A stretch of 64,000 nt of DNA from Clostridia bacterium (GTDB lineage: Bacteria; Bacillota; Clostridia; Christensenellales; Aristaeellaceae): NCBI GenBank assembly GCA_017464305.1, contig JAFUDS010000011.1:42702-106701 (forward strand). Reading direction: 5' to 3'. Shown here in pieces: positions 1 through 64,000 of the stretch (position 1 is its first letter; the number at the start of each line of letters is the position of its first letter). The position numbers were made by a program, and so were the translations under genes. The notes beneath the pieces were generated by a model. That model had not been told where the DNA came from, searched no databases, and saw nothing but the letters and a program-made list of their open reading frames with translations.

Positions 1-156
1 CCATCGTAATTTCATAAGCTGTCATCTATGCCTTACCTGCCCTTCTTCGCCAGATTGACAGGTGCAACCACTCCGCATATCTCTCTTCGCCAAGTCAGCG
101 TTTCCGCTGACGAAAGTGATTGTACAGTTTTTTACACTTCGTTTCAATAAAAGTAT

Positions 157-663
157 ATGAATCTTATACTTTCTGATCACAAAAATAAACAAGCTGCCAT
201 ATTTCAAGCTCAACAACTTCTGAAGCAAACCAAAGTCAAAATCGGCTTACCCTCCTCCGCCTCTGATCGCAATCGCTGGCTCCTGGCCTTACATGAGCGC
301 GGGGCCCCCGGGGCGCATATCCCTCCGCGCCCCGTAGTGGGCCCCGCCCTGGGCCAGAAAGCCACCCAGGCCGCCATCCAGCAGGGCCTGCTCCAAGCCT
401 GCGAAGCCGCGGCCCAGGGGGACGCCACAGCCGTGATGGACGGCTTCGACACCGCCGGTCAAGCCGGGGTGGAGAGCATCCACACCTACATCGACGCTGG
501 GATTGAGCCCAGCAATGCCCCCATTACCATCCACGGCGGCTGGATGCGGAATAATACCTCCGGAAAACCCGTCCATGTGGAAGGCAAGGGCTTTGACAAA
601 CCCCTATACGACACCGGCGAGCTCTACCAAGCCTTTGATTATGAAATTACCGCCTCCCACTGA
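157..663 (+). CDS. phage neck / virion morphogenesis-type protein
   Basis: A 168-residue protein at the start of the tail module. The segment around residues 28-70 (VKIGLPSS, then HERGAPGAHIPPRPVVGPAL) resembles the N-terminal part of HK97 gp10 or virion-morphogenesis proteins, where a short strand is followed by an IPxRPFxxPA-like motif. The C-terminal part (GGWMRN, then DTGELYQAFDYEI) fits the usual 'L.DTG.L..si.y.v' ending of that group. Such proteins join the head to the tail. The ribosome binding site before 157 is weak and the first 90 bases are much more AT-rich than the rest, so the true start or an N-terminal junction is uncertain. The assignment is by motif only. Confidence 0.6.
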   Translation: MNLILSDHKNKQAAIFQAQQLLKQTKVKIGLPSSASDRNRWLLALHERGAPGAHIPPRPVVGPALGQKATQAAIQQGLLQACEAAAQGDATAVMDGFDTAGQAGVESIHTYIDAGIEPSNAPITIHGGWMRNNTSGKPVHVEGKGFDKPLYDTGELYQAFDYEITASH

Positions 664-696
664 CCGCTTCAACATACATAGAAAGGAAAATATCTA

Positions 697-1053
697 TTGA
701 ATATTTGCGATCTGCTCACTGATCCTGACCTGGAAGGGACAGAATTCACCATCCTCCGCCGCACCTGGTCCGAGGCCGAGGACATTCCCCAATTGATCGC
801 CCTGGATACCCTCTACGCCTGCGGCATCCTTCACCCCGCCGACCCCACCCGGCTAGATCTGCTGCCGGAGGAAAGCCGCCATGAGCCCATCTTCCTGATC
901 CACTCCACAGAGCCCCTCTCCCTGGGGGAACGGGAGGGAGACACCTGGACCTCCCCGGACGAAATTCACTGGGGCGATCGGGTCTTCCGGGTGTTCCAGG
1001 TTCGTCCCTGGGAGGCCTATGGCTTCTGGAAGGGGTGGGCCGTCGAGATATGA
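697..1053 (+). CDS. hypothetical phage neck-region protein
   Basis: A 118-residue acidic protein with a TTG start at 697, preceded by GAAAGGAAAA at 681-690. It lies between the neck-type protein and a tail-terminator-like protein and overlaps the next gene by ATGA. It is rich in Trp and acidic residues and has no membrane segment. I do not recognise the family. The position suggests a head-tail joining or tail-completion role, which is inference from gene order. Confidence 0.65.
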   Translation: MNICDLLTDPDLEGTEFTILRRTWSEAEDIPQLIALDTLYACGILHPADPTRLDLLPEESRHEPIFLIHSTEPLSLGEREGDTWTSPDEIHWGDRVFRVFQVRPWEAYGFWKGWAVEI

Positions 1054-1583
1054 GCCTGCACGCCACCCTCCATGCCGCCCTGCGGGCCGCCCTCCAATCG
1101 GACCCTGCCAGCGGTATCCCCGCCCCCTTGATCCATCAGGCCTACACCAATCCTTCTCCTCCGCCCCCGCCGGAGACGCAGGATGTCCTGTATTACTTCC
1201 TGTCCCCAGAACCGGAAGCCCCCTGGCGGGAGGAAACCCTCGGCACGGACGGCCAGCCCCAGGTGTTCAGCTTTTCCGCCTGGCGCTTGGTGCTGGTTTT
1301 CTATGGACCCCATGCCGCTTCCCTGGCCTGGAGAGCCTATCACGCCCTGGCGCTGGATGGCCGGGGCAACCCTCGCCAATTGCTGCGATCAAGCAGCGTC
1401 TACATTCTGCCCCGGGCTGCCGTCCCCACCCTAACCTGGGAGCAATGGGAAACCCACCATCGCCCCCGGGCGGATTTGAGCCTGCCACTGCGCATCGCCC
1501 GGAACGATTCCTTCCCCTTGGATCAGGGCCAGGTGGACCAACTGCCGGGCATCCTGGAAGAACCCTCCATCATTTATCATTGA
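1050..1583 (+). CDS. tail terminator / neck protein (gp12-like)
   Basis: About 177 residues. The ATG at 1050 overlaps the TGA of the previous gene (ATGA), which favours it over the GTG at 1035. The order of elements (N-terminal helix, a Pro-rich linker PPPPPET, then strands QDVLYYFLSP and FSAWRLVLVFYGP with 'YHALAL') resembles the LIC_12616/gp12-like neck terminator domain found just before sheath genes in contractile phages. Such proteins cap the tail after polymerisation. Placement directly upstream of the sheath gene supports this. Family assignment is moderate. Confidence 0.6.
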   Translation: MSLHATLHAALRAALQSDPASGIPAPLIHQAYTNPSPPPPPETQDVLYYFLSPEPEAPWREETLGTDGQPQVFSFSAWRLVLVFYGPHAASLAWRAYHALALDGRGNPRQLLRSSSVYILPRAAVPTLTWEQWETHHRPRADLSLPLRIARNDSFPLDQGQVDQLPGILEEPSIIYH

Positions 1584-1594
1584 GGTGATTGTTC

Positions 1595-2701
1595 ATGCTG
1601 TCTTTTGATTCGATTGTGCAGGTGCGGGTGAATTCCGCAACGTTGCCCTCTTCGGGTAATTCATTCTCCACGGGGCTGATTCTCTGTCCCGGGGAAAGCC
1701 CTTATGAAGCCGGGGATGGGCCTCGACTCTTCGCCCGGCTGGAGGATATGATCTCCGCGGGCTTTGTGGAGTCCGACCCGGCTTATCTGGCCGCCGCGGC
1801 TTATTTCGCCGCTGATCCGGGGCCGGATCGGGTCTACGTGGCCTTCTATGCCCAGGGGGCCAGCCCGGCGGATGCCCTGCGACAGATTTTGAACAGCGAA
1901 ACCCATGATTTCTATGGCGTTTTCTGCTGCGAAACCACGCCAGCCCGCCTGGCCTCCCTGGCGGCGGATTTTTCCACCTTCGCTTCTCGCCAGATGCTCT
2001 TCCTGGCCTCTACTGCCCCCGTGACGGAGGGCATCGCCGCCGGCGGCCTCTTCCATGAGACCTATGAAAAGGGCTTCACTCGGGTGCTGGTGGTTCAGGG
2101 GGCGGATATCTACGCTGGGGCCGCCGTCATGGGCCTGGCCATGGGGCTCAGCCGACTGTATGGCCTGGACACCTTCGCCCTGTGTTATCGCCCTGTGGGG
2201 GGCATGGAGCCCCTGGCCCTTTCAGAATCGGACGTGGCCGCCATCAAGGCCCTCAATGGCAATGTGTATGTCCGCCGGGGCAACAATCTATCACTTTTTG
2301 AATACGGCTCCACCGCCTCCGGCGCTCGCTTTGATGAGGTCCTGACTCTGGACCGCATCTCTGCGGATCTGCAGTCCGCCGCCCTGTCCCTCCTGACCTC
2401 CGGCCAAGGAAAGTTGCCCCAGACGGATGAAACCTCCGCCGTGTTCATCAATCGGTTTTCTTCCGTCCTGGCGGGGTATACCGCCGCCGGCGCATTGGCC
2501 ACGGGAAAGTGGCGGGGAAACCCGGTGGGGGCTCTGCAGCCTGGGGATATCATCGAAGGGGGATATCGCCTTTGGGCAGATTCCTACGATCTGCAGTCCG
2601 ACGCGGATCGGGCCGCCCATAAGGCCATGCCCATCCATGTGGCCCTGTGCCTCTCCGGCAGCGTGGAAACCCTGCTGATCGATGTGGATGTGAGTTTGTA
2701 A
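1595..2701 (+). CDS. contractile tail sheath protein (DUF3383-like)
   Basis: About 368 residues. The start ATG 1595 follows TGAGGTGAT at 1581-1589; the TTG at 1589 lies inside the ribosome binding site. The N-terminus (IVQVRVN, then STGLILC) and the repeated fold 'ADPGPDRVYVAFY...DFYGVFCCE' match the DUF3383 family of short myovirus sheath proteins. The C-terminal domain (GGYRLWADSYDLQS... MPIHVALCLSGSVE) also fits. The sheath surrounds the tube and contracts on infection. It is followed by a tube gene, the canonical order. At 368 residues it is a minimal sheath. Confidence 0.85.
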   Translation: MLSFDSIVQVRVNSATLPSSGNSFSTGLILCPGESPYEAGDGPRLFARLEDMISAGFVESDPAYLAAAAYFAADPGPDRVYVAFYAQGASPADALRQILNSETHDFYGVFCCETTPARLASLAADFSTFASRQMLFLASTAPVTEGIAAGGLFHETYEKGFTRVLVVQGADIYAGAAVMGLAMGLSRLYGLDTFALCYRPVGGMEPLALSESDVAAIKALNGNVYVRRGNNLSLFEYGSTASGARFDEVLTLDRISADLQSAALSLLTSGQGKLPQTDETSAVFINRFSSVLAGYTAAGALATGKWRGNPVGALQPGDIIEGGYRLWADSYDLQSDADRAAHKAMPIHVALCLSGSVETLLIDVDVSL

Positions 2702-2802
2702 ATTATGAACGAATGCTTCCGGGGCTGGCGGGGCGCAGCCCCGCCCCTCTAAATATCCCCGTCCCCTTTTAGGGGAAGGGGTGTAGGGGAAGAGGTTCAA
2801 CG
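2702..2802. repeat. GC-rich intergenic palindromic repeat
   Basis: The gap between sheath and tube holds a strong GC stem (GCGGGGCGCAGCCCCGCC around 2731-2748) followed by a second imperfect hairpin of C and G runs (about 2757-2788). Related blocks occur at 17766-17850 and 19155-19179 in chromosomal intergenic DNA. It may modulate expression between sheath and tube. Similar composition in phage and host DNA suggests a genome-wide REP-like family. Confidence 0.6.
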
Positions 2803-2841
2803 ATGATTGAGCCTGACATGAAAGAAAGGATCCTCTGCCAT

Positions 2842-3276
2842 ATGTCCAAAACCACCGTTTACTCCCTGGCCGATGTCCGCACGGTCATGTACCATCAAGA
2901 CGTGGGCCAATGCGTCCTCTCCTCCCAGGGGGCCGGAAAGATTTCCATTACCTATTCCGGGGATATCTCCTCCCATACCGCCACCGCGGATGGTTATGTG
3001 GTGGTGAATCGCCTGCGGAATAATCACGGCATCGTTACCATTGAGGTGCCCCAGAATTCCTCTGCAGATGAGTATCTCCGCCGCTGGGCCAGATATTTGA
3101 AGAACGCCCAGTCCTATCTCTTTGCTCTCACAGCCCTGAACATCGTGGACCAGATGGGCGGCTTTACCATCTATTGTGAGGGCGTCACACCCCAGAAGAT
3201 TCCAGAAAGGGCCTATGACCTTACCTCCGGCAATGTCTCCTGGACGCTGTTAGTAGCAAATATTTCCGAAGGATAA
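2842..3276 (+). CDS. tail tube protein (DUF3277-like)
   Basis: About 144 residues. The start at ATG 2842 gives MSKTTVYSLADVRTVM, the typical beginning of DUF3277 tail tube or structural proteins ('..YSFLDV.A.I.HP.vG...L.G.G.G.I.I.Y..D'); ATGs at 2803 and 2818 lack that fit, and AAAGGA at 2825-2830 suits 2842. The protein would polymerise into the inner tube under the sheath. Its length and the GDISSHTATADG segment fit the family. The next gene overlaps its stop by TAATG. Confidence 0.8.
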   Translation: MSKTTVYSLADVRTVMYHQDVGQCVLSSQGAGKISITYSGDISSHTATADGYVVVNRLRNNHGIVTIEVPQNSSADEYLRRWARYLKNAQSYLFALTALNIVDQMGGFTIYCEGVTPQKIPERAYDLTSGNVSWTLLVANISEG

Positions 3277-3647
3277 TGATTGCCATGGAATATACCATTC
3301 TCCCTGTGGGCGCAGCCCCATACCAAACAATTACCCTCCCTGTTTCCCCAAACAATCATTCCTTCCTCTCTCGCTTGTCCCTCCGCTATCTCCCGGCTCC
3401 CGGCCGCTGGTTCCTGACCATTTCCGATGCCGTTTCCGGCGCGGTCTACGCAAACCATATTCCCCTGGTATGTTCCTATGGTGAGATCAATGACCTCCTG
3501 GCCCCTTTCGCTTATCTTTTCCAGGGTTCTGGCCTGGGCAGTCTCTTCGTCCTGAAGGCCGTAGAGGCTCCCAGCTCTCCGGACCCGGGAGAGAATAACC
3601 TCTCTGAATTCTACATCATCTGGGGGGACTCATGGAAAAATTCTTGA
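3276..3647 (+). CDS. baseplate plug protein (Pam3 gp18-like)
   Basis: A 123-residue protein. The pattern 'YTILPVGAAPYQTITL ... LSLRYLPAPGRWFLTISD ... IPLVCSYGEINDLLAPFAYLFQGSGLGSLFVL' follows the Pam3 gp18 plug family, in which a Trp-containing beta-strand and an IPLV motif recur. In cyanophage Pam3 this protein closes the baseplate centre. The start is either ATG 3276 (TAATG coupling to the tube gene) or ATG 3285; GAAGGA at 3267-3272 suits the latter better. The end overlaps the hub gene by 16 bases. Confidence 0.7.
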   Translation: MIAMEYTILPVGAAPYQTITLPVSPNNHSFLSRLSLRYLPAPGRWFLTISDAVSGAVYANHIPLVCSYGEINDLLAPFAYLFQGSGLGSLFVLKAVEAPSSPDPGENNLSEFYIIWGDSWKNS

Positions 3648-4402
3648 CCCGTGATCTGCGGCTTCTGGCCGATGGGGTGGAAATCGCCCAAGGTTGCCGG
3701 ATGTCTTTGCTCTCCCGCAGCCATCTGGGACTCCATCCCGCCCTGCGCCTGCTCTCTATCTTCCAGCTTTCGGATGCTTCGGTAGCTCTGCTGTCTGCTG
3801 CCCAGCATGTGGAGGTCTATTCCGGTGAATCCCTGCTATCCTTCGGGGAAATCATCGACGTTTATACCCGCTCCCTCTCTGGCCAACGGATTACCTCCCT
3901 GACCTTCTCCCCAGGCTTTTCCCTGTGGCAGGCCTCCGTCTCCCTGTCCCTTCGGGCGGGGATGAAGGCTTCGGATACCTTCCGGGCCCTGCTGGCGGCC
4001 TCCGGGGCTTCCGTCTCCCTTGCCTCCTTCGGCGCGGAAGATGTGGTTTTCTCCCGGCCACAGGCCTTCTTCGGCCGCGCTTTCCAGTCCCTGGATGCGC
4101 TGGCCGAGGCCTGCGGGGGAGATGCCTTCCTTTCTTCCGCCGGGATCTGTGTGGTCTCCCGGGTGCCTACCGCTACCAATGCTTGGGAGGTGATCCCGCC
4201 CCAGGACTTGCTGGCCTCGCCTCAGCCCGCCGGGGAGCGCCTGATTCTCACTCTGCCCCTGCGGGATTGGTCTCCCGGCAATCTTCTCCAGGTCTCCTTC
4301 CAGGGCCAAACCTGGCAGGGGAGGGTCCAATCCTCCCTGCTGCAGGCGGATAACGCCTCTGGCCCCTGGAAGGCAGAGGTGGAGCTGAGTCTTGTTCATT
4401 GA
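3632..4402 (+). CDS. baseplate hub protein
   Basis: A 256-residue protein with start ATG 3632 behind GGGGGG, overlapping the plug gene. It has beta-rich halves, including HVEVYSGESLLSFGEIIDVYT near residues 68-88 and NLLQVSFQGQTWQGRVQSSLLQ near 222-243, arranged like the gpD/gp44-type hub proteins that connect tube and spike. Neighbouring plug, spike and gp25 genes support this role. It is shorter than P2 gpD or Mu gp44, in keeping with the small size of every protein in this module. Assignment rests mainly on order. Confidence 0.6.
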   Translation: MEKFLTRDLRLLADGVEIAQGCRMSLLSRSHLGLHPALRLLSIFQLSDASVALLSAAQHVEVYSGESLLSFGEIIDVYTRSLSGQRITSLTFSPGFSLWQASVSLSLRAGMKASDTFRALLAASGASVSLASFGAEDVVFSRPQAFFGRAFQSLDALAEACGGDAFLSSAGICVVSRVPTATNAWEVIPPQDLLASPQPAGERLILTLPLRDWSPGNLLQVSFQGQTWQGRVQSSLLQADNASGPWKAEVELSLVH

Positions 4403-4467
4403 ACATCACCCGCATCTCTGCCCCCTTCTTACCGTTTTTGCTTCTCGTATCTGAAAGGAAATCTCTC

Positions 4468-4863
4468 ATGCAACTTTCCGAATCCTTCCTGCAAGATGTG
4501 GCCGCCGAAGTGGAGCGGAATATCCTTTCCCGGCTCCATGTAATGATGCCCGGCCGCATTGCCTCCTACGACCCTTCCACGGGCTTGGCGGATATCCAAC
4601 CCGCCTTGATGAGGCATTCCTGTGCCGGGGCCTTTCTGCCTGCGCCGCTTTTGCTGGATGTACCTGTGTTCCGCCCTGCCGTAGATTTCTCCCTCTCTCC
4701 AGGTGACCCTTGCCTCGTCCTCTTTGCGGATTTCTGCCTGGAAGGCGTCTGGCCAGGGCTGCAGCCTGTGGTTCCTCTCTCGCCCCGGGCTCACGACCTT
4801 TCCGACGCTATCGCCCTGGCGGGGTTCTTCGGGCCTGCGCCAGAAGAAAAACTGTTCCTGTAG
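4468..4863 (+). CDS. baseplate spike protein (Gp138 N-terminal-like)
   Basis: About 131 residues. The start at ATG 4468 is supported by GAAAGGAAA at 4453-4461; a longer reading from 4399 has no such site. The motif MMPGRIASYDPSTGLADIQP is the hallmark of the Gp138 N-terminal (OB-fold) domain of phage spike proteins ('..pG.I.sYd...q.a.VqP'). The protein would sit at the tip of the tube. There is no long C-terminal needle repeat, so this is a short spike. Confidence 0.75.
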   Translation: MQLSESFLQDVAAEVERNILSRLHVMMPGRIASYDPSTGLADIQPALMRHSCAGAFLPAPLLLDVPVFRPAVDFSLSPGDPCLVLFADFCLEGVWPGLQPVVPLSPRAHDLSDAIALAGFFGPAPEEKLFL

Positions 4864-4878
4864 GAGGTGAAGCCCTTC

Positions 4879-5241
4879 ATGCTTTCCCGCCCTGTGGACG
4901 CCTCGGGGGATATTCTTCCCGTGCTGGCTCTTTCCGATCTGGCTACGGAACCCACCGCCACTGCCTCTGCTCTTCGGGATCACCTTTCTCTTTTCCCTGG
5001 GGATTGGTGGGAGTATCCCTCCCGGGGAAATCAGGTGGTGTCCCTCCTGCCAGAGGCCCGGGCTACACCCGCCTCCGCTGCCACCCTGGCGGCTTATCTG
5101 TCGGCTTATATTGAGTCTTTCCCCTCCGTTGCTTCTGTCTCTGTGGTCTCTACGGAGTTTTCTGGAAGGCAGTTCATCTATACGGCGGAAGTTCATCTTT
5201 CATCTGGTGAATCCGAAGTTATCCATTTTGCTTTCCCTTGA
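4879..5241 (+). CDS. baseplate wedge protein, gp25-like
   Basis: About 120 residues. The start ATG 4879 lies 8 bases behind AGGAGGTGA (4862-4870). The N-terminal half contains LFPGDWWEYPSRGN, comparable to the 'GE..ldp..Gv.w' region of gp25/W-like lysozyme-fold wedge proteins, and the C-terminal half is a single strand-rich domain (SVASVSVVSTEFSGRQFIYT). It lies directly before the J-like gene, the usual gp25-J order. Known role: initiates sheath assembly at the baseplate. Confidence 0.7.
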   Translation: MLSRPVDASGDILPVLALSDLATEPTATASALRDHLSLFPGDWWEYPSRGNQVVSLLPEARATPASAATLAAYLSAYIESFPSVASVSVVSTEFSGRQFIYTAEVHLSSGESEVIHFAFP

Positions 5242-5300
5242 AGCCCTTCCTGCCTTCCGTCCTCAGTCCGTCCACTTCCTTTTGTTTGAGGTAATTGCCT

Positions 5301-6473
5301 ATGTACTTCGCCCCTTACATCGCCACCGATGGCGTTCATCTTCCGACCTATCAGGATCGGTTGGATGGGCTGCTTGCTTCCTACCGCTCTATCTTTGGCT
5401 CGGAGGTGAATCTGGAAATCTCCTCCCCGGATTATCAGCTGCTGTCCCTCTTTGCCCGGTCTCTGGACGATCTGTCCCAATTGGTGCTGTACGATTTCGT
5501 CTCCCGGAATCCGGCCTATGCCTCCGGGGAGGCTCTGGATCTGTTGTTGCCCCTCCATGGGCTCTGCCGGCAGGGGGCTACCTATTCCTCCGTGGTTCTT
5601 ACCCTCTCCGGCATGCCAGGGGCTGTGCTTTCCTCCGCACCCCAGGTCATGGATGACGCGGGATACATCTGGTCCTGTCCTTCCGCCGGGATTTCCTTGA
5701 ATGAATCCGGCACTGCCACGGTAGAGGCCTTCTGCCAAACCCCGGGGGCCATCTCTGCCGCCGTGGGGGCGGTTCATCGGCTGGTATCCCCAGTCTCCGG
5801 CCTGGCTTCCGCCATCAATCTGGTGGCAGCTACCCCGGGGAGGGAAGCAGAGTCCGACGCCTCCTGCCGCCATCGGCTCTCCCTGGCCGCAGCTCTGCCT
5901 TCGTTGTCCACCTTAGATTCGCTGCGATCCGCGGTGCTTTCCGTACCAGGGGTTACTTCCTGCGCGATCTATGAGAATTCTACGGATACGACTGACGAAA
6001 ATGGTATTCCTTCTCATTCCCTCTGCGTCGTGGTATCCGGGGGACTGACCACGGACCTGGCCCCAGTTATCTTTTCCCGGAAAGCTCCTGGTATCGGTAC
6101 CTACGGCGCCCTCTCCGCGGAGGTCACAGACGCCTTCGGTGTTTCCCATACCGTCCGCTTCCAGCGGGCTACCATGACCGCTGTGGCCCTATCCTTGGAA
6201 TTAACCCACCTCTCCAGCTTTGAGGAATCCGTCGTCGAAAAGGTCCGTGCTGTCCTGGTTTCCTATGCTGACAATCTGGGCATCGGACAGGACCTAGTGG
6301 TTCCGTCCCTCTATGCCCTGGTCTATGAGGCCGCCGGAGTTTCCCCGCCTACCTTCTCTATTTCTCTCCTGACGGCCACTTCCGGTGGCCAGTCCACCGG
6401 AGGCATCCTCTCCGCCGCTTGGAATCAGCGCTTCACCATCCCCGCCAACATGATTCAGATCCTGGTTAAGTAG
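5301..6473 (+). CDS. baseplate J-like protein (wedge)
   Basis: About 390 residues. The start ATG 5301 follows TTGAGGTAA (5286-5294). Segments typical of baseplate J/gp47 proteins are visible: 'RLDGLLASYRSIFGSEVNL', 'SGEALDLLLPLHGLCRQGAT', 'GREAESDASCRHRLSLA', and 'VPGVTSCAIYENSTD' followed by 'HSLCVVVSGG'. J proteins form the baseplate wedge with gp25 and gpI. Length is normal for the family. Its position upstream of the chaperone and tape-measure genes is unusual (see findings). Confidence 0.85.
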   Translation: MYFAPYIATDGVHLPTYQDRLDGLLASYRSIFGSEVNLEISSPDYQLLSLFARSLDDLSQLVLYDFVSRNPAYASGEALDLLLPLHGLCRQGATYSSVVLTLSGMPGAVLSSAPQVMDDAGYIWSCPSAGISLNESGTATVEAFCQTPGAISAAVGAVHRLVSPVSGLASAINLVAATPGREAESDASCRHRLSLAAALPSLSTLDSLRSAVLSVPGVTSCAIYENSTDTTDENGIPSHSLCVVVSGGLTTDLAPVIFSRKAPGIGTYGALSAEVTDAFGVSHTVRFQRATMTAVALSLELTHLSSFEESVVEKVRAVLVSYADNLGIGQDLVVPSLYALVYEAAGVSPPTFSISLLTATSGGQSTGGILSAAWNQRFTIPANMIQILVK

Positions 6474-6489
6474 AAAGGAATAATAACCA

Positions 6490-6849
6490 ATGCGAACAAT
6501 TTCTAAAACCCTCACTCTCCCCCTGGCGGGCGAACCCCAGGAATTCCGCCTCACGAAGCTGGACGCCTTCTCCGGCGTCCGGCTGCTGAAGTTGCTCTCC
6601 CACGCGGAGACGGACAACCTGCAGGACCTGCTGCTCTCCCTGCCAGAATACGAGCTAGAGCCCCTGATGAAAACCTGCCTCCGCGCCGTCTCCGCCCTGC
6701 TTCCCGCCGGGCCGATCCGGGTCTACGGCGACGAGGGCTGGGGCCTGCCGGATCTGGAATATGACGCCTGGTCCTGCCTGAAGCTGACCCTGGAGGTGAT
6801 CCAGTGGACCCTGGAAGGTTTTTTCGGCGAAAGCGGCTCGGCTTCCTGA
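6490..6849 (+). CDS. tail assembly chaperone, short form (G-like)
   Basis: A 119-residue protein, start ATG 6490 behind AGAAAGGAATAATAACC. Its position just before the tape measure, the small acidic composition (FRLTKLDAFSGVRLLKLL, LEPLMKTCLRAVSALLP) and the overlapping downstream frame mark it as the upstream half of a tail assembly chaperone pair (lambda G/GT or P2 E/E+E' logic). The 0-frame ends GESGSAS-stop at 6849. Translation is expected to shift frame at 6819-6825 to make the longer product. Confidence 0.75.
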   Translation: MRTISKTLTLPLAGEPQEFRLTKLDAFSGVRLLKLLSHAETDNLQDLLLSLPEYELEPLMKTCLRAVSALLPAGPIRVYGDEGWGLPDLEYDAWSCLKLTLEVIQWTLEGFFGESGSAS

Positions 6850-7043
6850 CGCCTGCCGCGCCCTATTTGCCCGCCGAAGCCCCCAATATCGACGAACTGG
6901 CCTTCCTGCCTGTGGCTGCTGGTTTCTGGCGGCAGCATGAACTTTGGGATGGCACCTATACCCTGGATGATCTGCTGGATATCGTGGAGATGATCCAGCT
7001 CTCCCGGGAGAACGAACGCCGCGCCAGGGAGGTGATGGTTTAA
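6490..7043 (+). CDS. tail assembly chaperone, -1 frameshift product (GT-like)
   Basis: Predicted fusion of about 184 residues: 112 residues in frame 0 up to the TTC at 6823-6825, then 72 residues in the -1 frame, starting RRKRLGFLTPAAPY and ending EVMV at 7043. The T TTT TTC heptamer at 6819-6825 is in the correct phase for tandem slippage. The downstream part has no convincing start or ribosome binding site, and its C-terminal pattern (W...Y.LDDLLDIVEMIQLSREN..RA) is that of T-domain chaperones. Its stop overlaps the tape-measure start (TAATG). The downstream frame must be expressed somehow, and the shift is the simplest way. Confidence 0.75.
6819..6825 (+). promoter_or_regulatory. -1 ribosomal frameshift slippery site
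   Basis: The heptamer T TTT TTC, read in frame 0 as GGT TTT TTC, allows both tRNAs to re-pair after slipping back one base. It lies 24 bases before the 0-frame stop in the overlap of the two chaperone frames. Conserved frameshifting at this place is established for tailed phages. Confidence 0.75.
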
Positions 7044-8281
7044 TGGCTCTACAGGAATTCTTAGCCTCTTACGCCGTCCAGGTGGACGAGGACGGGGCTC
7101 GCCGGCTGCAGCGGATTCTGGACCAGAATCGCCTTTCCGCCCGGGAGCTTTCCTCTGCCTTCTCCGCCGCTTATTCCTCCCTGGTGGCCCTGAAGAAGGA
7201 GCTTTCCGACGCCTCCGGGCTCAAGAATGTGCTCTCCGCCCTTTCTGCCAGCGCCGCCGCCAGCTCTCGCTTGCCGGCTTCGCTGGCCGCAGGGGGAGCC
7301 TCCGGCTCCGCCGGAGCTGCGTCTCTGGCCTCTTCTGCGTCTCTTTCTGGCGGAAAGTCCGTTCTCTCCGTTTCTGCTGACCTAACTTCTGCCGAAGAAG
7401 CCCTGGCTTCCTTCCGGGCAAAGATCGAGGCGGAAAGACCCCGCTTGTCCGTCAATCCTTCCGGCATTACCGCCGCTGTGTCGTCAGCCATCGCCCAGAT
7501 TCGATCCATAATGGCTTCCGTCCGGATTACGGTGCCCGTGACGGCGAAGGCTTCCCTGGATACTTCGTCTTTGAAGACTTCCGTTTCCGTCGGTGGCTCT
7601 TCTGGGTCGGGTTCTGGTACCTCCGCCGCCACCTCCTCTGGATCTGGATCTAGCTCCTCCCTGGTTTCGTCTGGTTCTATGATCAAGCTGGGTGTCGGCG
7701 GCCGGGTAGCTTCTCCTACTTTGGCCTTGATTGCCGAGGAGGGCGCTCCGGAATACGTTATCCCGACGGATAACGATTCTCGGGCTGTGCCTCTGTTGCG
7801 GTCTCTGCTTCAGGAGCTGTCGTCTTCTGCCAAGCGGGCTATTATGTCTGGGTTGCAGGGTGAAAAAGATGATGCTGTCAGATCGGCGCTCTCACTGCCG
7901 TATGCTTCTTTTTCTTCGACTTCTCCATCAAAGGGGGCTCTGCCTTCCTCTGTTCCGATCTTTTCTCTCCCGTCGATCCCTTCCGATGATTCTCCTTCTC
8001 TTCCTGCTTCCGGCCTTTCTGGCTTTACCGACCTTTCTGGTCTATTTGCTCTCCCGGATACCCTTTTCTCCCTCCGTTCTGCCTTTTCCGATCTTACCTC
8101 CGCCGCCCGGAGCGCTATGCTGCCGGCGTCCAGCGCTGCGGCCCCCGCTGCTCCCTCCGTCCAGGCCCCGGTAAATATCCATGTCACCACCAATGGCTCC
8201 CAACCGGAAGCCCTGGCTCAATCCATCTATGATGTGACGCAGCGTTCCCTGCTGAAAACCTTGCGTGGTGTGTTTGTTTGA
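7043..8281 (+). CDS. short tape measure protein
   Basis: A 412-residue Ser/Ala/Gly-rich protein with start ATG 7043 overlapping the chaperone stop. The N-terminal 60 residues form amphipathic helix (EDGARRLQRILDQNRLSARELSSAF). A low-complexity Ser-Gly stretch lies near 195-215. The segment GGRVASPTLALIAEEGAPEYVIP followed by LLRSLLQEL (about 221-260) is the C-terminal signature common in tape measure proteins. It sets tail length and passes through the tube. At 412 residues the tail would be short. No peptidase or clear transmembrane segment was seen. Confidence 0.75.
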   Translation: MALQEFLASYAVQVDEDGARRLQRILDQNRLSARELSSAFSAAYSSLVALKKELSDASGLKNVLSALSASAAASSRLPASLAAGGASGSAGAASLASSASLSGGKSVLSVSADLTSAEEALASFRAKIEAERPRLSVNPSGITAAVSSAIAQIRSIMASVRITVPVTAKASLDTSSLKTSVSVGGSSGSGSGTSAATSSGSGSSSSLVSSGSMIKLGVGGRVASPTLALIAEEGAPEYVIPTDNDSRAVPLLRSLLQELSSSAKRAIMSGLQGEKDDAVRSALSLPYASFSSTSPSKGALPSSVPIFSLPSIPSDDSPSLPASGLSGFTDLSGLFALPDTLFSLRSAFSDLTSAARSAMLPASSAAAPAAPSVQAPVNIHVTTNGSQPEALAQSIYDVTQRSLLKTLRGVFV

Positions 8282-8295
8282 AAGGAGATTTTACC

Positions 8296-8829
8296 TTGAA
8301 TACCTCTACCGCCTACATCCTGGTGAAGGTCCTGGGATATCGCTATACCTTCGATGGCGTGGTTTCCGTCTCTCACAATCTGTCCCTGAAAATCTCTACT
8401 GATTCCGACGCCGAGGAGGGAGCGGATTATGTCAACAACGCTCGGAATGAGCCGGATGTGGTGACGCTTTCCGTTGTGGCCTCGGATAGCCATGTGCCCG
8501 TGGCAGGCTGGGCCCGGCAGACGTTATCTTCCCTTTGCCAGATCAAGGAGCTGCGGCTGCTATGCCAGGTTTTTACCGGTCTCCGGATGTACGACAACAT
8601 GCTGCTTTCGGATATCTCCGTCCAACAGGATGAATCCTGCCCGGAAGGTTGGGTGGGAACCTTGACCTTTACCCAGGCGGATTCAGCCTCTTCTGCCGAA
8701 CCAGTGAATGATTATTCCTCCACAGCCACCTATTCCAGCTCCGTTTCCGCTCGATCGGTTGGCTCCTCCGTTTCTGGAGGCGGTTCCGTACTGCAAACCA
8801 TTCTGCGGGAGGCCGGGATTGTTGGGTGA
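8296..8829 (+). CDS. Dit-like baseplate/distal tail protein
   Basis: About 177 residues. The start is TTG 8296, 8 bases after AAAGGAG at 8281-8287; the TTG at 8278 lies in the previous gene's stop region. The sequence (YRYTFDGVVSVSHNLSLKIS, then EEGADYVNNARNEPDVVTLSVVASD) matches the N-terminal domain of Dit-like baseplate proteins, with the 'V.EGA.v.DH....p..V.l.G.vs.' logic. These link tape measure, tube end and baseplate. The C-terminus is Ser-rich. A repeat element begins one base after the stop codon. Confidence 0.7.
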   Translation: MNTSTAYILVKVLGYRYTFDGVVSVSHNLSLKISTDSDAEEGADYVNNARNEPDVVTLSVVASDSHVPVAGWARQTLSSLCQIKELRLLCQVFTGLRMYDNMLLSDISVQQDESCPEGWVGTLTFTQADSASSAEPVNDYSSTATYSSSVSARSVGSSVSGGGSVLQTILREAGIVG

Positions 8830-9000
8830 ACCTCTGGCGACCGCCAGTGGCGAAAATTTCACCAGAGGTGAACTCAACCGAAAGGGAGCAATCTCCACGG
8901 TGGGGAGTCCTTCCGCGCGCGGTGCGCGAGGACCGTGACTACGGTCCCGCGGTGCGTGTGCGCTTCCATACGACCATTGAGGTTGCGGATGCCCCCTTGA
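8830..9000. repeat. intergenic mosaic repeat, copy 1 (stem-loop with constant core)
   Basis: A stem-loop at 8830-8869 has arms ACCTCTGG/CCAGAGGT around a core CGACCGCCAGTGGCGAAAATTT. It is followed by AACTCAACCGAAAGGGAGCA and the hairpin CTCCACGGTGGGGAG. The same series occurs on the opposite strand at 28075-28174 in chromosomal DNA, where a block of about 60 bases (8915-8975, itself with GC inverted repeats) is absent. The element begins immediately after the Dit-like gene's stop. Confidence 0.8.
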
Positions 9001-9034
9001 GTAATTTCGACGTTTGTAGAAAGGAACAAACACT

Positions 9035-9490
9035 TTGTACACCTTAGAATCCTACCTCTCCCTCTTTCCCCCTTCCAGCCGCCAGAAACCCCGCTTTCTG
9101 GCCCTGGCCTCCGCTGTCCTGGGCCAGGCTACAGACCTGCTGCGGCTGGTGCAGGTGGATTTCCCCGCCGCCTGGAACCTGGAAACTTCCTCCGGCGCTG
9201 CCCTGGATGCCTTGGGGGCGCTGCTGAATGTGCCCCGTCCGGCTTCGGATACCTCAGACGAGGATTACCGTCTGCTGCTGCGGGCCCGGGTCTTCGCCCA
9301 CCACTGGGACGGTACCAACGGCTCCCTGCCAGCCCTGCTGGCGGCGGCCCTGCCGGGACAGAACATCCAGCTGTTGGATAACCAGGATGGCACCGTCACG
9401 GCAGTAGCTCCTACCGATCTCCCTTTTCCCCTGCGGGATCTGATCCCTCTGCCTGCGGGGGTACGGCTGATAGAAACTCCCTCCGCTTGA
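9035..9490 (+). CDS. tail protein, gpI / DUF2612-like
   Basis: A 151-residue protein with TTG start at 9035 behind AGAAAGGAACAA (9018-9029). The motif 'DFPAAWNLETSSGAALDALGALLNVPR' and 'TSDEDYRLLLRARV' is characteristic of DUF2612 or gpI-type baseplate proteins, where 'G..LD.lG..lgv.R....d..YR..l...i' recurs. These complete the baseplate wedge with J and often anchor tail fibres. No tail fibre gene follows; the next gene is a peptidase. The repeat element upstream separates it from the rest of the module. Confidence 0.75.
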   Translation: MYTLESYLSLFPPSSRQKPRFLALASAVLGQATDLLRLVQVDFPAAWNLETSSGAALDALGALLNVPRPASDTSDEDYRLLLRARVFAHHWDGTNGSLPALLAAALPGQNIQLLDNQDGTVTAVAPTDLPFPLRDLIPLPAGVRLIETPSA

Positions 9491-9539
9491 ACCCTCCCGT
9501 TTTCCTCCTCCCACCGATCCCGAATCGAGGTGATTCCTT

Positions 9540-10025
9540 ATCGCGATTTCCGTTTCCCGTTTTCTCTCTGAGGTAGAGTCCATTCTCTCCCTGCACCCTT
9601 CTTACCGCATCGGCGGCTCCGGCAAGGATGGCACCTGCGACTGCATCGGGCTCATCATCGGTGCCCTTCGCCGCGCTGGCGGCAAATGGCCCGGGCTCCA
9701 TGGCTCCAATTACGCCGCCCGCCAGGAGCTCGTCTCCCTCTCCCCACTAAAAAAGGCCTCCCAGCTGACCATCGGTGAGGTGGTGCTGAAGGCCTACGAA
9801 CCTGGCGCCAAGAGATATAACCTGCCCGCCAGATACAAGCCCGGCGGCGGCCACCACAATGGCGACCTGCGGGACTATTATCACATCGGCATCGTTAAAT
9901 CCGTCCGGCCGCTGCGTATTCTCCACATGACCTCCCCCGCCGCGAAGACAGATACTTCGCTGGGGAAATGGGCCTACCACGGCCAGCTGAAAAGAATTAC
10001 GTACGACGAAAAGAAAGGAAAGTGA
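9540..10025 (+). CDS. NlpC/P60-like endopeptidase with no standard start codon
   Basis: The open frame from the TGA at 9531 to 10025 encodes about 161 residues with an NlpC/P60 pattern: Cys in GTCDCIGLIIGALRRAGG near residues 35-52, His in YHIGIVK near 118, and a final strand RILHMTSP. Such proteins cleave peptidoglycan cross-links during DNA entry or lysis. There is no ATG, GTG or TTG between the upstream stop and the catalytic Cys. GAGGTGAT at 9527-9534 points to ATC 9540 or ATT 9546 as start. The next in-frame GTG (9777/9780) would remove the active site. Either initiation is non-canonical or the start codon has mutated. Confidence 0.65.
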   Translation: MAISVSRFLSEVESILSLHPSYRIGGSGKDGTCDCIGLIIGALRRAGGKWPGLHGSNYAARQELVSLSPLKKASQLTIGEVVLKAYEPGAKRYNLPARYKPGGGHHNGDLRDYYHIGIVKSVRPLRILHMTSPAAKTDTSLGKWAYHGQLKRITYDEKKGK

Positions 10026-10032
10026 TTCACTC

Positions 10033-10230
10033 ATGATGAAAAAAGACTGGTTCAAAGCCGCTGGCATTCGCGCTCTGCGCACCTTCGCCGAGGCCGCCCT
10101 GGCCTATATCGGCACCGGGGCGGTGGTGCTGGGGGACGTGAACTGGCTGGGCGTCCTCTCCGCCGGGGCCTTCGGCGCCGTCACCGCCCTGCTTCTGGCC
10201 CTCTCCGGCCTGCCGGAAGCGGAAAAATAA
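10033..10230 (+). CDS. phage holin (r1t-like)
   Basis: A 65-residue protein (64 if ATG 10036 is used) behind GAAAGGAAAGTG. It begins KKDWFKAAGIRALRTFAEAALAY and continues with two hydrophobic segments (YIGTGAVVLGDVNWLGVLSAG, AFGAVTALLLALSGL), matching r1t-type holins with their 'W..A..RA.rTf.Q...a' start and 'vdW..vls.a' centre. It would release the peptidase at lysis. This is the last gene of the tail module; no separate endolysin follows and the next gene is on the opposite strand. Confidence 0.8.
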   Translation: MMKKDWFKAAGIRALRTFAEAALAYIGTGAVVLGDVNWLGVLSAGAFGAVTALLLALSGLPEAEK

Positions 10231-10242
10231 AGCTTAGCTTCG

Positions 10243-12885
10243 CTACTTCTTCCCCTGGCCGCCCTTTTCCAGAGCCGCCTGCAGCGCCGCGGCCACGGCG
10301 GAGGTTTCCTTGGGGTGCAAATTATTCTTCTCCAATATGGCGTCGATAGCCACCTGGGTTTGCTCCACCTCCCGGCGGAATTCCCGGGCGGAGACCCGGG
10401 TAGCCCCGCCGCCCAGGATGATCACCTGCTCCAGGCCGTCGGAGGTGGCCACCCGGACGCGGCTATCCTTCTTCCGGGCGATTTCCCGAATGGTTTTCTC
10501 GATGTAATTATCCGCCGTCTCCGCCTCTTTGGTATAGACGATATGGATGCCCTGGAACTCTTCCTGGGCGCCCTGGCCCCCCTGAACCTTATAGGCGTCG
10601 AACACCAGGATCAGCTCGCATTCATGGAAGCCCCGGAAATTGCTGAGGATATCGATGAGGCTCCGGCGGGCGTCCTCCAGGCTGTGGCGGGCCAGGGCCT
10701 GGAGATCCGGCCAGGCGAAGATGATGTTATACCCATCCACCAGCAGATACTCCTTCTTCGGGGGGGCCAATTCCAGGGCCTCCCCGTTTACTGTAGGCCG
10801 ATGCACCCGAGGCTCCTCCGCTCCCCGAAGCTTGGGCTTGCCATAGGTCCGCTGGAAAATGGCCTCCAGCTCCTGATCCTCCGCCAGGGTGCCCCGATAA
10901 GCCGCCCGAACTCCGCCCCCGGTCCTTTCGGAGCCTCCGGAGGTCGTCCCCGGCCGGGAGGCCCCAGTCTCCGGGTGCAGATGCATATAGTTTTCCACCT
11001 GATCCCAGGGCACCACAAAGCCGGCCCCATGGGCGCAGAACACGGAATCCGGCGTGTTTTCCACATCCCGCTCCGGGTCATAGCCCCGGCGGCGGATAAC
11101 CTCCTCCGCATTCCGGCAGGGGGCGTAGCCCCGCAGGGCGCAGGTCAGCCGACCCTGGCCCCGGGTGTAGGACACCACCTCCCGGGCATAGCCCCGCAGA
11201 GCTGCCACCGGGGCGCTGCCCTCCAGCAGAGTGTGCCCCTCCCGCAGCTCCGGCGGCTTTAGCTCCGCCCCCATCTGGCTCAGATCGTTCATGGCCCGGC
11301 CCACGCAGTCCCCGGGCAGCTCCAGCCGTAAATCATACCAGGGCTCAAGCAGCACGCTCTCCGCCCGCATGAGCCCCTGGCGCACGGCCCGATAGGTGGC
11401 CTGGCGGAAATCCCCGCCCTCCGTGTGCTTCAAATGGGCCCGACCGGCCATGAGGGTGATTTTCATATCCGTAATGGGGGATCCCGTCAGGACGCCCCGA
11501 TGGGTCTTTTCCATCAGATGGGTCAGGATCAGCCGCTGCCAGTTCAGCTCCAGATCATCCGTGGAACAGGCGGAGGCAAACTTTAGCCCGCTGCCAGGCT
11601 CCCCAGGCTCCAGCAGCAGATGCACCTCCGCGTAATGGCGCAGGGGCTCATAATGCCCCACCCCCTCCGCCGGGGCGGCGATGGTTTCCCGATACAGGAT
11701 GCCCCCTTCGCCGAAGGCAGCCTCCAGGCCGAACCGGTCCCGCAGCAGGCGGCGCAGAATTTCCAGCTGCACCTCCCCCATCAGCTGCACATGAATCTCC
11801 CGCTTCTCCGGGCTCCAGACCACCTGCAGCTGGGGATCCTCCTCCTCCAGAATCCGCAGGTGCTTCAGCGCCTGGGACAGATCCGCCCCCGGGGGCAAGA
11901 GCACCTGATAGGTAAACACCGGCGTCAGCAGGGGACTTTCCCCGCCCCGCTCCCGGCCCAGCCCATCCCCGACCCGGGAGGTGCTGAGGCCCGTCACGGC
12001 GCAAACCTCCCCGGCGGCGGCCTCCTCCGTCAGGCGGAATTTCGCCCCGCTGTACAGCCGAATCTGGTTGATCTTCTCCTCCCCATCCCCCTGGGGGATC
12101 AGGGTCTTGACCCGCAGGGCGCCGCCGGTGATCTTCAGCCAGGTGAGCCGGGCGCCCTGGGGATCATGACTGATTTTATACACCCGGGCACCAAACTCCG
12201 GCGGATAAGCCGGGCGGGGCGACAGGGAAACCACGCCGTCCAGCAGGGTCTCCACCCCCTTCATCCGCAGGGCGCTGCCAAAATAGCAGGGAAAAAGCCC
12301 CCGAGCCCCCACCGCCCGGGACAGCATCTCCGGCGGGATGGACCCCTCGTTCAGGAAGGCCTCCATCCCCTCCTCGGAGCACAGGGCCGCCTCCTCCATG
12401 GCCCCGGGGGTGGACAGATCCACGCAGCCATCCCCCAGGCGGTTCTTCAGCTCCCGCAGGAGGGCGGCCTTGTCCGTGCCGGGCTGATCCATTTTATTGA
12501 CAAAGAGAAAAGTAGGAATCCGGTAGGCCTTCAGCAGCCGCCAGAGGGTCTCCGTGTGCCCCTGGACGCCGTCCGCCCCGCTGATGACCAGAATCGCCGC
12601 GTCCAGCACGCTGAGAGTCCGCTCCATCTCGCTGGAAAAATCCACATGCCCCGGGGTATCCATCAGGGTCAGGGGCACACCCTTCCAAACCAGCTCCGCC
12701 TGCTTGGAAAAGATGGTGATGCCCCGCTCCCGCTCCTGGACATCCGTGTCCAGAAAGGCGTCCCCATGGTCCACCCGGCCCAGCTTTCGCAGCTGGCCGG
12801 CGGCAAAGAGCAGGGCCTCGGACAGGGTGGTTTTCCCTGCGTCCACATGGGCCAGCAGCCCGATGATCAGTCTTTTCTCCGCCAC
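10243..12885 (-). CDS. TetM-like translation GTPase fused to Rae1/YacP (NYN-PIN) ribonuclease
   Basis: An 880-residue protein with GTG start at 12885 behind GGAGGGAGC. The N-terminal 650 residues form an EF-G/TetM-type GTPase: G1 AHVDAGKT (12-19), switch RGIT (54-57), DTPGH (76-80), NKMD (130-133), then domains II-V. After a Gly/Ser-rich linker, the last 170 residues (from EYLLVDGYNIIFAWPDLQAL) match YacP/Rae1, including DAYKVQGG, TKEAETADNYIEK and VATSDGLEQ. Rae1 of Bacillus subtilis is known to cut mRNA in the ribosomal A site. The fusion suggests a GTPase that brings a nuclease to the ribosome. Tetracycline protection alone would not explain the nuclease. The GTPase and nuclease assignments are strong; the joint role is inferred. 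Confidence 0.9.
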   Translation of the reverse strand: MAEKRLIIGLLAHVDAGKTTLSEALLFAAGQLRKLGRVDHGDAFLDTDVQERERGITIFSKQAELVWKGVPLTLMDTPGHVDFSSEMERTLSVLDAAILVISGADGVQGHTETLWRLLKAYRIPTFLFVNKMDQPGTDKAALLRELKNRLGDGCVDLSTPGAMEEAALCSEEGMEAFLNEGSIPPEMLSRAVGARGLFPCYFGSALRMKGVETLLDGVVSLSPRPAYPPEFGARVYKISHDPQGARLTWLKITGGALRVKTLIPQGDGEEKINQIRLYSGAKFRLTEEAAAGEVCAVTGLSTSRVGDGLGRERGGESPLLTPVFTYQVLLPPGADLSQALKHLRILEEEDPQLQVVWSPEKREIHVQLMGEVQLEILRRLLRDRFGLEAAFGEGGILYRETIAAPAEGVGHYEPLRHYAEVHLLLEPGEPGSGLKFASACSTDDLELNWQRLILTHLMEKTHRGVLTGSPITDMKITLMAGRAHLKHTEGGDFRQATYRAVRQGLMRAESVLLEPWYDLRLELPGDCVGRAMNDLSQMGAELKPPELREGHTLLEGSAPVAALRGYAREVVSYTRGQGRLTCALRGYAPCRNAEEVIRRRGYDPERDVENTPDSVFCAHGAGFVVPWDQVENYMHLHPETGASRPGTTSGGSERTGGGVRAAYRGTLAEDQELEAIFQRTYGKPKLRGAEEPRVHRPTVNGEALELAPPKKEYLLVDGYNIIFAWPDLQALARHSLEDARRSLIDILSNFRGFHECELILVFDAYKVQGGQGAQEEFQGIHIVYTKEAETADNYIEKTIREIARKKDSRVRVATSDGLEQVIILGGGATRVSAREFRREVEQTQVAIDAILEKNNLHPKETSAVAAALQAALEKGGQGKK

Positions 12886-12965
12886 GGCGCTCCCTCCGTT
12901 TTGCGATAATGCCTCCGCCCTCCGGGGGCGGAAGTTTGATTGGATCCACTATATCAAAAAAACAG

Positions 12966-12995
12966 TTGAATTAAAAGGGGAAGATCGTGTAAACT
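12966..12995 (+). promoter_or_regulatory. candidate promoter for the aldose epimerase gene
   Basis: TTGAAT at 12966-12971, an 18-base spacer and TAAACT at 12990-12995, preceded by TG (extended -10). It lies about 55 bases before the start codon. Confidence 0.4.
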
Positions 12996-13048
12996 ATGGG
13001 CAGGAAGTTTTTTCAAATCCATTGGAAAGAAAGGATGGGAAACCCAAG

Positions 13049-13933
13049 ATGGAATACATTACCTTGCAGTATGGAAAGACCCGCGCCAAGGTGCAGACCA
13101 AGGGCGCGCAGATCGCCTCCTTCCAGGGGGCGGATGGCCGGGAGGTCATCTGGCAGGCGGATCCCGCCGTTTGGGCTCAGCACGCGCCGGTGCTCTTCCC
13201 CGTGTGCGGCTCCGTGCGGGATGGGCACATCCGCATCGCCGGGGAGCCCTACCCCATGACCAAGCACGGCTTCACCCGGGAGCCGGATTTCGCCGTGTCC
13301 CACGTGGGGGAAGATTTTGTGGACCTGGTGCTGACCGCCTCGGAGCAAACCCGCAACATGTACCCCTTTGATTTCGCCTTCCATGTCACCTATCGGCTGT
13401 TCGAAAACGGATACACCACCACCTTCCTGATCGAGAACCGGTCCGACCGGGTGATGCCCTGCTGCGTGGGCGGCCATCCCGCCTACATCGTGCCCATGGA
13501 GGCCGGCGCGAAATACGAAGACTACCAGATCATCTTCGCCCAGAAGGAGGAATGCATCAACAGCCTGGCTCCCGGCGGATACCTGATCGACGGCACGGAG
13601 CAGCTGCAGGAGCTGCAGGGCGGCAAGGTGCTGCCCCTGAACCACGCCCTCTTCGACGACCGGGACGCCCTGGTTTTCGCCGGGCTGAACAGCCGTAGCG
13701 TGGACCTGGTGCATAAGGACACCGGCCACGGTCTGCGGTTCGACTTCCCGAAGATGGAAGTGCTGGCCATCTGGAGCATGCCCCATAAGAATGCCGACTA
13801 TGTTTGCCTGGAGCCCTGGCATGGCATGCCCGGCCGCGCCCAGGACAGCGACAATTTCGAGGACAAGCCCTATGTGACCCTGCTGGATCCCGGCAAGGTA
13901 TATACCACCTGGTTCACCACCACGCTGATCTAA
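13049..13933 (+). CDS. aldose 1-epimerase family protein (LacX-like)
   Basis: About 294 residues from ATG 13049; AAAGGA lies at 13030-13035, a rather long spacing. The sequence carries the mutarotase fold features: WAQHAPVLFPVCGSVRDG, MTKHGFTR (the conserved HGF), VGGHPAYIVPM and LEPWHGMPGR near the end (Glu-Pro-Trp catalytic region). The group interconverts anomers of hexoses; LacX-like members are cytosolic. The gene stands alone between a divergent GTPase gene and smc and ends in a good terminator. Substrate unknown. Confidence 0.85.
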   Translation: MEYITLQYGKTRAKVQTKGAQIASFQGADGREVIWQADPAVWAQHAPVLFPVCGSVRDGHIRIAGEPYPMTKHGFTREPDFAVSHVGEDFVDLVLTASEQTRNMYPFDFAFHVTYRLFENGYTTTFLIENRSDRVMPCCVGGHPAYIVPMEAGAKYEDYQIIFAQKEECINSLAPGGYLIDGTEQLQELQGGKVLPLNHALFDDRDALVFAGLNSRSVDLVHKDTGHGLRFDFPKMEVLAIWSMPHKNADYVCLEPWHGMPGRAQDSDNFEDKPYVTLLDPGKVYTTWFTTTLI

Positions 13934-13950
13934 AGAGCGTTGAGAAAACA

Positions 13951-13985
13951 CACCCGCCGAGCTTAGCCCGGCGGGTGTTTTTTTT
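13951..13985 (+). terminator. rho-independent terminator after aldose epimerase
   Basis: Perfect stem CACCCGCCG / CGGCGGGTG with a 9-base loop, followed by eight T residues (13978-13985). Confidence 0.9.
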
Positions 13986-13998
13986 CTGTGACCGGCGG

Positions 13999-14027
13999 TT
14001 TTCAATCCTGGGAAAGTATGCTAAAAT
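13999..14027 (+). promoter_or_regulatory. candidate smc promoter
   Basis: TTTTCA at 13999-14004, 17-base spacer, TAAAAT at 14022-14027. A GC hairpin (GCTTCCCCCG / CGGGGGAAGC, about 14083-14108) lies in the leader before smc. Confidence 0.45.
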
Positions 14028-14167
14028 GAATGGCCTTTGACCGGAAGGGATACAAGGCATAGCCAATGGAAACTCGAAAGAAAGCTTCCCCCGCGAAGCG
14101 GGGGAAGCGAGAGAAAGTAATTCAAAGAGATCTGTAAGGTTCAAGAAAAGGAAAACACGAGCGGAAC

Positions 14168-17100
14168 ATGCGATTAAAGAAACTGGAGTTATATGGGTTT
14201 AAATCCTTCGCCCAGCGGACGGAGATCATCCTGAACGAGGGGATCACCGCCATCGTCGGGCCCAATGGGTCCGGAAAAAGCAACATTGGCGACGCGGTAC
14301 GCTGGGTGCTGGGGGAACAGAGCGCCCGCCTGCTGCGGGGCACCAGCATGCAGGATGTCATTTTCAATGGCACCCAGAAGCGCAAGCCCCTCAGCTATTG
14401 CGAGGTGTCTCTGGTTTTTGACAACGAGGATCGGGCCCTGCCCCTGGATTATGCCGAAATCATGGTGACCCGCCGGGTGTACCGTACGGGGGAAAGCGAA
14501 TACTTCCTGAACCGGTCCACCTGCCGCCTGAAGGACGTGATTGACCTTTTTCGGGACACGGGCATCGGCAAGGAGGGGTACTCCATCATCGGCCAGGGCC
14601 GCATCGATGAAATTCTCTCCCGCAAGGGGGAGGATCGCCGCCTTGTGTTCGAGGAGGCGGCGGGCATCGTCAAATTCCGGGCCCGCAAGGAGGAAGCGGA
14701 CCGAAAGCTGGCCCATACCCTGGATAACTTAAGCCGGGTGGATGATATTCTGGAGGAGCTGACCCGCCGGCTGGAGCCCCTGGAGGAGCAGGCGAAGAAC
14801 GCCCGGGTCTATCTGGAATTGAGCGCGGAGCTGAAGACGCTGGATTTGAATCTCTTCCTGGTTCGCAGCGACCGGATGGAAGCGAAGCTGCGGGATCTGG
14901 ACAGCGAACTGCAGTCCATGCGGGCGGTGCTGGACCAGGCGGAAGCCACCCTGCTGGAAAAGGCGGAGCGCCGGGACGGTCTGCAGGCGGAGATTGCCGC
15001 CCTGGAGGAGAAGGTTTCCGCCGCTCATCAGGCGGTGCTGGCCGGCATGGAGGCGCTGCACCAGGCCCAGGATGCTTCCCGCCGGGTGGAGGAACGGCAG
15101 GCCCGCCGCCAGGAGAATCGGGACCGGCTAACGGCGGAAAGCCAGCAGGCGGAAAGCCGCCTGGCGGAATTGGAGCAGCTTTTTTCTGACAGCGATCAGA
15201 GCCGGGAAGCTCGGGCGCAGCTGATGGCGGAAAAGGAGCAGGCCCTGGCGGAGGCCCAGGCCCAGGAGGAGGCTGCCCGGCAGGAGGAGACCGCCCGGGA
15301 AGCCGCCCTGGAGGAGCATCAGTCCGCCATGATGGACGCCATGAACCGCCACGCCGCCGCCCTGAATGATCAAACCCGGCTGAAAACCATGTATGGCACC
15401 ATGGAGACCCGCCTGGCGGAAATCACCGCCTCCTGCGAGGAGATGCGCCGGGAGGCCATTGAGAAGGAAGAGGCCGTGCAGATAGCCCGCAGGCAGCTGA
15501 CCCAGGAGGAGGAGCTGCAGGCGGAGAAAACCCAGGCCTGGCAGGCGCTGACGGACCGGCTGAGTCAGGCAGACGCGGCGGTGATCCAGGCCCGGCAGCA
15601 ATATGACCGGAAGCTGGCAGAGATGCGGGACATGGAATCCCGGCAGAAGCTGCTGGCGGAGATGTCCCGGGAGATGGAGGGCTACGCCCATTCCGTCCGG
15701 GCAGCCATGAAGCAGGCCCGGGACACGGGCATGGCCGGAGTCCATGGCGCCCTGGGCCAATTGATCCAGGTGCCCCAGGAATACGAAACCGCCGTGGACA
15801 TGGCCCTGGGCGCGGCGCAGCAGAACATCGTAACGGAGGACGAGGAAACCGCCAAGCGGCTGATTGAATACCTGCGCCGGAACCATCTGGGCCGGGCCAC
15901 CTTCCTGCCCATGACCTCCGTGCGTTCCCGGCTGCTGGACCCCCGGGAGCGGGAGGTGCTGTCCATGCCTGGCTGCCTGGGGGTGGCTTCGGAACTGGTC
16001 AGCTGCGACGGGGCTTACCGGGGCATTCTGGAAAACCTCCTGGGCAGAACCATCATCGCCCAGGATCTGGACAGCGGCATCGCCATCATGCGCCGGGGGA
16101 GGCACGCCTTCCGCCTGGTGACCCTGCAAGGGGATGTAATGCACTCCGGCGGGTCCATGACCGGCGGCTCCGTTTCCTCCCGCAGCGTGAACCTTTTCTC
16201 CCGGGAGCGGGAGCTGAAGGAGCTGACGGAGAAGCTGACCCAGGGCCAGGGGGAATTGGAGCGCCTGCTCCATACCATGCAGGCCGGCCAGCAGGAGAAA
16301 GACGCCCTGAAGCGGGACAGCACCCAGGCCCTGGAAGCCCTGCACCAGCAGGAGATCGCCGTGGCCCGGGAGACGGAGCACCTTCAGAACGCGGAGGCGG
16401 ACCGGGATGGGCACTCCCTGCGCCTGTCGGAATCCGACGCGGCCCGGGAGCAGTTGATGGAATCCCTGAACCAGATTGAGGAGCAGCTGTCCATGGTTTC
16501 CGGCGACACGGATCGGGAGCAGCACTCCCGGGAGGAAATGGCCCAGGAAACCGCCCGGCGCCAGGCCCTTTTGGCGGAGGCGCGAAAGGCGGCGGAGGAA
16601 GCCGCGAACCAAACCGTGGCCCTGACGCTGGAGGTCAGCGAACTGCGGCATGAAGCGGAGAGCCTGCAGCGGGACCGGGATCGATTCCTGCAGGAGCAGG
16701 ATCGGCTGCAGCGGGATCAGGCCCGGCGGCAGGAGGAACGGGCCCGCCTGGAGACGGAGGACGCGGCGGATCAAGCGGAGCTGCAAAAGGCCCAGGCTGC
16801 GGAGGCGGAAGCCCAGCGGCAACAGGCAGGTCGGGAGGAAATCATTCGATCCCTGGAGGAAACCCGGTCCGGGCGGCAGGCCGCCCTGCGGGAGATTCTC
16901 GCAGACATCGAAGGGCTGCACCAATCCCGGAACCGGGACGCGGACAAGACCCATCGGCTGGAGCTGAACCGCACCCGCACCGATGGGGACCTGAAGGCCC
17001 TGCGGGATCGAATTTGGAACACCTACGAAATGACCTACGCCATGGCGGAGGAATTCCGCCAGACGGAGGGCTTCAACATCACCGAGGCAGACCGGCGGGC

Positions 17101-17734
17101 CGCCCAGATCTCCACGGAGATTCGGACCCTGGGGGTGGTGAACGTCAAGGCCGTGGAGGAATACGCCGAAACCAAGGCCCGGGTGGACGAGATGACCAGC
17201 CAGCGGCAGGATCTGGAAAAAGCGGAGAAGGATCTACGGGATTTGATCGCCCGGCTGCTGGATCAAATGCAATCCACCTTTGTGGAAAACTTCACTCTGC
17301 TGCAGGGATATTTCTCCGAAACCTTCCAGCGGCTCTTCGGCGGCGGCCACGCGGAGCTGCAGCTGATGGATCCCAGCGATCCCTTGAACTGCGGCATCGA
17401 GATCAACGCCCAGCCCCCGGGAAAAAAGCTGCAGCTGCTGACGCTGCTGTCCGGCGGCGAGCGAACCCTGACCGCCATCGCCATTCTCTTCGCGACCCTG
17501 AAGCTGAAGCCTACCCCCTTCTGCATTCTGGACGAGATCGAAGCGGCCCTGGACGACGCCAATATCGGCTATTTCGCGGATTATCTGGTGGAATATTCCA
17601 AGGAGACCCAGTTCATCGTCGTCACCCACCGGAAGGGCACCATGGAACGAGCCAACAGCCTGTATGGGGTGGCCATGGAGGAGCAGGGGGTCAGCAAAAT
17701 GGTCTCCGTCTCTTTGCAGGATTATCAAGAGTGA
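14168..17734 (+). CDS. smc: chromosome segregation ATPase SMC
   Basis: A 1188-residue protein, the usual length for bacterial SMC. The N-terminus MRLKKLELYGFKSFAQRTEI and Walker A GPNGSGKSNI (near residues 33-42) are followed by a long coiled coil rich in Glu/Arg/Gln, a hinge around residues 520-650 (HGALGQLIQVPQEYETAV ... GVASELVSC), a second coiled coil, then the ABC signature LLSGGERTLTAIA (near 1093) and Walker B FCILDEIEAALDDANI (near 1117). SMC dimers organise and segregate the chromosome with ScpA/ScpB. RNase III or ftsY, frequent neighbours of smc, are not adjacent here. Confidence 0.97.
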   Translation: MRLKKLELYGFKSFAQRTEIILNEGITAIVGPNGSGKSNIGDAVRWVLGEQSARLLRGTSMQDVIFNGTQKRKPLSYCEVSLVFDNEDRALPLDYAEIMVTRRVYRTGESEYFLNRSTCRLKDVIDLFRDTGIGKEGYSIIGQGRIDEILSRKGEDRRLVFEEAAGIVKFRARKEEADRKLAHTLDNLSRVDDILEELTRRLEPLEEQAKNARVYLELSAELKTLDLNLFLVRSDRMEAKLRDLDSELQSMRAVLDQAEATLLEKAERRDGLQAEIAALEEKVSAAHQAVLAGMEALHQAQDASRRVEERQARRQENRDRLTAESQQAESRLAELEQLFSDSDQSREARAQLMAEKEQALAEAQAQEEAARQEETAREAALEEHQSAMMDAMNRHAAALNDQTRLKTMYGTMETRLAEITASCEEMRREAIEKEEAVQIARRQLTQEEELQAEKTQAWQALTDRLSQADAAVIQARQQYDRKLAEMRDMESRQKLLAEMSREMEGYAHSVRAAMKQARDTGMAGVHGALGQLIQVPQEYETAVDMALGAAQQNIVTEDEETAKRLIEYLRRNHLGRATFLPMTSVRSRLLDPREREVLSMPGCLGVASELVSCDGAYRGILENLLGRTIIAQDLDSGIAIMRRGRHAFRLVTLQGDVMHSGGSMTGGSVSSRSVNLFSRERELKELTEKLTQGQGELERLLHTMQAGQQEKDALKRDSTQALEALHQQEIAVARETEHLQNAEADRDGHSLRLSESDAAREQLMESLNQIEEQLSMVSGDTDREQHSREEMAQETARRQALLAEARKAAEEAANQTVALTLEVSELRHEAESLQRDRDRFLQEQDRLQRDQARRQEERARLETEDAADQAELQKAQAAEAEAQRQQAGREEIIRSLEETRSGRQAALREILADIEGLHQSRNRDADKTHRLELNRTRTDGDLKALRDRIWNTYEMTYAMAEEFRQTEGFNITEADRRAAQISTEIRTLGVVNVKAVEEYAETKARVDEMTSQRQDLEKAEKDLRDLIARLLDQMQSTFVENFTLLQGYFSETFQRLFGGGHAELQLMDPSDPLNCGIEINAQPPGKKLQLLTLLSGGERTLTAIAILFATLKLKPTPFCILDEIEAALDDANIGYFADYLVEYSKETQFIVVTHRKGTMERANSLYGVAMEEQGVSKMVSVSLQDYQE

Positions 17735-17765
17735 TACAGAAAGATATTCATGCAATTCTTCGGTT

Positions 17766-17850
17766 CAGAGGGCCGCAGGGCGAAGCCCTGCCCCCAAACA
17801 ATCCCCTTCCCCCACCGCAGTGGGGGAAAGGGGGCAGGGGGTAAAGGGGT
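17766..17850. repeat. GC-rich intergenic palindromic repeat
   Basis: GGGCCGCAGGGCGAAGCCCTGCCCCC is followed by paired runs CCTTCCCCCAC / GTGGGGGAAAGG. It is similar in design to the blocks at 2715-2790 and 19155-19179. It lies between smc and lysA and may end smc transcription. Confidence 0.6.
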
Positions 17851-17897
17851 CCTACCAAGCTGGAAAAAATACAAGAGAGCATAGGAGGAAACAACCC

Positions 17898-19145
17898 ATG
17901 CCAAACTTCACCCTTGCCGACAGCGTTTTTGAAGCGGCGGCCAGCCGCTTCCCCACCCCCTTTCACCTCTACGACGAGGCAAGCATCCGGCAGCGGGCCC
18001 GGGCGCTGAACCAGGCCTTTTCCTGGTGCTCCGATTTCCGGGAATATTTCGCCGTCAAGGCCCTGCCCAATCCCGCCATCCTGCGGATCATGGGGGAGGA
18101 GGGCTGCGGGCTGGACTGCTCTTCCTCCACGGAGCTGACCCTGGCGGAGATCTGCGGCTTCTCGGGAGAAAGAATCATGTTCTCCGCCAACGCCATGCCC
18201 CCGGAGGAATACGACCAGGCCAGCGCCCTGGGCGCCATCATCAACCTGGACGACGCCAGCGATGTGGATCTTCTGGCGAGCCACGGTGGCGTGCCGGAAT
18301 GCGTGTGCCTGCGCTATAATCCCGGCGGGGACTTTTCCATCGGCAATACCATCATGGGCAACCCCGGGGAAGCGAAATACGGCATGCCCGCGGACCAGCT
18401 GGAGGCTGCTCTGGGCCGGCTCCAGGGGCTGGGCGCGAAGCGTTTTGGGCTCCATGCCTTCCTCAGCTCCAACACCATGGCGGAAACCTATTATCCCCAG
18501 CTGGCAGGCATCCTGCTGCGGCTGGGAAAGGACCTGGCGGAAAAGACGGGCCTGGGCTTTGCCTTCATCAATCTTTCCGGCGGCGTTGGCATTCCCTATC
18601 GCCCGGAGGAGGCCCCCATCGATATCTCCCGGGTAGGGGAAGGGGTGCGAAAGGTCTATCAGGAGATCTGCCCGGAGGGCGGCGTCGCTATCAAGAGCGA
18701 GCTGGGCCGCTGGATGACGGGGCCCTGCGGATGGCTGGTGACTCGGGTGGTGCACGAAAAGAAAACCCACCGGGATTATATCGGGGTGGACGCCTGCGCC
18801 GTGCATCTGATGCGCCCGGCCATGTATGGCGCCTATCATCACATCACCGTCTGCGATAAGGGAGATTTGCCGGGGGATCATGTGTACGATGTCACGGGCT
18901 GCCTGTGTGAAAATAACGATAAATTCGCGATCCAACGCCCCCTGCCGGAGATCGAAATCGGTGATCTGCTGGTCATTCATGACACCGGCGCCCACGGATT
19001 CGCCATGGGTTATAATTATAATGGCCGGCTGCGCAGCGCCGAGGTTTTGCGCAGGGAAGACGGCGATTTCCAGCTGATTCGCCGGGCTGAAACCCCAAAG
19101 GATTATTTCGCCACCCTGGATATCGATCCTGGGATGAAAATATAA
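17898..19145 (+). CDS. lysA: diaminopimelate decarboxylase
   Basis: About 415 residues from ATG 17898, preceded by AGGAGG at 17883-17888. It is a fold-type III PLP enzyme: EYFAVKALPNPAILRIM carries the PLP lysine near residue 55; GCGLDCSSSTEL, GLHAFLSS, NLSGGVGIPYRPEE and the C-terminal DACAVHLMRPAMYGAYHHI follow. The CLCENNDKFAIQRPLPEIEIGD segment supplies the second active-site part. It makes L-lysine from meso-diaminopimelate. The protein is close to the DAP decarboxylase group, though some carboxynorspermidine decarboxylases look alike. The next gene is a PLP decarboxylase of the Orn/Lys/Arg type. Confidence 0.85.
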   Translation: MPNFTLADSVFEAAASRFPTPFHLYDEASIRQRARALNQAFSWCSDFREYFAVKALPNPAILRIMGEEGCGLDCSSSTELTLAEICGFSGERIMFSANAMPPEEYDQASALGAIINLDDASDVDLLASHGGVPECVCLRYNPGGDFSIGNTIMGNPGEAKYGMPADQLEAALGRLQGLGAKRFGLHAFLSSNTMAETYYPQLAGILLRLGKDLAEKTGLGFAFINLSGGVGIPYRPEEAPIDISRVGEGVRKVYQEICPEGGVAIKSELGRWMTGPCGWLVTRVVHEKKTHRDYIGVDACAVHLMRPAMYGAYHHITVCDKGDLPGDHVYDVTGCLCENNDKFAIQRPLPEIEIGDLLVIHDTGAHGFAMGYNYNGRLRSAEVLRREDGDFQLIRRAETPKDYFATLDIDPGMKI

Positions 19146-19154
19146 TCTAATCAT

Positions 19155-19179
19155 GGAGGCGGGGCCAAGCCCCGCCTCC
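19155..19179. repeat. GC stem-loop between lysA and the next decarboxylase
   Basis: A ten-base perfect stem GGAGGCGGGG / CCCCGCCTCC with a CCAAG-type loop, followed by an AT-rich run. It could act as a weak terminator or RNA stabiliser and belongs to the same GC-rich repeat style as 2715 and 17766. Confidence 0.6.
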
Positions 19180-19220
19180 AAAATAATTTTCCCTCTTTCC
19201 ATAAGAAAAGGGGCATACTT

Positions 19221-20552
19221 ATGATGACTACACCTGTTGTTCAGTTTATCGATCAATACCGCCACAGCGGCACCCTGCGGCTGCATATGCCCGGCCATAA
19301 GGGCCAGGGGGAGATGGAAGCCCTGGATATTACGGAGATTCAGGGGGCGGATCCCCTGTATCCCGCCGCGGGCATCCTGCGGGAAGGCGAGGAAAACGCT
19401 GCCCTTCTTTTTGGAGCGGGGCGGACACTCTATTCTGCGGAAGGCTCCTCCCTGTGCATTCGGGCCATGCTGTATCTGGCGCGGCTGCGGGCGGAGCAAA
19501 ATCAAATCCCGCCCCGCATTCTGGCAGGTCGGAACGCCCACCGCACCTTCCTGGCCGGCGCGGCGGTGCTGGGACTGGAGGTGGCCTGGATTCCGGGGGA
19601 AAACCTGCTGACCTGCCTGCCCTCCACCCAGGAGCTTCGCCAGGCCTTGGCGGCCCTGCCCCAGCCGCCGGCGGCGGTGTACCTGACCAGCCCGGATTAT
19701 CTGGGCCATCGGGCGGATATTGCCTCCCTGGCAGCGGTTTGCCATGCTCAGGGTGTCCCCCTGTTGGTGGATAATGCCCATGGCGCTTATTTGCGCTTCC
19801 TGCCCCAGGATCAGCACCCGCTCTCCCTGGGGGCGGATCTTGTTTGCGATTCCGGCCATAAAACCCTGCCGGTACTGACCGGCGGGGCTTATCTGCACAT
19901 CCATCGGGAAGCGGAGCCCCTCTTTTTCCAGCAGGCGGAGCGGGCTCTGGCGCTCTTCGCCTCCACCAGCCCCTCCTGGCTGATTCTCCGCAGTCTAGAT
20001 GCCTGCAATGGTTATCTGGCGGGGGATTATCCTCAGGAACTGGCCCGCTTTTCAGCCCAGGTAGACAAAGTGAAGGATGCGATGCAGGCCCATGGCTATG
20101 CTTTGATCGGGGAAGAGCCCTTGAAGATTACCATTGCGCCCAAGTCCTTTGGATACACGGGAGATCAACTGCATGACTGCCTCCGCGGCGCGGACATGGA
20201 ATGCGAGTTTTCCGATCCGGATTTTCTGGTCATGATGGTTACGCCCCAAACCGGCCTCTCTGGGCTGGAAAGGTTACAGCGTGTGCTGACGCAGCTTCCC
20301 CGGAGGGATGCAATTCTCCAGGCACCCCCTGCGCTGCCCCCCTCCTGCCCTGCGGTGCCCTTGGCCCGGGCATTGTTGGCCCCGGCGGAAGAGGTGCCAG
20401 TGGCGAAGAGCTTAGGTCGAATCCTGGCGGATCCCTGCGTCAGCTGTCCCCCAGCGGTGCCGATTCTGGTCAGCGGGGAAAGAATTACGGAAGATGCTAT
20501 TCGGTGTTTTGAGTATTACGGAGTCTCAACGGTGCTTTGTATGATGGAGTAA
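19221..20552 (+). CDS. Orn/Lys/Arg decarboxylase family PLP enzyme
   Basis: A 443-residue fold-type I PLP enzyme. The N-terminus TLRLHMPGHKGQG is the signature of the Orn/Lys/Arg decarboxylase major domain; the PLP lysine is in CDSGHKTLPVLTGGAYLH (Lys 214), preceded by PLLVDNAHGAYLRF (Asp for the pyridine nitrogen). It is short compared with the 700-residue inducible enzymes and lacks their N-terminal wing domain, like Bacillus SpeA/YaaO. It follows lysA on the same strand, so lysine or arginine decarboxylation to a polyamine is plausible. Substrate cannot be read from the sequence. Confidence 0.85.
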   Translation: MMTTPVVQFIDQYRHSGTLRLHMPGHKGQGEMEALDITEIQGADPLYPAAGILREGEENAALLFGAGRTLYSAEGSSLCIRAMLYLARLRAEQNQIPPRILAGRNAHRTFLAGAAVLGLEVAWIPGENLLTCLPSTQELRQALAALPQPPAAVYLTSPDYLGHRADIASLAAVCHAQGVPLLVDNAHGAYLRFLPQDQHPLSLGADLVCDSGHKTLPVLTGGAYLHIHREAEPLFFQQAERALALFASTSPSWLILRSLDACNGYLAGDYPQELARFSAQVDKVKDAMQAHGYALIGEEPLKITIAPKSFGYTGDQLHDCLRGADMECEFSDPDFLVMMVTPQTGLSGLERLQRVLTQLPRRDAILQAPPALPPSCPAVPLARALLAPAEEVPVAKSLGRILADPCVSCPPAVPILVSGERITEDAIRCFEYYGVSTVLCMME

Positions 20553-20560
20553 ACAACACA

Positions 20561-20590
20561 CCCGCCGGACAAGCCCGGCGGGTTTCATTC
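20561..20590 (+). terminator. terminator after the Orn/Lys/Arg decarboxylase gene
   Basis: Stem CCCGCCGG / CCGGCGGG with a 6-base loop, followed by a T-rich tail interrupted by CA. The converging hipA-like gene ends just beyond. Confidence 0.7.
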
Positions 20591-20608
20591 ATTTCTATTT
20601 TTTCTTTA

Positions 20609-21739
20609 TTACGGTTCTGCCCTCTCCAGCACCCCCAGGCGCTGGAAGAACATCTCCCGCCAGGATTCCTCAGGGAAGATCTCTGGGGGAATCGGCTGAA
20701 TTCGATTCAGCCCGACGGCTCGGACCGCCCTTTCCGCCGCCTCCCGCTGGGAAAGATTCCCCTCCAGGGTCTGACATCGACCCCCTTCCAGGGTATCATA
20801 GGCTTGAAAGGCCTTGTTGAAATCCATCAGGGGATATAGCCGGGTCATCCGATGGGTTCGGTTCTCCACCCAGAAGCCCCAGTTGCCCCAATGTCGATCC
20901 GTGTTCCCCACCAGATAATCCAGAATGTTCATCATGTAAAACTGGTAGGCACCCTTCCGCAGCACGAAGCTTTCCCGCCGCAGGCCATGATTGGCGCAGT
21001 AGATTTCCACCTGCTCCATGGGCACAATGGCCCAATCCAGGCTTGTCAGCAGCCGGCTGCGGGACACCCGCTTCCCGTCGAACTCATCCGGCGTATATCG
21101 CACATGCTCCGCCTGGAAGCAGTCCAGCACCCGGGAAGCCGTCAGCTCCGCCGCCACATCCCGGGCGTCCCCATCCTTCAGCAGAAAGAAGGTCTCCTGC
21201 TGCCGCACCCAGGCCTTAGGAGCCACCCCCTGGGTGGCCAAATCCCCGGCCACCTCCCCCTGGGTCAGCAGCTCGCTGTTCTGCGCCGTCAGCGCCTTCC
21301 CCACCAGGCTCACATCCACAAAGGCGCCGGAGAGGGAATGCTCAAAGAGGTTGATCTGAGCAAAGGAGATTTTCTCCCCAGGGCGCTTCACCCAAAAGAT
21401 ATCCGTCAGGCTCAGGCAATGATAGGACAGGGCAATTCTGGCCCGATCCCGATCGCTGAAGGACTGAGGGGCGTGAATGCTGTTCAGAATCTCCTTCACG
21501 TATTTCCGGTCCAGCGTCAGCACCCGGGTGGCGCACCAGTAGATGAAATTATTCAGATTATTCACCCGGGCGTCCAGATCGTCCCCCGATTCCAGATACA
21601 GATGATAGGGCAGAAAGGAGGGATAATAGATCGTGCAGCGACCATCCTCCCGCAGGGTGGCCACCCGCCGATCCCCATGCATGAGGAAATACTTGCCCCA
21701 GCCCCTGGCCAGGGCGGACAAATCCACCTGAAAGCTCAT
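20609..21739 (-). CDS. HipA-like protein kinase
   Basis: A 376-residue protein. The C-terminal half has the HipA-type kinase core: YLVGNTDRHWGNWGFWV (near 274-290; catalytic Asp followed by Asn) and LYPLMDFNKAF (near 300-310; DFG-like metal-binding Asp). An upstream Lys/Glu framework is less clear. The N-terminal region is not the usual HipA N-domain and no HipB-like DNA-binding partner is adjacent. It sits 38 bases after a glycosidase gene in a minus-strand group that begins with the SCIFF peptide genes. HipA kinases phosphorylate proteins such as glutamyl-tRNA synthetase; the target here is unknown. Confidence 0.7.
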   Translation of the reverse strand: MSFQVDLSALARGWGKYFLMHGDRRVATLREDGRCTIYYPSFLPYHLYLESGDDLDARVNNLNNFIYWCATRVLTLDRKYVKEILNSIHAPQSFSDRDRARIALSYHCLSLTDIFWVKRPGEKISFAQINLFEHSLSGAFVDVSLVGKALTAQNSELLTQGEVAGDLATQGVAPKAWVRQQETFFLLKDGDARDVAAELTASRVLDCFQAEHVRYTPDEFDGKRVSRSRLLTSLDWAIVPMEQVEIYCANHGLRRESFVLRKGAYQFYMMNILDYLVGNTDRHWGNWGFWVENRTHRMTRLYPLMDFNKAFQAYDTLEGGRCQTLEGNLSQREAAERAVRAVGLNRIQPIPPEIFPEESWREMFFQRLGVLERAEP

Positions 21740-21777
21740 GCCGCCGCCTCCTTTCCTTCCCGCTTCCGCGCCCGCTT

Positions 21778-22656
21778 TTACTCCTCCGCGGGCAATTCCA
21801 CAAAGGCCATGATATCGATATCCTTGGCCGCGCCGCCCATGATGGCGTTCAGCTTCTTCGCCCCCTGCTTTCGCGCCAGCAGGGCGGAAGAGGGGCCCCC
21901 GTCCAGATCATAGAGCCACTCCACCTGGAAATATTCCTGGAAGAAATCGTTCACCTCGTGGAGCGTCAGCCCCGCCCGGCCCTCATTGGTCACATTCAGC
22001 AGCAGATAATTGTTCCGATCCACCCGGCCGATCACCGTCCGCCGGGCCTTCGCCGCGGCAAAGGACCAATCCGCCGGCAGCAGATCCTGCCCATCCTGCC
22101 ACATGGGGCAGTAATTCCGGAAGCTCCAGGTTTGACTCGGGTTCGCCGCCAGCACCTCTGCCGGAGCCTGCCCGGTGTACATATGCAGCCCATCCGCCTC
22201 TAATGTCAGCCCATAATAGGGTAGATCCAGCTGGCGATAGACCTCCCCATCCGTCACCGTTAGGGATCCCCAGGGGGTATAATAGTAATCCGATACTTCC
22301 CCGGGATAATCCCCGGGCACATCCCGATAGGTCGGGTTCCAATACCCGCTGCCGTTGATGGCCAGGGCCGCCCCTGGGATTTTCGCCGCCATGTTTTTCG
22401 GCAGCTGAATATTCTTTTTCCAGTCCGAGGTGGCCTTCCGAATCTGCCGAGCCGGATCCTGCACCCAAACCTTGGTCAGATAGCACCGAACCCCCTGGAC
22501 CAGGAAGGTTTCGATTTTGTACTTCAGCGTCTCCGAATCGTACTCCCGATAAGCCTTGTGGTCAAAGGCATACTCCCGGGGCGGGAAAACCTCCTCCCCC
22601 AGGGCGAAGAGGGGCAGCAGCGCCAGGCACAGCAGCAAAGCGAAAAATCGTCTCAT
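21778..22656 (-). CDS. secreted phosphodiester glycosidase family protein (NAGPA domain)
   Basis: About 292 residues from ATG 22656, preceded by GGGGGGAGGG. The N-terminus MRRFFALLLCLALLPLFALGEE is a signal peptide. The body has the NAGPA pattern: CYLTKVWVQDPARQIRKA (cf. 'v.a.vYvvdl.d...'), ALAINGSGYW, GSLTVTDGEVY, GLTLHEVNDFF, and VEWLYDLDGGPSSALLAR, where the DGGxSS motif is the family hallmark. These enzymes remove sugar from phosphodiester-linked glycans, probably at the cell envelope. It lies directly downstream of scfB, with no sign that it processes the peptide. Confidence 0.85.
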   Translation of the reverse strand: MRRFFALLLCLALLPLFALGEEVFPPREYAFDHKAYREYDSETLKYKIETFLVQGVRCYLTKVWVQDPARQIRKATSDWKKNIQLPKNMAAKIPGAALAINGSGYWNPTYRDVPGDYPGEVSDYYYTPWGSLTVTDGEVYRQLDLPYYGLTLEADGLHMYTGQAPAEVLAANPSQTWSFRNYCPMWQDGQDLLPADWSFAAAKARRTVIGRVDRNNYLLLNVTNEGRAGLTLHEVNDFFQEYFQVEWLYDLDGGPSSALLARKQGAKKLNAIMGGAAKDIDIMAFVELPAEE

Positions 22657-22685
22657 GGCTTTTGATTCCCTCCCCCCAGGAGCCC

Positions 22686-24062
22686 TCACTCCCTGGTCCT
22701 CATGGCTTCCGCCCAAATGGCGCACTCCATCCGCTTTTTGAACAGCTCGCAGCCCACGCCATACACCCCCCGGACGCTGCCCGTGGCATGATAGGCATTG
22801 GCAGCGCAGCCCCCGGAGCAATACAGCCGGGCCCAGCAGGTTTTGCACTCCTCCCGAGCGTACACATTGCAGGCGGCGAAATCCGCCTGGGTGTCCAGAT
22901 TGGTCACCCCCTGCCAGATATCCCCCAGCTTGAAGCTTTCCTCCCCCACGAACTGATGGCAGGGATACAGATCCCCCCAGGGGGTGACGGCCATATACTC
23001 CGTGCCGGAGCCGCAGCCGGAAATCCGCTTATACACGCAGGGGCCGCCGGAGAGGTCGATCATATAGTGATAGAAGGTGAAGGGCCGACCCTCTCGCCGG
23101 CGGGCCACCAGCAACCGGGCCAGATCCTCATACTGCTGCATGACGATGGGCAGATCCTCCTTGGTCAGGGCGGAAGGATCCCCCTCCGCGCAGACCACCG
23201 GCTCCATGCTCAGCTCGTTGAAGCCCAGATCCAGCATCACCTGGATATCCTTCAGGAAATCGGGGTTCGCGTGGGTAAAGGTGCCCCGCATGTAATAATT
23301 CTTCCCCTCCCGGGCCGCCACCAGCTGCTGGAATTTGGGCACGATCTGGTCCCAGGAGCCCCGGCCCGCGTAATCCACCCGGAAGCGATCATGAATCTCC
23401 TTGCGGCCGTCCAAGCTCAGCACCACGTTGCTGCATTCCCGATTGGCAAAATCGATGACGTCGTCGTCGATCAGCATGCCATTGGTGGTCAGGGTAAAGC
23501 GGAAATGCTTGCCATGGGCGGCCTCGATGGACCGGGCATAGGCCACCAGCCGCTTTACCACGTCGAAATTCATCAGCGGCTCTCCGCCGAAGAAATCCAC
23601 CTCCAGGTTCCGCCGGGCGCCAGAGTTCGCCACCAGGAAATCCAGAGCCTGCTTCCCTACCTCGAAGGACATCACCGCCCGATCCCCATGATACTTCCCC
23701 TGACTGGCGAAGCAATAAGCGCAGTTCAGATTGCAGGTATGGGCCACATGCAGGCACAGGGCCTTCACCACCCCCGCGGTCTTCTGCTTCAGGGCCCCGG
23801 CCATGGGCTGGAAGGTATCCTCCGAGAAGAGCTGCCCCGCCTCCTTCAGCGCGGTAATCTGGTCATAGCATTCCGCCAGCTCCTCCGGGGTTACATCCTC
23901 CCGATGGCCGTATTTTTCGGCCATGGCAGCCAGAATCTCCTCCCGGGAGGAGGACTCGTACAGGCTGATCATGTCATAGGCGATCTCGTCCACCAGATGC
24001 ACCCCGCCGGAGCAGACGTCCAGCACGATGTTCAGCCCGTCCATTTTGTATTGATGAATCAT
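22686..24062 (-). CDS. scfB: thioether cross-link-forming SCIFF peptide maturase (radical SAM)
   Basis: A 458-residue radical SAM/SPASM protein. An N-terminal recognition region of about 95 residues (peptide-binding, starting MIHQYKMDGLNIVLDVCSGGVH) is followed by the cluster motif HTCNLNCAYCFASQG (CxxxCxxC near 108-115), FFGGEPLMN, TTNGMLID, and a C-terminal SPASM domain with many Cys (SGCGSGTEYMAVTPWGDLYPC, CNVYAREECKTCWARLYCSGGC). In related systems it installs thioether bonds between Cys and a downstream residue in the SCIFF precursor. The precursor gene lies immediately upstream at 24166-24315. Confidence 0.95.
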   Translation of the reverse strand: MIHQYKMDGLNIVLDVCSGGVHLVDEIAYDMISLYESSSREEILAAMAEKYGHREDVTPEELAECYDQITALKEAGQLFSEDTFQPMAGALKQKTAGVVKALCLHVAHTCNLNCAYCFASQGKYHGDRAVMSFEVGKQALDFLVANSGARRNLEVDFFGGEPLMNFDVVKRLVAYARSIEAAHGKHFRFTLTTNGMLIDDDVIDFANRECSNVVLSLDGRKEIHDRFRVDYAGRGSWDQIVPKFQQLVAAREGKNYYMRGTFTHANPDFLKDIQVMLDLGFNELSMEPVVCAEGDPSALTKEDLPIVMQQYEDLARLLVARRREGRPFTFYHYMIDLSGGPCVYKRISGCGSGTEYMAVTPWGDLYPCHQFVGEESFKLGDIWQGVTNLDTQADFAACNVYAREECKTCWARLYCSGGCAANAYHATGSVRGVYGVGCELFKKRMECAIWAEAMRTRE

Positions 24063-24123
24063 GAAAACAAATACTCCTTCAACGGAAACTCAGCGTTCGC
24101 GCCGAAATAAGCGCGCGGTCTAT

Positions 24124-24153
24124 AAAAAATGCCGCCTGAAAGGCGGCATTTTT
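24124..24153 (-). terminator. terminator/attenuator between scfA and scfB
   Basis: Stem ATGCCGCC / GGCGGCAT with a short loop and a run of T on the minus strand. It follows the scfA stop within 15 bases, so most transcripts may end here, giving more peptide mRNA than maturase mRNA. Confidence 0.85.
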
Positions 24154-24165
24154 CCATGCGTGGAA

Positions 24166-24315
24166 TTACTTCTCAGCCTTGTTTTCGCACTGCTGATTCG
24201 CAATGCCGCAGCTGGTCTTGCAGGCAGACTGGCAGGATGTCTGGCATTCGCCGCAGCCGCCGTTCTTGGCGCTTTCGCACAGATTCCGGGTGTTCAAAGT
24301 CTGAATGTGCTCCAT
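24166..24315 (-). CDS. scfA: SCIFF RiPP precursor peptide
   Basis: A 49-residue peptide, ATG at 24315, stop TAA at 24166. It begins MEHIQTLNTRNLCESA, then GGCGECQTSCQSACKTSCG, and ends QCENKAEK. This is the conserved 'six cysteines in forty-five' family of Clostridia. Cys are at positions 13, 21, 24, 28, 32, 36 and 43, so there are seven; I consider the one at position 13 extra to the usual core. The maturase gene follows downstream after a terminator. Function of the mature peptide is unknown. Confidence 0.95.
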   Translation of the reverse strand: MEHIQTLNTRNLCESAKNGGCGECQTSCQSACKTSCGIANQQCENKAEK

Positions 24316-24350
24316 GGGAAACCCCTCCCTCGATCTTCAAATTTCAATGC

Positions 24351-24379
24351 ATTTTACCACAGGGACGTAGAGAAGTCAA
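24351..24379 (-). promoter_or_regulatory. scfA promoter
   Basis: On the minus strand TTGACT (24379-24374), a 17-base spacer and TAAAAT (24356-24351). It lies 36 bases before the scfA start and is close to the sigma-A consensus. Confidence 0.8.
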
Positions 24380-24386
24380 ATCCCCC

Positions 24387-25784
24387 TCAAACAACTTTCC
24401 CCGGGTTCAGAATCCCCTTGGGGTCAAAAGCCTTTTTGATGCCCTGCATCAGCTCCATCTGCCGCTCCCCGACGCTTTCCCGCAGGAAGGCCTTCTTCGC
24501 GTGGCCGATGCCGTGCTCGCCGCTGACCTCCCCGGAAAGCTGCCGGGCGGTTTCGTATAGTTTCTCCATCACCTGGGCCACCTTCCGCTTCCATTCCGCC
24601 TCCGGCAGCGCATCCCGGCAGACGTAGATATGCAGATTGCCGTCCCCCGCGTGGCCGAAGGAGCGAATCCGCACCTCCGCCTCCCGGCCGATTTCCACCA
24701 TGCGGTGAACAAAGGCTGGAATCGCGTCCCGGGGCACCACCACGTCGCATTCGTCCATGGTGGAGGTGGAGCCCTTGATGGCCTCCAGGAAAGCCCCCCG
24801 GGCGTTCCAGATGCTCTCCTTCCGCTCGTCCGTGTCCGCCAGCAGCACATCCCGGGCGCCGATGGCCAGGGCCAGATCCGTCAGGGTATCGATGGCGGGC
24901 TGCAGGGCCTCCAGGCTGCTGCCATCCAGCCGCACCAGCAGGTAAGCGTCGGCGCTGGTGTCCGGAAACTGCCGGCCCAGATAGGTCTCCGCACAGGAGA
25001 TGACCTCCCGCTCCATGAACTCCACCGCCGTAGGGTCGCATCCGCAGGCCAGCACCTTCGGCACCGCCCCGATGCAGGCGTCCAGATCGTCAAAGGGCAT
25101 CAGCAGGGACAGGTTCACCTTCGGCTCTGGCACCAGCTTCACCGTCAGCCGAGTCAGGAATCCCAAGGTTCCCTCCGACCCGATCATCAGATCGATCAGG
25201 CTGTAGCCGGAGGAGGTTTTCACCGTCTTGCCCCCCAGCTCCATCAAGGTGCCGTCCGCCAGGGCCACCTGCATGCCCAGCACGTAATCCCGGGTCACCC
25301 CATAGCGCACCGCCCGCATGCCTCCGGCGTTGGTCATGGCGTTGCCCCCCATGGTGGCGGTTTTCTCCCCCGGATCCGGCGGATAGAACAGCCCCGTGCC
25401 CTCCAGCGTCTTGGGGAATTCCATCAGCAGCACCCCGGGCTCCACCGTGGCGGTCATATTGCTGGTGTCCACCTCCAGCACCCGCTTCATCCGCTCCGTG
25501 GACAGCACCACGCCGCCATGGATGGCCACGCAGCCGCCGCACAAGCCCGTGCCCGCCCCCCGAGGCGTGACAGGAATCAGGTGGTCGTTACAGTATTTCA
25601 GCACCTGGCAGATCTCCTCCGCCGTTTCCGCCTGCAGCACCGCCTCCGGCAGGAAGTGGCCATATTCCGTCATCTCGTCGTGGTCATAGTCCGAGGAAAT
25701 CTCCTCCCCCGCAAACACCCTTCCGGGCATCAGCTGGCGGAAAAAGGCCAGATCCTTCTCTGTGACTGGATTGAATGCACTCAT
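24387..25784 (-). CDS. FAD-linked lactate/glycolate dehydrogenase subunit (GlcD/LctD-like)
   Basis: A 465-residue protein. FAD-binding PCMH domain with VTPRGAGTGLCGGCV (near 72-86), PPDPGEKTATMGGNAMTNAGGMRAVRYGVTRDYV (near 135-170), and a C-terminal FAD-oxidase domain ending SGEHGIGHAKKAFLRESVGERQMELMQGIKKAFDP, typical of GlcD. Its start overlaps the EtfA stop by ATGA, so it is the third gene of an etfB-etfA-dehydrogenase operon, as in the bifurcating lactate dehydrogenase LctBCD of Acetobacterium woodii. It would oxidise lactate (or a related 2-hydroxy acid) with NAD+ driven by reduced ferredoxin. No lactate permease is adjacent. Confidence 0.9.
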   Translation of the reverse strand: MSAFNPVTEKDLAFFRQLMPGRVFAGEEISSDYDHDEMTEYGHFLPEAVLQAETAEEICQVLKYCNDHLIPVTPRGAGTGLCGGCVAIHGGVVLSTERMKRVLEVDTSNMTATVEPGVLLMEFPKTLEGTGLFYPPDPGEKTATMGGNAMTNAGGMRAVRYGVTRDYVLGMQVALADGTLMELGGKTVKTSSGYSLIDLMIGSEGTLGFLTRLTVKLVPEPKVNLSLLMPFDDLDACIGAVPKVLACGCDPTAVEFMEREVISCAETYLGRQFPDTSADAYLLVRLDGSSLEALQPAIDTLTDLALAIGARDVLLADTDERKESIWNARGAFLEAIKGSTSTMDECDVVVPRDAIPAFVHRMVEIGREAEVRIRSFGHAGDGNLHIYVCRDALPEAEWKRKVAQVMEKLYETARQLSGEVSGEHGIGHAKKAFLRESVGERQMELMQGIKKAFDPKGILNPGKVV

Positions 25785-26968
25785 GCCTGTCCCTCCTTCA
25801 GTTGCTTCATCAGCTGAGGAATGATCTCATACAGATCCCCTACGATGGCCACATGGGCCACGTCGAAAATCGGCGCGGCCGGATCCGTGTTGATGGCCAC
25901 GATGTGATCGCTGGCGTTCATGCAGGCGGTGAACTGAATGGCGCCGCTGACGCCACAGGTGATGATCAGCCGGGGGCGCACCGTGCGCCCGGAGAGGCCG
26001 ATCTGTCGATCATTCGTGGACCATCCCTTCTCCACCAGGGGGCGGGTGGTGGCCCAATCTCCGCCCAGGGCCTGGGCCAGATCCTGAATCAGCTTCAGGT
26101 CCCCTTCCTTCTGCAGCCCGCGGCCGCCCACCACCAGCACCTCCGCGTCGGAGATGCTCTCCCCTGGCGGCACCGGGGTCACGCTGACACAGGAGGCCCG
26201 GCAGGTCTGCACCGCTTTGGGCAGCTTCCGGGGCAGAATCTCCCCCTCCGCCGCCTCCCGGCGGGCCGGGGCGTTCATGATCTTGTACCGCACCGTGGCG
26301 AACTGGGGCCGGGTGTTGGTGGTTACAATCTGGGCCATAATGTTCCCCCCGAAGGCGGGGCGAATCTGTACCAGATCCGTGTTCTCCCGCAGCTCCAGCC
26401 GGGTGCAGTCCGCCGTCAGCCCGGTGTGGAACCGGGTAGACAGCCGGGGCGCCAGGGATCGGCCCAGGGCCGTGGCCCCTACCAGCACCACCGAGGGCTT
26501 GGCGAACTTAATGTAATCCTCTGCGCAGGCGGCATAGGCATCCGCCCGGAAATAGGCCAGTTCCGGATCGTCATACACCGCCACCTGGGACACCCCATAG
26601 TGCAGCAGCTCCTGGGCATAGGGCGCCACCTGGTGGCCCATGAGGATGGCCTTTACCTGGAAATTCACGTTTTTCGCCAGCTCCAGCCCCTTGCCGATCA
26701 GCTCCAGGGACACGGGATGCAGCCGCCCGCCGCTAACCTCCGCAAAGACCAGAATATCCCGCCACTGGGATTTATCCACGGACTCCGTCCGGGTCTCCAG
26801 CCGCAGAATCGCCTGCTCCGGGCAGGCCCGGACGCACACCCCGCAGACCCGGCATCCGGCGTTCAGCTCTGGCCGGCCCTCCTTCATGTCGATGGCGCCA
26901 AAGGGACAGCTGGAGGCGCACACCCCGCAGCCGATGCATTTTCGATCCAGAATCGCGATTTTTGCCAT
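25781..26968 (-). CDS. etfA: electron transfer flavoprotein alpha subunit with N-terminal 2x[4Fe-4S] ferredoxin
   Basis: About 395 residues from ATG 26968 behind GGAGGAGG. Residues 1-65 carry two ferredoxin motifs: CIGCGVCASSCPFGA and CRVCGVCVRACPEQA. The rest is EtfA, with the FAD-binding C-terminus (GLSGRTVRPRLIITCGVSGAIQF, VAINTDPAAPIFDVA). The extra ferredoxin domain is the mark of EtfA subunits of bifurcating lactate dehydrogenase. The upstream extension to 27091 is spurious (repeat sequence). The gene is followed by a 4-base overlap with the dehydrogenase gene. Confidence 0.93.
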   Translation of the reverse strand: MAKIAILDRKCIGCGVCASSCPFGAIDMKEGRPELNAGCRVCGVCVRACPEQAILRLETRTESVDKSQWRDILVFAEVSGGRLHPVSLELIGKGLELAKNVNFQVKAILMGHQVAPYAQELLHYGVSQVAVYDDPELAYFRADAYAACAEDYIKFAKPSVVLVGATALGRSLAPRLSTRFHTGLTADCTRLELRENTDLVQIRPAFGGNIMAQIVTTNTRPQFATVRYKIMNAPARREAAEGEILPRKLPKAVQTCRASCVSVTPVPPGESISDAEVLVVGGRGLQKEGDLKLIQDLAQALGGDWATTRPLVEKGWSTNDRQIGLSGRTVRPRLIITCGVSGAIQFTACMNASDHIVAINTDPAAPIFDVAHVAIVGDLYEIIPQLMKQLKEGQA

Positions 26969-27100
26969 TGTATTGCTGCCCTCCTCCGGAAGCGCGATGG
27001 GACGCGCTCCTTTTTTCCACCCGCGGGCCTGACGCCCGCGAAATGATGATGCCCACAGGCCTCCCCCGCCCTCAGACGGAAGGGGGATCACCCGTCTTCC
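26969..27100. repeat. GC-rich spacer between etfB and etfA
   Basis: A 132-base gap with a hairpin CGCGGGCCTGACGCCCGCG near 27023-27041 and C/G-run pairs toward 27090. No ORF. It is repeat-like in composition. Confidence 0.45.
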
Positions 27101-27880
27101 TTACACGAATTTCCAGCTCCGCAGCTGGCGATACAGCCGCTCCCCGCTGTCCGGCCCCTGCCACACCTCGTGGGAGACATCGTTGTCCGGCGGGAAGATC
27201 CGCTCCACCTGGGTGGGGCTGCCGGAGAGGCCATAATGGCTTTCGTCCGTGTCCAGGAAGGAATCCAGCCCCTGAATATGGATCGGCCGGTCCGCCACCT
27301 GCCGGGCTGTTTTCAGGGAAGGCAGCCGAGGCATGAAGATATCCTGCTCCACCGTCACCAGGCAAGGGAAGGGCATATGCACCGTCTCGATCACGTCCTG
27401 CAGCTGCTGCTCCGCGTCCACCCCGTCGCCGGAGAGGGTCAGCTTCGACACCCAGGCAGCATGGGGAATGCCCATGTGCTCAGCGATGGCCGGGCCCACC
27501 TGGGCCGTATCCCCGTCCGTGGTCTGCTTCCCGCAGAGAATCAGGTCAAAATCCCCCACGCTGCGGATGGCCTGGGACAGGGTATAGCTGGTGGCCAGCA
27601 CATCCGCCCCGCCCAGCCGCCGATCGGAGAACACATAGCCCTCGTCCGCCCCCATCATGTAGGCCTCCCGCACCACGGCCTGGGCCTGGGGCGGACCCAT
27701 GGTGCCCACCGTTACCTTGCCACCGTGCTGCTCCCGCAGGCGCAGAGCCGTCTCCAGGGCAAAAAGATCATAGGGGTTCATCTTGCTGGCCACGCCGCTG
27801 CGCTTCAGCACCCCGGTTTCCTCGTCCACCTGCACCTTGTTGGTGGCAGGAACCTGTTTAATACAGACAAAAATATTCAT
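27101..27880 (-). CDS. etfB: electron transfer flavoprotein beta subunit
   Basis: About 259 residues from ATG 27880 behind AGGAGGCG; this start gives MNIFVCIKQVPATNKVQVD, the canonical EtfB beginning. Further signature parts are MNPYDLFALETALRL, ILCGKQTTDGDTAQVGPAIAEHMG and MPRLPSLKTA (near 200). EtfB binds NAD(H) and, in bifurcating forms, the bifurcating FAD. It is the first gene of the operon with a promoter at 27931-27960. Confidence 0.95.
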   Translation of the reverse strand: MNIFVCIKQVPATNKVQVDEETGVLKRSGVASKMNPYDLFALETALRLREQHGGKVTVGTMGPPQAQAVVREAYMMGADEGYVFSDRRLGGADVLATSYTLSQAIRSVGDFDLILCGKQTTDGDTAQVGPAIAEHMGIPHAAWVSKLTLSGDGVDAEQQLQDVIETVHMPFPCLVTVEQDIFMPRLPSLKTARQVADRPIHIQGLDSFLDTDESHYGLSGSPTQVERIFPPDNDVSHEVWQGPDSGERLYRQLRSWKFV

Positions 27881-27930
27881 CCCGCGCCTCCTGACATTCC
27901 AGGGTTTGTTCATGTGCTTTCTTGTGGACT

Positions 27931-27960
27931 ATCTTACCATAAAATACCTACTTTGCACAA
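27931..27960 (-). promoter_or_regulatory. promoter of the etfB-etfA-dehydrogenase operon
   Basis: Minus strand TTGTGC (27960-27955), 18-base spacer, TAAGAT (27936-27931). It lies about 50 bases upstream of etfB. Confidence 0.6.
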
Positions 27961-28018
27961 CAGGAAAATAAACGCGGCGATAAAAAAGCAGGCTCCCACT
28001 CTGGGGAGCCCGCTCCAT

Positions 28019-28174
28019 AATACTTTATACCGTCTTGGACGAAATGCAGCCACTGGCGGTCATCAGAGGTTCGGTCCGCAACCTCAATGGTCGCATCTCC
28101 CCACCGGGGAGCCTGCTCCCTTTCGGTTGATCTCACCTCTGACGAAATTTCCGCCACCGGCGGTCGTCAGAGGT
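28019..28174. repeat. intergenic mosaic repeat, copies 2 and 2b
   Basis: Stem-loop at 28135-28174 with arms ACCTCTGA/TCAGAGGT around AAATTTCCGCCACCGGCGGTC. A second core (GCAGCCACTGGCGGTCATC, 28046-28064) has unmatched arms. Between them are CTCCCCACCGGGGAG and TGCTCCCTTTCGGTTGATC. This is the reverse complement of the series at 8830-9000. The stem overlaps the stop codon of the msmK-like gene (28167-28169). Confidence 0.8.
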
Positions 28175-29300
28175 TCGTCCACAGCAGACTCTTCTCGGAT
28201 TTCGGATCGAAGATCTGCACCACCTTGCTGGAGAAGGAGAAGCGGATATGGTTGCCGGAAACCAAGCTCCGACGCTTCTCCGGGGACAGGTCGATGGTGG
28301 GCACCCGCAGGATGATATTTTGATCATCGCCGCAGCGGACGTGCAAATGCAGCTCGCTGCCCATCATCTCGTTGACCAGAATCTCGCCGTCGATGCTGTT
28401 GGGATCATCATCCTGTGCCAATGCGATGTGCTCCGGCCGTACGCCCAGTACGATCTCCTGACTGCTGACGTTGTGCTCCTTCAGCAGGGCCGCCCGATCC
28501 CCCTCCAGCTGTACCGTGTGCCCATGCACCAGCACGCTGTAGCTTTCGCCAGATTTGTTCAGCTTCGCCTTAAAGAAATTCATCTGGGGGGATCCGATGA
28601 AGCCGGCCACGAACAGATTATGAGGCGTATCGAAAACCTCCGCGGGGGTGCCCACCTGCTCGATGTAACCATTCTGCATGATGACGATGCGGTCCCCCAG
28701 GGTCATGGCTTCTGTCTGATCATGGGTGACATAAATGAAGGTGGTATCCACCCGCTTGCGCAGCAGGATGATCTCCGCCCGCATCTGGTTCCGCAGCTTC
28801 GCGTCCAGATTGCTCAGGGGTTCGTCCATCAGGAACACGGAGGGATCCCGCACGATGGCGCGGCCGATGGCCACCCGCTGCCGCTGGCCGCCGGAAAGGG
28901 CCTTGGGCTTCCGTCCCAGATACTCTGTAATGCCCAGAATCTCCGCCGCCTGCACGACCCGCTTGTGGATTTCTTCCTTATCCATCTTGCGCAGCCGCAG
29001 GGGGAAAGCCATGTTTTCGTACACCGTGATATGGGGATATAGGGCGTAGTTCTGGAACACCATGGAGATATCCCGATCCTTGGGCTCCACGTCGTTCACC
29101 AGACGGTCGCCGATATACAGCTCCCCGCCGGTGATATCCTCCAGACCCGCCACCATCCGCAGGGTGGTGGATTTTCCGCAGCCCGAAGGACCGACGAATA
29201 CAATAAATTCCTTGTCTTTGATTTCCAGATTAAAATCGTGGACCACTTCCACGCCATTGTCATAAACCTTTTTGATATGCTGCAATGATACGCTTGCCAT
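28167..29300 (-). CDS. msmK: sugar ABC transporter ATP-binding protein (MsmK/UgpC family)
   Basis: A 377-residue ATPase. Walker [10 protein letters not shown] (37-45), Q-loop [10 protein letters not shown], signature [16 protein letters not shown] (about 132-147), Walker [13 protein letters not shown], and His in [11 protein letters not shown]. The C-terminal TOBE/OB region ([23 protein letters not shown]) identifies the MsmK/UgpC/MalK group that serves carbohydrate importers. It lies downstream of malE-malF-malG and probably energises them, as the shared ATPase does in Gram-positives. The stop codon is embedded in a repeat stem. Confidence 0.92.
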
Positions 29301-29324
29301 GATAAAACCTCCTGTACGCTTTTA

Positions 29325-29582
29325 CTGATCACCCCAGCGGGGTACCGGTTGAGGTGCCAAATACCCAGCGGGGTACCGGTCGCCCGCATTGTCGCGGCTC
29401 CACACTGTGGAGCCCGCTCTGTGCGGGCTCAGATAGAATTTTCCGCAATTTCCCCCACTGGGGGGCGGAAAATTCCTTTCCGGTCGCCAATATAGTCGTG
29501 ACTCCACACTGTGGAGATCACTCCTTATTGGCTCTGTTAAAATTTCGCGAAATTTCCGCCACCGGCGGTCGCGAAATTTTAA
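29325..29582. repeat. intergenic mosaic repeats, copies 3 and 4
   Basis: Copy 4 (29537-29582) has 14-base perfect arms TTAAAATTTCGCGA / TCGCGAAATTTTAA around AATTTCCGCCACCGGCGG. Copy 3 (29436-29475) has arms GAATTTTCCGC / GCGGAAAATTC around AATTTCCCCCACTGGGG. Accessory hairpins include CTCCACACTGTGGAG twice (29399 and 29501) and CCAGCGGGGTACCGGT twice (29334 and 29368). Copy 4 overlaps the malG stop (29579-29581). Confidence 0.85.
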
Positions 29583-30526
29583 CCCTTTACCGCACCACCC
29601 GTAACGCCTTCGACATAATACTTCTGCAGGGCCATGAACAGCGCCGTTACGGGCACCGCCACCAGCACGCCACCGGCGCAGAAGCGAGTGAAATAGCCCT
29701 GATAGTCATTCACATTGACCCACCGATACAAACCCACGGCCACATTGTAATTCGGCTCGCTGCCGAAGGCCACATAGGAGGCGAATACATAATCCCCCCA
29801 CGGGGCCATGAAGGCCATCAAAATCGTATAAATCACAATGGGTTTGCTCAAGGGCATAATGATCTTCAGGAACACCTGGAACCGGGTAGCGCCGTCGATG
29901 CGAGCGCTTTCGTCCAGGGCCTTGGGAATCGTGTCGAAAAAGCCCTTGGAGATATAATATCCCATGCCGGAGGAGGCCACATAGATCAGAATCAGGCCGG
30001 GAATGGCACCGCTCTGGGTGAGGCCAAACTGTTTCAACAGGAAGTAAAGGGTAATCATGGTCAGGAAGCCTGGGAATAGCCCCAGCACCAGCACCATGTT
30101 CATGATCAGCTTCCGGCCCCGGAACCGCAGGCGGCTCAGGGCATAGCTGACGGACAGGACGATGATGGTCTGCAGCACGGCCACGAAGATGGCAATGATC
30201 AGCGTATTGCCATACCAGCGCAGGAAATGGCTGTTCGGGTCCGTCAAAAGCCACCGATAATTATCCAGGCTCCAGGTTTTGGGCAGCAGATAAGCCTCCA
30301 TGCCGCCGGATTCTGTCAAATAGCTGCGGAAGCTCTGGAACACCAGGAACACGAAGGGCGCCAGCCAGATGATGCTCATCAGCACCAGAATCACATAGAT
30401 GCTGGTGTTCACCCGGCGCTCGTGACCCTTCTTGCTGCGGGTCTGCTGGGGCTTCACCTCGCGGATGACTCCCGCCTCGTGGTCCACCACAATGTCCACT
30501 TCCGGGATTTCATGCTTCTTACTCAT
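29579..30526 (-). CDS. malG: maltodextrin ABC transporter permease (MalG-like)
   Basis: About 315 residues. The start ATG 30526 overlaps the malF stop (TGATG); GAGGAGGA lies in the malF end. Six hydrophobic segments are visible and the EAA loop is DTIPKALDESARIDGATRFQVFLKIIMPLSKP (in order, near 200-230). The N-terminus carries an unusual hydrophilic extension of about 40 residues. It is the second permease half of the importer. Confidence 0.9.
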   Translation of the reverse strand: MSKKHEIPEVDIVVDHEAGVIREVKPQQTRSKKGHERRVNTSIYVILVLMSIIWLAPFVFLVFQSFRSYLTESGGMEAYLLPKTWSLDNYRWLLTDPNSHFLRWYGNTLIIAIFVAVLQTIIVLSVSYALSRLRFRGRKLIMNMVLVLGLFPGFLTMITLYFLLKQFGLTQSGAIPGLILIYVASSGMGYYISKGFFDTIPKALDESARIDGATRFQVFLKIIMPLSKPIVIYTILMAFMAPWGDYVFASYVAFGSEPNYNVAVGLYRWVNVNDYQGYFTRFCAGGVLVAVPVTALFMALQKYYVEGVTGGAVKG

Positions 30527-32022
30527 CACTGGAAGTCCTCCTCATTCTTCACCGACGGAATCAGGTTATAGGCAATCAGGTTAATGATCGCCAGCACCAC
30601 GAAGACCAGGATGCCCATGGTCGCCGCCAGCTTATAATTGGTGTCGCTGACCGTCATCTTATACAGCCAGGTGATCAGCAGGTCCGTATATCCCGCGTTG
30701 CCGCTCAGCTCCAGGGACAGGGGCTTGCCCTGGCTCAGGAGATAAATGACGTTGAAGTTGTTGATGTTGCCGGTAAAGGAGGTCAGCAGATACGGCCCGG
30801 TGACAAAAAGCATATAGGGCAGAGTGATCTTTCGATACATCTGGAAAGCGTTGGCTCCGTCGATGCGGGCGCTCTCGTACAGATCCGCCGGAATGTTCAT
30901 CAAAATACCGGTGGCGATCAGCATCAGATAGGGAATACCAATCCAGACGTTAATCAGAATAATCGTAAACCGCGCCCAGCCCGGATCCGTCCAGAAGGGC
31001 ACTGGCGAAGAGATCCAGCCCCATTTCATCAGATAGGTATTGATGAGTCCATCCGCCGCGAACATCTTGGAAACATACAGCAGCGACACGAACTGGGGAA
31101 TAGCGATGGTCATGACCAGCACCGTGCGCCACAGCTTCTTCAGCTTGATGCCCTTTTTGTTGATCATGATGGCCACCAGCATGCCCAGGAAATAGTTCAG
31201 GAAGGTGGCGAAGAAAGCCCAAATCAGCGTCCACAGCAGCACCTGGCGGAAGGTATCACCATAGGAGGTGGTGTCCGTGGACAGCAACTGATGGAAGTTA
31301 TCCCAGCCCACCCAGGTAAACAGCTTGCTGGGCGGCTGATGGGTGGCGTCGAAGTTCGTGAAGGCCACCAGAATCATAAAGATAATGGGCAAAATGGTGA
31401 ACAGGGCCACGCCCAGCGTCGGCAGCGCCAGCAGCGTCTTATGGAACTGCTCATCCAGCAGCGCCGCCATGTCCTCCTTCGTGGACTTCAGCTTATGGCC
31501 GGATTTCAGGAACTGCTCGTTCAGCCGGTTCTGCTTCACATTCAGCCGCCAGGTGTAAATCATGGCGATGATGAAGAAAATCGTCAGAATGCCATAGAGC
31601 AGGATGAAGAAGGAGTTATCGCCATAGATGGTCTTCCGGCCCTCCTTATAGGTCTCCACCGTGCCCAGGGTATTCAGCTTCGCCAAATAATAACAGCCGG
31701 AGAACTGCGCATTGGGGAAGAACATATACAGGTTGAACAGCGTTTGGAACAGGAAGAACAAAATCCCCCGTCCCCACTGCCCCCGGGCGCAGGAGCCAAA
31801 GCCCATGACCAGATAGCTCAGGCGGGTTTTCCAATCCCCCTCCCGGAAGGTAACCACCAGATCCTTCAGGTTCTTCCCCAGGCTCTGGAACAGCCGAGCC
31901 ACCCACAGTCCAATCCCCTTCAGGCCGCCCAGCAGCCGCCCGGGCAGGTTGCGGAAGAATTGGCCCAGATTGTAGGCAAACTTCCCAGCTCCGCTCAGCT
32001 TCAAGTAATCCAGATCCGTCAT
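30526..32022 (-). CDS. malF: maltodextrin ABC transporter permease (MalF-like)
   Basis: A 498-residue membrane protein. It has a long N-terminal region with two early hydrophobic segments (GILFFLFQTLFNLYMFF, SFFILLYGILTIFFIIAM), then a cytosolic stretch, then the permease core with EAA loop NIPADLYESARIDGANAFQM and KITLP (about 395-420). The extended N-terminus is like MalF of Gram-positive maltodextrin systems. It forms the channel with MalG and receives sugar from the upstream binding protein. Confidence 0.9.
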   Translation of the reverse strand: MTDLDYLKLSGAGKFAYNLGQFFRNLPGRLLGGLKGIGLWVARLFQSLGKNLKDLVVTFREGDWKTRLSYLVMGFGSCARGQWGRGILFFLFQTLFNLYMFFPNAQFSGCYYLAKLNTLGTVETYKEGRKTIYGDNSFFILLYGILTIFFIIAMIYTWRLNVKQNRLNEQFLKSGHKLKSTKEDMAALLDEQFHKTLLALPTLGVALFTILPIIFMILVAFTNFDATHQPPSKLFTWVGWDNFHQLLSTDTTSYGDTFRQVLLWTLIWAFFATFLNYFLGMLVAIMINKKGIKLKKLWRTVLVMTIAIPQFVSLLYVSKMFAADGLINTYLMKWGWISSPVPFWTDPGWARFTIILINVWIGIPYLMLIATGILMNIPADLYESARIDGANAFQMYRKITLPYMLFVTGPYLLTSFTGNINNFNVIYLLSQGKPLSLELSGNAGYTDLLITWLYKMTVSDTNYKLAATMGILVFVVLAIINLIAYNLIPSVKNEEDFQ

Positions 32023-32054
32023 AAAATCACCAGACCCTTCTCTTTTTCGGTTCC

Positions 32055-32092
32055 CCTAAAAAACAGGCCGGGGACGCAGGGCGCCCCCAGCC
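32055..32092 (-). terminator. attenuator-type terminator between malE and malF
   Basis: Minus-strand stem GGCTGGGGG / CCCCGGCC (with mismatch) followed by TGTTTTTT. It lies 17 bases after the malE stop, so it would leave more binding-protein mRNA than permease mRNA, as is usual for such operons. Confidence 0.75.
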
Positions 32093-32108
32093 TTGGTTTC
32101 AGGTGTAA

Positions 32109-33314
32109 TTATTTGTCCAGATAGGTCTCGCAGGTCGCTTCGAAGCCCTGCAGGATCTCCAGCAGCTTGGCGTCATCCGCGTCGTCATAATTGCCGGCGA
32201 TGATGTCGTCGCCCAGGCCGGTGGCCAGGCTCCAGTAGTTGCCAGGATACTGACCCTGAGGCATGGTATAAGCCAGCTGAGCCGCCAGAGCGCTCAGGGC
32301 TTCGTCCGCCTGGACCGCCTCGTTCTGCTGCGCGTTCAGGTTGGAGGGACCCCAGCCCACCGCGTTGTAGCGGGCGACCTGAACCTCTTCGCTGGTCAGG
32401 AAGGCAGCCAGCGCGTCGCAGGCAGCCAGCTTGTCCTCGTCGGTCTGAGGCTTGACGCCCAGCATCTTGAAGCCGCCGAAGCCGCCCAGCTGATAACCGT
32501 CCACGGTGGGCAGCTTGGCCGCGGCATAATTGTCGCCAAAGGCTTCCTTGGCCGCGCCAGCATCCCAGGTACCATCCACGATGGCGCCGATGTTGTTGCC
32601 CGCGGAGACGGAGGAACCGTTCTGGAAGGCAGCGGACTTGTGCAGGTTGATCATGGCCTTCAGGGCCTGGACGCCAGCGTCGGAGGCGTAGGTGGAGTTC
32701 ATCTTCACCAGCTTGCCTTCGTTGTCGGTGTCAAAGGTCAGCTCGGCACCCGCGCCGAAGAAGAAGGCGGTCTGATACCAGCCGGAGTTGATTTCGAAAT
32801 AGAAATTCTTGCCAGCGGCTTCGCAGGCGGCCACGACCGCTTCCAGGGTGGAAGGATCGGTGACTACGCTCTTGTCATAGTACAGGAAGTAGCCGTTATC
32901 GCTGGTCATGGGATAGGCGTACATGGTGTCGCCCAGGGTAACCGCGGCCACGGAACCGGCGTCATTCTCCGCCTTGACGACTTCCGCGTTGTTCTCTTCC
33001 ACCGTCTCCAGCGCGCCGGCGGAAACCAGGCGGGCCAGCTGATCCTGCGCGAAACCGAAGATGTCCGCACCGGCTTCCACGTCGGTAATCATGTTGCCAG
33101 CGGCATCGCCTTCGCCCACGGGCTCAACGACCGCCGTCAGATTCGCGTATTCCGGATGGGCAGCCTTGAAGGCTTCCACCTGGTCCTTGGTGAAGTCAAC
33201 CACGTTTTCGGCGACCCAGATCTTGATTTCGCCATTGTAGCCTTCCGCGGAAGCGAAAGACGCCATGGACAGAACCAGAGCCAGCGCCATTACCAGAGCA
33301 AGCAACTTTTTCAT
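32109..33314 (-). CDS. malE: maltose/maltodextrin-binding protein (MalE-like), secreted
   Basis: About 401 residues from ATG 33314 behind AAAGGAGGAT; the upstream reading to 33350 lacks support. The signal peptide MKKLLALVMALALVLSMASFASA is followed by EGYNGEIKIWVAENVVDFTKDQ. The periplasmic-binding-protein fold is clear (GADIFGFAQDQLARLVSAGALE, AYPMTSDNGYFLYYDKSVV, IVDGTWDAGAAKEAFG, GGFGGFKMLGVKPQ). There is no lipobox Cys after the signal region, unlike most Gram-positive binding proteins. It captures maltodextrins released by the divergent amylase. Confidence 0.92.
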   Translation of the reverse strand: MKKLLALVMALALVLSMASFASAEGYNGEIKIWVAENVVDFTKDQVEAFKAAHPEYANLTAVVEPVGEGDAAGNMITDVEAGADIFGFAQDQLARLVSAGALETVEENNAEVVKAENDAGSVAAVTLGDTMYAYPMTSDNGYFLYYDKSVVTDPSTLEAVVAACEAAGKNFYFEINSGWYQTAFFFGAGAELTFDTDNEGKLVKMNSTYASDAGVQALKAMINLHKSAAFQNGSSVSAGNNIGAIVDGTWDAGAAKEAFGDNYAAAKLPTVDGYQLGGFGGFKMLGVKPQTDEDKLAACDALAAFLTSEEVQVARYNAVGWGPSNLNAQQNEAVQADEALSALAAQLAYTMPQGQYPGNYWSLATGLGDDIIAGNYDDADDAKLLEILQGFEATCETYLDK

Positions 33315-33366
33315 GGGGATATCCTCCTTTTCATTCAGCGGATTATACAATCCGTCACTGAAGTAG

Positions 33367-33396
33367 ATTATACACCCATTTTCACCAACCTGTCAA
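33367..33396 (-). promoter_or_regulatory. malE promoter
   Basis: Minus strand TTGACA (33396-33391), 18-base spacer, TATAAT (33372-33367): both hexamers are consensus. It is about 55 bases before the malE start. Confidence 0.85.
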
Positions 33397-33459
33397 AATC
33401 AAGTTTTATACAACCATTTTTGTACATTTATGGCTTTCCTCCTTATTTTTCAAGCTTTT

Positions 33460-33477
33460 GATGGAAGCGCTTCCATC
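33460..33477. promoter_or_regulatory. cre-like / LacI-family operator
   Basis: The 18-base perfect palindrome GATGGAAGCGCTTCCATC has the LacI-family centre and nearly fits the CcpA cre consensus (WTGNAARCGNWWWCAW; one position differs). It lies between divergent malE and amylase, so CcpA or a maltose repressor could control both. The regulator gene is not in the window. Confidence 0.75.
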
Positions 33478-33494
33478 GTGTCGCCAAAATGGAA

Positions 33495-33523
33495 TTGATT
33501 CTTTTTTCGGAATTTGTTATTCT
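33495..33523 (+). promoter_or_regulatory. candidate promoter of the amylase gene
   Basis: TTGATT at 33495-33500, 17-base spacer, TATTCT at 33518-33523, 40 bases before the start codon and 18 bases downstream of the operator. Confidence 0.5.
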
Positions 33524-33562
33524 TTTTTCGAATAAATGTATTGTGCGAAGGGAGAAGCTTTC

Positions 33563-35221
33563 ATGCTGGATAGATTGCTTGCTTTGGCTGAAAAGGGATT
33601 GTTTTTCCTTTGCCTTTTCGCCCTCTGCGGCCTTCCCCTGCGGGCCCTGGCGGCCCGGGGTGGAAGGGGCTCCACCGCCCCTGCGCCTACCCTCTTCAGC
33701 TCCCTGCAGGAGGAGGGTGTCCCAGTCTCCGAGGTACCGGCGAGCGAGGCCCGGGTGTTCTATGAGATTTTCACCGGCAGCTTTTCCGACAGCGATGGAG
33801 ATGGCACGGGGGATTTACGTGGCGTTCTTGGTCGGCTGGATTATCTGAACGATGGAGACCCCCATTCTGAAACCAGCCTGGGCGTCCAGGGGCTGTGGCT
33901 GACCCCCATCTTCGCCTCCCCCTCCTATCATAAATATGACATCACGGATTATGATTCCATCGATCCCGCCTTTGGTACCCTGGAGGACCTGCAAGCCCTC
34001 ATCGATGCCTGCCATGCCCGGGATATGCTGCTGATTCTGGATCTGCCCCTGAACCATACCAGCGACCAACACCCCTGGTTTCAACAATTTCTTTCCGCTC
34101 GCCGGGAAGGAAGAACCGAGGATCCCTTCTACGATTTCTATGCCTGCGCCGGGGAGGAACGGGAAGCCAGCCGAACCTGGTACCCCTTGGCGGAAACGGA
34201 GGAGTACTACGAAGGAAATTTCTCCCCCAATATGCCGGAGCTGAATTTCGACAATCCTGCCGTGCGCCAGGCAGCGCTGGACATCGGAAAAAGATATCTC
34301 TCCATGGGGGTGGACGGTTTCCGTTTCGACGCCGCCAAGTATATTTATTATGGTGAAAACGCCCGCTCTGCTGATTTCTGGCAATGGTATGCCGATGAGT
34401 TGCGAGCCGTGAAGCCAGATGTATGGATGGTGGCCGAGGTATGGGACGCGGACACCATCACTGACCAGTATTATCCCGCCCTGGATTGCTTCAACTTTAC
34501 CCTCTCCGGGGCGGGGGGCTTCCTGGCGGACACCGCCGCCGGGGGCAATGTGAACCGCTATACCGTCTATGTGGAAAGCTATTTGAACACGATTCATTTC
34601 TCCCGCCCCGACAGCATGATCATTCCCTTCCTCTCCAACCACGACACAGACCGGGCGGCGGGCTTCCTGCCGGACAGCAATGGCCGGGCCCGGATGGCCG
34701 CGAACCTGTACCTGCTGGGGCCTGGCGCGCCGTTTATTTACTATGGGGAGGAGATCGGCCTGAAGGGCTCCCGAGGTGGCGCCAACACGGACGCCAACCG
34801 GCGCCTGGCCATGCGTTGGGGAGACGGGGACCCGGTGTCCGATCCCCCAGGGGCAAAGTATTCCAGCCAGACCAGTAACACCGTATCTGATCAGCTGGCG
34901 CAGCGAGACAGCCTGTTCCATTATTATCGTCAGGTCATCGCCCTGCGAAAGCAGCATCCCGAAATCGCCCGGGGGAGCTATCAGGCCCTGGCCTTCGAGG
35001 ATACGCCCCTGGGTGGGTTCCTCTCCACCTGGGAGGGGAGCACGGTAGCGGTGCTGCATAATTCCACCACCGCGCCCATCACCCTGGAGCTGCGGTTTGC
35101 CTCCATCCCCGTGGAGCTGCTGGACTTTCAAACCATCAGCGGCTACATTGGCCAGGGCGTCCCGAAGCTGGAAAATAATACCCTCACCATCCCCCCGCAA
35201 ACCTCCGTCATCCTGCGGTAG
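33563..35221 (+). CDS. secreted GH13 alpha-amylase/alpha-glucosidase
   Basis: About 552 residues from ATG 33563 behind AAGGGAGAAG. A signal or anchor segment (GLFFLCLFALCGLPLRALAA, residues 11-30) precedes the catalytic domain beginning ARVFYEIFTGSFSDSDGDGTGDLRG. Family GH13 residues are visible: DLPLNHTS (region II-like), nucleophile Asp near 256 in GVDGFRFDAAKY, acid Glu near 292 in MVAEVWDAD, third Asp near 361 in LSNHDTDR. Starch-like glucans would be cut outside the cell and taken in by the divergent malEFG system. A C-terminal beta domain ends SVILR. Confidence 0.92.
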   Translation: MLDRLLALAEKGLFFLCLFALCGLPLRALAARGGRGSTAPAPTLFSSLQEEGVPVSEVPASEARVFYEIFTGSFSDSDGDGTGDLRGVLGRLDYLNDGDPHSETSLGVQGLWLTPIFASPSYHKYDITDYDSIDPAFGTLEDLQALIDACHARDMLLILDLPLNHTSDQHPWFQQFLSARREGRTEDPFYDFYACAGEEREASRTWYPLAETEEYYEGNFSPNMPELNFDNPAVRQAALDIGKRYLSMGVDGFRFDAAKYIYYGENARSADFWQWYADELRAVKPDVWMVAEVWDADTITDQYYPALDCFNFTLSGAGGFLADTAAGGNVNRYTVYVESYLNTIHFSRPDSMIIPFLSNHDTDRAAGFLPDSNGRARMAANLYLLGPGAPFIYYGEEIGLKGSRGGANTDANRRLAMRWGDGDPVSDPPGAKYSSQTSNTVSDQLAQRDSLFHYYRQVIALRKQHPEIARGSYQALAFEDTPLGGFLSTWEGSTVAVLHNSTTAPITLELRFASIPVELLDFQTISGYIGQGVPKLENNTLTIPPQTSVILR

Positions 35222-35303
35222 AACTTATCTATATTGTGATACGGATGCTTCTGATGATTTACCTACCTCCGATCTAATGATTATGCATTTGTTTCTCCAC
35301 CTC

Positions 35304-35332
35304 TTGTCGGAAACAGGGTTCCGGTGTAAAAT
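35304..35332 (+). promoter_or_regulatory. promoter of the yitT-like gene
   Basis: TTGTCG at 35304-35309, 17-base spacer, TAAAAT at 35327-35332 preceded by TG (extended -10). About 65 bases before the start. Confidence 0.6.
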
Positions 35333-35397
35333 GGAGTCATTCCTAAGAGCGGGGAGCCGCCGACGGAATGGTTGCCTGATTAGATATAGATAGAAGG

Positions 35398-36294
35398 ATG
35401 ATGTCCAGCATGTTTTCTTTCCTGCGCTCTGCTTTTAACAAAACCGAAAATAAAACCCGGGAACGGATTTTTTCCTATGGGCAGATTGCTTTGGGGTCCC
35501 TGATCGGCGCGGCAGCCTATCCCCTGTTCATGACGCCGAACAATATTGCCCCCGGCGGCCTGACGGGCCTGGCCATGATTCTGAACTTCCTGTTCTCCCT
35601 GCCGGTGGGCTTTACTTCCCTGACACTGAATGTTCCTCTGTTCCTGATCGGATATCGAACCATGGGCCGGATCTTTGCCTTCCGCAGCCTGATCGCCACC
35701 GCCCTTTTCTCCCTGCTGATCGATCTGCTGCCCCTGCAGCCCATGACCATGGATCCCCTGCTGGCCACGCTGTACGGTGGCATCTTGCTGGGCATCGGCC
35801 TGGGACTGATCCTGCGGGGCGGCGCCACTACCGGGGGGACGGACATGGTGGCCCGCATGGTGCATCGCCGCATTCCCGCCATCACAGTGGGGGCTTTCCT
35901 GTTTGCCATAGATTTTATGGTGGTTGCCGCCGCGGGGCTCATCATTGGCACTTCCGAAGCCCTGTACGCCCTGATCAACATCTTCCTTTCGGCGAAGATG
36001 ATCGATGTGGTGATGGTGGGCTTCTCCGGAAACAAGGCCTGCCTGGTGATTTCTCCCGCATGGGAGCGGATTCAGGCCCGCATCATGACGGAAATGGAGC
36101 GGGGCGTTACCCAGCTGGAGGCGAAGGGCGGATACACGGGAGAGAGCAGGCCCACCCTGCTGTGCGTGGTCAGCCGGATGGAGGTCACCGCCGTCAAGCG
36201 CATCATTCGGGAGGAGGATGAGCAGGCTTTCGTCATCGTGGTGGAGGCCAACGAAGCCATCGGGGACGGTTTTTCCGGCATGAACCAGGAATAA
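35398..36294 (+). CDS. YitT family membrane protein
   Basis: A 298-residue protein with start ATG 35398 (or 35401) after AGAAGG. Five to six hydrophobic segments are visible, with YitT-type segments GSLIGAAAYPLFMTPNNIAPGG, GGILLGIGLGLILRGGATTGGTDM and the C-terminal soluble DUF2179 domain (GVTQLEAKGGYTGESRPTLLCVVSRMEVTAVKRIIREEDEQAFVIV). The role of YitT proteins is poorly known. It follows the amylase gene with a separate promoter. Confidence 0.9.
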   Translation: MMSSMFSFLRSAFNKTENKTRERIFSYGQIALGSLIGAAAYPLFMTPNNIAPGGLTGLAMILNFLFSLPVGFTSLTLNVPLFLIGYRTMGRIFAFRSLIATALFSLLIDLLPLQPMTMDPLLATLYGGILLGIGLGLILRGGATTGGTDMVARMVHRRIPAITVGAFLFAIDFMVVAAAGLIIGTSEALYALINIFLSAKMIDVVMVGFSGNKACLVISPAWERIQARIMTEMERGVTQLEAKGGYTGESRPTLLCVVSRMEVTAVKRIIREEDEQAFVIVVEANEAIGDGFSGMNQE

Positions 36295-36326
36295 GCCAAG
36301 GCTGGGCTTCGCTACCCGAAAAGCAA

Positions 36327-36419
36327 ATAACTATATTGTAGTATGGATAAATTCTCATGAATAACCATATTACAATATAGGTAAATTGACAAAATAACCA
36401 TATTCCAATATAATTAAAA
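36327..36419 (+). repeat. three AT-rich operator-like repeats overlapping a consensus promoter
   Basis: Three related units of about 27 bases (ATAACTATATTGTAGTATGG at 36327, ATAACCATATTACAATATAG at 36361, ATAACCATATTCCAATATAA at 36393), spaced 32-34 bases. The centre is a near-palindrome ATATTRYAATAT. A related half lies at 35231-35247. The third unit overlaps the promoter. The layout suggests an autoregulated gene. Confidence 0.7.
36386..36414 (+). promoter_or_regulatory. perfect consensus promoter of the DUF4143 ATPase gene
   Basis: TTGACA at 36386-36391, exactly 17 bases, TATAAT at 36409-36414. The spacer and -10 lie inside the third repeat unit. Confidence 0.85.
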
Positions 36420-36446
36420 ACAAAGCAAGGCGAGGAGGTGCTGTAT

Positions 36447-37904
36447 TTGGCGATTTTTTCAGATCAGGAAGTAATGACCATCCTGCGGGACCAAAATCCC
36501 TGGTGGATGACGGGAAAGGTGGACCCGCTGCTGGAGAAGAATTTTCACCGGGGTGAATATTACGAAACCGCCCGGGTGTTTCATCATGCTATTCGTCGAT
36601 TCCCGGTACTCAGCGGGCTGCGCAGAGTCGGAAAAAGCAGCATCATGTACCAGATGATTGGCGATCTGCTGCGGGAGGGCGTATCCCCTGTTCAAATTGT
36701 CTATATCAGCCTGGATACGGCGGTGCTGGCGGAGGCGGGCTTGCTGCGAGCGCTGCATCTGTATCGGGAAACGATTTACCAAGGTGCGGAGTTCTATCTC
36801 TTTGCGGATGAGGTACAGAAGGATTCAGACTGGGCTTCCGTGATGAAGCACATCTATGATACCTTTCCGGCTTGCAAGGCTGTGGCCACGGGCAGCGCTT
36901 CCAGCAAAATTGAGGATAAGTATCATGAAACGGCGGAGGGCCGTCTGCATTTGATCAAGGTGCCCACGCTATCCTTTTATGAGTATTGCACCCTGAAGGG
37001 GATCCCGACGATTCCGACGCCGATGGAGGATTTGTTCTCCCTTCACCGGCTGCCGGCTTCCGATCAAAGCGTCCTGATGCTTCAATTAGGGTCGCTGCAG
37101 CCGCAACTGCGGGCCTATCTTACCCTGGGTGGCTTTCCAGAATATGTCAAAGCGGACGCCCGAGATGAATCCTACATCCTTTCGTTGATTGCTGAAAATG
37201 TGATCAACAAGGCTATTTATACCGATCTTTCGGAGGAGAGCATCCAGCCAACGCAGCTGCGGCGGTTGTTTGTGTACCTGTGTAACATGACTTCCAATCA
37301 ACTAAACGTAGAGGAAATGTGCAATCAGTTGGGGGGCATGTCGCCTATCACGGCGGCGAAGTATCTGAATATCCTGGAATACGCAAATCTGATCTATCGC
37401 TCCTGGCCGGTCCTGCAGGATGGGAAGAAGGCGTTGAAGGCTCAGCCCAAGGTATACATTGCGGATAGCGGCATTCGGGAATCTATTGTGACGGGGCTGC
37501 ACGCGCCGGATGACGCGGTGCAGCTGGGCTATATGGTGGAATCAGCGGCTTATAAGCACACGGCAGATTACTGTCACGCAGCGGATCCCGCCTGGTGGGC
37601 GGGATATTTACGGCCCGCATTGGGGAAAAAGGCAACGGGTCAGGAGGTAGATATCGCCCTATGTACCCGACGGGGGATTGTGCAGTTAGTGGAATCCAAA
37701 TATCGAAACCAGTCCACCATCAAGGATCAAGACATGATCATATCCGAGGCGCTGGCGGATACCCCAGGGTATGTAATTACGAAAGATGTTCTGGATTTCG
37801 GCCTGACGCAGCGAAAGGATACCCAGCTGTATCGTATCCCCGCGCCGGCATACCTGTATTTGATGGGGAGGATGCAGCACAGGAAGCATCATCCGGAGGG
37901 ATAA
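36447..37904 (+). CDS. AAA ATPase with DUF4143
   Basis: About 485 residues. The start TTG 36447 lies 8 bases after GAGGAGG (36432-36438); the GTG at 36438 is part of the ribosome binding site. Walker A LSGLRRVGKSSIMYQ (near 55-70), Walker B-like LFADEVQKD and CKAVATGSASS (sensor-1 region) identify an archaeal-type AAA_14 ATPase; the C-terminal DUF4143 region ends with ALGKKATGQEVDIAL and LVESKY, a nuclease-like E-x-K pattern. Such proteins are common, mobile and poorly understood. It overlaps the following Rpn fragment (TAATG) and is AT-richer than the flanks. Confidence 0.85.
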   Translation: MAIFSDQEVMTILRDQNPWWMTGKVDPLLEKNFHRGEYYETARVFHHAIRRFPVLSGLRRVGKSSIMYQMIGDLLREGVSPVQIVYISLDTAVLAEAGLLRALHLYRETIYQGAEFYLFADEVQKDSDWASVMKHIYDTFPACKAVATGSASSKIEDKYHETAEGRLHLIKVPTLSFYEYCTLKGIPTIPTPMEDLFSLHRLPASDQSVLMLQLGSLQPQLRAYLTLGGFPEYVKADARDESYILSLIAENVINKAIYTDLSEESIQPTQLRRLFVYLCNMTSNQLNVEEMCNQLGGMSPITAAKYLNILEYANLIYRSWPVLQDGKKALKAQPKVYIADSGIRESIVTGLHAPDDAVQLGYMVESAAYKHTADYCHAADPAWWAGYLRPALGKKATGQEVDIALCTRRGIVQLVESKYRNQSTIKDQDMIISEALADTPGYVITKDVLDFGLTQRKDTQLYRIPAPAYLYLMGRMQHRKHHPEG

Positions 37905-38254
37905 TGAAAGCCAATACTGCACTGGAGTATGGTGTTTTGCTACAAATGGTCAAAAAAGTCGGTGTCAACCTAATGGAAAACTATCAGCATGTGAGGGAAG
38001 GAGTGGAGACTGTCATGGGCGGTAAAATTATTCAGCTGGACATAGTAGAAGCCTTTAATGAAGGTAAGACGGAAGGGACGGATTGGAAAGAGAAGGAAGA
38101 TATCAGAATTGCCTATAACTATTTTATGAAAACAAACAGCAAAGAAAAAAGCCTTCAGTCCGTGGCGGAGATGTATGGAAAGCCGGTAGGTGAGATCATA
38201 GAGCTGTGTGAGCCTTTAAGGCCGGAAAAGATTTATTCTCCCCATGAAAGCTAA
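37904..38254 (+). pseudogene. C-terminal fragment of an Rpn-family nuclease
   Basis: 116 residues (TALEYGVLLQMVKKVGVNLMENYQHVREGVETVMGG ... SVAEMYGKPVGEIIELCEP, written in parts) match the last 112 residues of the complete Rpn-like protein at 48772-49758. The PD-(D/E)XK nuclease domain is missing. Only the helical tail and the HTH-like end remain. Its ATG overlaps the ATPase stop, so it can be translated by coupling. It may be a decayed piece or a retained regulatory partner. Confidence 0.75.
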
Positions 38255-38278
38255 AAAAGGAAAGAGGAAAGGGAAACA

Positions 38279-38419
38279 ATTGTACGCCAGCCGATCAAGG
38301 CCTTCCTCCTGCCCCAGGGCCAGGCCAATGCCTCGGACCAGGGGGGATGGGACCTGATTGTCCGCAGCCTGGGGGCGAAAAAATGCCGGGTTTCCTGGAC
38401 CATGAAGGGAAAGCGATAA
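38279..38419 (+). pseudogene. possible 3' remnant of a host gene
   Basis: GC-rich open frame after the AT-rich Rpn fragment, reading 'IKAFLLPQGQANASD' and 'LIVRSLGAKKCRVSWTMKGKR' up to TAA 38417-38419. No standard start. It ends inside a strong terminator stem. It may be the 3' end of a gene cut by the ATPase/Rpn insertion; I do not recognise it. Confidence 0.35.
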
Positions 38420-38443
38420 AGCGCTTTCCCTTCGTTTTTATTT
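38404..38443 (+). terminator. strong rho-independent terminator
   Basis: Twelve-base perfect stem GAAGGGAAAGCG / CGCTTTCCCTTC with a short loop (38416-38421), then G and a T-rich run (38435-38443). Confidence 0.9.
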
Positions 38444-38486
38444 TGCATGCAGTGGCGTCTCCGCCGAGCGAGCAGCGTTCATTCGT

Positions 38487-39608
38487 TTATTTTGCCCCCA
38501 GCCGCGCCTCCGCCAGGCGGGCAAAGAACCGGGCCGCCGGGGCGATGGCCGCCGGATCCACGGTGAAGCGGGGATGATGGTTGGCGTAATCCCCGCCGGT
38601 GCCCACCCGGATAAAGACCCCCGGGGCGTGCTGCAGATATTCGCTGAAATCCTCGCCGCCCATGGTGTCCTCCTGGCGGCCAATCTGGAAGCCCATCTCC
38701 TGGGCAATCTCCTTCGCAAAGCCGCACAGGGCGGCGTCATTGATCACCGCCGGGGAGCCTTCCTTCCATGTAAATTCCGCCGTGCAGCCATAGCTTTCCG
38801 CCGTGGAAAGGGCCACCCTTTCCAGCGCAGAGCGGATGTAAACCCGATCCTCTGGCCGCAGGGTCCGCACCGTTCCCTCCAGCAGGGCGGATTCCGGAAT
38901 CACGTTCCAGGTGGTTCCTGCCTCCAGATGCGTAATGGACACCACCGCCGGGGCGAAGGGATCCATCCCCCGGCTGATGATATGCTGGGCCGCCAGGGTC
39001 AGAGACGCCGCCGCAGGAATGGGATCCAGTCCCTTATGGGGCTGGGCCGCGTGGGAGCCCTTACCGCGAATCACGATCTGGAAGCCGTCCGGCGCGGCCA
39101 TGACGGGGCCCTCCTTGATGCCCAGGGCCCCTGGGGCGAACCAGGGATAGCTGTGGATGCCGTAGAATTCCTCCACATCCTGCAAAAGCCCCGTGGCCAG
39201 CACCCGCTTCGCGCCGTTATCCACTTCCTCCGCAGGCTGGAAGATGATCTTCACCCGGCCGGGCAGCTCCTTTTCCCGCTCCTTCAGCAGCAGCGCAGCC
39301 CCCAGCATGACGGTGGTATGCATATCATGCCCGCAGGCATGCATCTTTCCCGGATATTCGGAGGCATAGGGCAGCCCGCTCTCCTCCTGCACCGGCAGGG
39401 CGTCCATGTCGCATCGGAGGGCGATGACCCGCCCGCCCGCGGGCCCGATGGCCGCAATGGCCCCGGTCTCCAGGCCGGAATCAAGCACCTCTATCCCGTT
39501 CTCCCGCAAAACCTGGAGCACCCGCTCCGTGGTCCGGGTCTCCTGGAACCCCAGCTCCGGATGAGCGTGGATATCCTGAAAAAAAACGATCAACTCTTGC
39601 TCGTTCAT
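38487..39608 (-). CDS. M20 family amidohydrolase/peptidase
   Basis: About 373 residues from ATG 39608 behind AAAGGAGGTG. It contains HAHPELGFQETRTT, the metal-binding MHACGHDMHTTVMLGAA, PAEEVDNGAKRVL (catalytic Glu-Glu), YGIHSYPW, the dimerisation domain (GKGSHAAQPHKGLDPI), and NHHPRFTVDP at the end. These are typical of hippurate/IAA-amino-acid hydrolases and N-acyl-amino-acid deacylases. It stands alone. The longer reading to 40082 is spurious. Confidence 0.92.
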   Translation of the reverse strand: MNEQELIVFFQDIHAHPELGFQETRTTERVLQVLRENGIEVLDSGLETGAIAAIGPAGGRVIALRCDMDALPVQEESGLPYASEYPGKMHACGHDMHTTVMLGAALLLKEREKELPGRVKIIFQPAEEVDNGAKRVLATGLLQDVEEFYGIHSYPWFAPGALGIKEGPVMAAPDGFQIVIRGKGSHAAQPHKGLDPIPAAASLTLAAQHIISRGMDPFAPAVVSITHLEAGTTWNVIPESALLEGTVRTLRPEDRVYIRSALERVALSTAESYGCTAEFTWKEGSPAVINDAALCGFAKEIAQEMGFQIGRQEDTMGGEDFSEYLQHAPGVFIRVGTGGDYANHHPRFTVDPAAIAPAARFFARLAEARLGAK

Positions 39609-39882
39609 CAAAAGGCACCTCCTTTTTTTCTGCTGGTGGCATTGTACCCCCGGGGCCCGCAAAACGCAAGAGGGGGATTTTCGCTGTCTCTCCCCTGGGA
39701 TGGCCATGTCGCGGCATTCTGCCCCCGGTTGAAAGAATCCCGATTCTGCGATACAATGCCGGCAGGGATTTTTTGATCGGAGAACTGGAAGGAAAGCGCG
39801 CCCCAGCGGGGGCGCGACAAAATACATTAGAAAAAAAGCAGCTTCCGCTGCCTTGGATCGATATCGAGGAGGAAAAACACAA

Positions 39883-41289
39883 ATGACGCAGAAGCCCTGG
39901 GCATTCCTGACCGGCACGGGCGGCACCCTTCCCCAGGGGGCCGAGCCGCCGGCGGAGATGGCGCAGCGGGCTTCCTTCGCCCGGGCGGGGGAAGGAGCCT
40001 TTGGCGGGAAGGGATCCTTCTCCTTTGCCACCCTGGCGGCCTGCCTCTGGATGGGGGCCTTTCCCCTGCTGCATCTGGGCACCTATACCTCCCTGACCCG
40101 GGATAAGTGGATATTCTTCTTCCTGCTGCTGTTTTTGACCGTTCTCTGCCTGCTGGGGGATGGGGTGCGCCATCGGTTGCATTCCCCGGCAAAGGCGCCC
40201 CTGCTGATGGCGGGCGGACTGGGTCTATGGATGCTGGTCAGCTGCCTGGCCAGCGATCTGGGGCCGGACAGCTGGTGGATCGGCGCCTCCGCCCGGCGGG
40301 AGGGGCTCCTGACCCAGGGGGCTTATCTGACGCTGTTCTTCTGCTTCGCCTGCGCCTCCGTGGACCCGCAGCCCCTGCTGTGGAGCGCCGCGGCGGGGGT
40401 AGTTGGCTTCGCCACTGTCGTATTTTTGCAGCGGAGCGGCGGCAACCCCTTCGGGCTATATCCTACAGGCACCAGCTTTGCCACCCATCCGGAATTTCAG
40501 GGCCCTACCGGCAACACGGATATGGGCGCGGGTTATCTATGCCTCCTGAGCGGGCTGTTTCTCTCCGCCCTGGGGCGCATGGCCCGGGCCTGTCGTCGTC
40601 GGCCCTTTCTGCGGGCTCGACTGCCCTGGGGGCTGGCCCTTTGCTGCCTGGGCGGGCTGGCGCTCAGCGTTTATCTTCTGCTCACCATGGAGGTGCAGTT
40701 TGCCCTCATCGCCCTGGGGGCCGCGGGGCTCCTGGCCCTGCTGGGGCTGCTGCCCCGGCGGGTGCGGGTGCTGGTGGTGGTCCTGCTGGTGGTCGCCGGG
40801 CTGCTGCTGGTTTGGTATTGGCCTGGGAATACCGGCCCCCTGTGGGAGCTGCGGGAGATCCTCCAGGGTCGGCCTCAGCTCTCCTTTGGGCATAATCGTC
40901 TGGCAGTTTGGCAGTACAGCCTGGGGTTAGCGAAGGAGCGGCTGTGGCTCGGGGGTGGATCGGATACCTTCGAGCCCCGGTTCAATGCCTGGCTCCAGGA
41001 GCATCAGTTCAAGATTCCTACGGAGCAGCAGGGCATCCCTCTGCCGGATTATTTCGACAATCCTCATAATGAATATCTGGCCCATCTGGTGAACCACGGG
41101 CTCCCCGCCGCCCTGCTGTTCCTGGGCCTGGTGCTATACGCTTTGTTCTCTCCCCGGGGCCGGCACTCCCCCTATCGCATCGCCGTCGTTGCCTATGCCG
41201 TCCAGGCCTTCTTCTCCTTCTCCGTGTGCATCCTGGCCCCCCTGTTCTGGGTGACCCTGGGGCTCTGCTGCAGCGAAGCGAAAAAGTAA
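39883..41289 (+). CDS. O-antigen ligase-like polytopic membrane protein
   Basis: About 468 residues from ATG 39883 behind GAGGAGG. About ten hydrophobic segments, among them WIFFFLLLFLTVLCLLG, LTLFFCFACAS and VLVVVLLVVAGLLLVWYW, and the Wzy/WaaL-type extracytoplasmic loop with GGSDTFEPRFNAWL and DNPHNEYLAHLVNHGLPA, the last being the characteristic 'aHN.yl......G' motif. It could polymerise or transfer a surface glycan. It is 13 kb from the glycosyltransferase cluster. Confidence 0.85.
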   Translation: MTQKPWAFLTGTGGTLPQGAEPPAEMAQRASFARAGEGAFGGKGSFSFATLAACLWMGAFPLLHLGTYTSLTRDKWIFFFLLLFLTVLCLLGDGVRHRLHSPAKAPLLMAGGLGLWMLVSCLASDLGPDSWWIGASARREGLLTQGAYLTLFFCFACASVDPQPLLWSAAAGVVGFATVVFLQRSGGNPFGLYPTGTSFATHPEFQGPTGNTDMGAGYLCLLSGLFLSALGRMARACRRRPFLRARLPWGLALCCLGGLALSVYLLLTMEVQFALIALGAAGLLALLGLLPRRVRVLVVVLLVVAGLLLVWYWPGNTGPLWELREILQGRPQLSFGHNRLAVWQYSLGLAKERLWLGGGSDTFEPRFNAWLQEHQFKIPTEQQGIPLPDYFDNPHNEYLAHLVNHGLPAALLFLGLVLYALFSPRGRHSPYRIAVVAYAVQAFFSFSVCILAPLFWVTLGLCCSEAKK

Positions 41290-41490
41290 AAATGCGATCC
41301 CCGAAGCTGATCATTGCCCCCCTCCCCGAAGGGGAGCGGAAGCGCGCAAAAACAGGCTTCCCTTCGAGGCGTCCGTGAAGCAAAAAATGCCCTGCCGGAG
41401 GGGAGACAGAAGCGCGCAAAAACGCCCTCCCCGAAGGGGAGGGCATAAATACATTGGCAAGGGTCTCCCCAGTGAGGGAGACGCCTTTTC
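41290..41490. repeat. convergent region with hairpin repeats
   Basis: Contains CTCCCCGAAGGGGAG twice (41332 and 41427), the phrase AAGCGCGCAAAAAC twice (41341 and 41410), and a stem GTCTCCCC / GAGGGAGAC (41463-41482). The hairpins sit between two converging genes and probably serve as terminators, built from repeat DNA. Confidence 0.65.
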
Positions 41491-42222
41491 TCACTGTACG
41501 GTGAAGGTGCAATCCGACAGCACGCCTTCGCTGATGACGCCCCGCAGGGTCGCTTCCTTCCCCACCGCCGGGGCGGTCTCGCTGCTGCTGTAAGGCACGG
41601 ACCAGGAGTTGTCATAGTAGGGATCCTCAATTTCCCCCGTGGCGGTGATCCGGCCTACCGCGGAGAAGGTCTTGCCCTCGAACCGCTCCGGGCTGCGCAG
41701 CACGTTGGCCAGCTGCACCCGCTCCAGGGTGTCGCTCATCAGGCTCATATCCACCTCCGCCGAGGGGCCGGTGTATTCCGTAATGACATCGATCTTCGCG
41801 CCGCTGATCCAGTATCCATCCAGGGCGTTGGTGGAATCCCGGAAGGTACCCTTGGCTTCGATCAGGGAGCCGTTGGTCGGCAGGTTCTCTGTGTCCGTGG
41901 GCACCAGCTCCCACTGCCAGTCGCAGCACTTGGTGTTGTCGTTGTATCCCCAGACATAGTACCGGGTCTTGCCGTTGTATACATCCACCAGGGTGGAGAA
42001 AATCCCCTTCTTGGTCACGGATTTGCCTACATAGGCGGCGCCGGCGTCGTTGTAGAAAATGTTCTGGCTCAGCACGTATTCCTTCTGGTCCAGCACGATG
42101 GGCATGACGTTGGAGGTCTTCGCCGCGGAGTCAGAGGAGGAGCAGGAGCTCAGGGCGAACAGCGCCCCCACCAGCAGGGCCATCAGTAGCCCCATCTTGC
42201 AGAATCGATTGATCTTTTTCAT
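41491..42222 (-). CDS. lipoprotein associated with zinc-type ABC transporter
   Basis: A 243-residue lipoprotein: MKKINRFCKMGLLMALLVGALFALSSC with a lipobox LSSC (Cys 27). The rest has two similar strand-rich parts (YVLSQNIFYNDAGAAYVGKSVTKKG and VQLANVLRSPERFEGKTFSAVGRI) that look like OB-fold-type repeats. It is the last gene of an operon with a metal permease and ATPase. It is not a ZnuA/cluster-A1 binding protein (no His-rich loop), so its role is unknown. Confidence 0.75.
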   Translation of the reverse strand: MKKINRFCKMGLLMALLVGALFALSSCSSSDSAAKTSNVMPIVLDQKEYVLSQNIFYNDAGAAYVGKSVTKKGIFSTLVDVYNGKTRYYVWGYNDNTKCCDWQWELVPTDTENLPTNGSLIEAKGTFRDSTNALDGYWISGAKIDVITEYTGPSAEVDMSLMSDTLERVQLANVLRSPERFEGKTFSAVGRITATGEIEDPYYDNSWSVPYSSSETAPAVGKEATLRGVISEGVLSDCTFTVQ

Positions 42223-42292
42223 GTTTCTTTGTTCCTTTCTGGTTTCTGTTTAGTCATGCGAGAATTCCCGCGCGCATATGCCTAATACTTGT

Positions 42293-43132
42293 TTATCTTT
42301 TTCCCAGCTTCGCCGCCAGGCAGAAGCCCAGGAAGATCACCAGATCCACCGCCACGATGGTAGAGCCCACGGGGGTGCTGGCCAGAATCGAAATCAGGAT
42401 GCCCAGCAGCGCCCCGCAAACGGACACGATGGCCGAGCAGATGGTGACTGCCTTGAAGGACCGGAAAACCCGCATGGCGCTCATGGCCGGGAAGACGATC
42501 AGCGCCGAGATCAGCAGGGAGCCCACCAGGTTCATGGCCAGCACGATGATCACCGCGATGACCACCGCGATCAGCAGATTGTAAGCCTCTACCCGCATCC
42601 CCGCGCTCCGGGCGAAGTCTTCGTCAAAGGTAATGGCGAAAATCCGGTTGTAGAAAATCAGGAACACCGCCACCACCACGATGGACAACCCCACGCTGAG
42701 CCAGACCTCCGCGCTGCTGAGGGTCAGAATGCTGGTGCTGCCGAACAGCGAGGAGCAAACGTCCCCGGAGATGTTGCTGGAGGTGGAAAACATGTTCAGC
42801 AGCATGTAGCCGATGGCCAGGGCCCCCACGGACAGCATCGCCACCGCCGCGTCCCCCTTCACCTGGGTCTTCTGCCCCGTGCGCAGCAGCAGGATGGCGC
42901 AGAGGATGGTGACCGGCATGGTGAACAGCATGTCGTTGGTAATGTGCAGGATGCCGGCGATGGCCATGGCCCCGAAGGCCACATGGGAAAGCCCATCCCC
43001 GATGAAGGAGAAGCGCTTCAGCACCAGCGTGACCCCCATCAGGGAGGAGCACAGAGCGATCAACACGCCCACAATCAGGGCATATTGCACGAAGGGGAAT
43101 TCCAGATACATTTTCAGCGTATCCAGCATCAA
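42293..43132 (-). CDS. znuB: metal (zinc/manganese) ABC transporter permease
   Basis: A 279-residue ABC-3 family permease with about eight hydrophobic segments: VQYALIVGVLIALCSSLMGV, the conserved RFSFIGDGLSHVAFGAMAI (the 'H.af.G..lg' motif) and LVGSLLISALIVFPAMSAM near 200. It overlaps znuC by 4 bases (ATGA type). The substrate-binding protein is not in the window. Zinc is the common substrate, but manganese cannot be excluded. Confidence 0.88.
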   Translation of the reverse strand: MMLDTLKMYLEFPFVQYALIVGVLIALCSSLMGVTLVLKRFSFIGDGLSHVAFGAMAIAGILHITNDMLFTMPVTILCAILLLRTGQKTQVKGDAAVAMLSVGALAIGYMLLNMFSTSSNISGDVCSSLFGSTSILTLSSAEVWLSVGLSIVVVAVFLIFYNRIFAITFDEDFARSAGMRVEAYNLLIAVVIAVIIVLAMNLVGSLLISALIVFPAMSAMRVFRSFKAVTICSAIVSVCGALLGILISILASTPVGSTIVAVDLVIFLGFCLAAKLGKR

Positions 43133-43839
43133 TGCTCACCCCCCATCACCGCGGCGAATCTCCGCCCCAGGGCGCTTTGCTGATATTCCTCCCGGGTGCC
43201 GAAGAAAGGCTCCTGATTTACGTGCAGAATATGGGTCGCATAGCGCAAGGCCGCTTCGATGTCGTGGGAGATCATCAGGATGGTAACCCCCTCCTGCTGG
43301 TTCAATTGCTGAATCAGGGCGTACATCTCCGCCGTCACCTGGGGATCCAGCCCGCTGACGGGCTCATCCAGCAGCAGCAGCCGCTGGGTGGCGCAGAGGG
43401 CCCGGGCCAACAGCACCCGCTGCTGCTGCCCGCCGGAAAGGTTCCGATAGCTGCGCTTGGCGAAGCCCGTAATGCCCATGCGCTCCATGTTCTGCCGGGC
43501 CAGCGCCTTCTCCTCCGCCGGATAGAAGGCCCGCTTTCCCAGCCGGGCCTGGCATCCGCTGAGCACGATTTCCCACACCGTGGCCGGGAAATCCCGCTGG
43601 GCCAGGGTCTGCTGGGGTAGATAGCCAATCTCGCCTGGCCGCAGCCCATCTCCAAAGGAGATCTTTCCCCCCATGGCCGGCTGCAGGCCCAGAATGGTTT
43701 TCATCAGGGTAGATTTTCCGGACCCATTCTCCCCGACGATGCAGAGATAATCCCCCGCGTTGACGGCGAAATTCACGTCCTGTAAAATCGCATGGCCCTC
43801 GTATCCCAGGGTCAGATGCTCGCAGGTTAATTGTGCCAT
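43129..43839 (-). CDS. znuC: metal ABC transporter ATP-binding protein
   Basis: About 236 residues from ATG 43839 behind GGAGGAG. Walker A GENGSGKSTLMK, Q-loop GYLPQQTLAQRDFPATVWEI, signature NLSGGQQQRVLLARAL, Walker B LLLLDEPVSGLD, His in MISHDI. The Q-loop 'YlPQ....d..fP.tV.evV' is typical for zinc/manganese importers. A GTG at 43968 is in frame and has GGAGGAAAT at proper spacing, so a 43-residue extension is possible, but the added part looks like repeat DNA. Confidence 0.9.
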   Translation of the reverse strand: MAQLTCEHLTLGYEGHAILQDVNFAVNAGDYLCIVGENGSGKSTLMKTILGLQPAMGGKISFGDGLRPGEIGYLPQQTLAQRDFPATVWEIVLSGCQARLGKRAFYPAEEKALARQNMERMGITGFAKRSYRNLSGGQQQRVLLARALCATQRLLLLDEPVSGLDPQVTAEMYALIQQLNQQEGVTILMISHDIEAALRYATHILHVNQEPFFGTREEYQQSALGRRFAAVMGGEH

Positions 43840-44194
43840 GCCAAAATCACTCCTCCCCCGCGCCAAGCAGGCCTTCGCTCCCGCGCCGGAGCAGGGCAAA
43901 GCAAAGCTGCCTGACGCTAAAACCAGCGTCCGGCCCCGCCCCATGGCATTATTCTTTTTTTGATTCACTGTATATTTCCTCCGAATGATCAATCTTTCAG
44001 TTTCGTTCCAGACGCAGCAATGCAAAGCACCCGCCCCGCCCGGGATCACACACGTATGGCAAGCAGCGCCAACCATCGTTGCGATGCATCCATGTTTTCC
44101 AGGGGTGCATGCGGAAATCAGCCCGCTCTCGCGATGGATCCATGTTTTCCAAGGAAACCCGCAGAAAGCAGCCCGCCCGTGCCGAAACGGCCCT
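43840..44194. other. gene-poor segment with hairpins and a 50-bp tandem duplication
   Basis: No convincing gene. It holds GC hairpins (for example GACGCT AAAACC AGCGTC, 43914-43931) and, at 44081-44176, two related units of 46 bases beginning GCGATGSATCCATGTTTTCC and ending AGCAGCCCGC or TCAGCCCGC, period 50 bases. Confidence 0.6.
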
Positions 44195-44494
44195 TTAATT
44201 ATTCATTCGGATTTTTTGTCCAACCAGCGTTTCCCCGAAGAAAGCCATCCCAGCCAGCGCCAGCATCCGCCGCCCCGCGCCGGGCCGCCTTCCCAGAAAA
44301 AGTCGGATCATTGCGAACAGAATCAGCCCAGGAAAAATAGTATGGATAAAAGCGATGTTTTCACAAACCCGGCAGTGAACCTTCGTGCAGACATGCGCGC
44401 TGCGCAGCGCCACGCACGCTGGCATTACCAGGCTGACGAAAACGAACATGCAAGCCATCAGGATGCTTGCCTTTTTCATCCATGCCCGTTTCAT
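44195..44494 (-). CDS. small membrane protein with Cys motif
   Basis: About 99 residues from ATG 44494 behind AGGAGGG. First hydrophobic segment ASILMACMFVFVSLVMPACVAL, then HVCTKVHCRVC (three Cys and two His, possibly metal- or thiol-active), then a second segment TIFPGLILFAMIRLFL. I do not recognise a named family. It lies upstream of the zinc transporter genes on the same strand, which makes a link with metal handling conceivable but unproven. Confidence 0.6.
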   Translation of the reverse strand: MKRAWMKKASILMACMFVFVSLVMPACVALRSAHVCTKVHCRVCENIAFIHTIFPGLILFAMIRLFLGRRPGAGRRMLALAGMAFFGETLVGQKIRMNN

Positions 44495-44599
44495 TCCCAT
44501 GACCCTCCTTTCCCCTTGCGGAAATTCCCGAGTATTGTACCGCAGGCAAAAGGTTTCGTCAAATCTATGTTTTCATTATTCACAGAATGTTCATTTCTC

Positions 44600-44629
44600 T
44601 GAAACACGGGGACGGTCTTTTTCGTTTCA
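44600..44629. repeat. dispersed 30-bp repeat (TGAAAC...GTTTCA), copy 1
   Basis: TGAAACACGGGGACGGTCTT then TTTCGTTTCA: ends form an inverted repeat TGAAAC/GTTTCA. Further copies are at 48741, 50168, 52100 and 57390, and a degenerate one near 54314. All lie in the 44.6-57.5 kb accessory zone. Confidence 0.9.
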
Positions 44630-44692
44630 CCTTTCTCTTGCTCTTTGCTGGGATAAAAGCCATGCTGCACCGGGCTCTAAATGACGCTCACT

Positions 44693-45718
44693 TCACCTGT
44701 TCCCCTCTTCTGCTCCCATCAGTTTCACCATCCTGTCAAAGTCAGATTCGATGGGCTGAGTTTTGTTGAATATCTCATATTCCTGGTGCGCTTTCATCAA
44801 CGCGTCCTTATGGGATATCCGACCATTATCCTTCAGTATCCTGTATTGCCGAAATTCAAGGAAGGCATTCACGCTTTGCTCGAATTCCTCCATAGTAAAG
44901 GTGTTCTCCCGCTCAATCAAATCCTCAATATAGTCAAAATATCCGGTCACAGCCCGTTCCAGCTGACGGATCTGCTTTTCATCCAAATAATTCTTCGCGA
45001 TGGATACATCCGATTTGAGGATACGCCCGTCCGGTGCATTCTTCCAATTAGTCAGGCCCATATGCTCCTTCGTGTGATCTGCATGAGTATAGACAATCTC
45101 TGCCGCGGTCTGGCTGGTAATAGCATAATGGAACCTATTCTGGATCGTAGCATAAAAATGGTACGCGGTCTCGGAATCAGCTGCGTAGTCGATACTGCAC
45201 TCCGCGAAAATGTCGGTGATCTGCTGCCAGATTCGCCGTTCACTCGCCCGGATCGACCGGACCCTTTCCAGCAGCTCGCGGAAATAGTCTTTCCCGAAAG
45301 CAGTAGTTCCCTGCTTCAGCCGATCATCATCCAGGACAAATCCCTTCTGCATATATTCCTTCAGAATTGTCGTAGCCCAGATACGGAACTGTGTTGCCTT
45401 TTGGGAATTAACTCGATATCCCACGGAAATGATGGCATCCAGGTTGTAAAATTTCATTTCCCGCTTCACACTACGAGAGCCTTCCTTTTGAACTATTTCC
45501 ATTTTGGAAACAGTTGCAGCTTCCATTAGTTCACCGTCAGCAAAAATATTGGTCAAATGCTTGTTAACTGCCGCAGCACCGACACCAAAAAGCTCCGCCA
45601 TAGACTTTTGAGAAATCCAGAGTGTTTCGTCTTTAATATACGCTTCAACGGAGACGTCACCCCCATCTGTCTGATACAGGACCATGTCCATGCGTTTTTT
45701 GAACTGGTTGTTCTCCAT
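44693..45718 (-). CDS. RhuM family protein
   Basis: A 341-residue protein, start ATG 45718 behind GGAAGG. The N-terminus (VSVEAYIKDETLWISQKSMAELFGV, then VNKHLTNIFADGEL) and the middle (KFYNLDAIISVGYRVNS, ATQFRIWATTILKEYMQKGFVLDD) match the RhuM/virulence protein family, which resembles the KilA-N/Bro-type DNA-binding domains of mobile elements. The C-terminal half is helical (Fic/DOC-like surroundings are sometimes seen). RhuM genes are typical of mobile and restriction-rich islands. It is AT-richer than its left neighbours. Confidence 0.9.
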   Translation of the reverse strand: MENNQFKKRMDMVLYQTDGGDVSVEAYIKDETLWISQKSMAELFGVGAAAVNKHLTNIFADGELMEAATVSKMEIVQKEGSRSVKREMKFYNLDAIISVGYRVNSQKATQFRIWATTILKEYMQKGFVLDDDRLKQGTTAFGKDYFRELLERVRSIRASERRIWQQITDIFAECSIDYAADSETAYHFYATIQNRFHYAITSQTAAEIVYTHADHTKEHMGLTNWKNAPDGRILKSDVSIAKNYLDEKQIRQLERAVTGYFDYIEDLIERENTFTMEEFEQSVNAFLEFRQYRILKDNGRISHKDALMKAHQEYEIFNKTQPIESDFDRMVKLMGAEEGNR

Positions 45719-45806
45719 TCATATCCTTCCTTATTTTCTGTTTCAATTGGCCAATTACCTACGATCTTATCAAGGATCAGGCCCTGTTTGAGGATTGAAG
45801 CAGGCT

Positions 45807-45839
45807 TATCACCCAAACACTTCCCGGACATACGCCATT
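45807..45839. repeat. att-like 33-bp direct repeat, left copy
   Basis: TATCACCCAAACACTTCCCG then GACATACGCCATT. Identical, except one base, to 54504-54536, which is the 3' end and stop of the sugar isomerase gene. On the minus strand this copy still reads MAYVREVFG-stop. It is in the same orientation as the right copy and brackets an 8.7-kb accessory block. Confidence 0.8.
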
Positions 45840-45872
45840 CCCTCTGCCTGCACCTCTTTACTATTCACCTTT

Positions 45873-46150
45873 TCAACTAACATCCTTGACAATCAATCGC
45901 ACTTGATCAATGATCTCCTGGTCAACTCCATGTTTCAATAACAGGCGGCAGACTTTATCAATACATTCCCTGTAGCCTCCGTCAAATAATCTCTGTAATG
46001 AAGCCAGACTGCTATCTCTTTCCTCAAGCCCGGTTCATCACCACTCACAGCGTATTTCAGTTTTTCCTGGAAGCGTTTTTCACTTGCAGCTAATTCTGCT
46101 TCCCTTTGCACTATCTTCTGTGCCCTGCGCATTGCCTGCTTCGCATTCAT
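45873..46150 (-). pseudogene. frameshifted small gene, family unknown
   Basis: Starts ATG 46150 (NAKQAMRRAQKIVQREAELA ... FQEKLKYAVSGDEPGL), then continues best in another frame: EERDSSLASLQRLFDGGYRE then CIDKVCRLLLKHGVDQEIID up to TGA at 45873. Adding one base near 46037 joins the two into a protein of about 90 residues that looks like the helical tail of Rpn-type proteins. As it stands, frame 1 ends at 45935. Confidence 0.5.
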
Positions 46151-46195
46151 GAACTCATGTCCTTTCCTTCACTTCCTCCGATATTGAAATCCTTC

Positions 46196-47851
46196 TCACA
46201 GCACTTTTTTCAATTCAGCAATCATGACTTTTCGTGTTGGATAAGCTTCAATCCATCCCGTAGCTAACCTGTTCACTAAAGTTCCCCCATCTTTATAGTT
46301 TAGCATCCTGCAAAGGCACTCAATCAGTTGCTCATAAGCAGATCGATTTCTCGCATATTCCGCAATCTTCCGAACATGTTGTTCATAGATTTGCAGGATC
46401 TCCGCTGAATGATCTTTCGCCAGGAGATGGCCATAGCGGTCAAGGAGAGGAATCTCAGGTTTTTCAAATATGACTTTATACAGCGGATCCGTCATTCGCT
46501 CCTCTGCATATATTTCGCATTTGAGTGATTTATCCTCCGTTGCCACGATCATTCCATCTCGATATACAGGCCACTCCGTTTCCGCACATAGCTTTTTAAT
46601 CTCTTTATACTGTTTGATATTTCTACTCGTTCCCTCTACGAACATCTCATATCGTTCGTTTCTCTCATTCAGCCTATCATTTATCTGATGGTATATTTCA
46701 ACCAGTTTGCTTGAATACTTGTACACCTTGTATCTGTCTGCCGCATCCAGTTCCTTGCTTTCTTTCAGGAGCTTAATCAGTTGGGTGATATCATTCGCTT
46801 TTTTCGCATCTTCCATATACTGTTCCCGGATTACACTGAAATGTCTGTGATTATGCCGATATTTCTCTACTTCCTGGCTTCCAGCCCCCAGCTTTTTCAT
46901 CAGTTCAATTCTTTTAATAACCAGCGGCACAGATAGGCCGACATGAGAATATTCCATCGGGCAATGAATACTTTCCCCTAATTCATCAATTATTGCATCA
47001 ATCCGTTCCAACTGTTCACGAAGGTCCTCCTCAGAAGCCAGCTCTGTCTCTAAAAACTCCTGCAAGATTTCCTCCATATAGTCAACCAGCACACCTTCAT
47101 ATGCATTGTGCTCAAACCATGTCTTGATCCTTATATACTCAGGTTCCCCACACGAAGAAATGATTCTTTTCCAAATGTTATAGCAGACTGATGAAATCCC
47201 CTGTATTTCCCCATCGTCATCTATATCTGTGTTTGCCAACTTTACAAAAACATATGTCGAAATATCAAACGCTTCCTCATAAGCTCCACATGCCAGCATT
47301 GCATCCGTCTTGTCTGTTAGAAATTGTTCAATGTCTACTTGAAATGAAAACGCCTCATGATAATTGATAAAACCCTTTACCTCATGTGACCGAAATATCT
47401 CATTAGCTTCCCGTTTTATTTCGTGCATATCTTCTACCGTAAGATTATCTGCAAAACGTGCACGAAGCAAATTCGCAATCGCAGAATCATTCGTTGCAAG
47501 TTCATCTATAAACGAAATGAGCTCTTGGCTGTCTACTTTTCCCAAAAGATCAGTCACCTTGGTCTTCAATTTTTCTTCGGGCTCTCTTGACACAGTCTCC
47601 ACTTCATAGAAAACGGCAGCCATATGCTTGCATCGATTTCCTCCATCTGCATAGGGACAATTGCAGCTCATCCTTTGAGCTATTCCGTTCCTTAGATCAA
47701 TGGACACTTTATAATCTAATGATCCCTGAACGACAGCTGTGATCCTTTCTTCATTAATCTTTAATTCTCTTACATATCCGTTTATCGCGTAATCTTTCCC
47801 CCGCGCAAGGATATGATCCGGAAAATAATCTCGCCAATTTGCATCCATCAT
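46196..47851 (-). CDS. SWIM zinc finger protein
   Basis: About 551 residues; ATG 47851 is preceded by GGGAG at good spacing. The SWIM motif MSCNCPYADGGNRCKHMAAVFYE (CxC-x8-CxH, near 60-80) is followed by a long helical region of unknown function (LINELATNDSAIANLL region onward). In other genomes such proteins stand beside SNF2-type helicases; none is present here. It may bind DNA or protein. It lies in the repeat-bounded island. Confidence 0.8.
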   Translation of the reverse strand: MMDANWRDYFPDHILARGKDYAINGYVRELKINEERITAVVQGSLDYKVSIDLRNGIAQRMSCNCPYADGGNRCKHMAAVFYEVETVSREPEEKLKTKVTDLLGKVDSQELISFIDELATNDSAIANLLRARFADNLTVEDMHEIKREANEIFRSHEVKGFINYHEAFSFQVDIEQFLTDKTDAMLACGAYEEAFDISTYVFVKLANTDIDDDGEIQGISSVCYNIWKRIISSCGEPEYIRIKTWFEHNAYEGVLVDYMEEILQEFLETELASEEDLREQLERIDAIIDELGESIHCPMEYSHVGLSVPLVIKRIELMKKLGAGSQEVEKYRHNHRHFSVIREQYMEDAKKANDITQLIKLLKESKELDAADRYKVYKYSSKLVEIYHQINDRLNERNERYEMFVEGTSRNIKQYKEIKKLCAETEWPVYRDGMIVATEDKSLKCEIYAEERMTDPLYKVIFEKPEIPLLDRYGHLLAKDHSAEILQIYEQHVRKIAEYARNRSAYEQLIECLCRMLNYKDGGTLVNRLATGWIEAYPTRKVMIAELKKVL

Positions 47852-47872
47852 TTTTGTTACTCCCACTGTTGC

Positions 47873-48176
47873 CTACTTGATAGCCAAATTCGCATTAAAC
47901 ATCTCTCCTGGCTTGGAACACTTGAAGTCATGTTTCAGCCTTCCAATTTCGCTGGATTCGTTTGCGTAATCTCCATTAACAAAAACGATTCGAGTTTTTT
48001 CACCCATATAATTCCGCGCCGCCTCTGAACTTTTGTTGTGTACGGCGATTAACGCTCGTCGTGCAGATAATGGGTCTGCAAGCAATTCCTCTCACGGCCA
48101 AATAAGGACTAAGCACCCGATTTACAAATCCTTCCTTTGTCTGCCCCTCACAATACACATAGATGTTTTTGCTCAT
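47873..48176 (-). pseudogene. chimeric pseudogene: DUF4276 N-terminus joined to an Rpn fragment
   Basis: From ATG 48176: MSKNIYVYCEGQTKEGFVNR, then VLSPYLAVRGIACRPIICTT and KFRGGAELYG before a stop at about 48000. This is the start of a DUF4276 (TOPRIM-like) protein. From about 48005 a different frame reads GEKTRIVFVNGDYANESSEI then GRLKHDFKCSKPGEMFNANL to 47873, which is the central part of an Rpn-family nuclease ('..YVNG.Y.gddpIGrLmHDF.C...dDM'). The join is out of frame. A deletion or recombination created it. Confidence 0.65.
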
Positions 48177-48740
48177 GACAGACGACCCCCGATTAAGTTC
48201 ATTTTCCACAGGTCACCTAAGGCATAATCCTCTTTCAGCCAGAACTCCAACGCATCCGCATCCAACCTTCTAAATTCCGATCCATTATGATTCCGATCCA
48301 CAACGATAATATCCTGCGGTTCAAAACCGTTCAATAGCTCTACTGACTGCGTTGAGACAATGACCTGTCTGTTTAGGGATACCTGATGTATCATTTCGGT
48401 CAGCAACGTAATTGCGTAAGGATGCAATCCCAATTCAGGCTCATCGATGATCATGGTAGCTGGCTGCAACTCGGCCGGTTGCAACAGCAGCGCCGTAAGG
48501 CAAATAAAACGTAAGGTTCCATCTGACAACTGGGACGCGTTAAAACATCCTCGCATCCCCGCTGCTTCCATTTTAGTACAATCAGCTCGGGATTATACTC
48601 CTACGGTTCTAGAATAAAGTCGTCAAAAAATGGTGCGTTTAATCTAACCGCCCGAACAATCTCCCCATATGACTGAGGAAAAAACTTCTTCAACCGATAC
48701 AAAAAAGCCGCCAGATTAGACGCATCCTGCATCAGCGCTT
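48173..48740 (-). pseudogene. AAA ATPase remnant (partner of the DUF4276 gene)
   Basis: The part from 48571 to 48173 reads NASQLSDGTLRFICLTALLL, then MIIDEPELGLHPYAITLLTE and VIVSTQSVELLNGF, the C-terminal half of an AAA_21/AAA_15-type ATPase (ABC signature, Walker B, H-loop-like). Upstream sequence in other frames continues the family (DASNLAAFLYRLKKFFPQSY, NAPFFDDFILEP then a TAG stop, then KWKQRG). So there is a nonsense codon near 48609 and a frameshift near 48565. The N-terminal half is missing, cut at the repeat 48741-48770. Its stop overlaps the DUF4276 start (ATGA). Confidence 0.75.
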
Positions 48741-48770
48741 TGAAACACGGGGACGGTCTTTTTCGTTTCA
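48741..48770. repeat. dispersed 30-bp repeat, copy 2
   Basis: Exact copy of the 44600 unit. It lies at the truncation edge of the ATPase remnant and one base before the stop of the Rpn gene. Confidence 0.9.
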
Positions 48771-48771
48771 T

Positions 48772-49758
48772 TCACTCTTCTTCATCTTCCGCGGGAGAAT
48801 ATATTTTTTCAGCGTTTGCCGGTTCACACAGCTTCGCGATTTCTCCGACGGATTTCCCATACATCTTCGCGACAGATTCCAAGCTTTCCTCTTTTGTTTT
48901 CTCCTTTATGAAGTAATCATAAGCTTTCTGGATACTTTCTTTTTCCTTAGCCGCTTGTCCCGCATTATAAGCATCTACTATTTCCAGATGAATTACATTG
49001 CCTCCCATTACAGCCTCCACTCCTTCCCTCACATGCTGGTAATTCTCCATCAAGTTGATTCCAACCTTCTTAGCCATCTGTAGCAGAACACCATACTCCA
49101 GGGTATCAATCTTTGTCTCCTCCCGCTCCGACTGGAGCCTATTGACAATCTCCTGCAGCGTTTGTTTCACCGCTTCAACGGAGGCTTCCTGTCCCTGATC
49201 CTTCCGGACCATCTTTTCCAGATTGAAAAGATAGAAAGGGATGAGCAAGTAGAGGTTTTTCTGGAACAGCTCCTCCAGCGAATAATCCTGCATCTTCAGC
49301 GCCTGAATATCAAAATCCAGATATCGGCCATCTGCCAGCTCTATCCTCGCCGGGTATCGTTTCGGTAATGCGCTATTGTTTCGCAGGAAGACAATCGCTG
49401 AAGCTGGGAATCGGAAGATAATTCTGCCGTCTCGGACCTCAAAATGCTCGCGGGCGATATGGCTGTCATATTCGAAAATACGAATGATGATGGTCGAGTC
49501 GCTCTGCGTCTGACATTCGATATGATATCTTTTCCCGTTCTTTCCGATGATAAACACCGCATCCGGCCATCTGACCTGTTGACTTCCATCAGGGAGCGTC
49601 TCCACATTCTCGGTGTTCTCAAAGCGTATCATCTCGTCCATACTATAATTTTCGCCGAATATTTCATTAATCAGCGGAATCACCAAACGTTTGCAGTCAT
49701 GGATCAGCGTCTTGAACACATCATCGTATGGTGTCGCAGATAAAAGTTCCTCACTCAC
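48772..49758 (-). CDS. Rpn-family nuclease/putative transposase
   Basis: A complete 328-residue protein. N-terminal PD-(D/E)XK domain: YDDVFKTLIHDCKRLVIPLI, RWPDAVFIIG (Asp) and YHIECQTQSD (E-x-Q variant of E-x-K), followed by FRFPASAIVFLR and IPFYLFNLEKM. The C-terminal region is helical and ends in an HTH-like SLESVAKMYGKSVGEIAKLCEP. Rpn proteins promote RecA-independent recombination and have been linked to phage defence. The start ATG 49758 follows GGAGGC; it is driven by a duplicated promoter cassette. Three other fragments of this family lie in the window. Confidence 0.9.
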   Translation of the reverse strand: MSEELLSATPYDDVFKTLIHDCKRLVIPLINEIFGENYSMDEMIRFENTENVETLPDGSQQVRWPDAVFIIGKNGKRYHIECQTQSDSTIIIRIFEYDSHIAREHFEVRDGRIIFRFPASAIVFLRNNSALPKRYPARIELADGRYLDFDIQALKMQDYSLEELFQKNLYLLIPFYLFNLEKMVRKDQGQEASVEAVKQTLQEIVNRLQSEREETKIDTLEYGVLLQMAKKVGINLMENYQHVREGVEAVMGGNVIHLEIVDAYNAGQAAKEKESIQKAYDYFIKEKTKEESLESVAKMYGKSVGEIAKLCEPANAEKIYSPAEDEEE

Positions 49759-49761
49759 TCC

Positions 49762-49852
49762 ACATGCCTCCTTTCACCACGTCTTTCCTGCAAGCTTATT
49801 TTACACTATTCGAAGCATAGATTCAATTCTCCGCTGGGCATTTTCTCGGGTG
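49762..49852 (-). promoter_or_regulatory. promoter cassette, copy 1 (Rpn gene)
   Basis: Minus strand TTGAAT (49826-49821), 17-base spacer, TAAAAT (49803-49798). The surrounding 90 bases recur at 54120-54212 before the Septu-like ATPase and, in part, at 50322-50392. Confidence 0.8.
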
Positions 49853-50167
49853 TCGATTCACTTCACATTTCTCTTTATCCCCGTCTGCAAAAGGCGCCCC
49901 GTTCCACCTACATCAATCCCCCACGTAAAACGTAAGGATTCGGTGAATACAGGGCGTCATCTTATACAGTATACACAGATTTTGCCTACTCTGAAAGAGG
50001 AAGAGATGGAGGATTCGAAAATCCTTCGCGTCCACATCTTTCTTCTTCAGCAGCGAAAGCGTGGAATTTCCGCATACTCATTTTCGTCCTCAGCAATCTC
50101 GCGCATCACGATCATACAAGCCTGCTCCGCATCCTCCACCATGCGTTCCCCCGGATCTCTGCCCTCG

Positions 50168-50245
50168 TGAAACACGGGGACGGTCTTTTTCGTTTCATCT
50201 TACGCTTGCCTGTTGCATCCCCTTAGCCCCATTCGATCGGCCTTA
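50168..50245. repeat. dispersed repeat, copy 3, with extended flank
   Basis: The 30-bp unit at 50168-50197 followed by TTACGCTTGCCTGTTGCATC and CCCTTAGCC. The flank is almost identical to the one after copy 4. Confidence 0.9.
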
Positions 50246-50321
50246 CTGCAACGTCAATTCACTAAACTGCGAGTCGCTCATCCGGCCTCCCTGTCCCTTC
50301 TTCGGCGCCTCTTCCTGCCCA

Positions 50322-50392
50322 TCTCTTTCACCGTTATTTTACACTATTCGAGGCATGGATTCAATTCTCCGCTGGCATTTTCTCGGGCGTCG
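50322..50392 (-). promoter_or_regulatory. promoter cassette, copy 2 (orphan)
   Basis: TTGAAT (50364-50359), 17-base spacer, TAAAAT (50341-50336) on the minus strand, with the same flanks as at 49762 and 54120. No gene follows; transcription would run into repeat copy 3 and the Rpn gene region. Confidence 0.75.
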
Positions 50393-50530
50393 CTTCTCTT
50401 CATTTTTTTATCCTCATCCGCAAAACGCCCCGTCCCACCTACATCAATCCCCCACGCAAATGAATTCAGTTAACCCTTTTTGTACTTGTCAAGAAAAAGT
50501 AGACACGAAAAATTTTATACAAGCCTCCCA

Positions 50531-51961
50531 TCATCCAAACAAATCATCCAACGTCAACACTTTTGAAATACGCTCGGTATAGGCTGTTCCGGTAATACCG
50601 CAGAATGTGATCATCGTAGGTTTTAACGCAGCCGCTGTATCCGTTTCTTCCCGGTAGACCTGGACTTTATGCAACAAATCCCGCTCTATTTCAGCATCCA
50701 TGGAAAAAGGATGGTCCGTGAACTTCAATTCGCAAATATTGGTCAATTGATCCGCTCTCTCGATCACCAGATCGATCTGTGCGCCACCTTTTTTTCTATC
50801 GCTGACCCAAGGATAACAATTCGCTCGCACACCAGAAATGCCCAGGGCACTTTTTATTTCTTCTATGTGGTATAAGCAAAGAGTCTCGAACGCATGCCCT
50901 AACCAGTTGTGATACAGCCCCTCATTGTCTTTCAAATCAGAAAAAGAAAGCATCTCTCCCGCCGCTTCGGAGGCAACAATGAAATGATAATGAAACAGCA
51001 AGAAGGGGTCTATCAACTGAATGCGAGAGGGGATTCCTTTGTTGTAATATCCTTTATATTCCAGAATATACCTGCATTTCTTTAGATCATCCACTGCACG
51101 AAGGAATGAAGTGTGCGGAATATTCAATTCCCGCTGGCATTTTGCCGTTTCTATACCATAGGTGAACTGGGCCAGATATTTCAAAATGCGATCATAAATA
51201 TCTGATTTTTTCAACGTTGTTTCCAACAGCCGCTTCGTCTCACTCCGGAGCAGTGCGTCCTGCTCAAAGCAAAGATGATCCACATTCCATGGCAGACTTT
51301 CGTTTTCATTCAGTTGATCCAAGAAATAGGGCAAGCCACCAAAGATCATCTGGCATTCTGCAATCTGTCTCCGGGACCAACCAAATCCCTTCGCCTGGAA
51401 CATCAGCTCCGTCTCCTGCAGGGTAAAGGGATGCAGAAAGATTTGACAAGTAACCCGGTTGTACATGCTCCCCGTGTTTTCAATAATGTTCCCGATGATC
51501 CAGGAGGTCGCGGAGCCACAGATGATCATCATCATATCTCCCTGGGAAGCGCCATAACGGTTCCAAAATTCACCAAACGCTTCCAGAAAATCCGACTTTT
51601 TTGTCGCGAACCAGGGGAATTCATCCAAAAAGACAATTCTTTTTCCGTACGAGGAACGTTTTATCCGTTCCGAGGAAAGGACCTTCTCCAACCTGGAAAA
51701 AGCCTCAAACCAATCTCCCGGTGCTGTTCGAGCTGTATCTCCGCAATCCAGGAGTCGCCGATGGAAAGCTTTCAACTGCATTCGCGTGTTCCCGGTCTCG
51801 ACCCCAGTTGCTCGGAAAGCGAACTCATTTCTGAAGGTCTGCTCTATCAGAAACGTCTTCCCCACTCTTCGCCGACCGTAAACACATACCATCTCCGACT
51901 TTCGGGTTTTTGCAAGTCGAATTAATTCATTTCTCTCCTGCTTTCTGCCTATGATGATCAT
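50531..51961 (-). CDS. ATPase of the archaeal type with DUF234-like C-terminus
   Basis: A 476-residue protein beginning MIIIGRKQERNELIRLAKT. Walker A VYGRRRVGKTFLIEQ (near 28-42), Walker B IVFLDEFPWFATKKS, sensor MMMIICGSATSW, and a winged-helix part, then a C-terminal nuclease-like domain (GGAQIDLVIERADQLTNICE and LKFTDHPF, with D-x-V...E-x-K). Such ATPases are mobile and of unknown function, related to the DUF4143 protein at 36447. It has its own promoter flanked by inverted repeats. Confidence 0.88.
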   Translation of the reverse strand: MIIIGRKQERNELIRLAKTRKSEMVCVYGRRRVGKTFLIEQTFRNEFAFRATGVETGNTRMQLKAFHRRLLDCGDTARTAPGDWFEAFSRLEKVLSSERIKRSSYGKRIVFLDEFPWFATKKSDFLEAFGEFWNRYGASQGDMMMIICGSATSWIIGNIIENTGSMYNRVTCQIFLHPFTLQETELMFQAKGFGWSRRQIAECQMIFGGLPYFLDQLNENESLPWNVDHLCFEQDALLRSETKRLLETTLKKSDIYDRILKYLAQFTYGIETAKCQRELNIPHTSFLRAVDDLKKCRYILEYKGYYNKGIPSRIQLIDPFLLFHYHFIVASEAAGEMLSFSDLKDNEGLYHNWLGHAFETLCLYHIEEIKSALGISGVRANCYPWVSDRKKGGAQIDLVIERADQLTNICELKFTDHPFSMDAEIERDLLHKVQVYREETDTAAALKPTMITFCGITGTAYTERISKVLTLDDLFG

Positions 51962-52004
51962 AAAGCGTTTCCCCTTTCATCATCGCACCCCTTGCTGCAG
52001 GCTT

Positions 52005-52088
52005 ATTATACACAAAAGTCCATTTTAAAGCAAATTTCGAAAGTTAATTGGACTTTTGATGCTATTCCATCCATCAAAAGTCCAATTA
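52005..52088 (-). promoter_or_regulatory. promoter of the DUF234-type ATPase with inverted-repeat operator
   Basis: Minus strand TTGCTT (52033-52028), 17-base spacer, TATAAT (52010-52005). Upstream lies a perfect 17-base inverted repeat TAATTGGACTTTTGATG / CATCAAAAGTCCAATTA (52045-52061 and 52072-52088), and the half-site AAAGTCCA recurs inside the promoter (52015-52022). Confidence 0.75.
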
Positions 52089-52099
52089 TCCGGCGATTA

Positions 52100-52179
52100 T
52101 GAAACAGGGGGGGACGGTCTTTTTCGTTTCACCTTACGCTTGCCTGTTGCATCCCCTTAGCCTTATTCGATCGGCCTTA
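52100..52179. repeat. dispersed repeat, copy 4, with extended flank
   Basis: TGAAACAGGGGGGGACGGTC then TTTTTCGTTTCA (52100-52131; two extra bases in the G run), followed by the same 48-base flank as copy 3. It separates two mobile-type genes. Confidence 0.9.
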
Positions 52180-52184
52180 AACCT

Positions 52185-52844
52185 TTATTCCAACCAGCTT
52201 TGCAGCTCCGGATATTGTGTGAAGTGGTCTTTAATGTAGCCTCGTTTGAAAGCCGCAAAAGCTGATTCTCGTGATAAATAAGCTTTCAAAATCCGACAGT
52301 GAAGTTGATTTGTTCTGTCTCGATTATATTGGCTTAAGCTATCGAAAAACAGATTCATCTCCATCCGAAGTTCTCTTATTCTATATTCACTGGTAATCAC
52401 CCGCATACCCGAATTTTTCTTGTTGTACACCTCATTCAGCAAAAGTACCGTCCGATCGATCAATTCATTACCTTCCTCCAGCGATGATATCTCGACCGCG
52501 TTTTCCAGATATTGAACCCGTATCTTTGCTTCCGGATCTTCCTTGCAGCAATTGATGATCCCCTCATCATATTTCCGCTGATTTTTGATGGAATTGCATC
52601 TCCCGCAGGCCCAGAACAAATTCGCCCAATCAAATTTCCTGTCTAGATACTTCCCATTCTTATGCGGTCTAAGATGCTCCACTTCTGGATCCTGCAATGG
52701 TTTCAATTCGCAGAGGTAGCATTTGTTATGAAAATCGGCTGACAAACGTTCGAGCACATCTTCGCTATCATATCTCCCGTTCGCTTTCTCCCGCTCCTTC
52801 TGCAATGACTCTGGCGCGGGAAAGGAACGCTCCACTTTCACCAT
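52185..52844 (-). CDS. HNH endonuclease, PtuB-like (Septu)
   Basis: About 219 residues from ATG 52844, four bases after the ATPase stop. The HNH core is clear: KCYLCELKPLQDPEVEHLRP (Cys pair, His) and NLFWACGRCNSIKNQ (second Cys pair). The rest is helical. This arrangement matches the TIGR02646 family and PtuB of Septu, where an SMC-like ATPase and an HNH nuclease give anti-phage protection. Length is close to known PtuB proteins. Confidence 0.85.
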   Translation of the reverse strand: MVKVERSFPAPESLQKEREKANGRYDSEDVLERLSADFHNKCYLCELKPLQDPEVEHLRPHKNGKYLDRKFDWANLFWACGRCNSIKNQRKYDEGIINCCKEDPEAKIRVQYLENAVEISSLEEGNELIDRTVLLLNEVYNKKNSGMRVITSEYRIRELRMEMNLFFDSLSQYNRDRTNQLHCRILKAYLSRESAFAAFKRGYIKDHFTQYPELQSWLE

Positions 52845-52848
52845 GGTA

Positions 52849-54114
52849 TTATTTCCCCTCCCGCATCTCAAACTCCAACTTCAATCGTCTATATTCCGTC
52901 GCTATCTCTAAAGCTAAATAATCCGGGATCTCATCCAGATACAAGCTTAACTTCTGCATCTCAAGCAGTTCATCATCTGATACAGCATCCTTCTGAGCCA
53001 GCTGCTTGTAACGCTCAAACTTCTCTTTTAATTGTGTGGAAAGGGTTGGCGCGTCAAAGTAACCTTCAACAATTCCTTCGTAAGGAATATTTGAGAGCCC
53101 ATCCTTTACCAGCGTATTATTCTCCAAATCGTATATCGTCGCGTTGTCGATACTACTTAGAATAAACGCGGAATGTGTACTGACAATAAACTGAACATGA
53201 GGAAACACCCGTGTCAAGAACGGAAGAATTTTTCTTTGCAGCTGATAATGCAGGTGCGTTTCCAGTTCATCAATCAGGACAATTCCCGGCATATCGAAGC
53301 AAAATGAATTCCCCGTACCCTCTTCCATCCTCATAATGATATTCACTACAATATCGATGATCGCGGCATATCCCGCGGACATTGCGTTAAAATCATATGG
53401 TTCTTTCCCTTTTTCCCTGATTCTGAATTCGAAGGTATTTACATCGAAATCCAGCCTCAGAGTGTCATCTTCGAAAACCTCCCGGAGCATCTGTTCAAAT
53501 TGATCAAACCAGACCCGAATCCTATCGGCTTTCTCGGCCTCATTATTCGTTTGAAGCAATGACTGAGATACCTTCCGATCTACCAAATATTTGATAAACA
53601 GCTTTCTCGGCTCGTCCATAATGGCGTAATTCTCCTTTAGCTGAACCTTTTCCACATGTTCAGGCTTATCCGCCACGAAGGCCCTGTCAGCCTTGAAATA
53701 CGCCAAAATGAACTTTCCCGCAGTAAAAGCAAAGGGCATCGCTTCTGCATTGTTGACAAAGGATAATCGGACGCCCTGCCGCTCCTGTTCCAAAGTCTCC
53801 TTCCAAGACTGAATGTCATGTTTGAGGTTTTCAATTTCAGCCATCGACGCTTCATCACGGATGAAACCATCCAATTTGCTCTGTCCATCGGCGATGAAGG
53901 ATTCGTACTGAAAAAAAAATCGATCTTGGCAACACGCATTCAAATAAGAAGCGAGCGCGTCCAATACGCTTGTCTTCCCGCTTCCATTCTTCCCCGTGAG
54001 CAACAAGTGTCTGACCCCCGTCTCCGCATCATTCACAATCGGAATTGGAATCCCAGCCAAATGGCGAACCCGATCTATTTCTATTTCTTTGATCATCACT
54101 AAATCCTGGTTCAA
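52849..54114 (-). CDS. SMC-like ATPase, PtuA-like (Septu)
   Basis: A 421-residue ATPase. TTG start 54114 with AGGAGG nine bases before; ATG 54096 is an alternative. Walker A LLLTGKNGSGKTSVLDALA (near 35-53), a helical insertion with coiled coil, then MSAGYAAIIDIVVNII (signature-like), Walker B IVLIDELETHLHY and VQFIVSTHSAFILSS. It is directly upstream of the HNH gene with probable translational coupling, as in Septu. It is driven by a copy of the promoter cassette. Function in defence is inferred from the pair. Confidence 0.85.
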   Translation of the reverse strand: MNQDLVMIKEIEIDRVRHLAGIPIPIVNDAETGVRHLLLTGKNGSGKTSVLDALASYLNACCQDRFFFQYESFIADGQSKLDGFIRDEASMAEIENLKHDIQSWKETLEQERQGVRLSFVNNAEAMPFAFTAGKFILAYFKADRAFVADKPEHVEKVQLKENYAIMDEPRKLFIKYLVDRKVSQSLLQTNNEAEKADRIRVWFDQFEQMLREVFEDDTLRLDFDVNTFEFRIREKGKEPYDFNAMSAGYAAIIDIVVNIIMRMEEGTGNSFCFDMPGIVLIDELETHLHYQLQRKILPFLTRVFPHVQFIVSTHSAFILSSIDNATIYDLENNTLVKDGLSNIPYEGIVEGYFDAPTLSTQLKEKFERYKQLAQKDAVSDDELLEMQKLSLYLDEIPDYLALEIATEYRRLKLEFEMREGK

Positions 54115-54119
54115 GCACC

Positions 54120-54212
54120 TATGCCTCCTTTCACCGCTTTCTTCCCTGCAAGCTTATTTTACACTATTCGAGACATAGATTCAATTCTCCTCTGAGCATT
54201 TTCTCGGGCGAC
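54120..54212 (-). promoter_or_regulatory. promoter cassette, copy 3 (Septu-like operon)
   Basis: TTGAAT (54184-54179), 17-base spacer, TAAAAT (54161-54156) on the minus strand, within a block nearly identical to the cassettes at 49762 and 50322. Confidence 0.8.
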
Positions 54213-54503
54213 GATCAGCACTTTTGTTCTTTTTGGCTATCTTTATTCTTTTTTGCTATTTATTTCATTTTTATTCAAATTGTCAAATTCTGCTCCTTTT
54301 CTTCCGCTATCACTGTGAAACATAGAGGTAGTCTTTATGTCACTAATGACATCGCTCCCCTTTCAATCGAGTTCTCTGCACCTCTGCAAAATAGTAAAGT
54401 ATAGTAAAAGGAAATGTGATTAGTAAACAATAGTAAAAACTATGACCTTCCGACAGGAGAGCAATCATTCCTTGATGTCCATTAAGGCGTGCGAATAAAT
54501 GTC
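54213..54503. other. AT-rich stretch without genes
   Basis: Contains a degenerate dispersed repeat (GTGAAACATAGAGGTAGTC near 54315) and three iterations of ATAGTAAA (54389-54437). No supported gene. Confidence 0.6.
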
Positions 54504-54536
54504 TATCACCCAAACACTTCCCGGACATATGCCATT
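54504..54536. repeat. att-like 33-bp direct repeat, right copy
   Basis: TATCACCCAAACACTTCCCG then GACATATGCCATT, covering the last codons and stop of the sugar isomerase gene. One mismatch with 45807-45839. A weaker relative, CCAAACATTTCCCGAACAT, occurs at 57372-57390 next to repeat copy 5. Confidence 0.8.
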
Positions 54537-55294
54537 GTCCTCGCCAGTGTGTTCATATCCCCCTGTCGGCCCATCTCGATGGACACATATCGATCATAGC
54601 CCTCATCCCGCAGCAGGGCCGCCAGCTCCTGATGCAACGCTCTTCTTTCGATCAGCTTCAGCCTCGGCTCGCTGATATGCACATGGTGAATCATCGGACC
54701 ACACCCCTTCAGCAGGGAAGCCCCTTCTCCATTTTCTACCATGGTTCCGACATCCAGGTTCAGCCGACACCCTTCGGAATCCACCTGCTGGATAAAAGCC
54801 AGTGTCTCCTGAGTTGTATTCAGAAAATTTGTATGGTAAATGGGCGGATTCGCCTCCAGGGCAATGACGCAGTGATGCGCCGCAGCGTAGTCTCCGAGGT
54901 CTCGGAAGAAAGGAATCGCCTGCTCCGGCGTTGCTCCCTCCGGCATCGCCCGGTTGCGGGGGCAACCGAAAACCAGATTTTCGCAGCCGATGGCCTCCGC
55001 GAAGCGAATCGCCGCCTGGGTATATTCCATCAAAATCCGCCGCTCCTCTTCGCTGCCGAAGAGATTCTCCTGCCGTCCATACCAGATGGATTGCATGGAG
55101 GGAATCTTATATCCGAATCTCGCCCGCAGGTCCTCCCGCCAGGCTCCCGCGGCGGCTAAATCATCGTAAGGCTGAGAGGGAAAAACGCGGGTGGGGGCGA
55201 TTTCCAAGCCCGCGTATCCCATCTGCCGCATCAGCTGGTATGCTGCCAAGTCCTGCTCCGCGCCCCACCCCAAATTGGATATGGATAGTTTCAT
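54506..55294 (-). CDS. sugar phosphate isomerase/epimerase (TIM barrel)
   Basis: A 262-residue protein of the xylose-isomerase-like TIM-barrel family: MKLSISNLGWG..., GYAGLEIAPTR, ENLVFGCPRNRAMP, VIALEANPPIYHTNFLN, CRLNLDVGTM, HHVHISEPRL and YVSIEMGRQG, where Glu, Asp, His and Glu metal ligands recur. It is the last gene of the glycan cluster. Its 3' end lies in the right att-like repeat. Exact substrate unknown. Confidence 0.88.
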   Translation of the reverse strand: MKLSISNLGWGAEQDLAAYQLMRQMGYAGLEIAPTRVFPSQPYDDLAAAGAWREDLRARFGYKIPSMQSIWYGRQENLFGSEEERRILMEYTQAAIRFAEAIGCENLVFGCPRNRAMPEGATPEQAIPFFRDLGDYAAAHHCVIALEANPPIYHTNFLNTTQETLAFIQQVDSEGCRLNLDVGTMVENGEGASLLKGCGPMIHHVHISEPRLKLIERRALHQELAALLRDEGYDRYVSIEMGRQGDMNTLARTMAYVREVFG

Positions 55295-55328
55295 GGGCCG
55301 ATTCTCCCCTCTCGTTCTCTTCCTTCCC

Positions 55329-56120
55329 TCATGGCCGGTAAGCGCCGAAGGCGTTCTTCAGCAGGATTTTCATCAAATTTCCGTTGCCCTTCAGGGGGCT
55401 GATCTTCGTCGGGGTCTTCTCCCCTGAGGGATAAGCCCGGGTCACTGGGATTTCGCAGGCCTTCAGGCCCAGCTGGCTGGCCCGCACGGAAAGATAAGCC
55501 AGCAGCTCATAGGTCATGAAGATATCCCGCAGGGGCTGGACCCGCTCATCCTGCAGATACTTGGCGGAATAGGCGCGATACGCGTTGGTGGTATCCGTAA
55601 ATCTTTGCCCCGCCGTCAGGCTGATGATCGGAGCATGAATCAGCTTCACAGACACCAGCCGCACCCAGGGCGTGTTGATGGCCTTCCCCCCAGGGAGGAA
55701 CCGAGAGCCCTGCACGAAGTCATATCCCTCCCGCAGCTTCTCGATAAACCGGGGCACATCCTCGATGCTGTCCTTGTCGTTGCCATCGATGGTGATAATT
55801 CCCCGGTACCCCCGCTGAAGCGCCCACCAGATGCCCATTCGCAGCTGGGCCCCCTGCTTGCCCTCATCCCGTTTCACCAGCAGCGTATTGACCTCCAGCG
55901 CCCGCAGGCCAGCCGCCGCCATGCTGCCATCGGTGGAGCCGCCGTCGCAAATCACCAGATCCGCGTGTTTCGAAACCCCATGGGCCTGGGCCCGGGCAAG
56001 CTCCCGGCGGATCCGCTCCCCTTCGTTGATGACGGGAATCAGCACTGCGTAATCCCGGCCCCGGGGGACGAACTCCGCTGCCTCGAACCGGGGTACCCCG
56101 GGTTGCTTTTCATAGATCAT
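55329..56120 (-). CDS. glycosyltransferase family 2
   Basis: A 263-residue GT-A protein related to polyprenyl-phosphate sugar synthases: AVLIPVINEGERIRRELARA, DLVICDGGSTDGSM (nucleotide binding), LRMGIWWALQRGYRGIITID (DxD-like ITIDGND), YDFVQGSRFLPGG and a C-terminal segment without transmembrane helices. It may make a lipid-linked sugar or add a residue to a surface glycan. Adjacent genes support the cluster role. Confidence 0.88.
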   Translation of the reverse strand: MIYEKQPGVPRFEAAEFVPRGRDYAVLIPVINEGERIRRELARAQAHGVSKHADLVICDGGSTDGSMAAAGLRALEVNTLLVKRDEGKQGAQLRMGIWWALQRGYRGIITIDGNDKDSIEDVPRFIEKLREGYDFVQGSRFLPGGKAINTPWVRLVSVKLIHAPIISLTAGQRFTDTTNAYRAYSAKYLQDERVQPLRDIFMTYELLAYLSVRASQLGLKACEIPVTRAYPSGEKTPTKISPLKGNGNLMKILLKNAFGAYRP

Positions 56121-56162
56121 TTGGTTTTTCCCTCTTGGTTACTGAATTTCCATTTCCCTGGC

Positions 56163-57299
56163 TCAATCTTCCATCAGCATCTCATCCAGATCATAGACCG
56201 TGTTGATCTTTCCGGACAGAGCGGCGACGAAGGTGGGATGCTGGCTGTATCGCCGAATCACCGTCGGGCGAGAATCATCGATCTCGGAGCTCATCAGAAT
56301 GGGCTTCATGGAGAAAAGAGAACCCCGATAAGCAAAGCCATACTCCGGCCGCAGATATTTTCTCGCCAGGCTGGACATGTAGGGATAGGCGGTGGCCGGC
56401 CGGGCCGGGCAGTCGTTGCAGTTGCCCAGGCGGAAGGGGGAACAATGCCCCTGGCTTTCCGCCTGGCAGGGGAAGGTGGGCGCGGCTTCATAGCTCACCC
56501 GATGAGGCGTGAAGGTAACGGAGGTCAGGGAATGCATCCCCGTCTTTCCAAAGGGCATGATGGAGAAGAAGGGCCCGTCCATGACGGTAAAGCCCAGACC
56601 CTTCAGCCGCTCCTCCGCGGCGCAAAGGATGATCTCACACAGCTCGTATTTGATGCCGAAGGGTTCCAGCCCCGCCAAGGCCAAAATTTGGTTCACGCCA
56701 GCATAGGCCGCGTTCAGCACGTAGCCCGCCTGGCAGGCAGATCCATCCTCCAGGGAAATAACATAGCTGTCCTGATTCCGCTGGATGGCGCGAATGTGGG
56801 CGCCGCAGCGGAGCGTCACCCGATCCCCCTGCTCCCGGAGCTTCTCCAGGAAATAATCCCGCAGGATCATGGCGTCGTAGGTATATTCCCGGGTTCGGAA
56901 GGCGCCGTCGCAAGCCCCTTCCTGGAAATAATCCCCCGGGGACAGTTCCTGGCAGGGGATCCCCGCCGCCTGGCAAAAGCGCTGAAACTGCCGGCCATCC
57001 GTCCAGGAAAAGCGGCTGGAGGTGGCGTAAATCTGGTCAAATTCCCGATGGATGCAAAAGCCATAGTCCCGGTTGAAGCGTTCAAAATATCCCGCGGATT
57101 TCAGCGCCGTGGAAAGGGATCGGGGATAATGATATCCCTGATGCACCCGGGCCTGGTTGATATAGGTCGCCCGGCGAAAGGGCTGATCATCGCATTCCAG
57201 CACCAAGACCCTCTGTCCCCGCTGGCTGCAGAACAGGGCCGCATACAGCCCATATAACCCTGCCCCGATGATGATTTTATCAAAGCCTTCCTCCGCCAT
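56163..57299 (-). CDS. FAD-dependent oxidoreductase (DAO-like)
   Basis: About 378 residues from ATG 57299 behind GGGAAGGGAG. Rossmann start EEGFDKIIIGAGLYGLYAAL, then VLVLECDDQPFRRATYINQARVHQGYHYPRS and a DAO-type substrate domain (AGYVLNAAYAGVNQILALAG), ending DLDEMLMED. A Cys cluster is visible (CSPFRLGNCNDCPARP). It could act on a sugar or amino acid during glycan modification. The longer reading to 57545 contains repeat sequence and is rejected. Confidence 0.85.
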   Translation of the reverse strand: MAEEGFDKIIIGAGLYGLYAALFCSQRGQRVLVLECDDQPFRRATYINQARVHQGYHYPRSLSTALKSAGYFERFNRDYGFCIHREFDQIYATSSRFSWTDGRQFQRFCQAAGIPCQELSPGDYFQEGACDGAFRTREYTYDAMILRDYFLEKLREQGDRVTLRCGAHIRAIQRNQDSYVISLEDGSACQAGYVLNAAYAGVNQILALAGLEPFGIKYELCEIILCAAEERLKGLGFTVMDGPFFSIMPFGKTGMHSLTSVTFTPHRVSYEAAPTFPCQAESQGHCSPFRLGNCNDCPARPATAYPYMSSLARKYLRPEYGFAYRGSLFSMKPILMSSEIDDSRPTVIRRYSQHPTFVAALSGKINTVYDLDEMLMED

Positions 57300-57389
57300 C
57301 CCGGTTTCTCCCTTCCCTTCGTTTTTTCTCATTCTCTCTCGAATTGAGGCTTTTATCTTACACTTGTTGCTCCAAACATTTCCCGAACA

Positions 57390-57432
57390 TGAAACACGGG
57401 GACGAAACACGGGGACGGTCTTTTTCGTTTCA
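57390..57432. repeat. dispersed repeat, copy 5, with internal duplication
   Basis: TGAAACACGGGGACGAAACA then CGGGGACGGTC and TTTTTCGTTTCA: the first half is repeated (13-base slip). It lies upstream of the FAD oxidoreductase gene. Confidence 0.9.
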
Positions 57433-57559
57433 TTTTCTACTTTCTTGTTGCGTTCCTCGAAATCGCAAGCAAGCAACAGAAGCAGATCCTCTCCACCGCT
57501 CAGTAGTTCATGAGAACGCCATCCGCGTAGCGGCCATCGTGTCACCGAATCTCGATAGG

Positions 57560-57916
57560 TCAGGAAAGAGCCGGCTTAGGCCCCGCCAGCCACTGGGAGA
57601 CGGTATCAAGCGGCAATTCCATATCATCCGCGATCTCTGCCGGGTTTCTGCCTTTTTCGTGCATCTTCCACACACGATGCTGATCGGTTTTTTCAGCCTC
57701 CTGGTCTCGTTTTTCCCATCCTTTTGCTTCGCCCTCTTCCTGCTTATCCATCCCGTACGAAATCCAGTCCATACGATCAAACTTTTCCTGAAGCAGCATG
57801 TTTCGCACCTCCTTGTTCTGTGCCATGTCTGACATTTCCTTCTGGATTCTTGTCAATGTTTCATCATTTTGGGCAGCTTTTCTTACTTTCGCGTCATTCG
57901 CATCCGCGATCATCAC
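57560..57916 (-). pseudogene. C-terminal remnant of a PD-(D/E)XK (Rpn-like) protein
   Basis: 118 residues: MMIADANDAKVRKAAQNDET then DMAQNKEVRNMLLQEKFDRM and an HTH-like end (NPAEIADDMELPLDTVSQWL). This is the typical tail of Rpn-family transposase/nuclease proteins; the nuclease domain is absent. It sits between two genes of the glycan cluster, an insertion scar. Confidence 0.65.
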
Positions 57917-57976
57917 TAACCAACAAAGTTACCTTCTATCTAAATAATTTCGCTGAAGTCTTTCCATTTCCTGCTT

Positions 57977-58897
57977 TCAGTCCCCCGCCCTGGCCACGAA
58001 GTCTTTAATCTCCCGCATTACCTGCTTTTTATCGCTGATGTATCCTTCCCTTCCGCCGAATAGCTCCGCATGGCGGGTGCGATAATCATAATCCGCTGGG
58101 GATCCTGGCATCTCGTTTTCGAAATCCTCCCCCGTCAGATAATGATATAGCTCCCCGGCGGAGACGGGCTCCGTCGCCGGGTGCCATATCCTGAGCCCCG
58201 CCCCCAGCGCCGTCTGAATATCCCGTCCTAACCGGCTCAGATCATAGAACTGATACCGGCTGCGGCTGTCCGTAAAGTTCAGGGCGGAGAACCCTACCCG
58301 GCGGAACATCCCCTTCAGCTCCTCCCGGCTGTTCTTCGCCTGCAGCCGATAAAACCCATTTTCCTGCAATGTGTAATTCTCCTTCAGCCCCGGCTCCCGC
58401 GCCGCCAGCTCCAGCAGCTTCTCCTCCTTCAGCATGAAGGGAATCACGTTCAGATAATCATAGATAAAGTTTTTCTTAATGTTCCGACCGAACAGCCCCG
58501 GCAGGCGCACAATCAGCACCTCTGGATACCTATCCCGTACCCACTTTTCCAGCAGATACCGATCATATCCGTAGGGGTGCAGCCCCTCCGTGTCGATTTC
58601 GGAGCCCTCATCCACCCCCTTCGGAGTTTTGAACACATCGATGGTGGAAATCAGCACCAACTGCCGGGGATCAATCCGCCGGATGTTCTCCTCTGCCTCC
58701 TGAATCAGCGCCAGATCCTTCTCCGGTGCCTGGTTCGCCAGGTACTTTTCCGCCCGCAGCCCGGCATAGACCAACAGATCGGGCCGAGTTCCGTCCGCCT
58801 CCCGAATGTTCCGGCTATTGTATCCCCGGTCGAAAGCCCCCGTCGCCCATAGATTGCTCCCCACAAACCCGGTGTATCCTACTAAGGCAGTATGCAT
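57977..58897 (-). CDS. NAD-dependent epimerase/dehydratase
   Basis: About 306 residues from ATG 58897, preceded by GGAGGAAAAGGGAG. Rossmann start MHTALVGYTGFVGSNL, then LVLISTIDVF, the YxxxK motif in PYGYDRYLLEKWV (Tyr and Lys), and VLIVRLPGLFG. It is an SDR of the extended type acting on nucleotide sugars. The N-terminal glycine motif GYTGFVG is slightly shorter than usual. Part of the glycan cluster. Confidence 0.85.
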   Translation of the reverse strand: MHTALVGYTGFVGSNLWATGAFDRGYNSRNIREADGTRPDLLVYAGLRAEKYLANQAPEKDLALIQEAEENIRRIDPRQLVLISTIDVFKTPKGVDEGSEIDTEGLHPYGYDRYLLEKWVRDRYPEVLIVRLPGLFGRNIKKNFIYDYLNVIPFMLKEEKLLELAAREPGLKENYTLQENGFYRLQAKNSREELKGMFRRVGFSALNFTDSRSRYQFYDLSRLGRDIQTALGAGLRIWHPATEPVSAGELYHYLTGEDFENEMPGSPADYDYRTRHAELFGGREGYISDKKQVMREIKDFVARAGD

Positions 58898-58919
58898 GCT
58901 CCCTTTTCCTCCGATTCTG

Positions 58920-59213
58920 CTATCCCTCCTGCTGCTCCCGAAATTGCTCCGCGATGGTCTTTCTCCCATCCTTCCGCCGTTGGGGCTCCACTCGCCTTGC
59001 GTGCTCAAATGTCTCCGGAAACAGCCGCTGAAAATTATCGTTCGGGAACATTTCCCCCGCGCTGTCCTCTATTCTGCGCCCGATCAGCTTCCGCAGATCC
59101 ACGTTGTATCTTCGGCTCTTCAGGTATCGTTTTTCCACCGTCCAGTATACCTTGCCATCCTTGCAAACGATGGCGCTCTCCGGGATCTGGACTATCCGTC
59201 CTGTATCGACCAT
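58920..59213 (-). pseudogene. N-terminal transposase fragment (IS1634-like)
   Basis: 97 residues: ESAIVCKDGKVYWTVEKRYL, NVDLRKLIGRRIEDSAGEMF and PNDNFQRLFPETFE. The pattern 'Y..vekrY......nvd.R..IGk......mypN.ny..yFp' is the N-terminal region of IS1634/IS4-type transposases, which are about 500 residues long. The catalytic part is missing, so it is a remnant inserted in the glycan cluster. The family call is tentative. Confidence 0.45.
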
Positions 59214-59262
59214 TGTCCTGTTTGCTCCTCTTTCAGTCTCACCCCAGGGATAATGCCGCTGT

Positions 59263-60177
59263 TTACTTGTTCCCCCGCATCATTCCCCGCAACCGGGATC
59301 CAATCTTCTGCAAAAGACTTCTGCTTTCACCCTCTGGCAAGCTTGCCTTTTCCTCCGTATGCCTCTCCGTTACCTTGGCCTCGCCTTGCCAGCTGCGCCG
59401 AATACCCACCGTCCGTGTCGTCTCGTAGATCCCGGCGACACTCCTACCCCTTATTAAATACTCAACCTCCGCCTCGGATCCTATGCCTTCGTTCATCAGA
59501 AAATGTCGATCTCGGAAGAGGTCCATCGGGAAAGCAATCCCCGCGCCGATGCATCTGCACTCTGCCCCCTCGCCCATCGTCTCGAAGGGCACGCAAGCGC
59601 TGGCGTCCGGGCCACTGACCGTGGTACTCCCTGGCCAATCTGTTTTACTTTCAATTTTGCTCCACTCCTGGGCCAGGGTATAGCTCCGAAGGATCATCCC
59701 CTCGTGATTCTCTACCCCTTCGTGGAAGGATTGCACCCAGTGGTCAAAAAGCAGGTCATCTTCTGTCAGGAACGCCACATAATCTCCCCGGGCCATGGCC
59801 ATTCCCAGATTCATTGCAGCTCCCCGGCTTCCTGCCTTCCCCTCTGCAATTCTGATTTTCTTTTGAAACGCTTCCCCTTGTGTGGAGATCATCTGCCGGA
59901 TGACCTGATCATTCCCTCCCTGTCCCCGAAAGATTACGAGAATGATCTCAAAATCCTGATCTGCTTGCCCCTGCAGGCATAGCAGCGTGTCCTGTAGTCG
60001 CTCTGGATGCTTCCCTTCTGTAGCAATCACTACGGATAAAAAGCAGGAGCTCTTCCCCTGGTTCTCCGCCACGATCCTCGCATATTTGCTTTCATAAACC
60101 CTTTCTTCCTCTCCCTGTGTCAACTCTTGATCCAATACTCCCAAGGGGCGTTCCTGATTCTCTAATTGCATCTTCAT
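59263..60177 (-). CDS. glycosyltransferase family 2
   Basis: A 304-residue protein. After about 48 residues of variable N-terminus the GT-A fold follows: SCFLSVVIATEGKHPERLQD, DQDFEIILVIF, GSRGAAMNLGMAMARGDYVA and FLTEDDLLFDHWV (the Asp-rich motif). Members transfer sugars to a glycan or a protein. One of four glycosyltransferases in series at 59.3-63.3 kb. Confidence 0.85.
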   Translation of the reverse strand: MKMQLENQERPLGVLDQELTQGEEERVYESKYARIVAENQGKSSCFLSVVIATEGKHPERLQDTLLCLQGQADQDFEIILVIFRGQGGNDQVIRQMISTQGEAFQKKIRIAEGKAGSRGAAMNLGMAMARGDYVAFLTEDDLLFDHWVQSFHEGVENHEGMILRSYTLAQEWSKIESKTDWPGSTTVSGPDASACVPFETMGEGAECRCIGAGIAFPMDLFRDRHFLMNEGIGSEAEVEYLIRGRSVAGIYETTRTVGIRRSWQGEAKVTERHTEEKASLPEGESRSLLQKIGSRLRGMMRGNK

Positions 60178-60186
60178 TGCCCCCTT

Positions 60187-61101
60187 TTATAGAATGTATC
60201 GCTGCGTGGTAAAGTATACTCCGCCGTGACGCTCGTTCTGAGTAATCTTGGCAATCTTGTGCTCCGGATCCTGCATCTTTGGCAGCCGCCCTTCCGCTTC
60301 CCTGCGGGCAAACTCTTCCGCCGCCTCCTGGCTGCCAAAGTCCCCTCGGTCCAGCGCCATCTGCAGCTGCTTCTGGGCAAATTCTGGGTATCCCCATTTA
60401 TAGGAGAGCAGCAGCTCCGTTAGCAGTGCATATTTCGCTTCTGTGAGGGAGGGCTTGTATTCTCCCGTGTCGGATAGCCGCCGGGCATGGAACACACCTG
60501 CCTGGGTTTGATAATATAGCTTCTTCCCCGCCAACCGTACCCGCCAGGAGAAATCCACATCCTCGCAGTACATGAAGAAGGTCTCCGTATCGAATCCCTC
60601 TAATTCCTGATAGAGAGCCGTAGGTATCATAAAGCAAGCCCCACTGGCCCATTCCGTTTCCTTCGTTTGCAAATCAAATCCTTTCGGGTGTTCCACGGGG
60701 ATTTGCCGGGCCTCCACCAATCCTACCTGTGGATCCGCAAAGGGCGCTAACAGATCCACAATCGTCCGCGGGGAGAGTAGGATTTCCGGATTCATAACCA
60801 GCAGATAGTCCGTCGTCGCGTTCAATCCCAGTAGATTGTTCCCTTTTCCATATCCTGTGTTTTCCCCAAACCATCGATATTCTATCTTTTGGAAAGCAGC
60901 ATATTTCCTCTGAATTTGTCCCCATTCTTCCTCGGAATAGATGCCTTCTGGCGAAGCGTCCCCCCACAACAGGGATACCTGAATCCCCTTCTCCCAGGCT
61001 ACCTTCGCGGCCGCTTTGGCCGCATCCAGAGCTCGCGTCAACTCTATTTTATCGTTTTGATAGAGCACTGCCTGAATCTGTACGCTTACTTGCTGGCTCA
61101 T
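60187..61101 (-). CDS. glycosyltransferase family 2 (rhamnosyltransferase-like)
   Basis: About 304 residues from ATG 61101, overlapping the upstream gene's TGA. It contains SVQIQAVLYQNDKIELTRAL, WFGENTGYGKGNNLLGLNAT, YLLVMNPEILLSPRTIVDLL (NPE in place of DxD), ETEWASGACFMIPTALYQEL, GFDTETFFMYCEDVDFSWRV and FHARRLSDTGEY. The 'G.GaCmm.rr..f..vGGFDe.FF.Y.EDvDl..R' pattern is that of rhamnosyltransferase-like GT2 enzymes. Confidence 0.9.
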   Translation of the reverse strand: MSQQVSVQIQAVLYQNDKIELTRALDAAKAAAKVAWEKGIQVSLLWGDASPEGIYSEEEWGQIQRKYAAFQKIEYRWFGENTGYGKGNNLLGLNATTDYLLVMNPEILLSPRTIVDLLAPFADPQVGLVEARQIPVEHPKGFDLQTKETEWASGACFMIPTALYQELEGFDTETFFMYCEDVDFSWRVRLAGKKLYYQTQAGVFHARRLSDTGEYKPSLTEAKYALLTELLLSYKWGYPEFAQKQLQMALDRGDFGSQEAAEEFARREAEGRLPKMQDPEHKIAKITQNERHGGVYFTTQRYIL

Positions 61102-62315
61102 CTCTTTTCTCCCATCTGCTTCCCGGTGATCTTTTCCCATAATACCCGACCGATACCGCTGATGCCGAATTCTTGTACTACCCATCGTGCTGTCTTCATC
61201 TTCTTGCCCAGGGAAGATTTTTCTGGCAAAGTAACTACCGTCTCCTCCTGGGGTAAGTCTGGCTGAGGTTGCGCCTCTTGCAGCTGTTCCGACTGTTGTG
61301 TTTCTTCCGCAGGCTGAACTGGCTGCGGTTGAAAATGCCTTTCTATCAAGGCATTATTTATCTCGAAGGGATTCTCCAGGGCATCCATGAAGAATTTATC
61401 CTGCCGATAGAGCTTTCTCAAATCATCATTGATCTTTTCCCCGGATTCATAATAGGCATAGCTCCAAGGCGTCTGGGAGATATGATCATAATCACATTCT
61501 TCATGTACTTTCGCGTATTCTGCGTATAGCTGCCGGAATTCCTGGTTTGTTTCCCCCAGCCAATCATCCATGCACTTTTCCGCCGTCGGGCCAAATCCAG
61601 AAAAATGCATGAAGCGTAAGGGCTTCCCCTGGATGTACCATCCATCTTCCTTTCGTTCCACACTGCTGTCTAAAAGCGCCCAAGGGGCGAAATCATACCC
61701 ATCATGGTGCATGATTTCAACGTCGAAGAAGCAAGGTGCCAGCTCCATCCATTTCTGATCTGTGAATATTCCATGAGGGATATCGTCGTAGCACATCATG
61801 AATAACCGTTCCGCCCACCAATCGATCAATCGACGAGCTTCCGCCGAATTGTTTAGTGCCAGGAAACCTAGATTGTATACACCGTGCATCGTGCTGGAAA
61901 GCTCCATTTGTAAATTTCCAGGGTGCAACAAATGAGGGCACAGGACGATGGGGCGAGTTTTCAGCTTTTCTTTCAGCTCTACGAAGTCACTGTATACGTA
62001 GCAATCCGGATCCAGATAGATAAAGCTATCCTCCTCTGGGTACTGATCCATTAACCACTGGAAGAAAGCCGCTTTCACTGCCGTAGAGGCTTCCACGATG
62101 GAATGTTTGAAGATGAACCTCTCAAAATTCCCGTTCCACGCATCCTTAGAAAGCACCACGTGCTCAAATGCCTTTTCTTCTTGAAGCGCTTGTGGAATTT
62201 CCTTCTCTGTGAGACAAACGTAGAAAGTCGCTTCCGGCAGGTATTGTTTGACAGAACTGGCCAATGCTCGTGCCTTATGTCCATAGTTTGAGCAGATCGA
62301 AGTAAAAATGATCAT
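61098..62315 (-). CDS. glycosyltransferase (GT-A type) with charged C-terminal tail
   Basis: A 405-residue protein: MIIFTSICSNYGHKARALAS, FYVCLTEKEIPQAL, DSFIYLDPDCYVYSDFVELK (metal-binding DPDC), MHGVYNLGFLALNNSAEARR, HDGYDFAPWALLDSSV, MHFSGFGPTAEKCMDDWL. This order is found in GT8-like or uncharacterised glycosyltransferases of exopolysaccharide loci. Residues 325-365 are Gln/Glu/Pro-rich and probably unstructured. It overlaps the next gene by 4 bases. Confidence 0.8.
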   Translation of the reverse strand: MIIFTSICSNYGHKARALASSVKQYLPEATFYVCLTEKEIPQALQEEKAFEHVVLSKDAWNGNFERFIFKHSIVEASTAVKAAFFQWLMDQYPEEDSFIYLDPDCYVYSDFVELKEKLKTRPIVLCPHLLHPGNLQMELSSTMHGVYNLGFLALNNSAEARRLIDWWAERLFMMCYDDIPHGIFTDQKWMELAPCFFDVEIMHHDGYDFAPWALLDSSVERKEDGWYIQGKPLRFMHFSGFGPTAEKCMDDWLGETNQEFRQLYAEYAKVHEECDYDHISQTPWSYAYYESGEKINDDLRKLYRQDKFFMDALENPFEINNALIERHFQPQPVQPAEETQQSEQLQEAQPQPDLPQEETVVTLPEKSSLGKKMKTARWVVQEFGISGIGRVLWEKITGKQMGEKR

Positions 62316-62371
62316 TCTCTTTTTTCCTATCTTTCGTCCTTTTTTGCCCTCTAAATCTGTGCTATAATTAG

Positions 62372-63274
62372 CTACTTCCCAAAGAGTTTTTGAATAATCT
62401 TTTTCATTTTGCTGTCCTTCTTCGGCTCGGCAGATTGAGAAGCGATTTCCCTTTTTAATTCTACTATTTCTTGTTTCAATCGCTCGATTTCTATGCCCTT
62501 TTGACGGTTTTGTCTCAATTGGTCTATCATCGTTCGACGAAGATCAATGCAGTATTCGTCAATATGCTGCAGGATCAAATCCTTATGTCGTTCATATAGC
62601 TGGACATATGTTTCTTGTACAGCTTCATCGCTTTGCTGAAACTTTGTCGTTCGGGATACTGGTTTAATTCGATAATGGAAATATGTTTCTGGAAACTGGT
62701 AAACCTCTCTCCCCAATCCAAGAATGGACAACCATAAATCATAATCCTCCATTCCCGCCTTTAATTCTTCACAGAATCCACCAACTTCTTCCCAATCTGC
62801 TTTGCGGAATAAGGAGGTGACGAAGATTATATTATCCTGCAACAAGGTTCGAAAGTTGTAGTCAGGCAAATCCCATTTGCCTGTTTGTTCCCCAAATAAA
62901 TCTCCATGACAGTAGACAATTCCCATGTTTGGATGTTTTTCCATTACCTGAACCGCACGGCTAATGTATTCCTTCTCGATGAGGTCATCTGCGTCCAGCG
63001 GAAAGATGTATTTCCCTGTTGCTGCTTGGATGCCTCGGTTTCGTGCAGCTGCCGGCCCTATATGATCCGTATGCATCAATTGCATACGGGGATATTCAAT
63101 TTCACGTAAAACTTGGATCGTCTGCGCATCATCCGATCCATCATCTATGATGATCAGCTCAATGTCCTTCCAGATTTGCTCCTTCAATGACTGGATGGTT
63201 TCTTGAATATATTGGCCATCATTATAACATGGCATGATCACGCTTACACATGGTTCGTTCTCTATTGTCTTCAT
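62372..63274 (-). CDS. glycosyltransferase family 2 with C-terminal coiled coil
   Basis: A 300-residue protein: VSVIMPCYNDGQYIQETIQS, ELIIIDDGSDDAQT, GPAAARNRGIQAATGKYIFP and LDADDLIEKEYI (DxD), then ELKAGMEDYDLWLSILGLG. The last 45 residues form a heptad-like helix (RLKQEIVELKREIASQSAEP), which may mediate oligomerisation. First of the glycosyltransferase series; upstream is the surface protein. Confidence 0.92.
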   Translation of the reverse strand: MKTIENEPCVSVIMPCYNDGQYIQETIQSLKEQIWKDIELIIIDDGSDDAQTIQVLREIEYPRMQLMHTDHIGPAAARNRGIQAATGKYIFPLDADDLIEKEYISRAVQVMEKHPNMGIVYCHGDLFGEQTGKWDLPDYNFRTLLQDNIIFVTSLFRKADWEEVGGFCEELKAGMEDYDLWLSILGLGREVYQFPETYFHYRIKPVSRTTKFQQSDEAVQETYVQLYERHKDLILQHIDEYCIDLRRTMIDQLRQNRQKGIEIERLKQEIVELKREIASQSAEPKKDSKMKKIIQKLFGK

Positions 63275-63334
63275 CTCTGTCTACTCTTTGATTTAGTCCT
63301 CTATAGTTTGTTTTAATTTCTACTAAAAATATAT

Positions 63335-63371
63335 GCAAAAAATGAGGAGCTGCTGCGTGGATCGCAGCAGC
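63335..63371 (-). terminator. terminator of the surface protein gene
   Basis: Minus-strand stem GCTGCTGCG / CGCAGCAGC (63371-63363 and 63357-63349) with a 5-base loop, followed by TCCTCATTTTTTG. It lies 38 bases after the stop. Confidence 0.85.
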
Positions 63372-63408
63372 CCCCCGATAAGTCAGGGTTAGTGACTCAA
63401 TAGGTGAA

Positions 63409-64000
63409 TTAGTACACAACCCCATCAACCACGTCAACATCCTTGCCATTCCAGGTATAGGTGCCAGTAATGTGAGAACGAACACCATCTTCCAGAACAT
63501 AGGCATGACCATCTTCGTAGATCAGAACACCAGTAGCCTTCAGAACCTTACCATACTGGATGTAGTAGATCTCGCCATCGCCCTGTTCAAAGGACCACAG
63601 CATGCTCACATCGTCACGCAGACGGCCGTTCACGTAGTAGTACAGATAGCCATCATCGCCAGCAGGATTCTTCACCAGACCGTCACCAGTCTTGGCTACG
63701 ATACCGTCTTCGACATAGTAGGTGCTGCCATCAATGGACACGAAGCCATTAGAGGTCGCTTCGCCCTTTACCACAGCATATTTCTCACCATTGGCACGCA
63801 CGATGCCAGTGAAGTCAGAAGCAACTTCACCATCGACATAATAGCGGATCACGCCATCTTCGTCAACAACAATGCCTTCCTTGGGCTCTTCAGAGGGCTC
63901 TTCGGTAGCATCAGCAGTGGGCTCTTCAGAGGGCTCTTCGGTAGCATCAGCAGTGGGCTCTTCAGAGGGCTCTTCGGTAGCATCAGCAGTGGGCTCTTCA
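63409..64000 (-). CDS. C-terminus of a repeat-rich surface protein (partial)
   Basis: Open reading frame from the window edge to the stop at 63409. The first part is a tandem EPSEEPTADATE linker (12 residues per unit), then about 160 residues of beta-strand repeats with Tyr and Gly: VIRYYVDGEVASDFTGIV, STYYVEDGIVAKTGDGLV, YLYYYVNGRLRDDVSML, EIYYIQYGKVLKATGVLI. These resemble cell-wall or choline-binding-type repeats ('YYv.nG.v..g..'). The Pro/Glu/Thr linker probably spans the cell wall. The start lies beyond the window. Confidence 0.8.
   Translation of the reverse strand, partial: EEPTADATEEPSEEPTADATEEPSEEPTADATEEPSEEPKEGIVVDEDGVIRYYVDGEVASDFTGIVRANGEKYAVVKGEATSNGFVSIDGSTYYVEDGIVAKTGDGLVKNPAGDDGYLYYYVNGRLRDDVSMLWSFEQGDGEIYYIQYGKVLKATGVLIYEDGHAYVLEDGVRSHITGTYTWNGKDVDVVDGVVY
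63883..64000. repeat. 36-bp in-frame tandem repeat
   Basis: Three perfect units of 36 bases (63883-63918, 63919-63954, 63955-63990) plus the start of a fourth, encoding TADATEEPSEEP on the minus strand. Such identical units are prone to copy-number change. Confidence 0.95.

Follow-up and report, generated by a model that had tools for sequence, protein, structure and literature searches.

A Rae1-type nuclease fused to an EF-G/Tet-type GTPase appears to take the place of standalone Rae1 in many Clostridia

According to a 2025 review (PMC12320835), Rae1, also called YacP, is able to attack mRNA at the A site of the ribosome. In B. subtilis it is a free protein of about 170 amino acids whose gene lies in the order cysS-mrnC-rlmB-rae1-sigH, and the excerpt available from PMC6613710 reports that rae1 is cotranscribed with yacO, an rlmB homologue. 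Proteins of the Tet family dislodge tetracycline with loops of domain IV, according to the available text of Atkinson 2015 (BMC Genomics, PMC4342817). The same text lists Tet proteins carrying a YacP-like NYN domain in ten Clostridiales species and suggests antibiotic resistance as their role. Those proteins share the architecture of the fusion described here and very probably belong to the same family; the portion of the paper at hand connects them neither with Rae1 or the replacement of its gene nor with a distinct GTPase subfamily (PMC4342817). Our literature search for the fusion found only this paper, and the fusion may also be mentioned in the Condon group's work on Rae1 (Leroy 2017, Condon 2018). 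The initial annotation knew of no described function for such fusions; this holds insofar as the available text of Atkinson 2015 contains no tested function, but the fusion itself had already been reported there (PMC4342817). The architecture is already known, and what is added here is its meaning, namely the replacement of rae1 and the identity of the GTPase as a subfamily distinct from Tet.

One such gene was found in the window, a stretch of 64,000 nucleotides from a Clostridia bacterium. Its position had been given correctly as 10243..12885, and the strand, previously unstated, is minus (12885 to 10243). On the plus strand the same interval is interrupted by stops. The features of the locus are as follows.

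10243..12885, minus strand: whole coding sequence, 880 amino acids, GTG start at 12885, stop codon included (open reading frame, Pfam)
12892..12897, minus strand: ribosome-binding-site-like GGAGGG, its last base six bases ahead of the GTG (sequence reading)
12217..12873, minus strand: GTPase (G) domain, residues 5-223, G motifs intact (PF00009 GTP_EFTU, E 2.1e-50; motifs invariant in 31 aligned proteins)
11959..12195, minus strand: domain II, residues 231-309 (PF22042 EF-G_D2)
11710..11922, minus strand: domain III, residues 322-392 (PF14492 EFG_III)
11362..11700, minus strand: domain IV, residues 396-508 (PF03764 EFG_IV)
11404..11445, minus strand: tip loop of domain IV, residues 481-494, GRAHLKHTEGGDFR (alignments)
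11110..11355, minus strand: domain V, residues 511-592 (PF00679 EFG_C)
10981..11082, minus strand: conserved C-terminal tail of the GTPase subfamily, residues 602-635, SVFCAHGAGFVVPWDQV..YM (alignments, unfused relatives)
10762..10965, minus strand: tether, residues 641-708, a short helix at 666-681 between two stretches of low confidence that were interpreted as disordered (AlphaFold2)
10309..10746, minus strand: Rae1/YacP NYN nuclease domain, residues 714-859 (PF05991, E 1.3e-49; 5mq8, E 9.5e-26)

The five EF-G domains and NYN_YacP all scored above the Pfam gathering cut-offs, EF-G_D2 only narrowly (27.3 bits vs 27), and the G motifs AHVDAGKTT, RGIT, DTPGH and NKMD were intact. NYN_YacP (PF05991) reached 168.9 bits against a cut-off of 24.6 and aligned profile positions 1-146 of 166 to residues 714-859. 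When the C-terminal 169 residues were compared with the PDB, the crystal structures of B. subtilis YacP/Rae1, 5mq8 (E 9.5e-26) and 5mq9 (E 1.1e-25), were the sole sequences matching at E 0.01. Pfam, the motifs and the match to these structures therefore confirmed the initial annotation of a GTPase with all G motifs and a complete YacP/Rae1 domain in one 880-residue protein, and the C-terminal assignment, which it had proposed to check by domain search, was borne out strongly. The nuclease domain resembles B. subtilis Rae1 over about 140 residues, with the same acidic motifs and nearly always one copy per genome. It differs in being the tail of a GTPase gene without conserved neighbors, whereas the B. 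subtilis protein is free.

Five residues of the nuclease domain, D717, N720, D763, D792 and D816, which we take to be catalytic, were invariant in the 31 fused proteins first aligned. In a larger alignment of 142 rows, where a few genomes are present twice and all rows were selected by the pattern TxGGDF, so that counts for those letters are biased, D717 and N720 were found in 140 of 140 filled rows, D763 in 139 of 139, D792 in 138 of 138 and D816 in 137 of 139. The rows without D816 were L164 and L179. On the GTPase side, D76 and H80 were present in all 112 filled rows. The acidic nuclease residues are thus both present and conserved, and, judged from these alignments, both halves of the fusion are under strong constraint. 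Neither of the two outcomes by which the initial annotation would have been refuted on the nuclease side, a missing match to YacP/NYN-PIN or loss of the acidic catalytic residues, was seen.

An AlphaFold2 model built on the alignment of 31 sequences had a mean pLDDT of 79.5 and a pTM of 0.62. Residues 641-669 and 684-708 had pLDDT values below 50, with the helix 666-681 in between, and the stretch from M634 to L714 varied from 69 to 135 residues (median 80) among 110 aligned rows. In a Foldseek search of the model against the PDB, the 50 matches listed were EF-G, EF-2 and their relatives. The Rae1 domain sits on a long, probably disordered tether behind an EF-G-type GTPase.

The initial annotation called the GTPase TetM-like. 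At the level of the fold this description stands, since the five-domain EF-G-type architecture is common to both and the protein aligns over nearly its full length to TetO and TetM. It does not stand at the family level, where the domain IV tip differs and all the curated Tet cut-offs compared were missed. His573 of EF-G matters in translocation, and Pro509 of TetO contacts the drug site. With positions counted from the printed alignments, H484 of the fusion aligned with T. thermophilus EF-G His573, and K486 aligned with TetO Pro509. The Tet-type tip SPxSTPADF is absent from the window protein, which has AHLKHTEGGDF at that place, whereas two tetracycline-protection-type proteins of our sample have SPASTPADF there. 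The tip H484-x-K486-H487-T488-x-G490-G491-D492-F493-R494 was invariant in the 31 fused proteins, K486 nearly so. These rows were selected by the nuclease motif and not by the tip loop, so that the alignment is free of bias in the tip letters, and H-x-K/Q-H-T-x-G-G-D-F was found in 31 of 31. A His at the H484 position was present in 141 of the 142 rows of the larger alignment.

Among the best 25 of 37 NCBIfam families compared, the protein scored 389.3 bits against the general Tet model NF012153 (775 required), 259.5 against the TetM/W/O/S model NF033148 (1100 required), 305.4 of 900 against OtrA, 249.5 of 1425 against TetQ and 221 of 1420 against TetM, and missed every one of these cut-offs. 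It also missed the EF-G model TIGR00484 (298.6 bits, 659.4 required). Relatives from Ligilactobacillus salivarius (unfused), Monoglobus and Agathobacter rectalis reached 381-397 bits with the general Tet model and were likewise under the cut-off. The L. salivarius and A. rectalis records are nevertheless named as TetM/TetW/TetO/TetS family, and the Monoglobus record as translation factor GTPase family protein. The fusion thus resembles EF-G in all five Pfam domains and in the His at the position of T. thermophilus His573 and differs from it in the tip and in the missed TIGR00484 cut-off. Unlike Tet(M) and Tet(O), it has another domain IV tip, a conserved tail of its own and an added nuclease, and it misses the Tet cut-offs. 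By sequence, then, the GTPase is a separate EF-G/Tet-type subfamily with its own domain IV tip.

Members of this subfamily also occur without the nuclease. Using a profile of the domain IV tip and tail, we found unfused GTPases above 200 bits in 18 of 79 genomes with standalone Rae1 only (G376 left out) and in 6 of the 80 genomes that lacked a YacP match. Since the latter hold the GTPase without a detected nuclease, it probably has a job without Rae1. The frames were mostly 620-730 amino acids long and scored 215-276 bits; the next match, at 130 bits in G376, has the related loop LEHTHGGDFR and was regarded as a divergent relative. All unfused proteins inspected share the same tip and terminate with the conserved tail itself or no more than a few residues past it.

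The distribution of the two forms was surveyed in 393 Clostridia genomes, the window's own included, of which 250 had a PF05991 match. A fused form was defined as a frame of at least 600 amino acids and a standalone form as one below 260, and 80 of the matching genomes were given a second look. Scoring by frame length covered 223 genomes (249 matching genomes besides the window's own, minus 25 unscored and minus G261, which has a sub-cutoff fragment): 118 were fused, 99 were standalone and 6, with frames of 313-501 amino acids, fell in neither class. Because the single-frame fusion recurs in 118 of 223 scored genomes, it is not an assembly accident, and the earlier expectation of related fusions in other Clostridia proved right. 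The fused form was present in 71 genera and the standalone form in 77; two genera had both, in different species. Only in G284 did a fusion and a standalone copy occur together, both intact; the extra matches in G120, G174, G208 and G370 were weak or fragmentary. Under independence about 33 genomes with both forms would be expected among 360 genomes scored as fused, standalone or without a match (Fisher p ~1e-19, relatedness uncorrected).

The GTPase tail was found in all 80 fused genomes tested, with one strong match each (186-367 bits). No second, unfused copy was detected in these 80 genomes, where the next-best matches listed reached at most 81 bits, in the EF-G range. Fused genomes also hold lower-scoring matches of about 700 amino acids, in the size and score range of EF-G, one of which (L241) was confirmed by its tip. 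Across the phylum, the tail matched at E 1e-35 or better in 21 of 299 genomes, 18 times in frames of at least 857 amino acids and three times in frames of 651-657, and 15 of the 21 lay outside the class. Within the window's own genus the domain was found in 34 of 37 genomes, several of them incomplete assemblies, mostly in frames of about 880-1090 amino acids; two first-rank matches were in shorter frames of 383 and 662. A scan of GTDB genomes matched at least 599 stretches, 598 of them relatives, the best 80 of which were taken further. These loci were selected by HT[EQD]GGDFR or the tail pattern, so that counts for those letters are biased. Fusion was seen in 78 of the 80; in L160 the halves are encoded in two separate frames, and L129 is truncated by a contig end. 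Going by the organism names of the records, 73 of the 80 belong to Clostridia, with Oscillospiraceae (33) and Lachnospiraceae (14) as the largest families, and the named relatives include the common gut genera Faecalibacterium, Blautia, Oscillibacter and Flavonifractor, as well as Agathobacter rectalis.

No conserved neighbor genes that might hint at function were found across 34 fused loci, where only one other family occurred in at least four loci; that family was seen in L064, L065, L077 and L082. As to a plasmid or phage origin, matches were found in 1286 plasmid records, two of which have a place covering at least 80% of the fusion. Two of the 15 such records listed contain the fusion, the rest aligning with its GTPase part alone, and the matches listed for the NYN domain only are mostly standalone proteins. 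In a phage collection, the two best matches were unverified records in which the whole fusion lies among long frames of bacterial look by eye.

The place where the standalone gene would be expected was also inspected. In six of seven standalone Clostridia loci examined, rae1 lies between RlmB and SigH (in L094 with one extra frame); the seventh, L095 of G209, is outside this canonical slot. RlmB was located in 30 fused genomes, and 1.5 kb was inspected on either side. In 17 of the 30, SigH was not visible near RlmB and the slot was uninformative; in all 13 where both were visible, no intact rae1 lay between them. The aligned parts of RlmB and SigH are 9-284 bp apart in 12 of these 13 genomes, whereas rae1 needs about 510 bp. 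In the window's own genome the slot is empty, with 179 bp between the two, and the fused gene of the window has none of the neighbors of the mrnC-rlmB-rae1-sigH order. In G370, a gap of 743 bp contains a decayed rae1 that is interrupted by a stop and lacks a large part. Faint similarities to rae1 in the slots of G299 (E 0.06) and G139 (E 0.5) were not scored as relics. Since the slot holds no intact rae1 and a relic is preserved in G370, the fusion very probably took the place of standalone Rae1 and the old gene was lost. From its sequence and distribution, the fusion serves as the cell's Rae1 in a large part of the Clostridia and behaves as a single-copy gene. The mutual exclusion and the loss of the old gene show replacement; they do not show that the GTPase delivers the nuclease.

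Trees of both halves addressed the origin of the fusion. In a quick tree of 61 GTPases, with SH-aLRT support only and without eleven loci removed by a frame filter (L084, L087, L104, L112, L114, L120, L122, L124, L160, L247 and L251), the 34 fused proteins formed one clade (SH-aLRT 100), which had the unfused L113 as its neighbor and lay inside the unfused subfamily. A second tree, of 69 nuclease domains with Bacillus and Paenibacillus as the root, placed the fused domains in one clade (97/94) nested inside standalone Rae1. L087 and the second copies L002, L011, L013, L019, L023, L027, L028 and L030 were left out of this second tree, and the row L089, a wrong frame with a branch length of 8 (true motif VDGCN), was ignored in reading it. 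One standalone row, L095 of G209, fell inside the fused nuclease clade, and the GTPase of the same genome (L242) fell in the unfused branch. Because L095 is inside the fused clade and outside the canonical slot, it probably split off from the fusion. According to the two phylogenies, the fusion of the GTPase with Rae1 arose once.

How the two halves might work together is a separate matter. The initial annotation proposed joint action of GTPase and Rae1 at the ribosomal A site, and this is still the most economical reading of a real fusion of intact parts. We give about even chances to a full mechanism in which the cell's Rae1 has been remodeled, in the fusion, into an A-site nuclease guided by a GTPase. 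When bound to GTP, the GTPase would dock at the factor site of a paused ribosome whose A site is open, put its conserved domain IV tip into the decoding center, hydrolyze GTP and withdraw. The tethered nuclease would then move into the A site and cleave the codon exposed in it, and the cut would end translation of that mRNA and leave an empty A site for rescue. The GTPase would contribute ribosome binding, choice of the ribosome state and timing, and the NYN domain would contribute cleavage. From established structures and models, the decoding center cannot hold an EF-G-type domain IV and Rae1 at once; since the two exclude each other, a hand-over via the tether is proposed, and the long flexible tether fits such a hand-over. 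Ribosome binding, GTP gating, hand-over and A-site cleavage by the fusion protein are steps that we infer. The boldest form of the proposal, that this GTPase subfamily has become, in a large share of Clostridia, a dedicated escort of the A-site nuclease whose GTP hydrolysis would select the stalled ribosome and time the hand-over, is held more tentatively, at somewhat below even chances. A quality-control factor that cuts mRNA under the control of GTP would be unlike any bacterial rescue system known to us. Rae1 of B. subtilis is not known to depend on such a GTPase, so that delivery by a GTPase would not be strictly required; nor would the linkage always be needed, since the nuclease in G209 seems to have separated from the fusion once more.

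Replacement of other stall factors by the fusion was considered and rejected. Among 40 fused and 40 standalone genomes, MutS2 (TIGR01069) was above the cut-off in 79 of 80, missing in the fused G379, and PF05670, the domain carried by RqcH, was found in 79 of 80, missing in the standalone G086. There was no contrast between the two groups for either, and because MutS2 and RqcH-type genes are equal in both, no wider rewiring of stall handling is visible.

A less likely reading, which still deserves serious weight, is that the GTPase has its own EF-G-type role at the ribosome, in translocation, recycling or stall release, and that Rae1 is carried along or co-localized while the halves act separately. 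The GTPase can live alone, as the unfused copies in 18 of 79 standalone-only and 6 of 80 YacP-free genomes indicate; the linker is of low confidence and variable in length, and the standalone nuclease of G209 groups with the fused ones. Against such independence, however, the fusion is present in 71 genera of the class sample, none of the 80 fused genomes sampled has a separate unfused GTPase copy, and both halves are under strong constraint. The nuclease might instead target a neighboring ribosome, for example in a collision, or rRNA or tRNA, and not the A-site codon of the bound ribosome. We consider this improbable. The tether might span to a neighboring ribosome, and rRNA/tRNA maturation was an early proposal for the YacP-type domain, cited in the available text of PMC4342817, but for Rae1 of B. 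subtilis, which among studied proteins is the closest relative, PMC12320835 and PMC6613710 describe an A-site mRNA nuclease. With the collision factor MutS2 above its cut-off in 79 of 80 genomes, the fusion is also no stand-in for MutS2.

Least probable, and in our view very unlikely, is a resistance protein against tetracycline or another A-site antibiotic with an added RNase, as in Atkinson 2015 and in the initial annotation, which had considered combined rescue and tetracycline protection. The protein does share the fold class of Tet proteins, and one fused and one unfused member in plasmid records are named "TetM/TetW/TetO/TetS family tetracycline resistance ribosomal protection protein". 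However, its tip differs from those of TetO and of the two Tet-type proteins of the sample, with a Lys at the Pro509 position, and its scores amount to 389 of 775 bits for the general Tet model and 259 of 1100 for TetM/W/O/S, the three relatives behaving likewise. Moreover, the fusion behaves as a single-copy gene in place of a chromosomal housekeeping gene, and a place covering at least 80% of it was found in only two of the 1286 matching plasmid records. Tetracycline protection is therefore not supported: the Tet tip is replaced by a different conserved one, and the curated Tet cut-offs compared were widely missed. On the family cut-offs and the tip alignment we reject it as the best reading and favor joint action of the GTPase and Rae1 at the A site.

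Some members are labeled as tetracycline resistance in public records, and because their tip and scores do not fit Tet proteins, such labels could inflate resistance-gene counts in gut data. For the biology of the family, the fusion may be the main form of Rae1 in common gut genera, and it makes testable how Rae1 finds the right ribosome.

Members of the GTPase subfamily, standalone rae1 genes and a run of prophage genes were located at the following sites.

L253 2989-5790: fused member of Agathobacter rectalis, named tetracycline resistance protein in its record
L251 3998-5917: plasmid-borne unfused member of Ligilactobacillus salivarius, with the same record name
L087 4409-6932 (genome G198): divergent fused member
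L208 2235-2979 (genome G370): decayed copy of the standalone rae1, flanked by rlmB and sigH
L249 (NZ_AP028965.1 42549-46926): cysS-mrnC-rlmB-rae1-sigH-rpmG-secE-nusG in a 129-kb B. subtilis 'plasmid' record
L254 (MT835563.1) and L255 (MT835514.1): complete fusion gene in each of two unverified 'Bacteriophage sp.' records
Window 157-9490, plus strand: prophage late-gene run

Despite their names, the A. rectalis and L. salivarius members scored about half of the curated cut-off for tetracycline protection. In the divergent member of G198, the P-loop is altered to ASADTGKTT, and the nuclease motif reads VDAYN in place of VDGYN. Genome G370 carries an intact fusion together with the rae1 relic in its rlmB-sigH interval.

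The cysS to nusG gene set is normally chromosomal, yet in B. subtilis it was found in a record labelled as a plasmid. Among the plasmid matches listed (H18-H29), twelve records from Clostridioides difficile, 97-150 kb in size, carry a standalone NYN/Rae1-like protein.

The fusion gene of the window lies close beside the end of the prophage run, which encodes neck, tail sheath, baseplate hub and wedge, tape measure and tail fibre proteins. The remaining long frames around the fusion gene in the two 'Bacteriophage sp.' records looked bacterial when judged by eye, and these records may be bacterial DNA.

On the L. salivarius plasmid, within L251 1862-5917, rpsN (S14) and a gene for a metalloregulator lie close to the unfused GTPase gene; there may be a link to ribosome remodelling.
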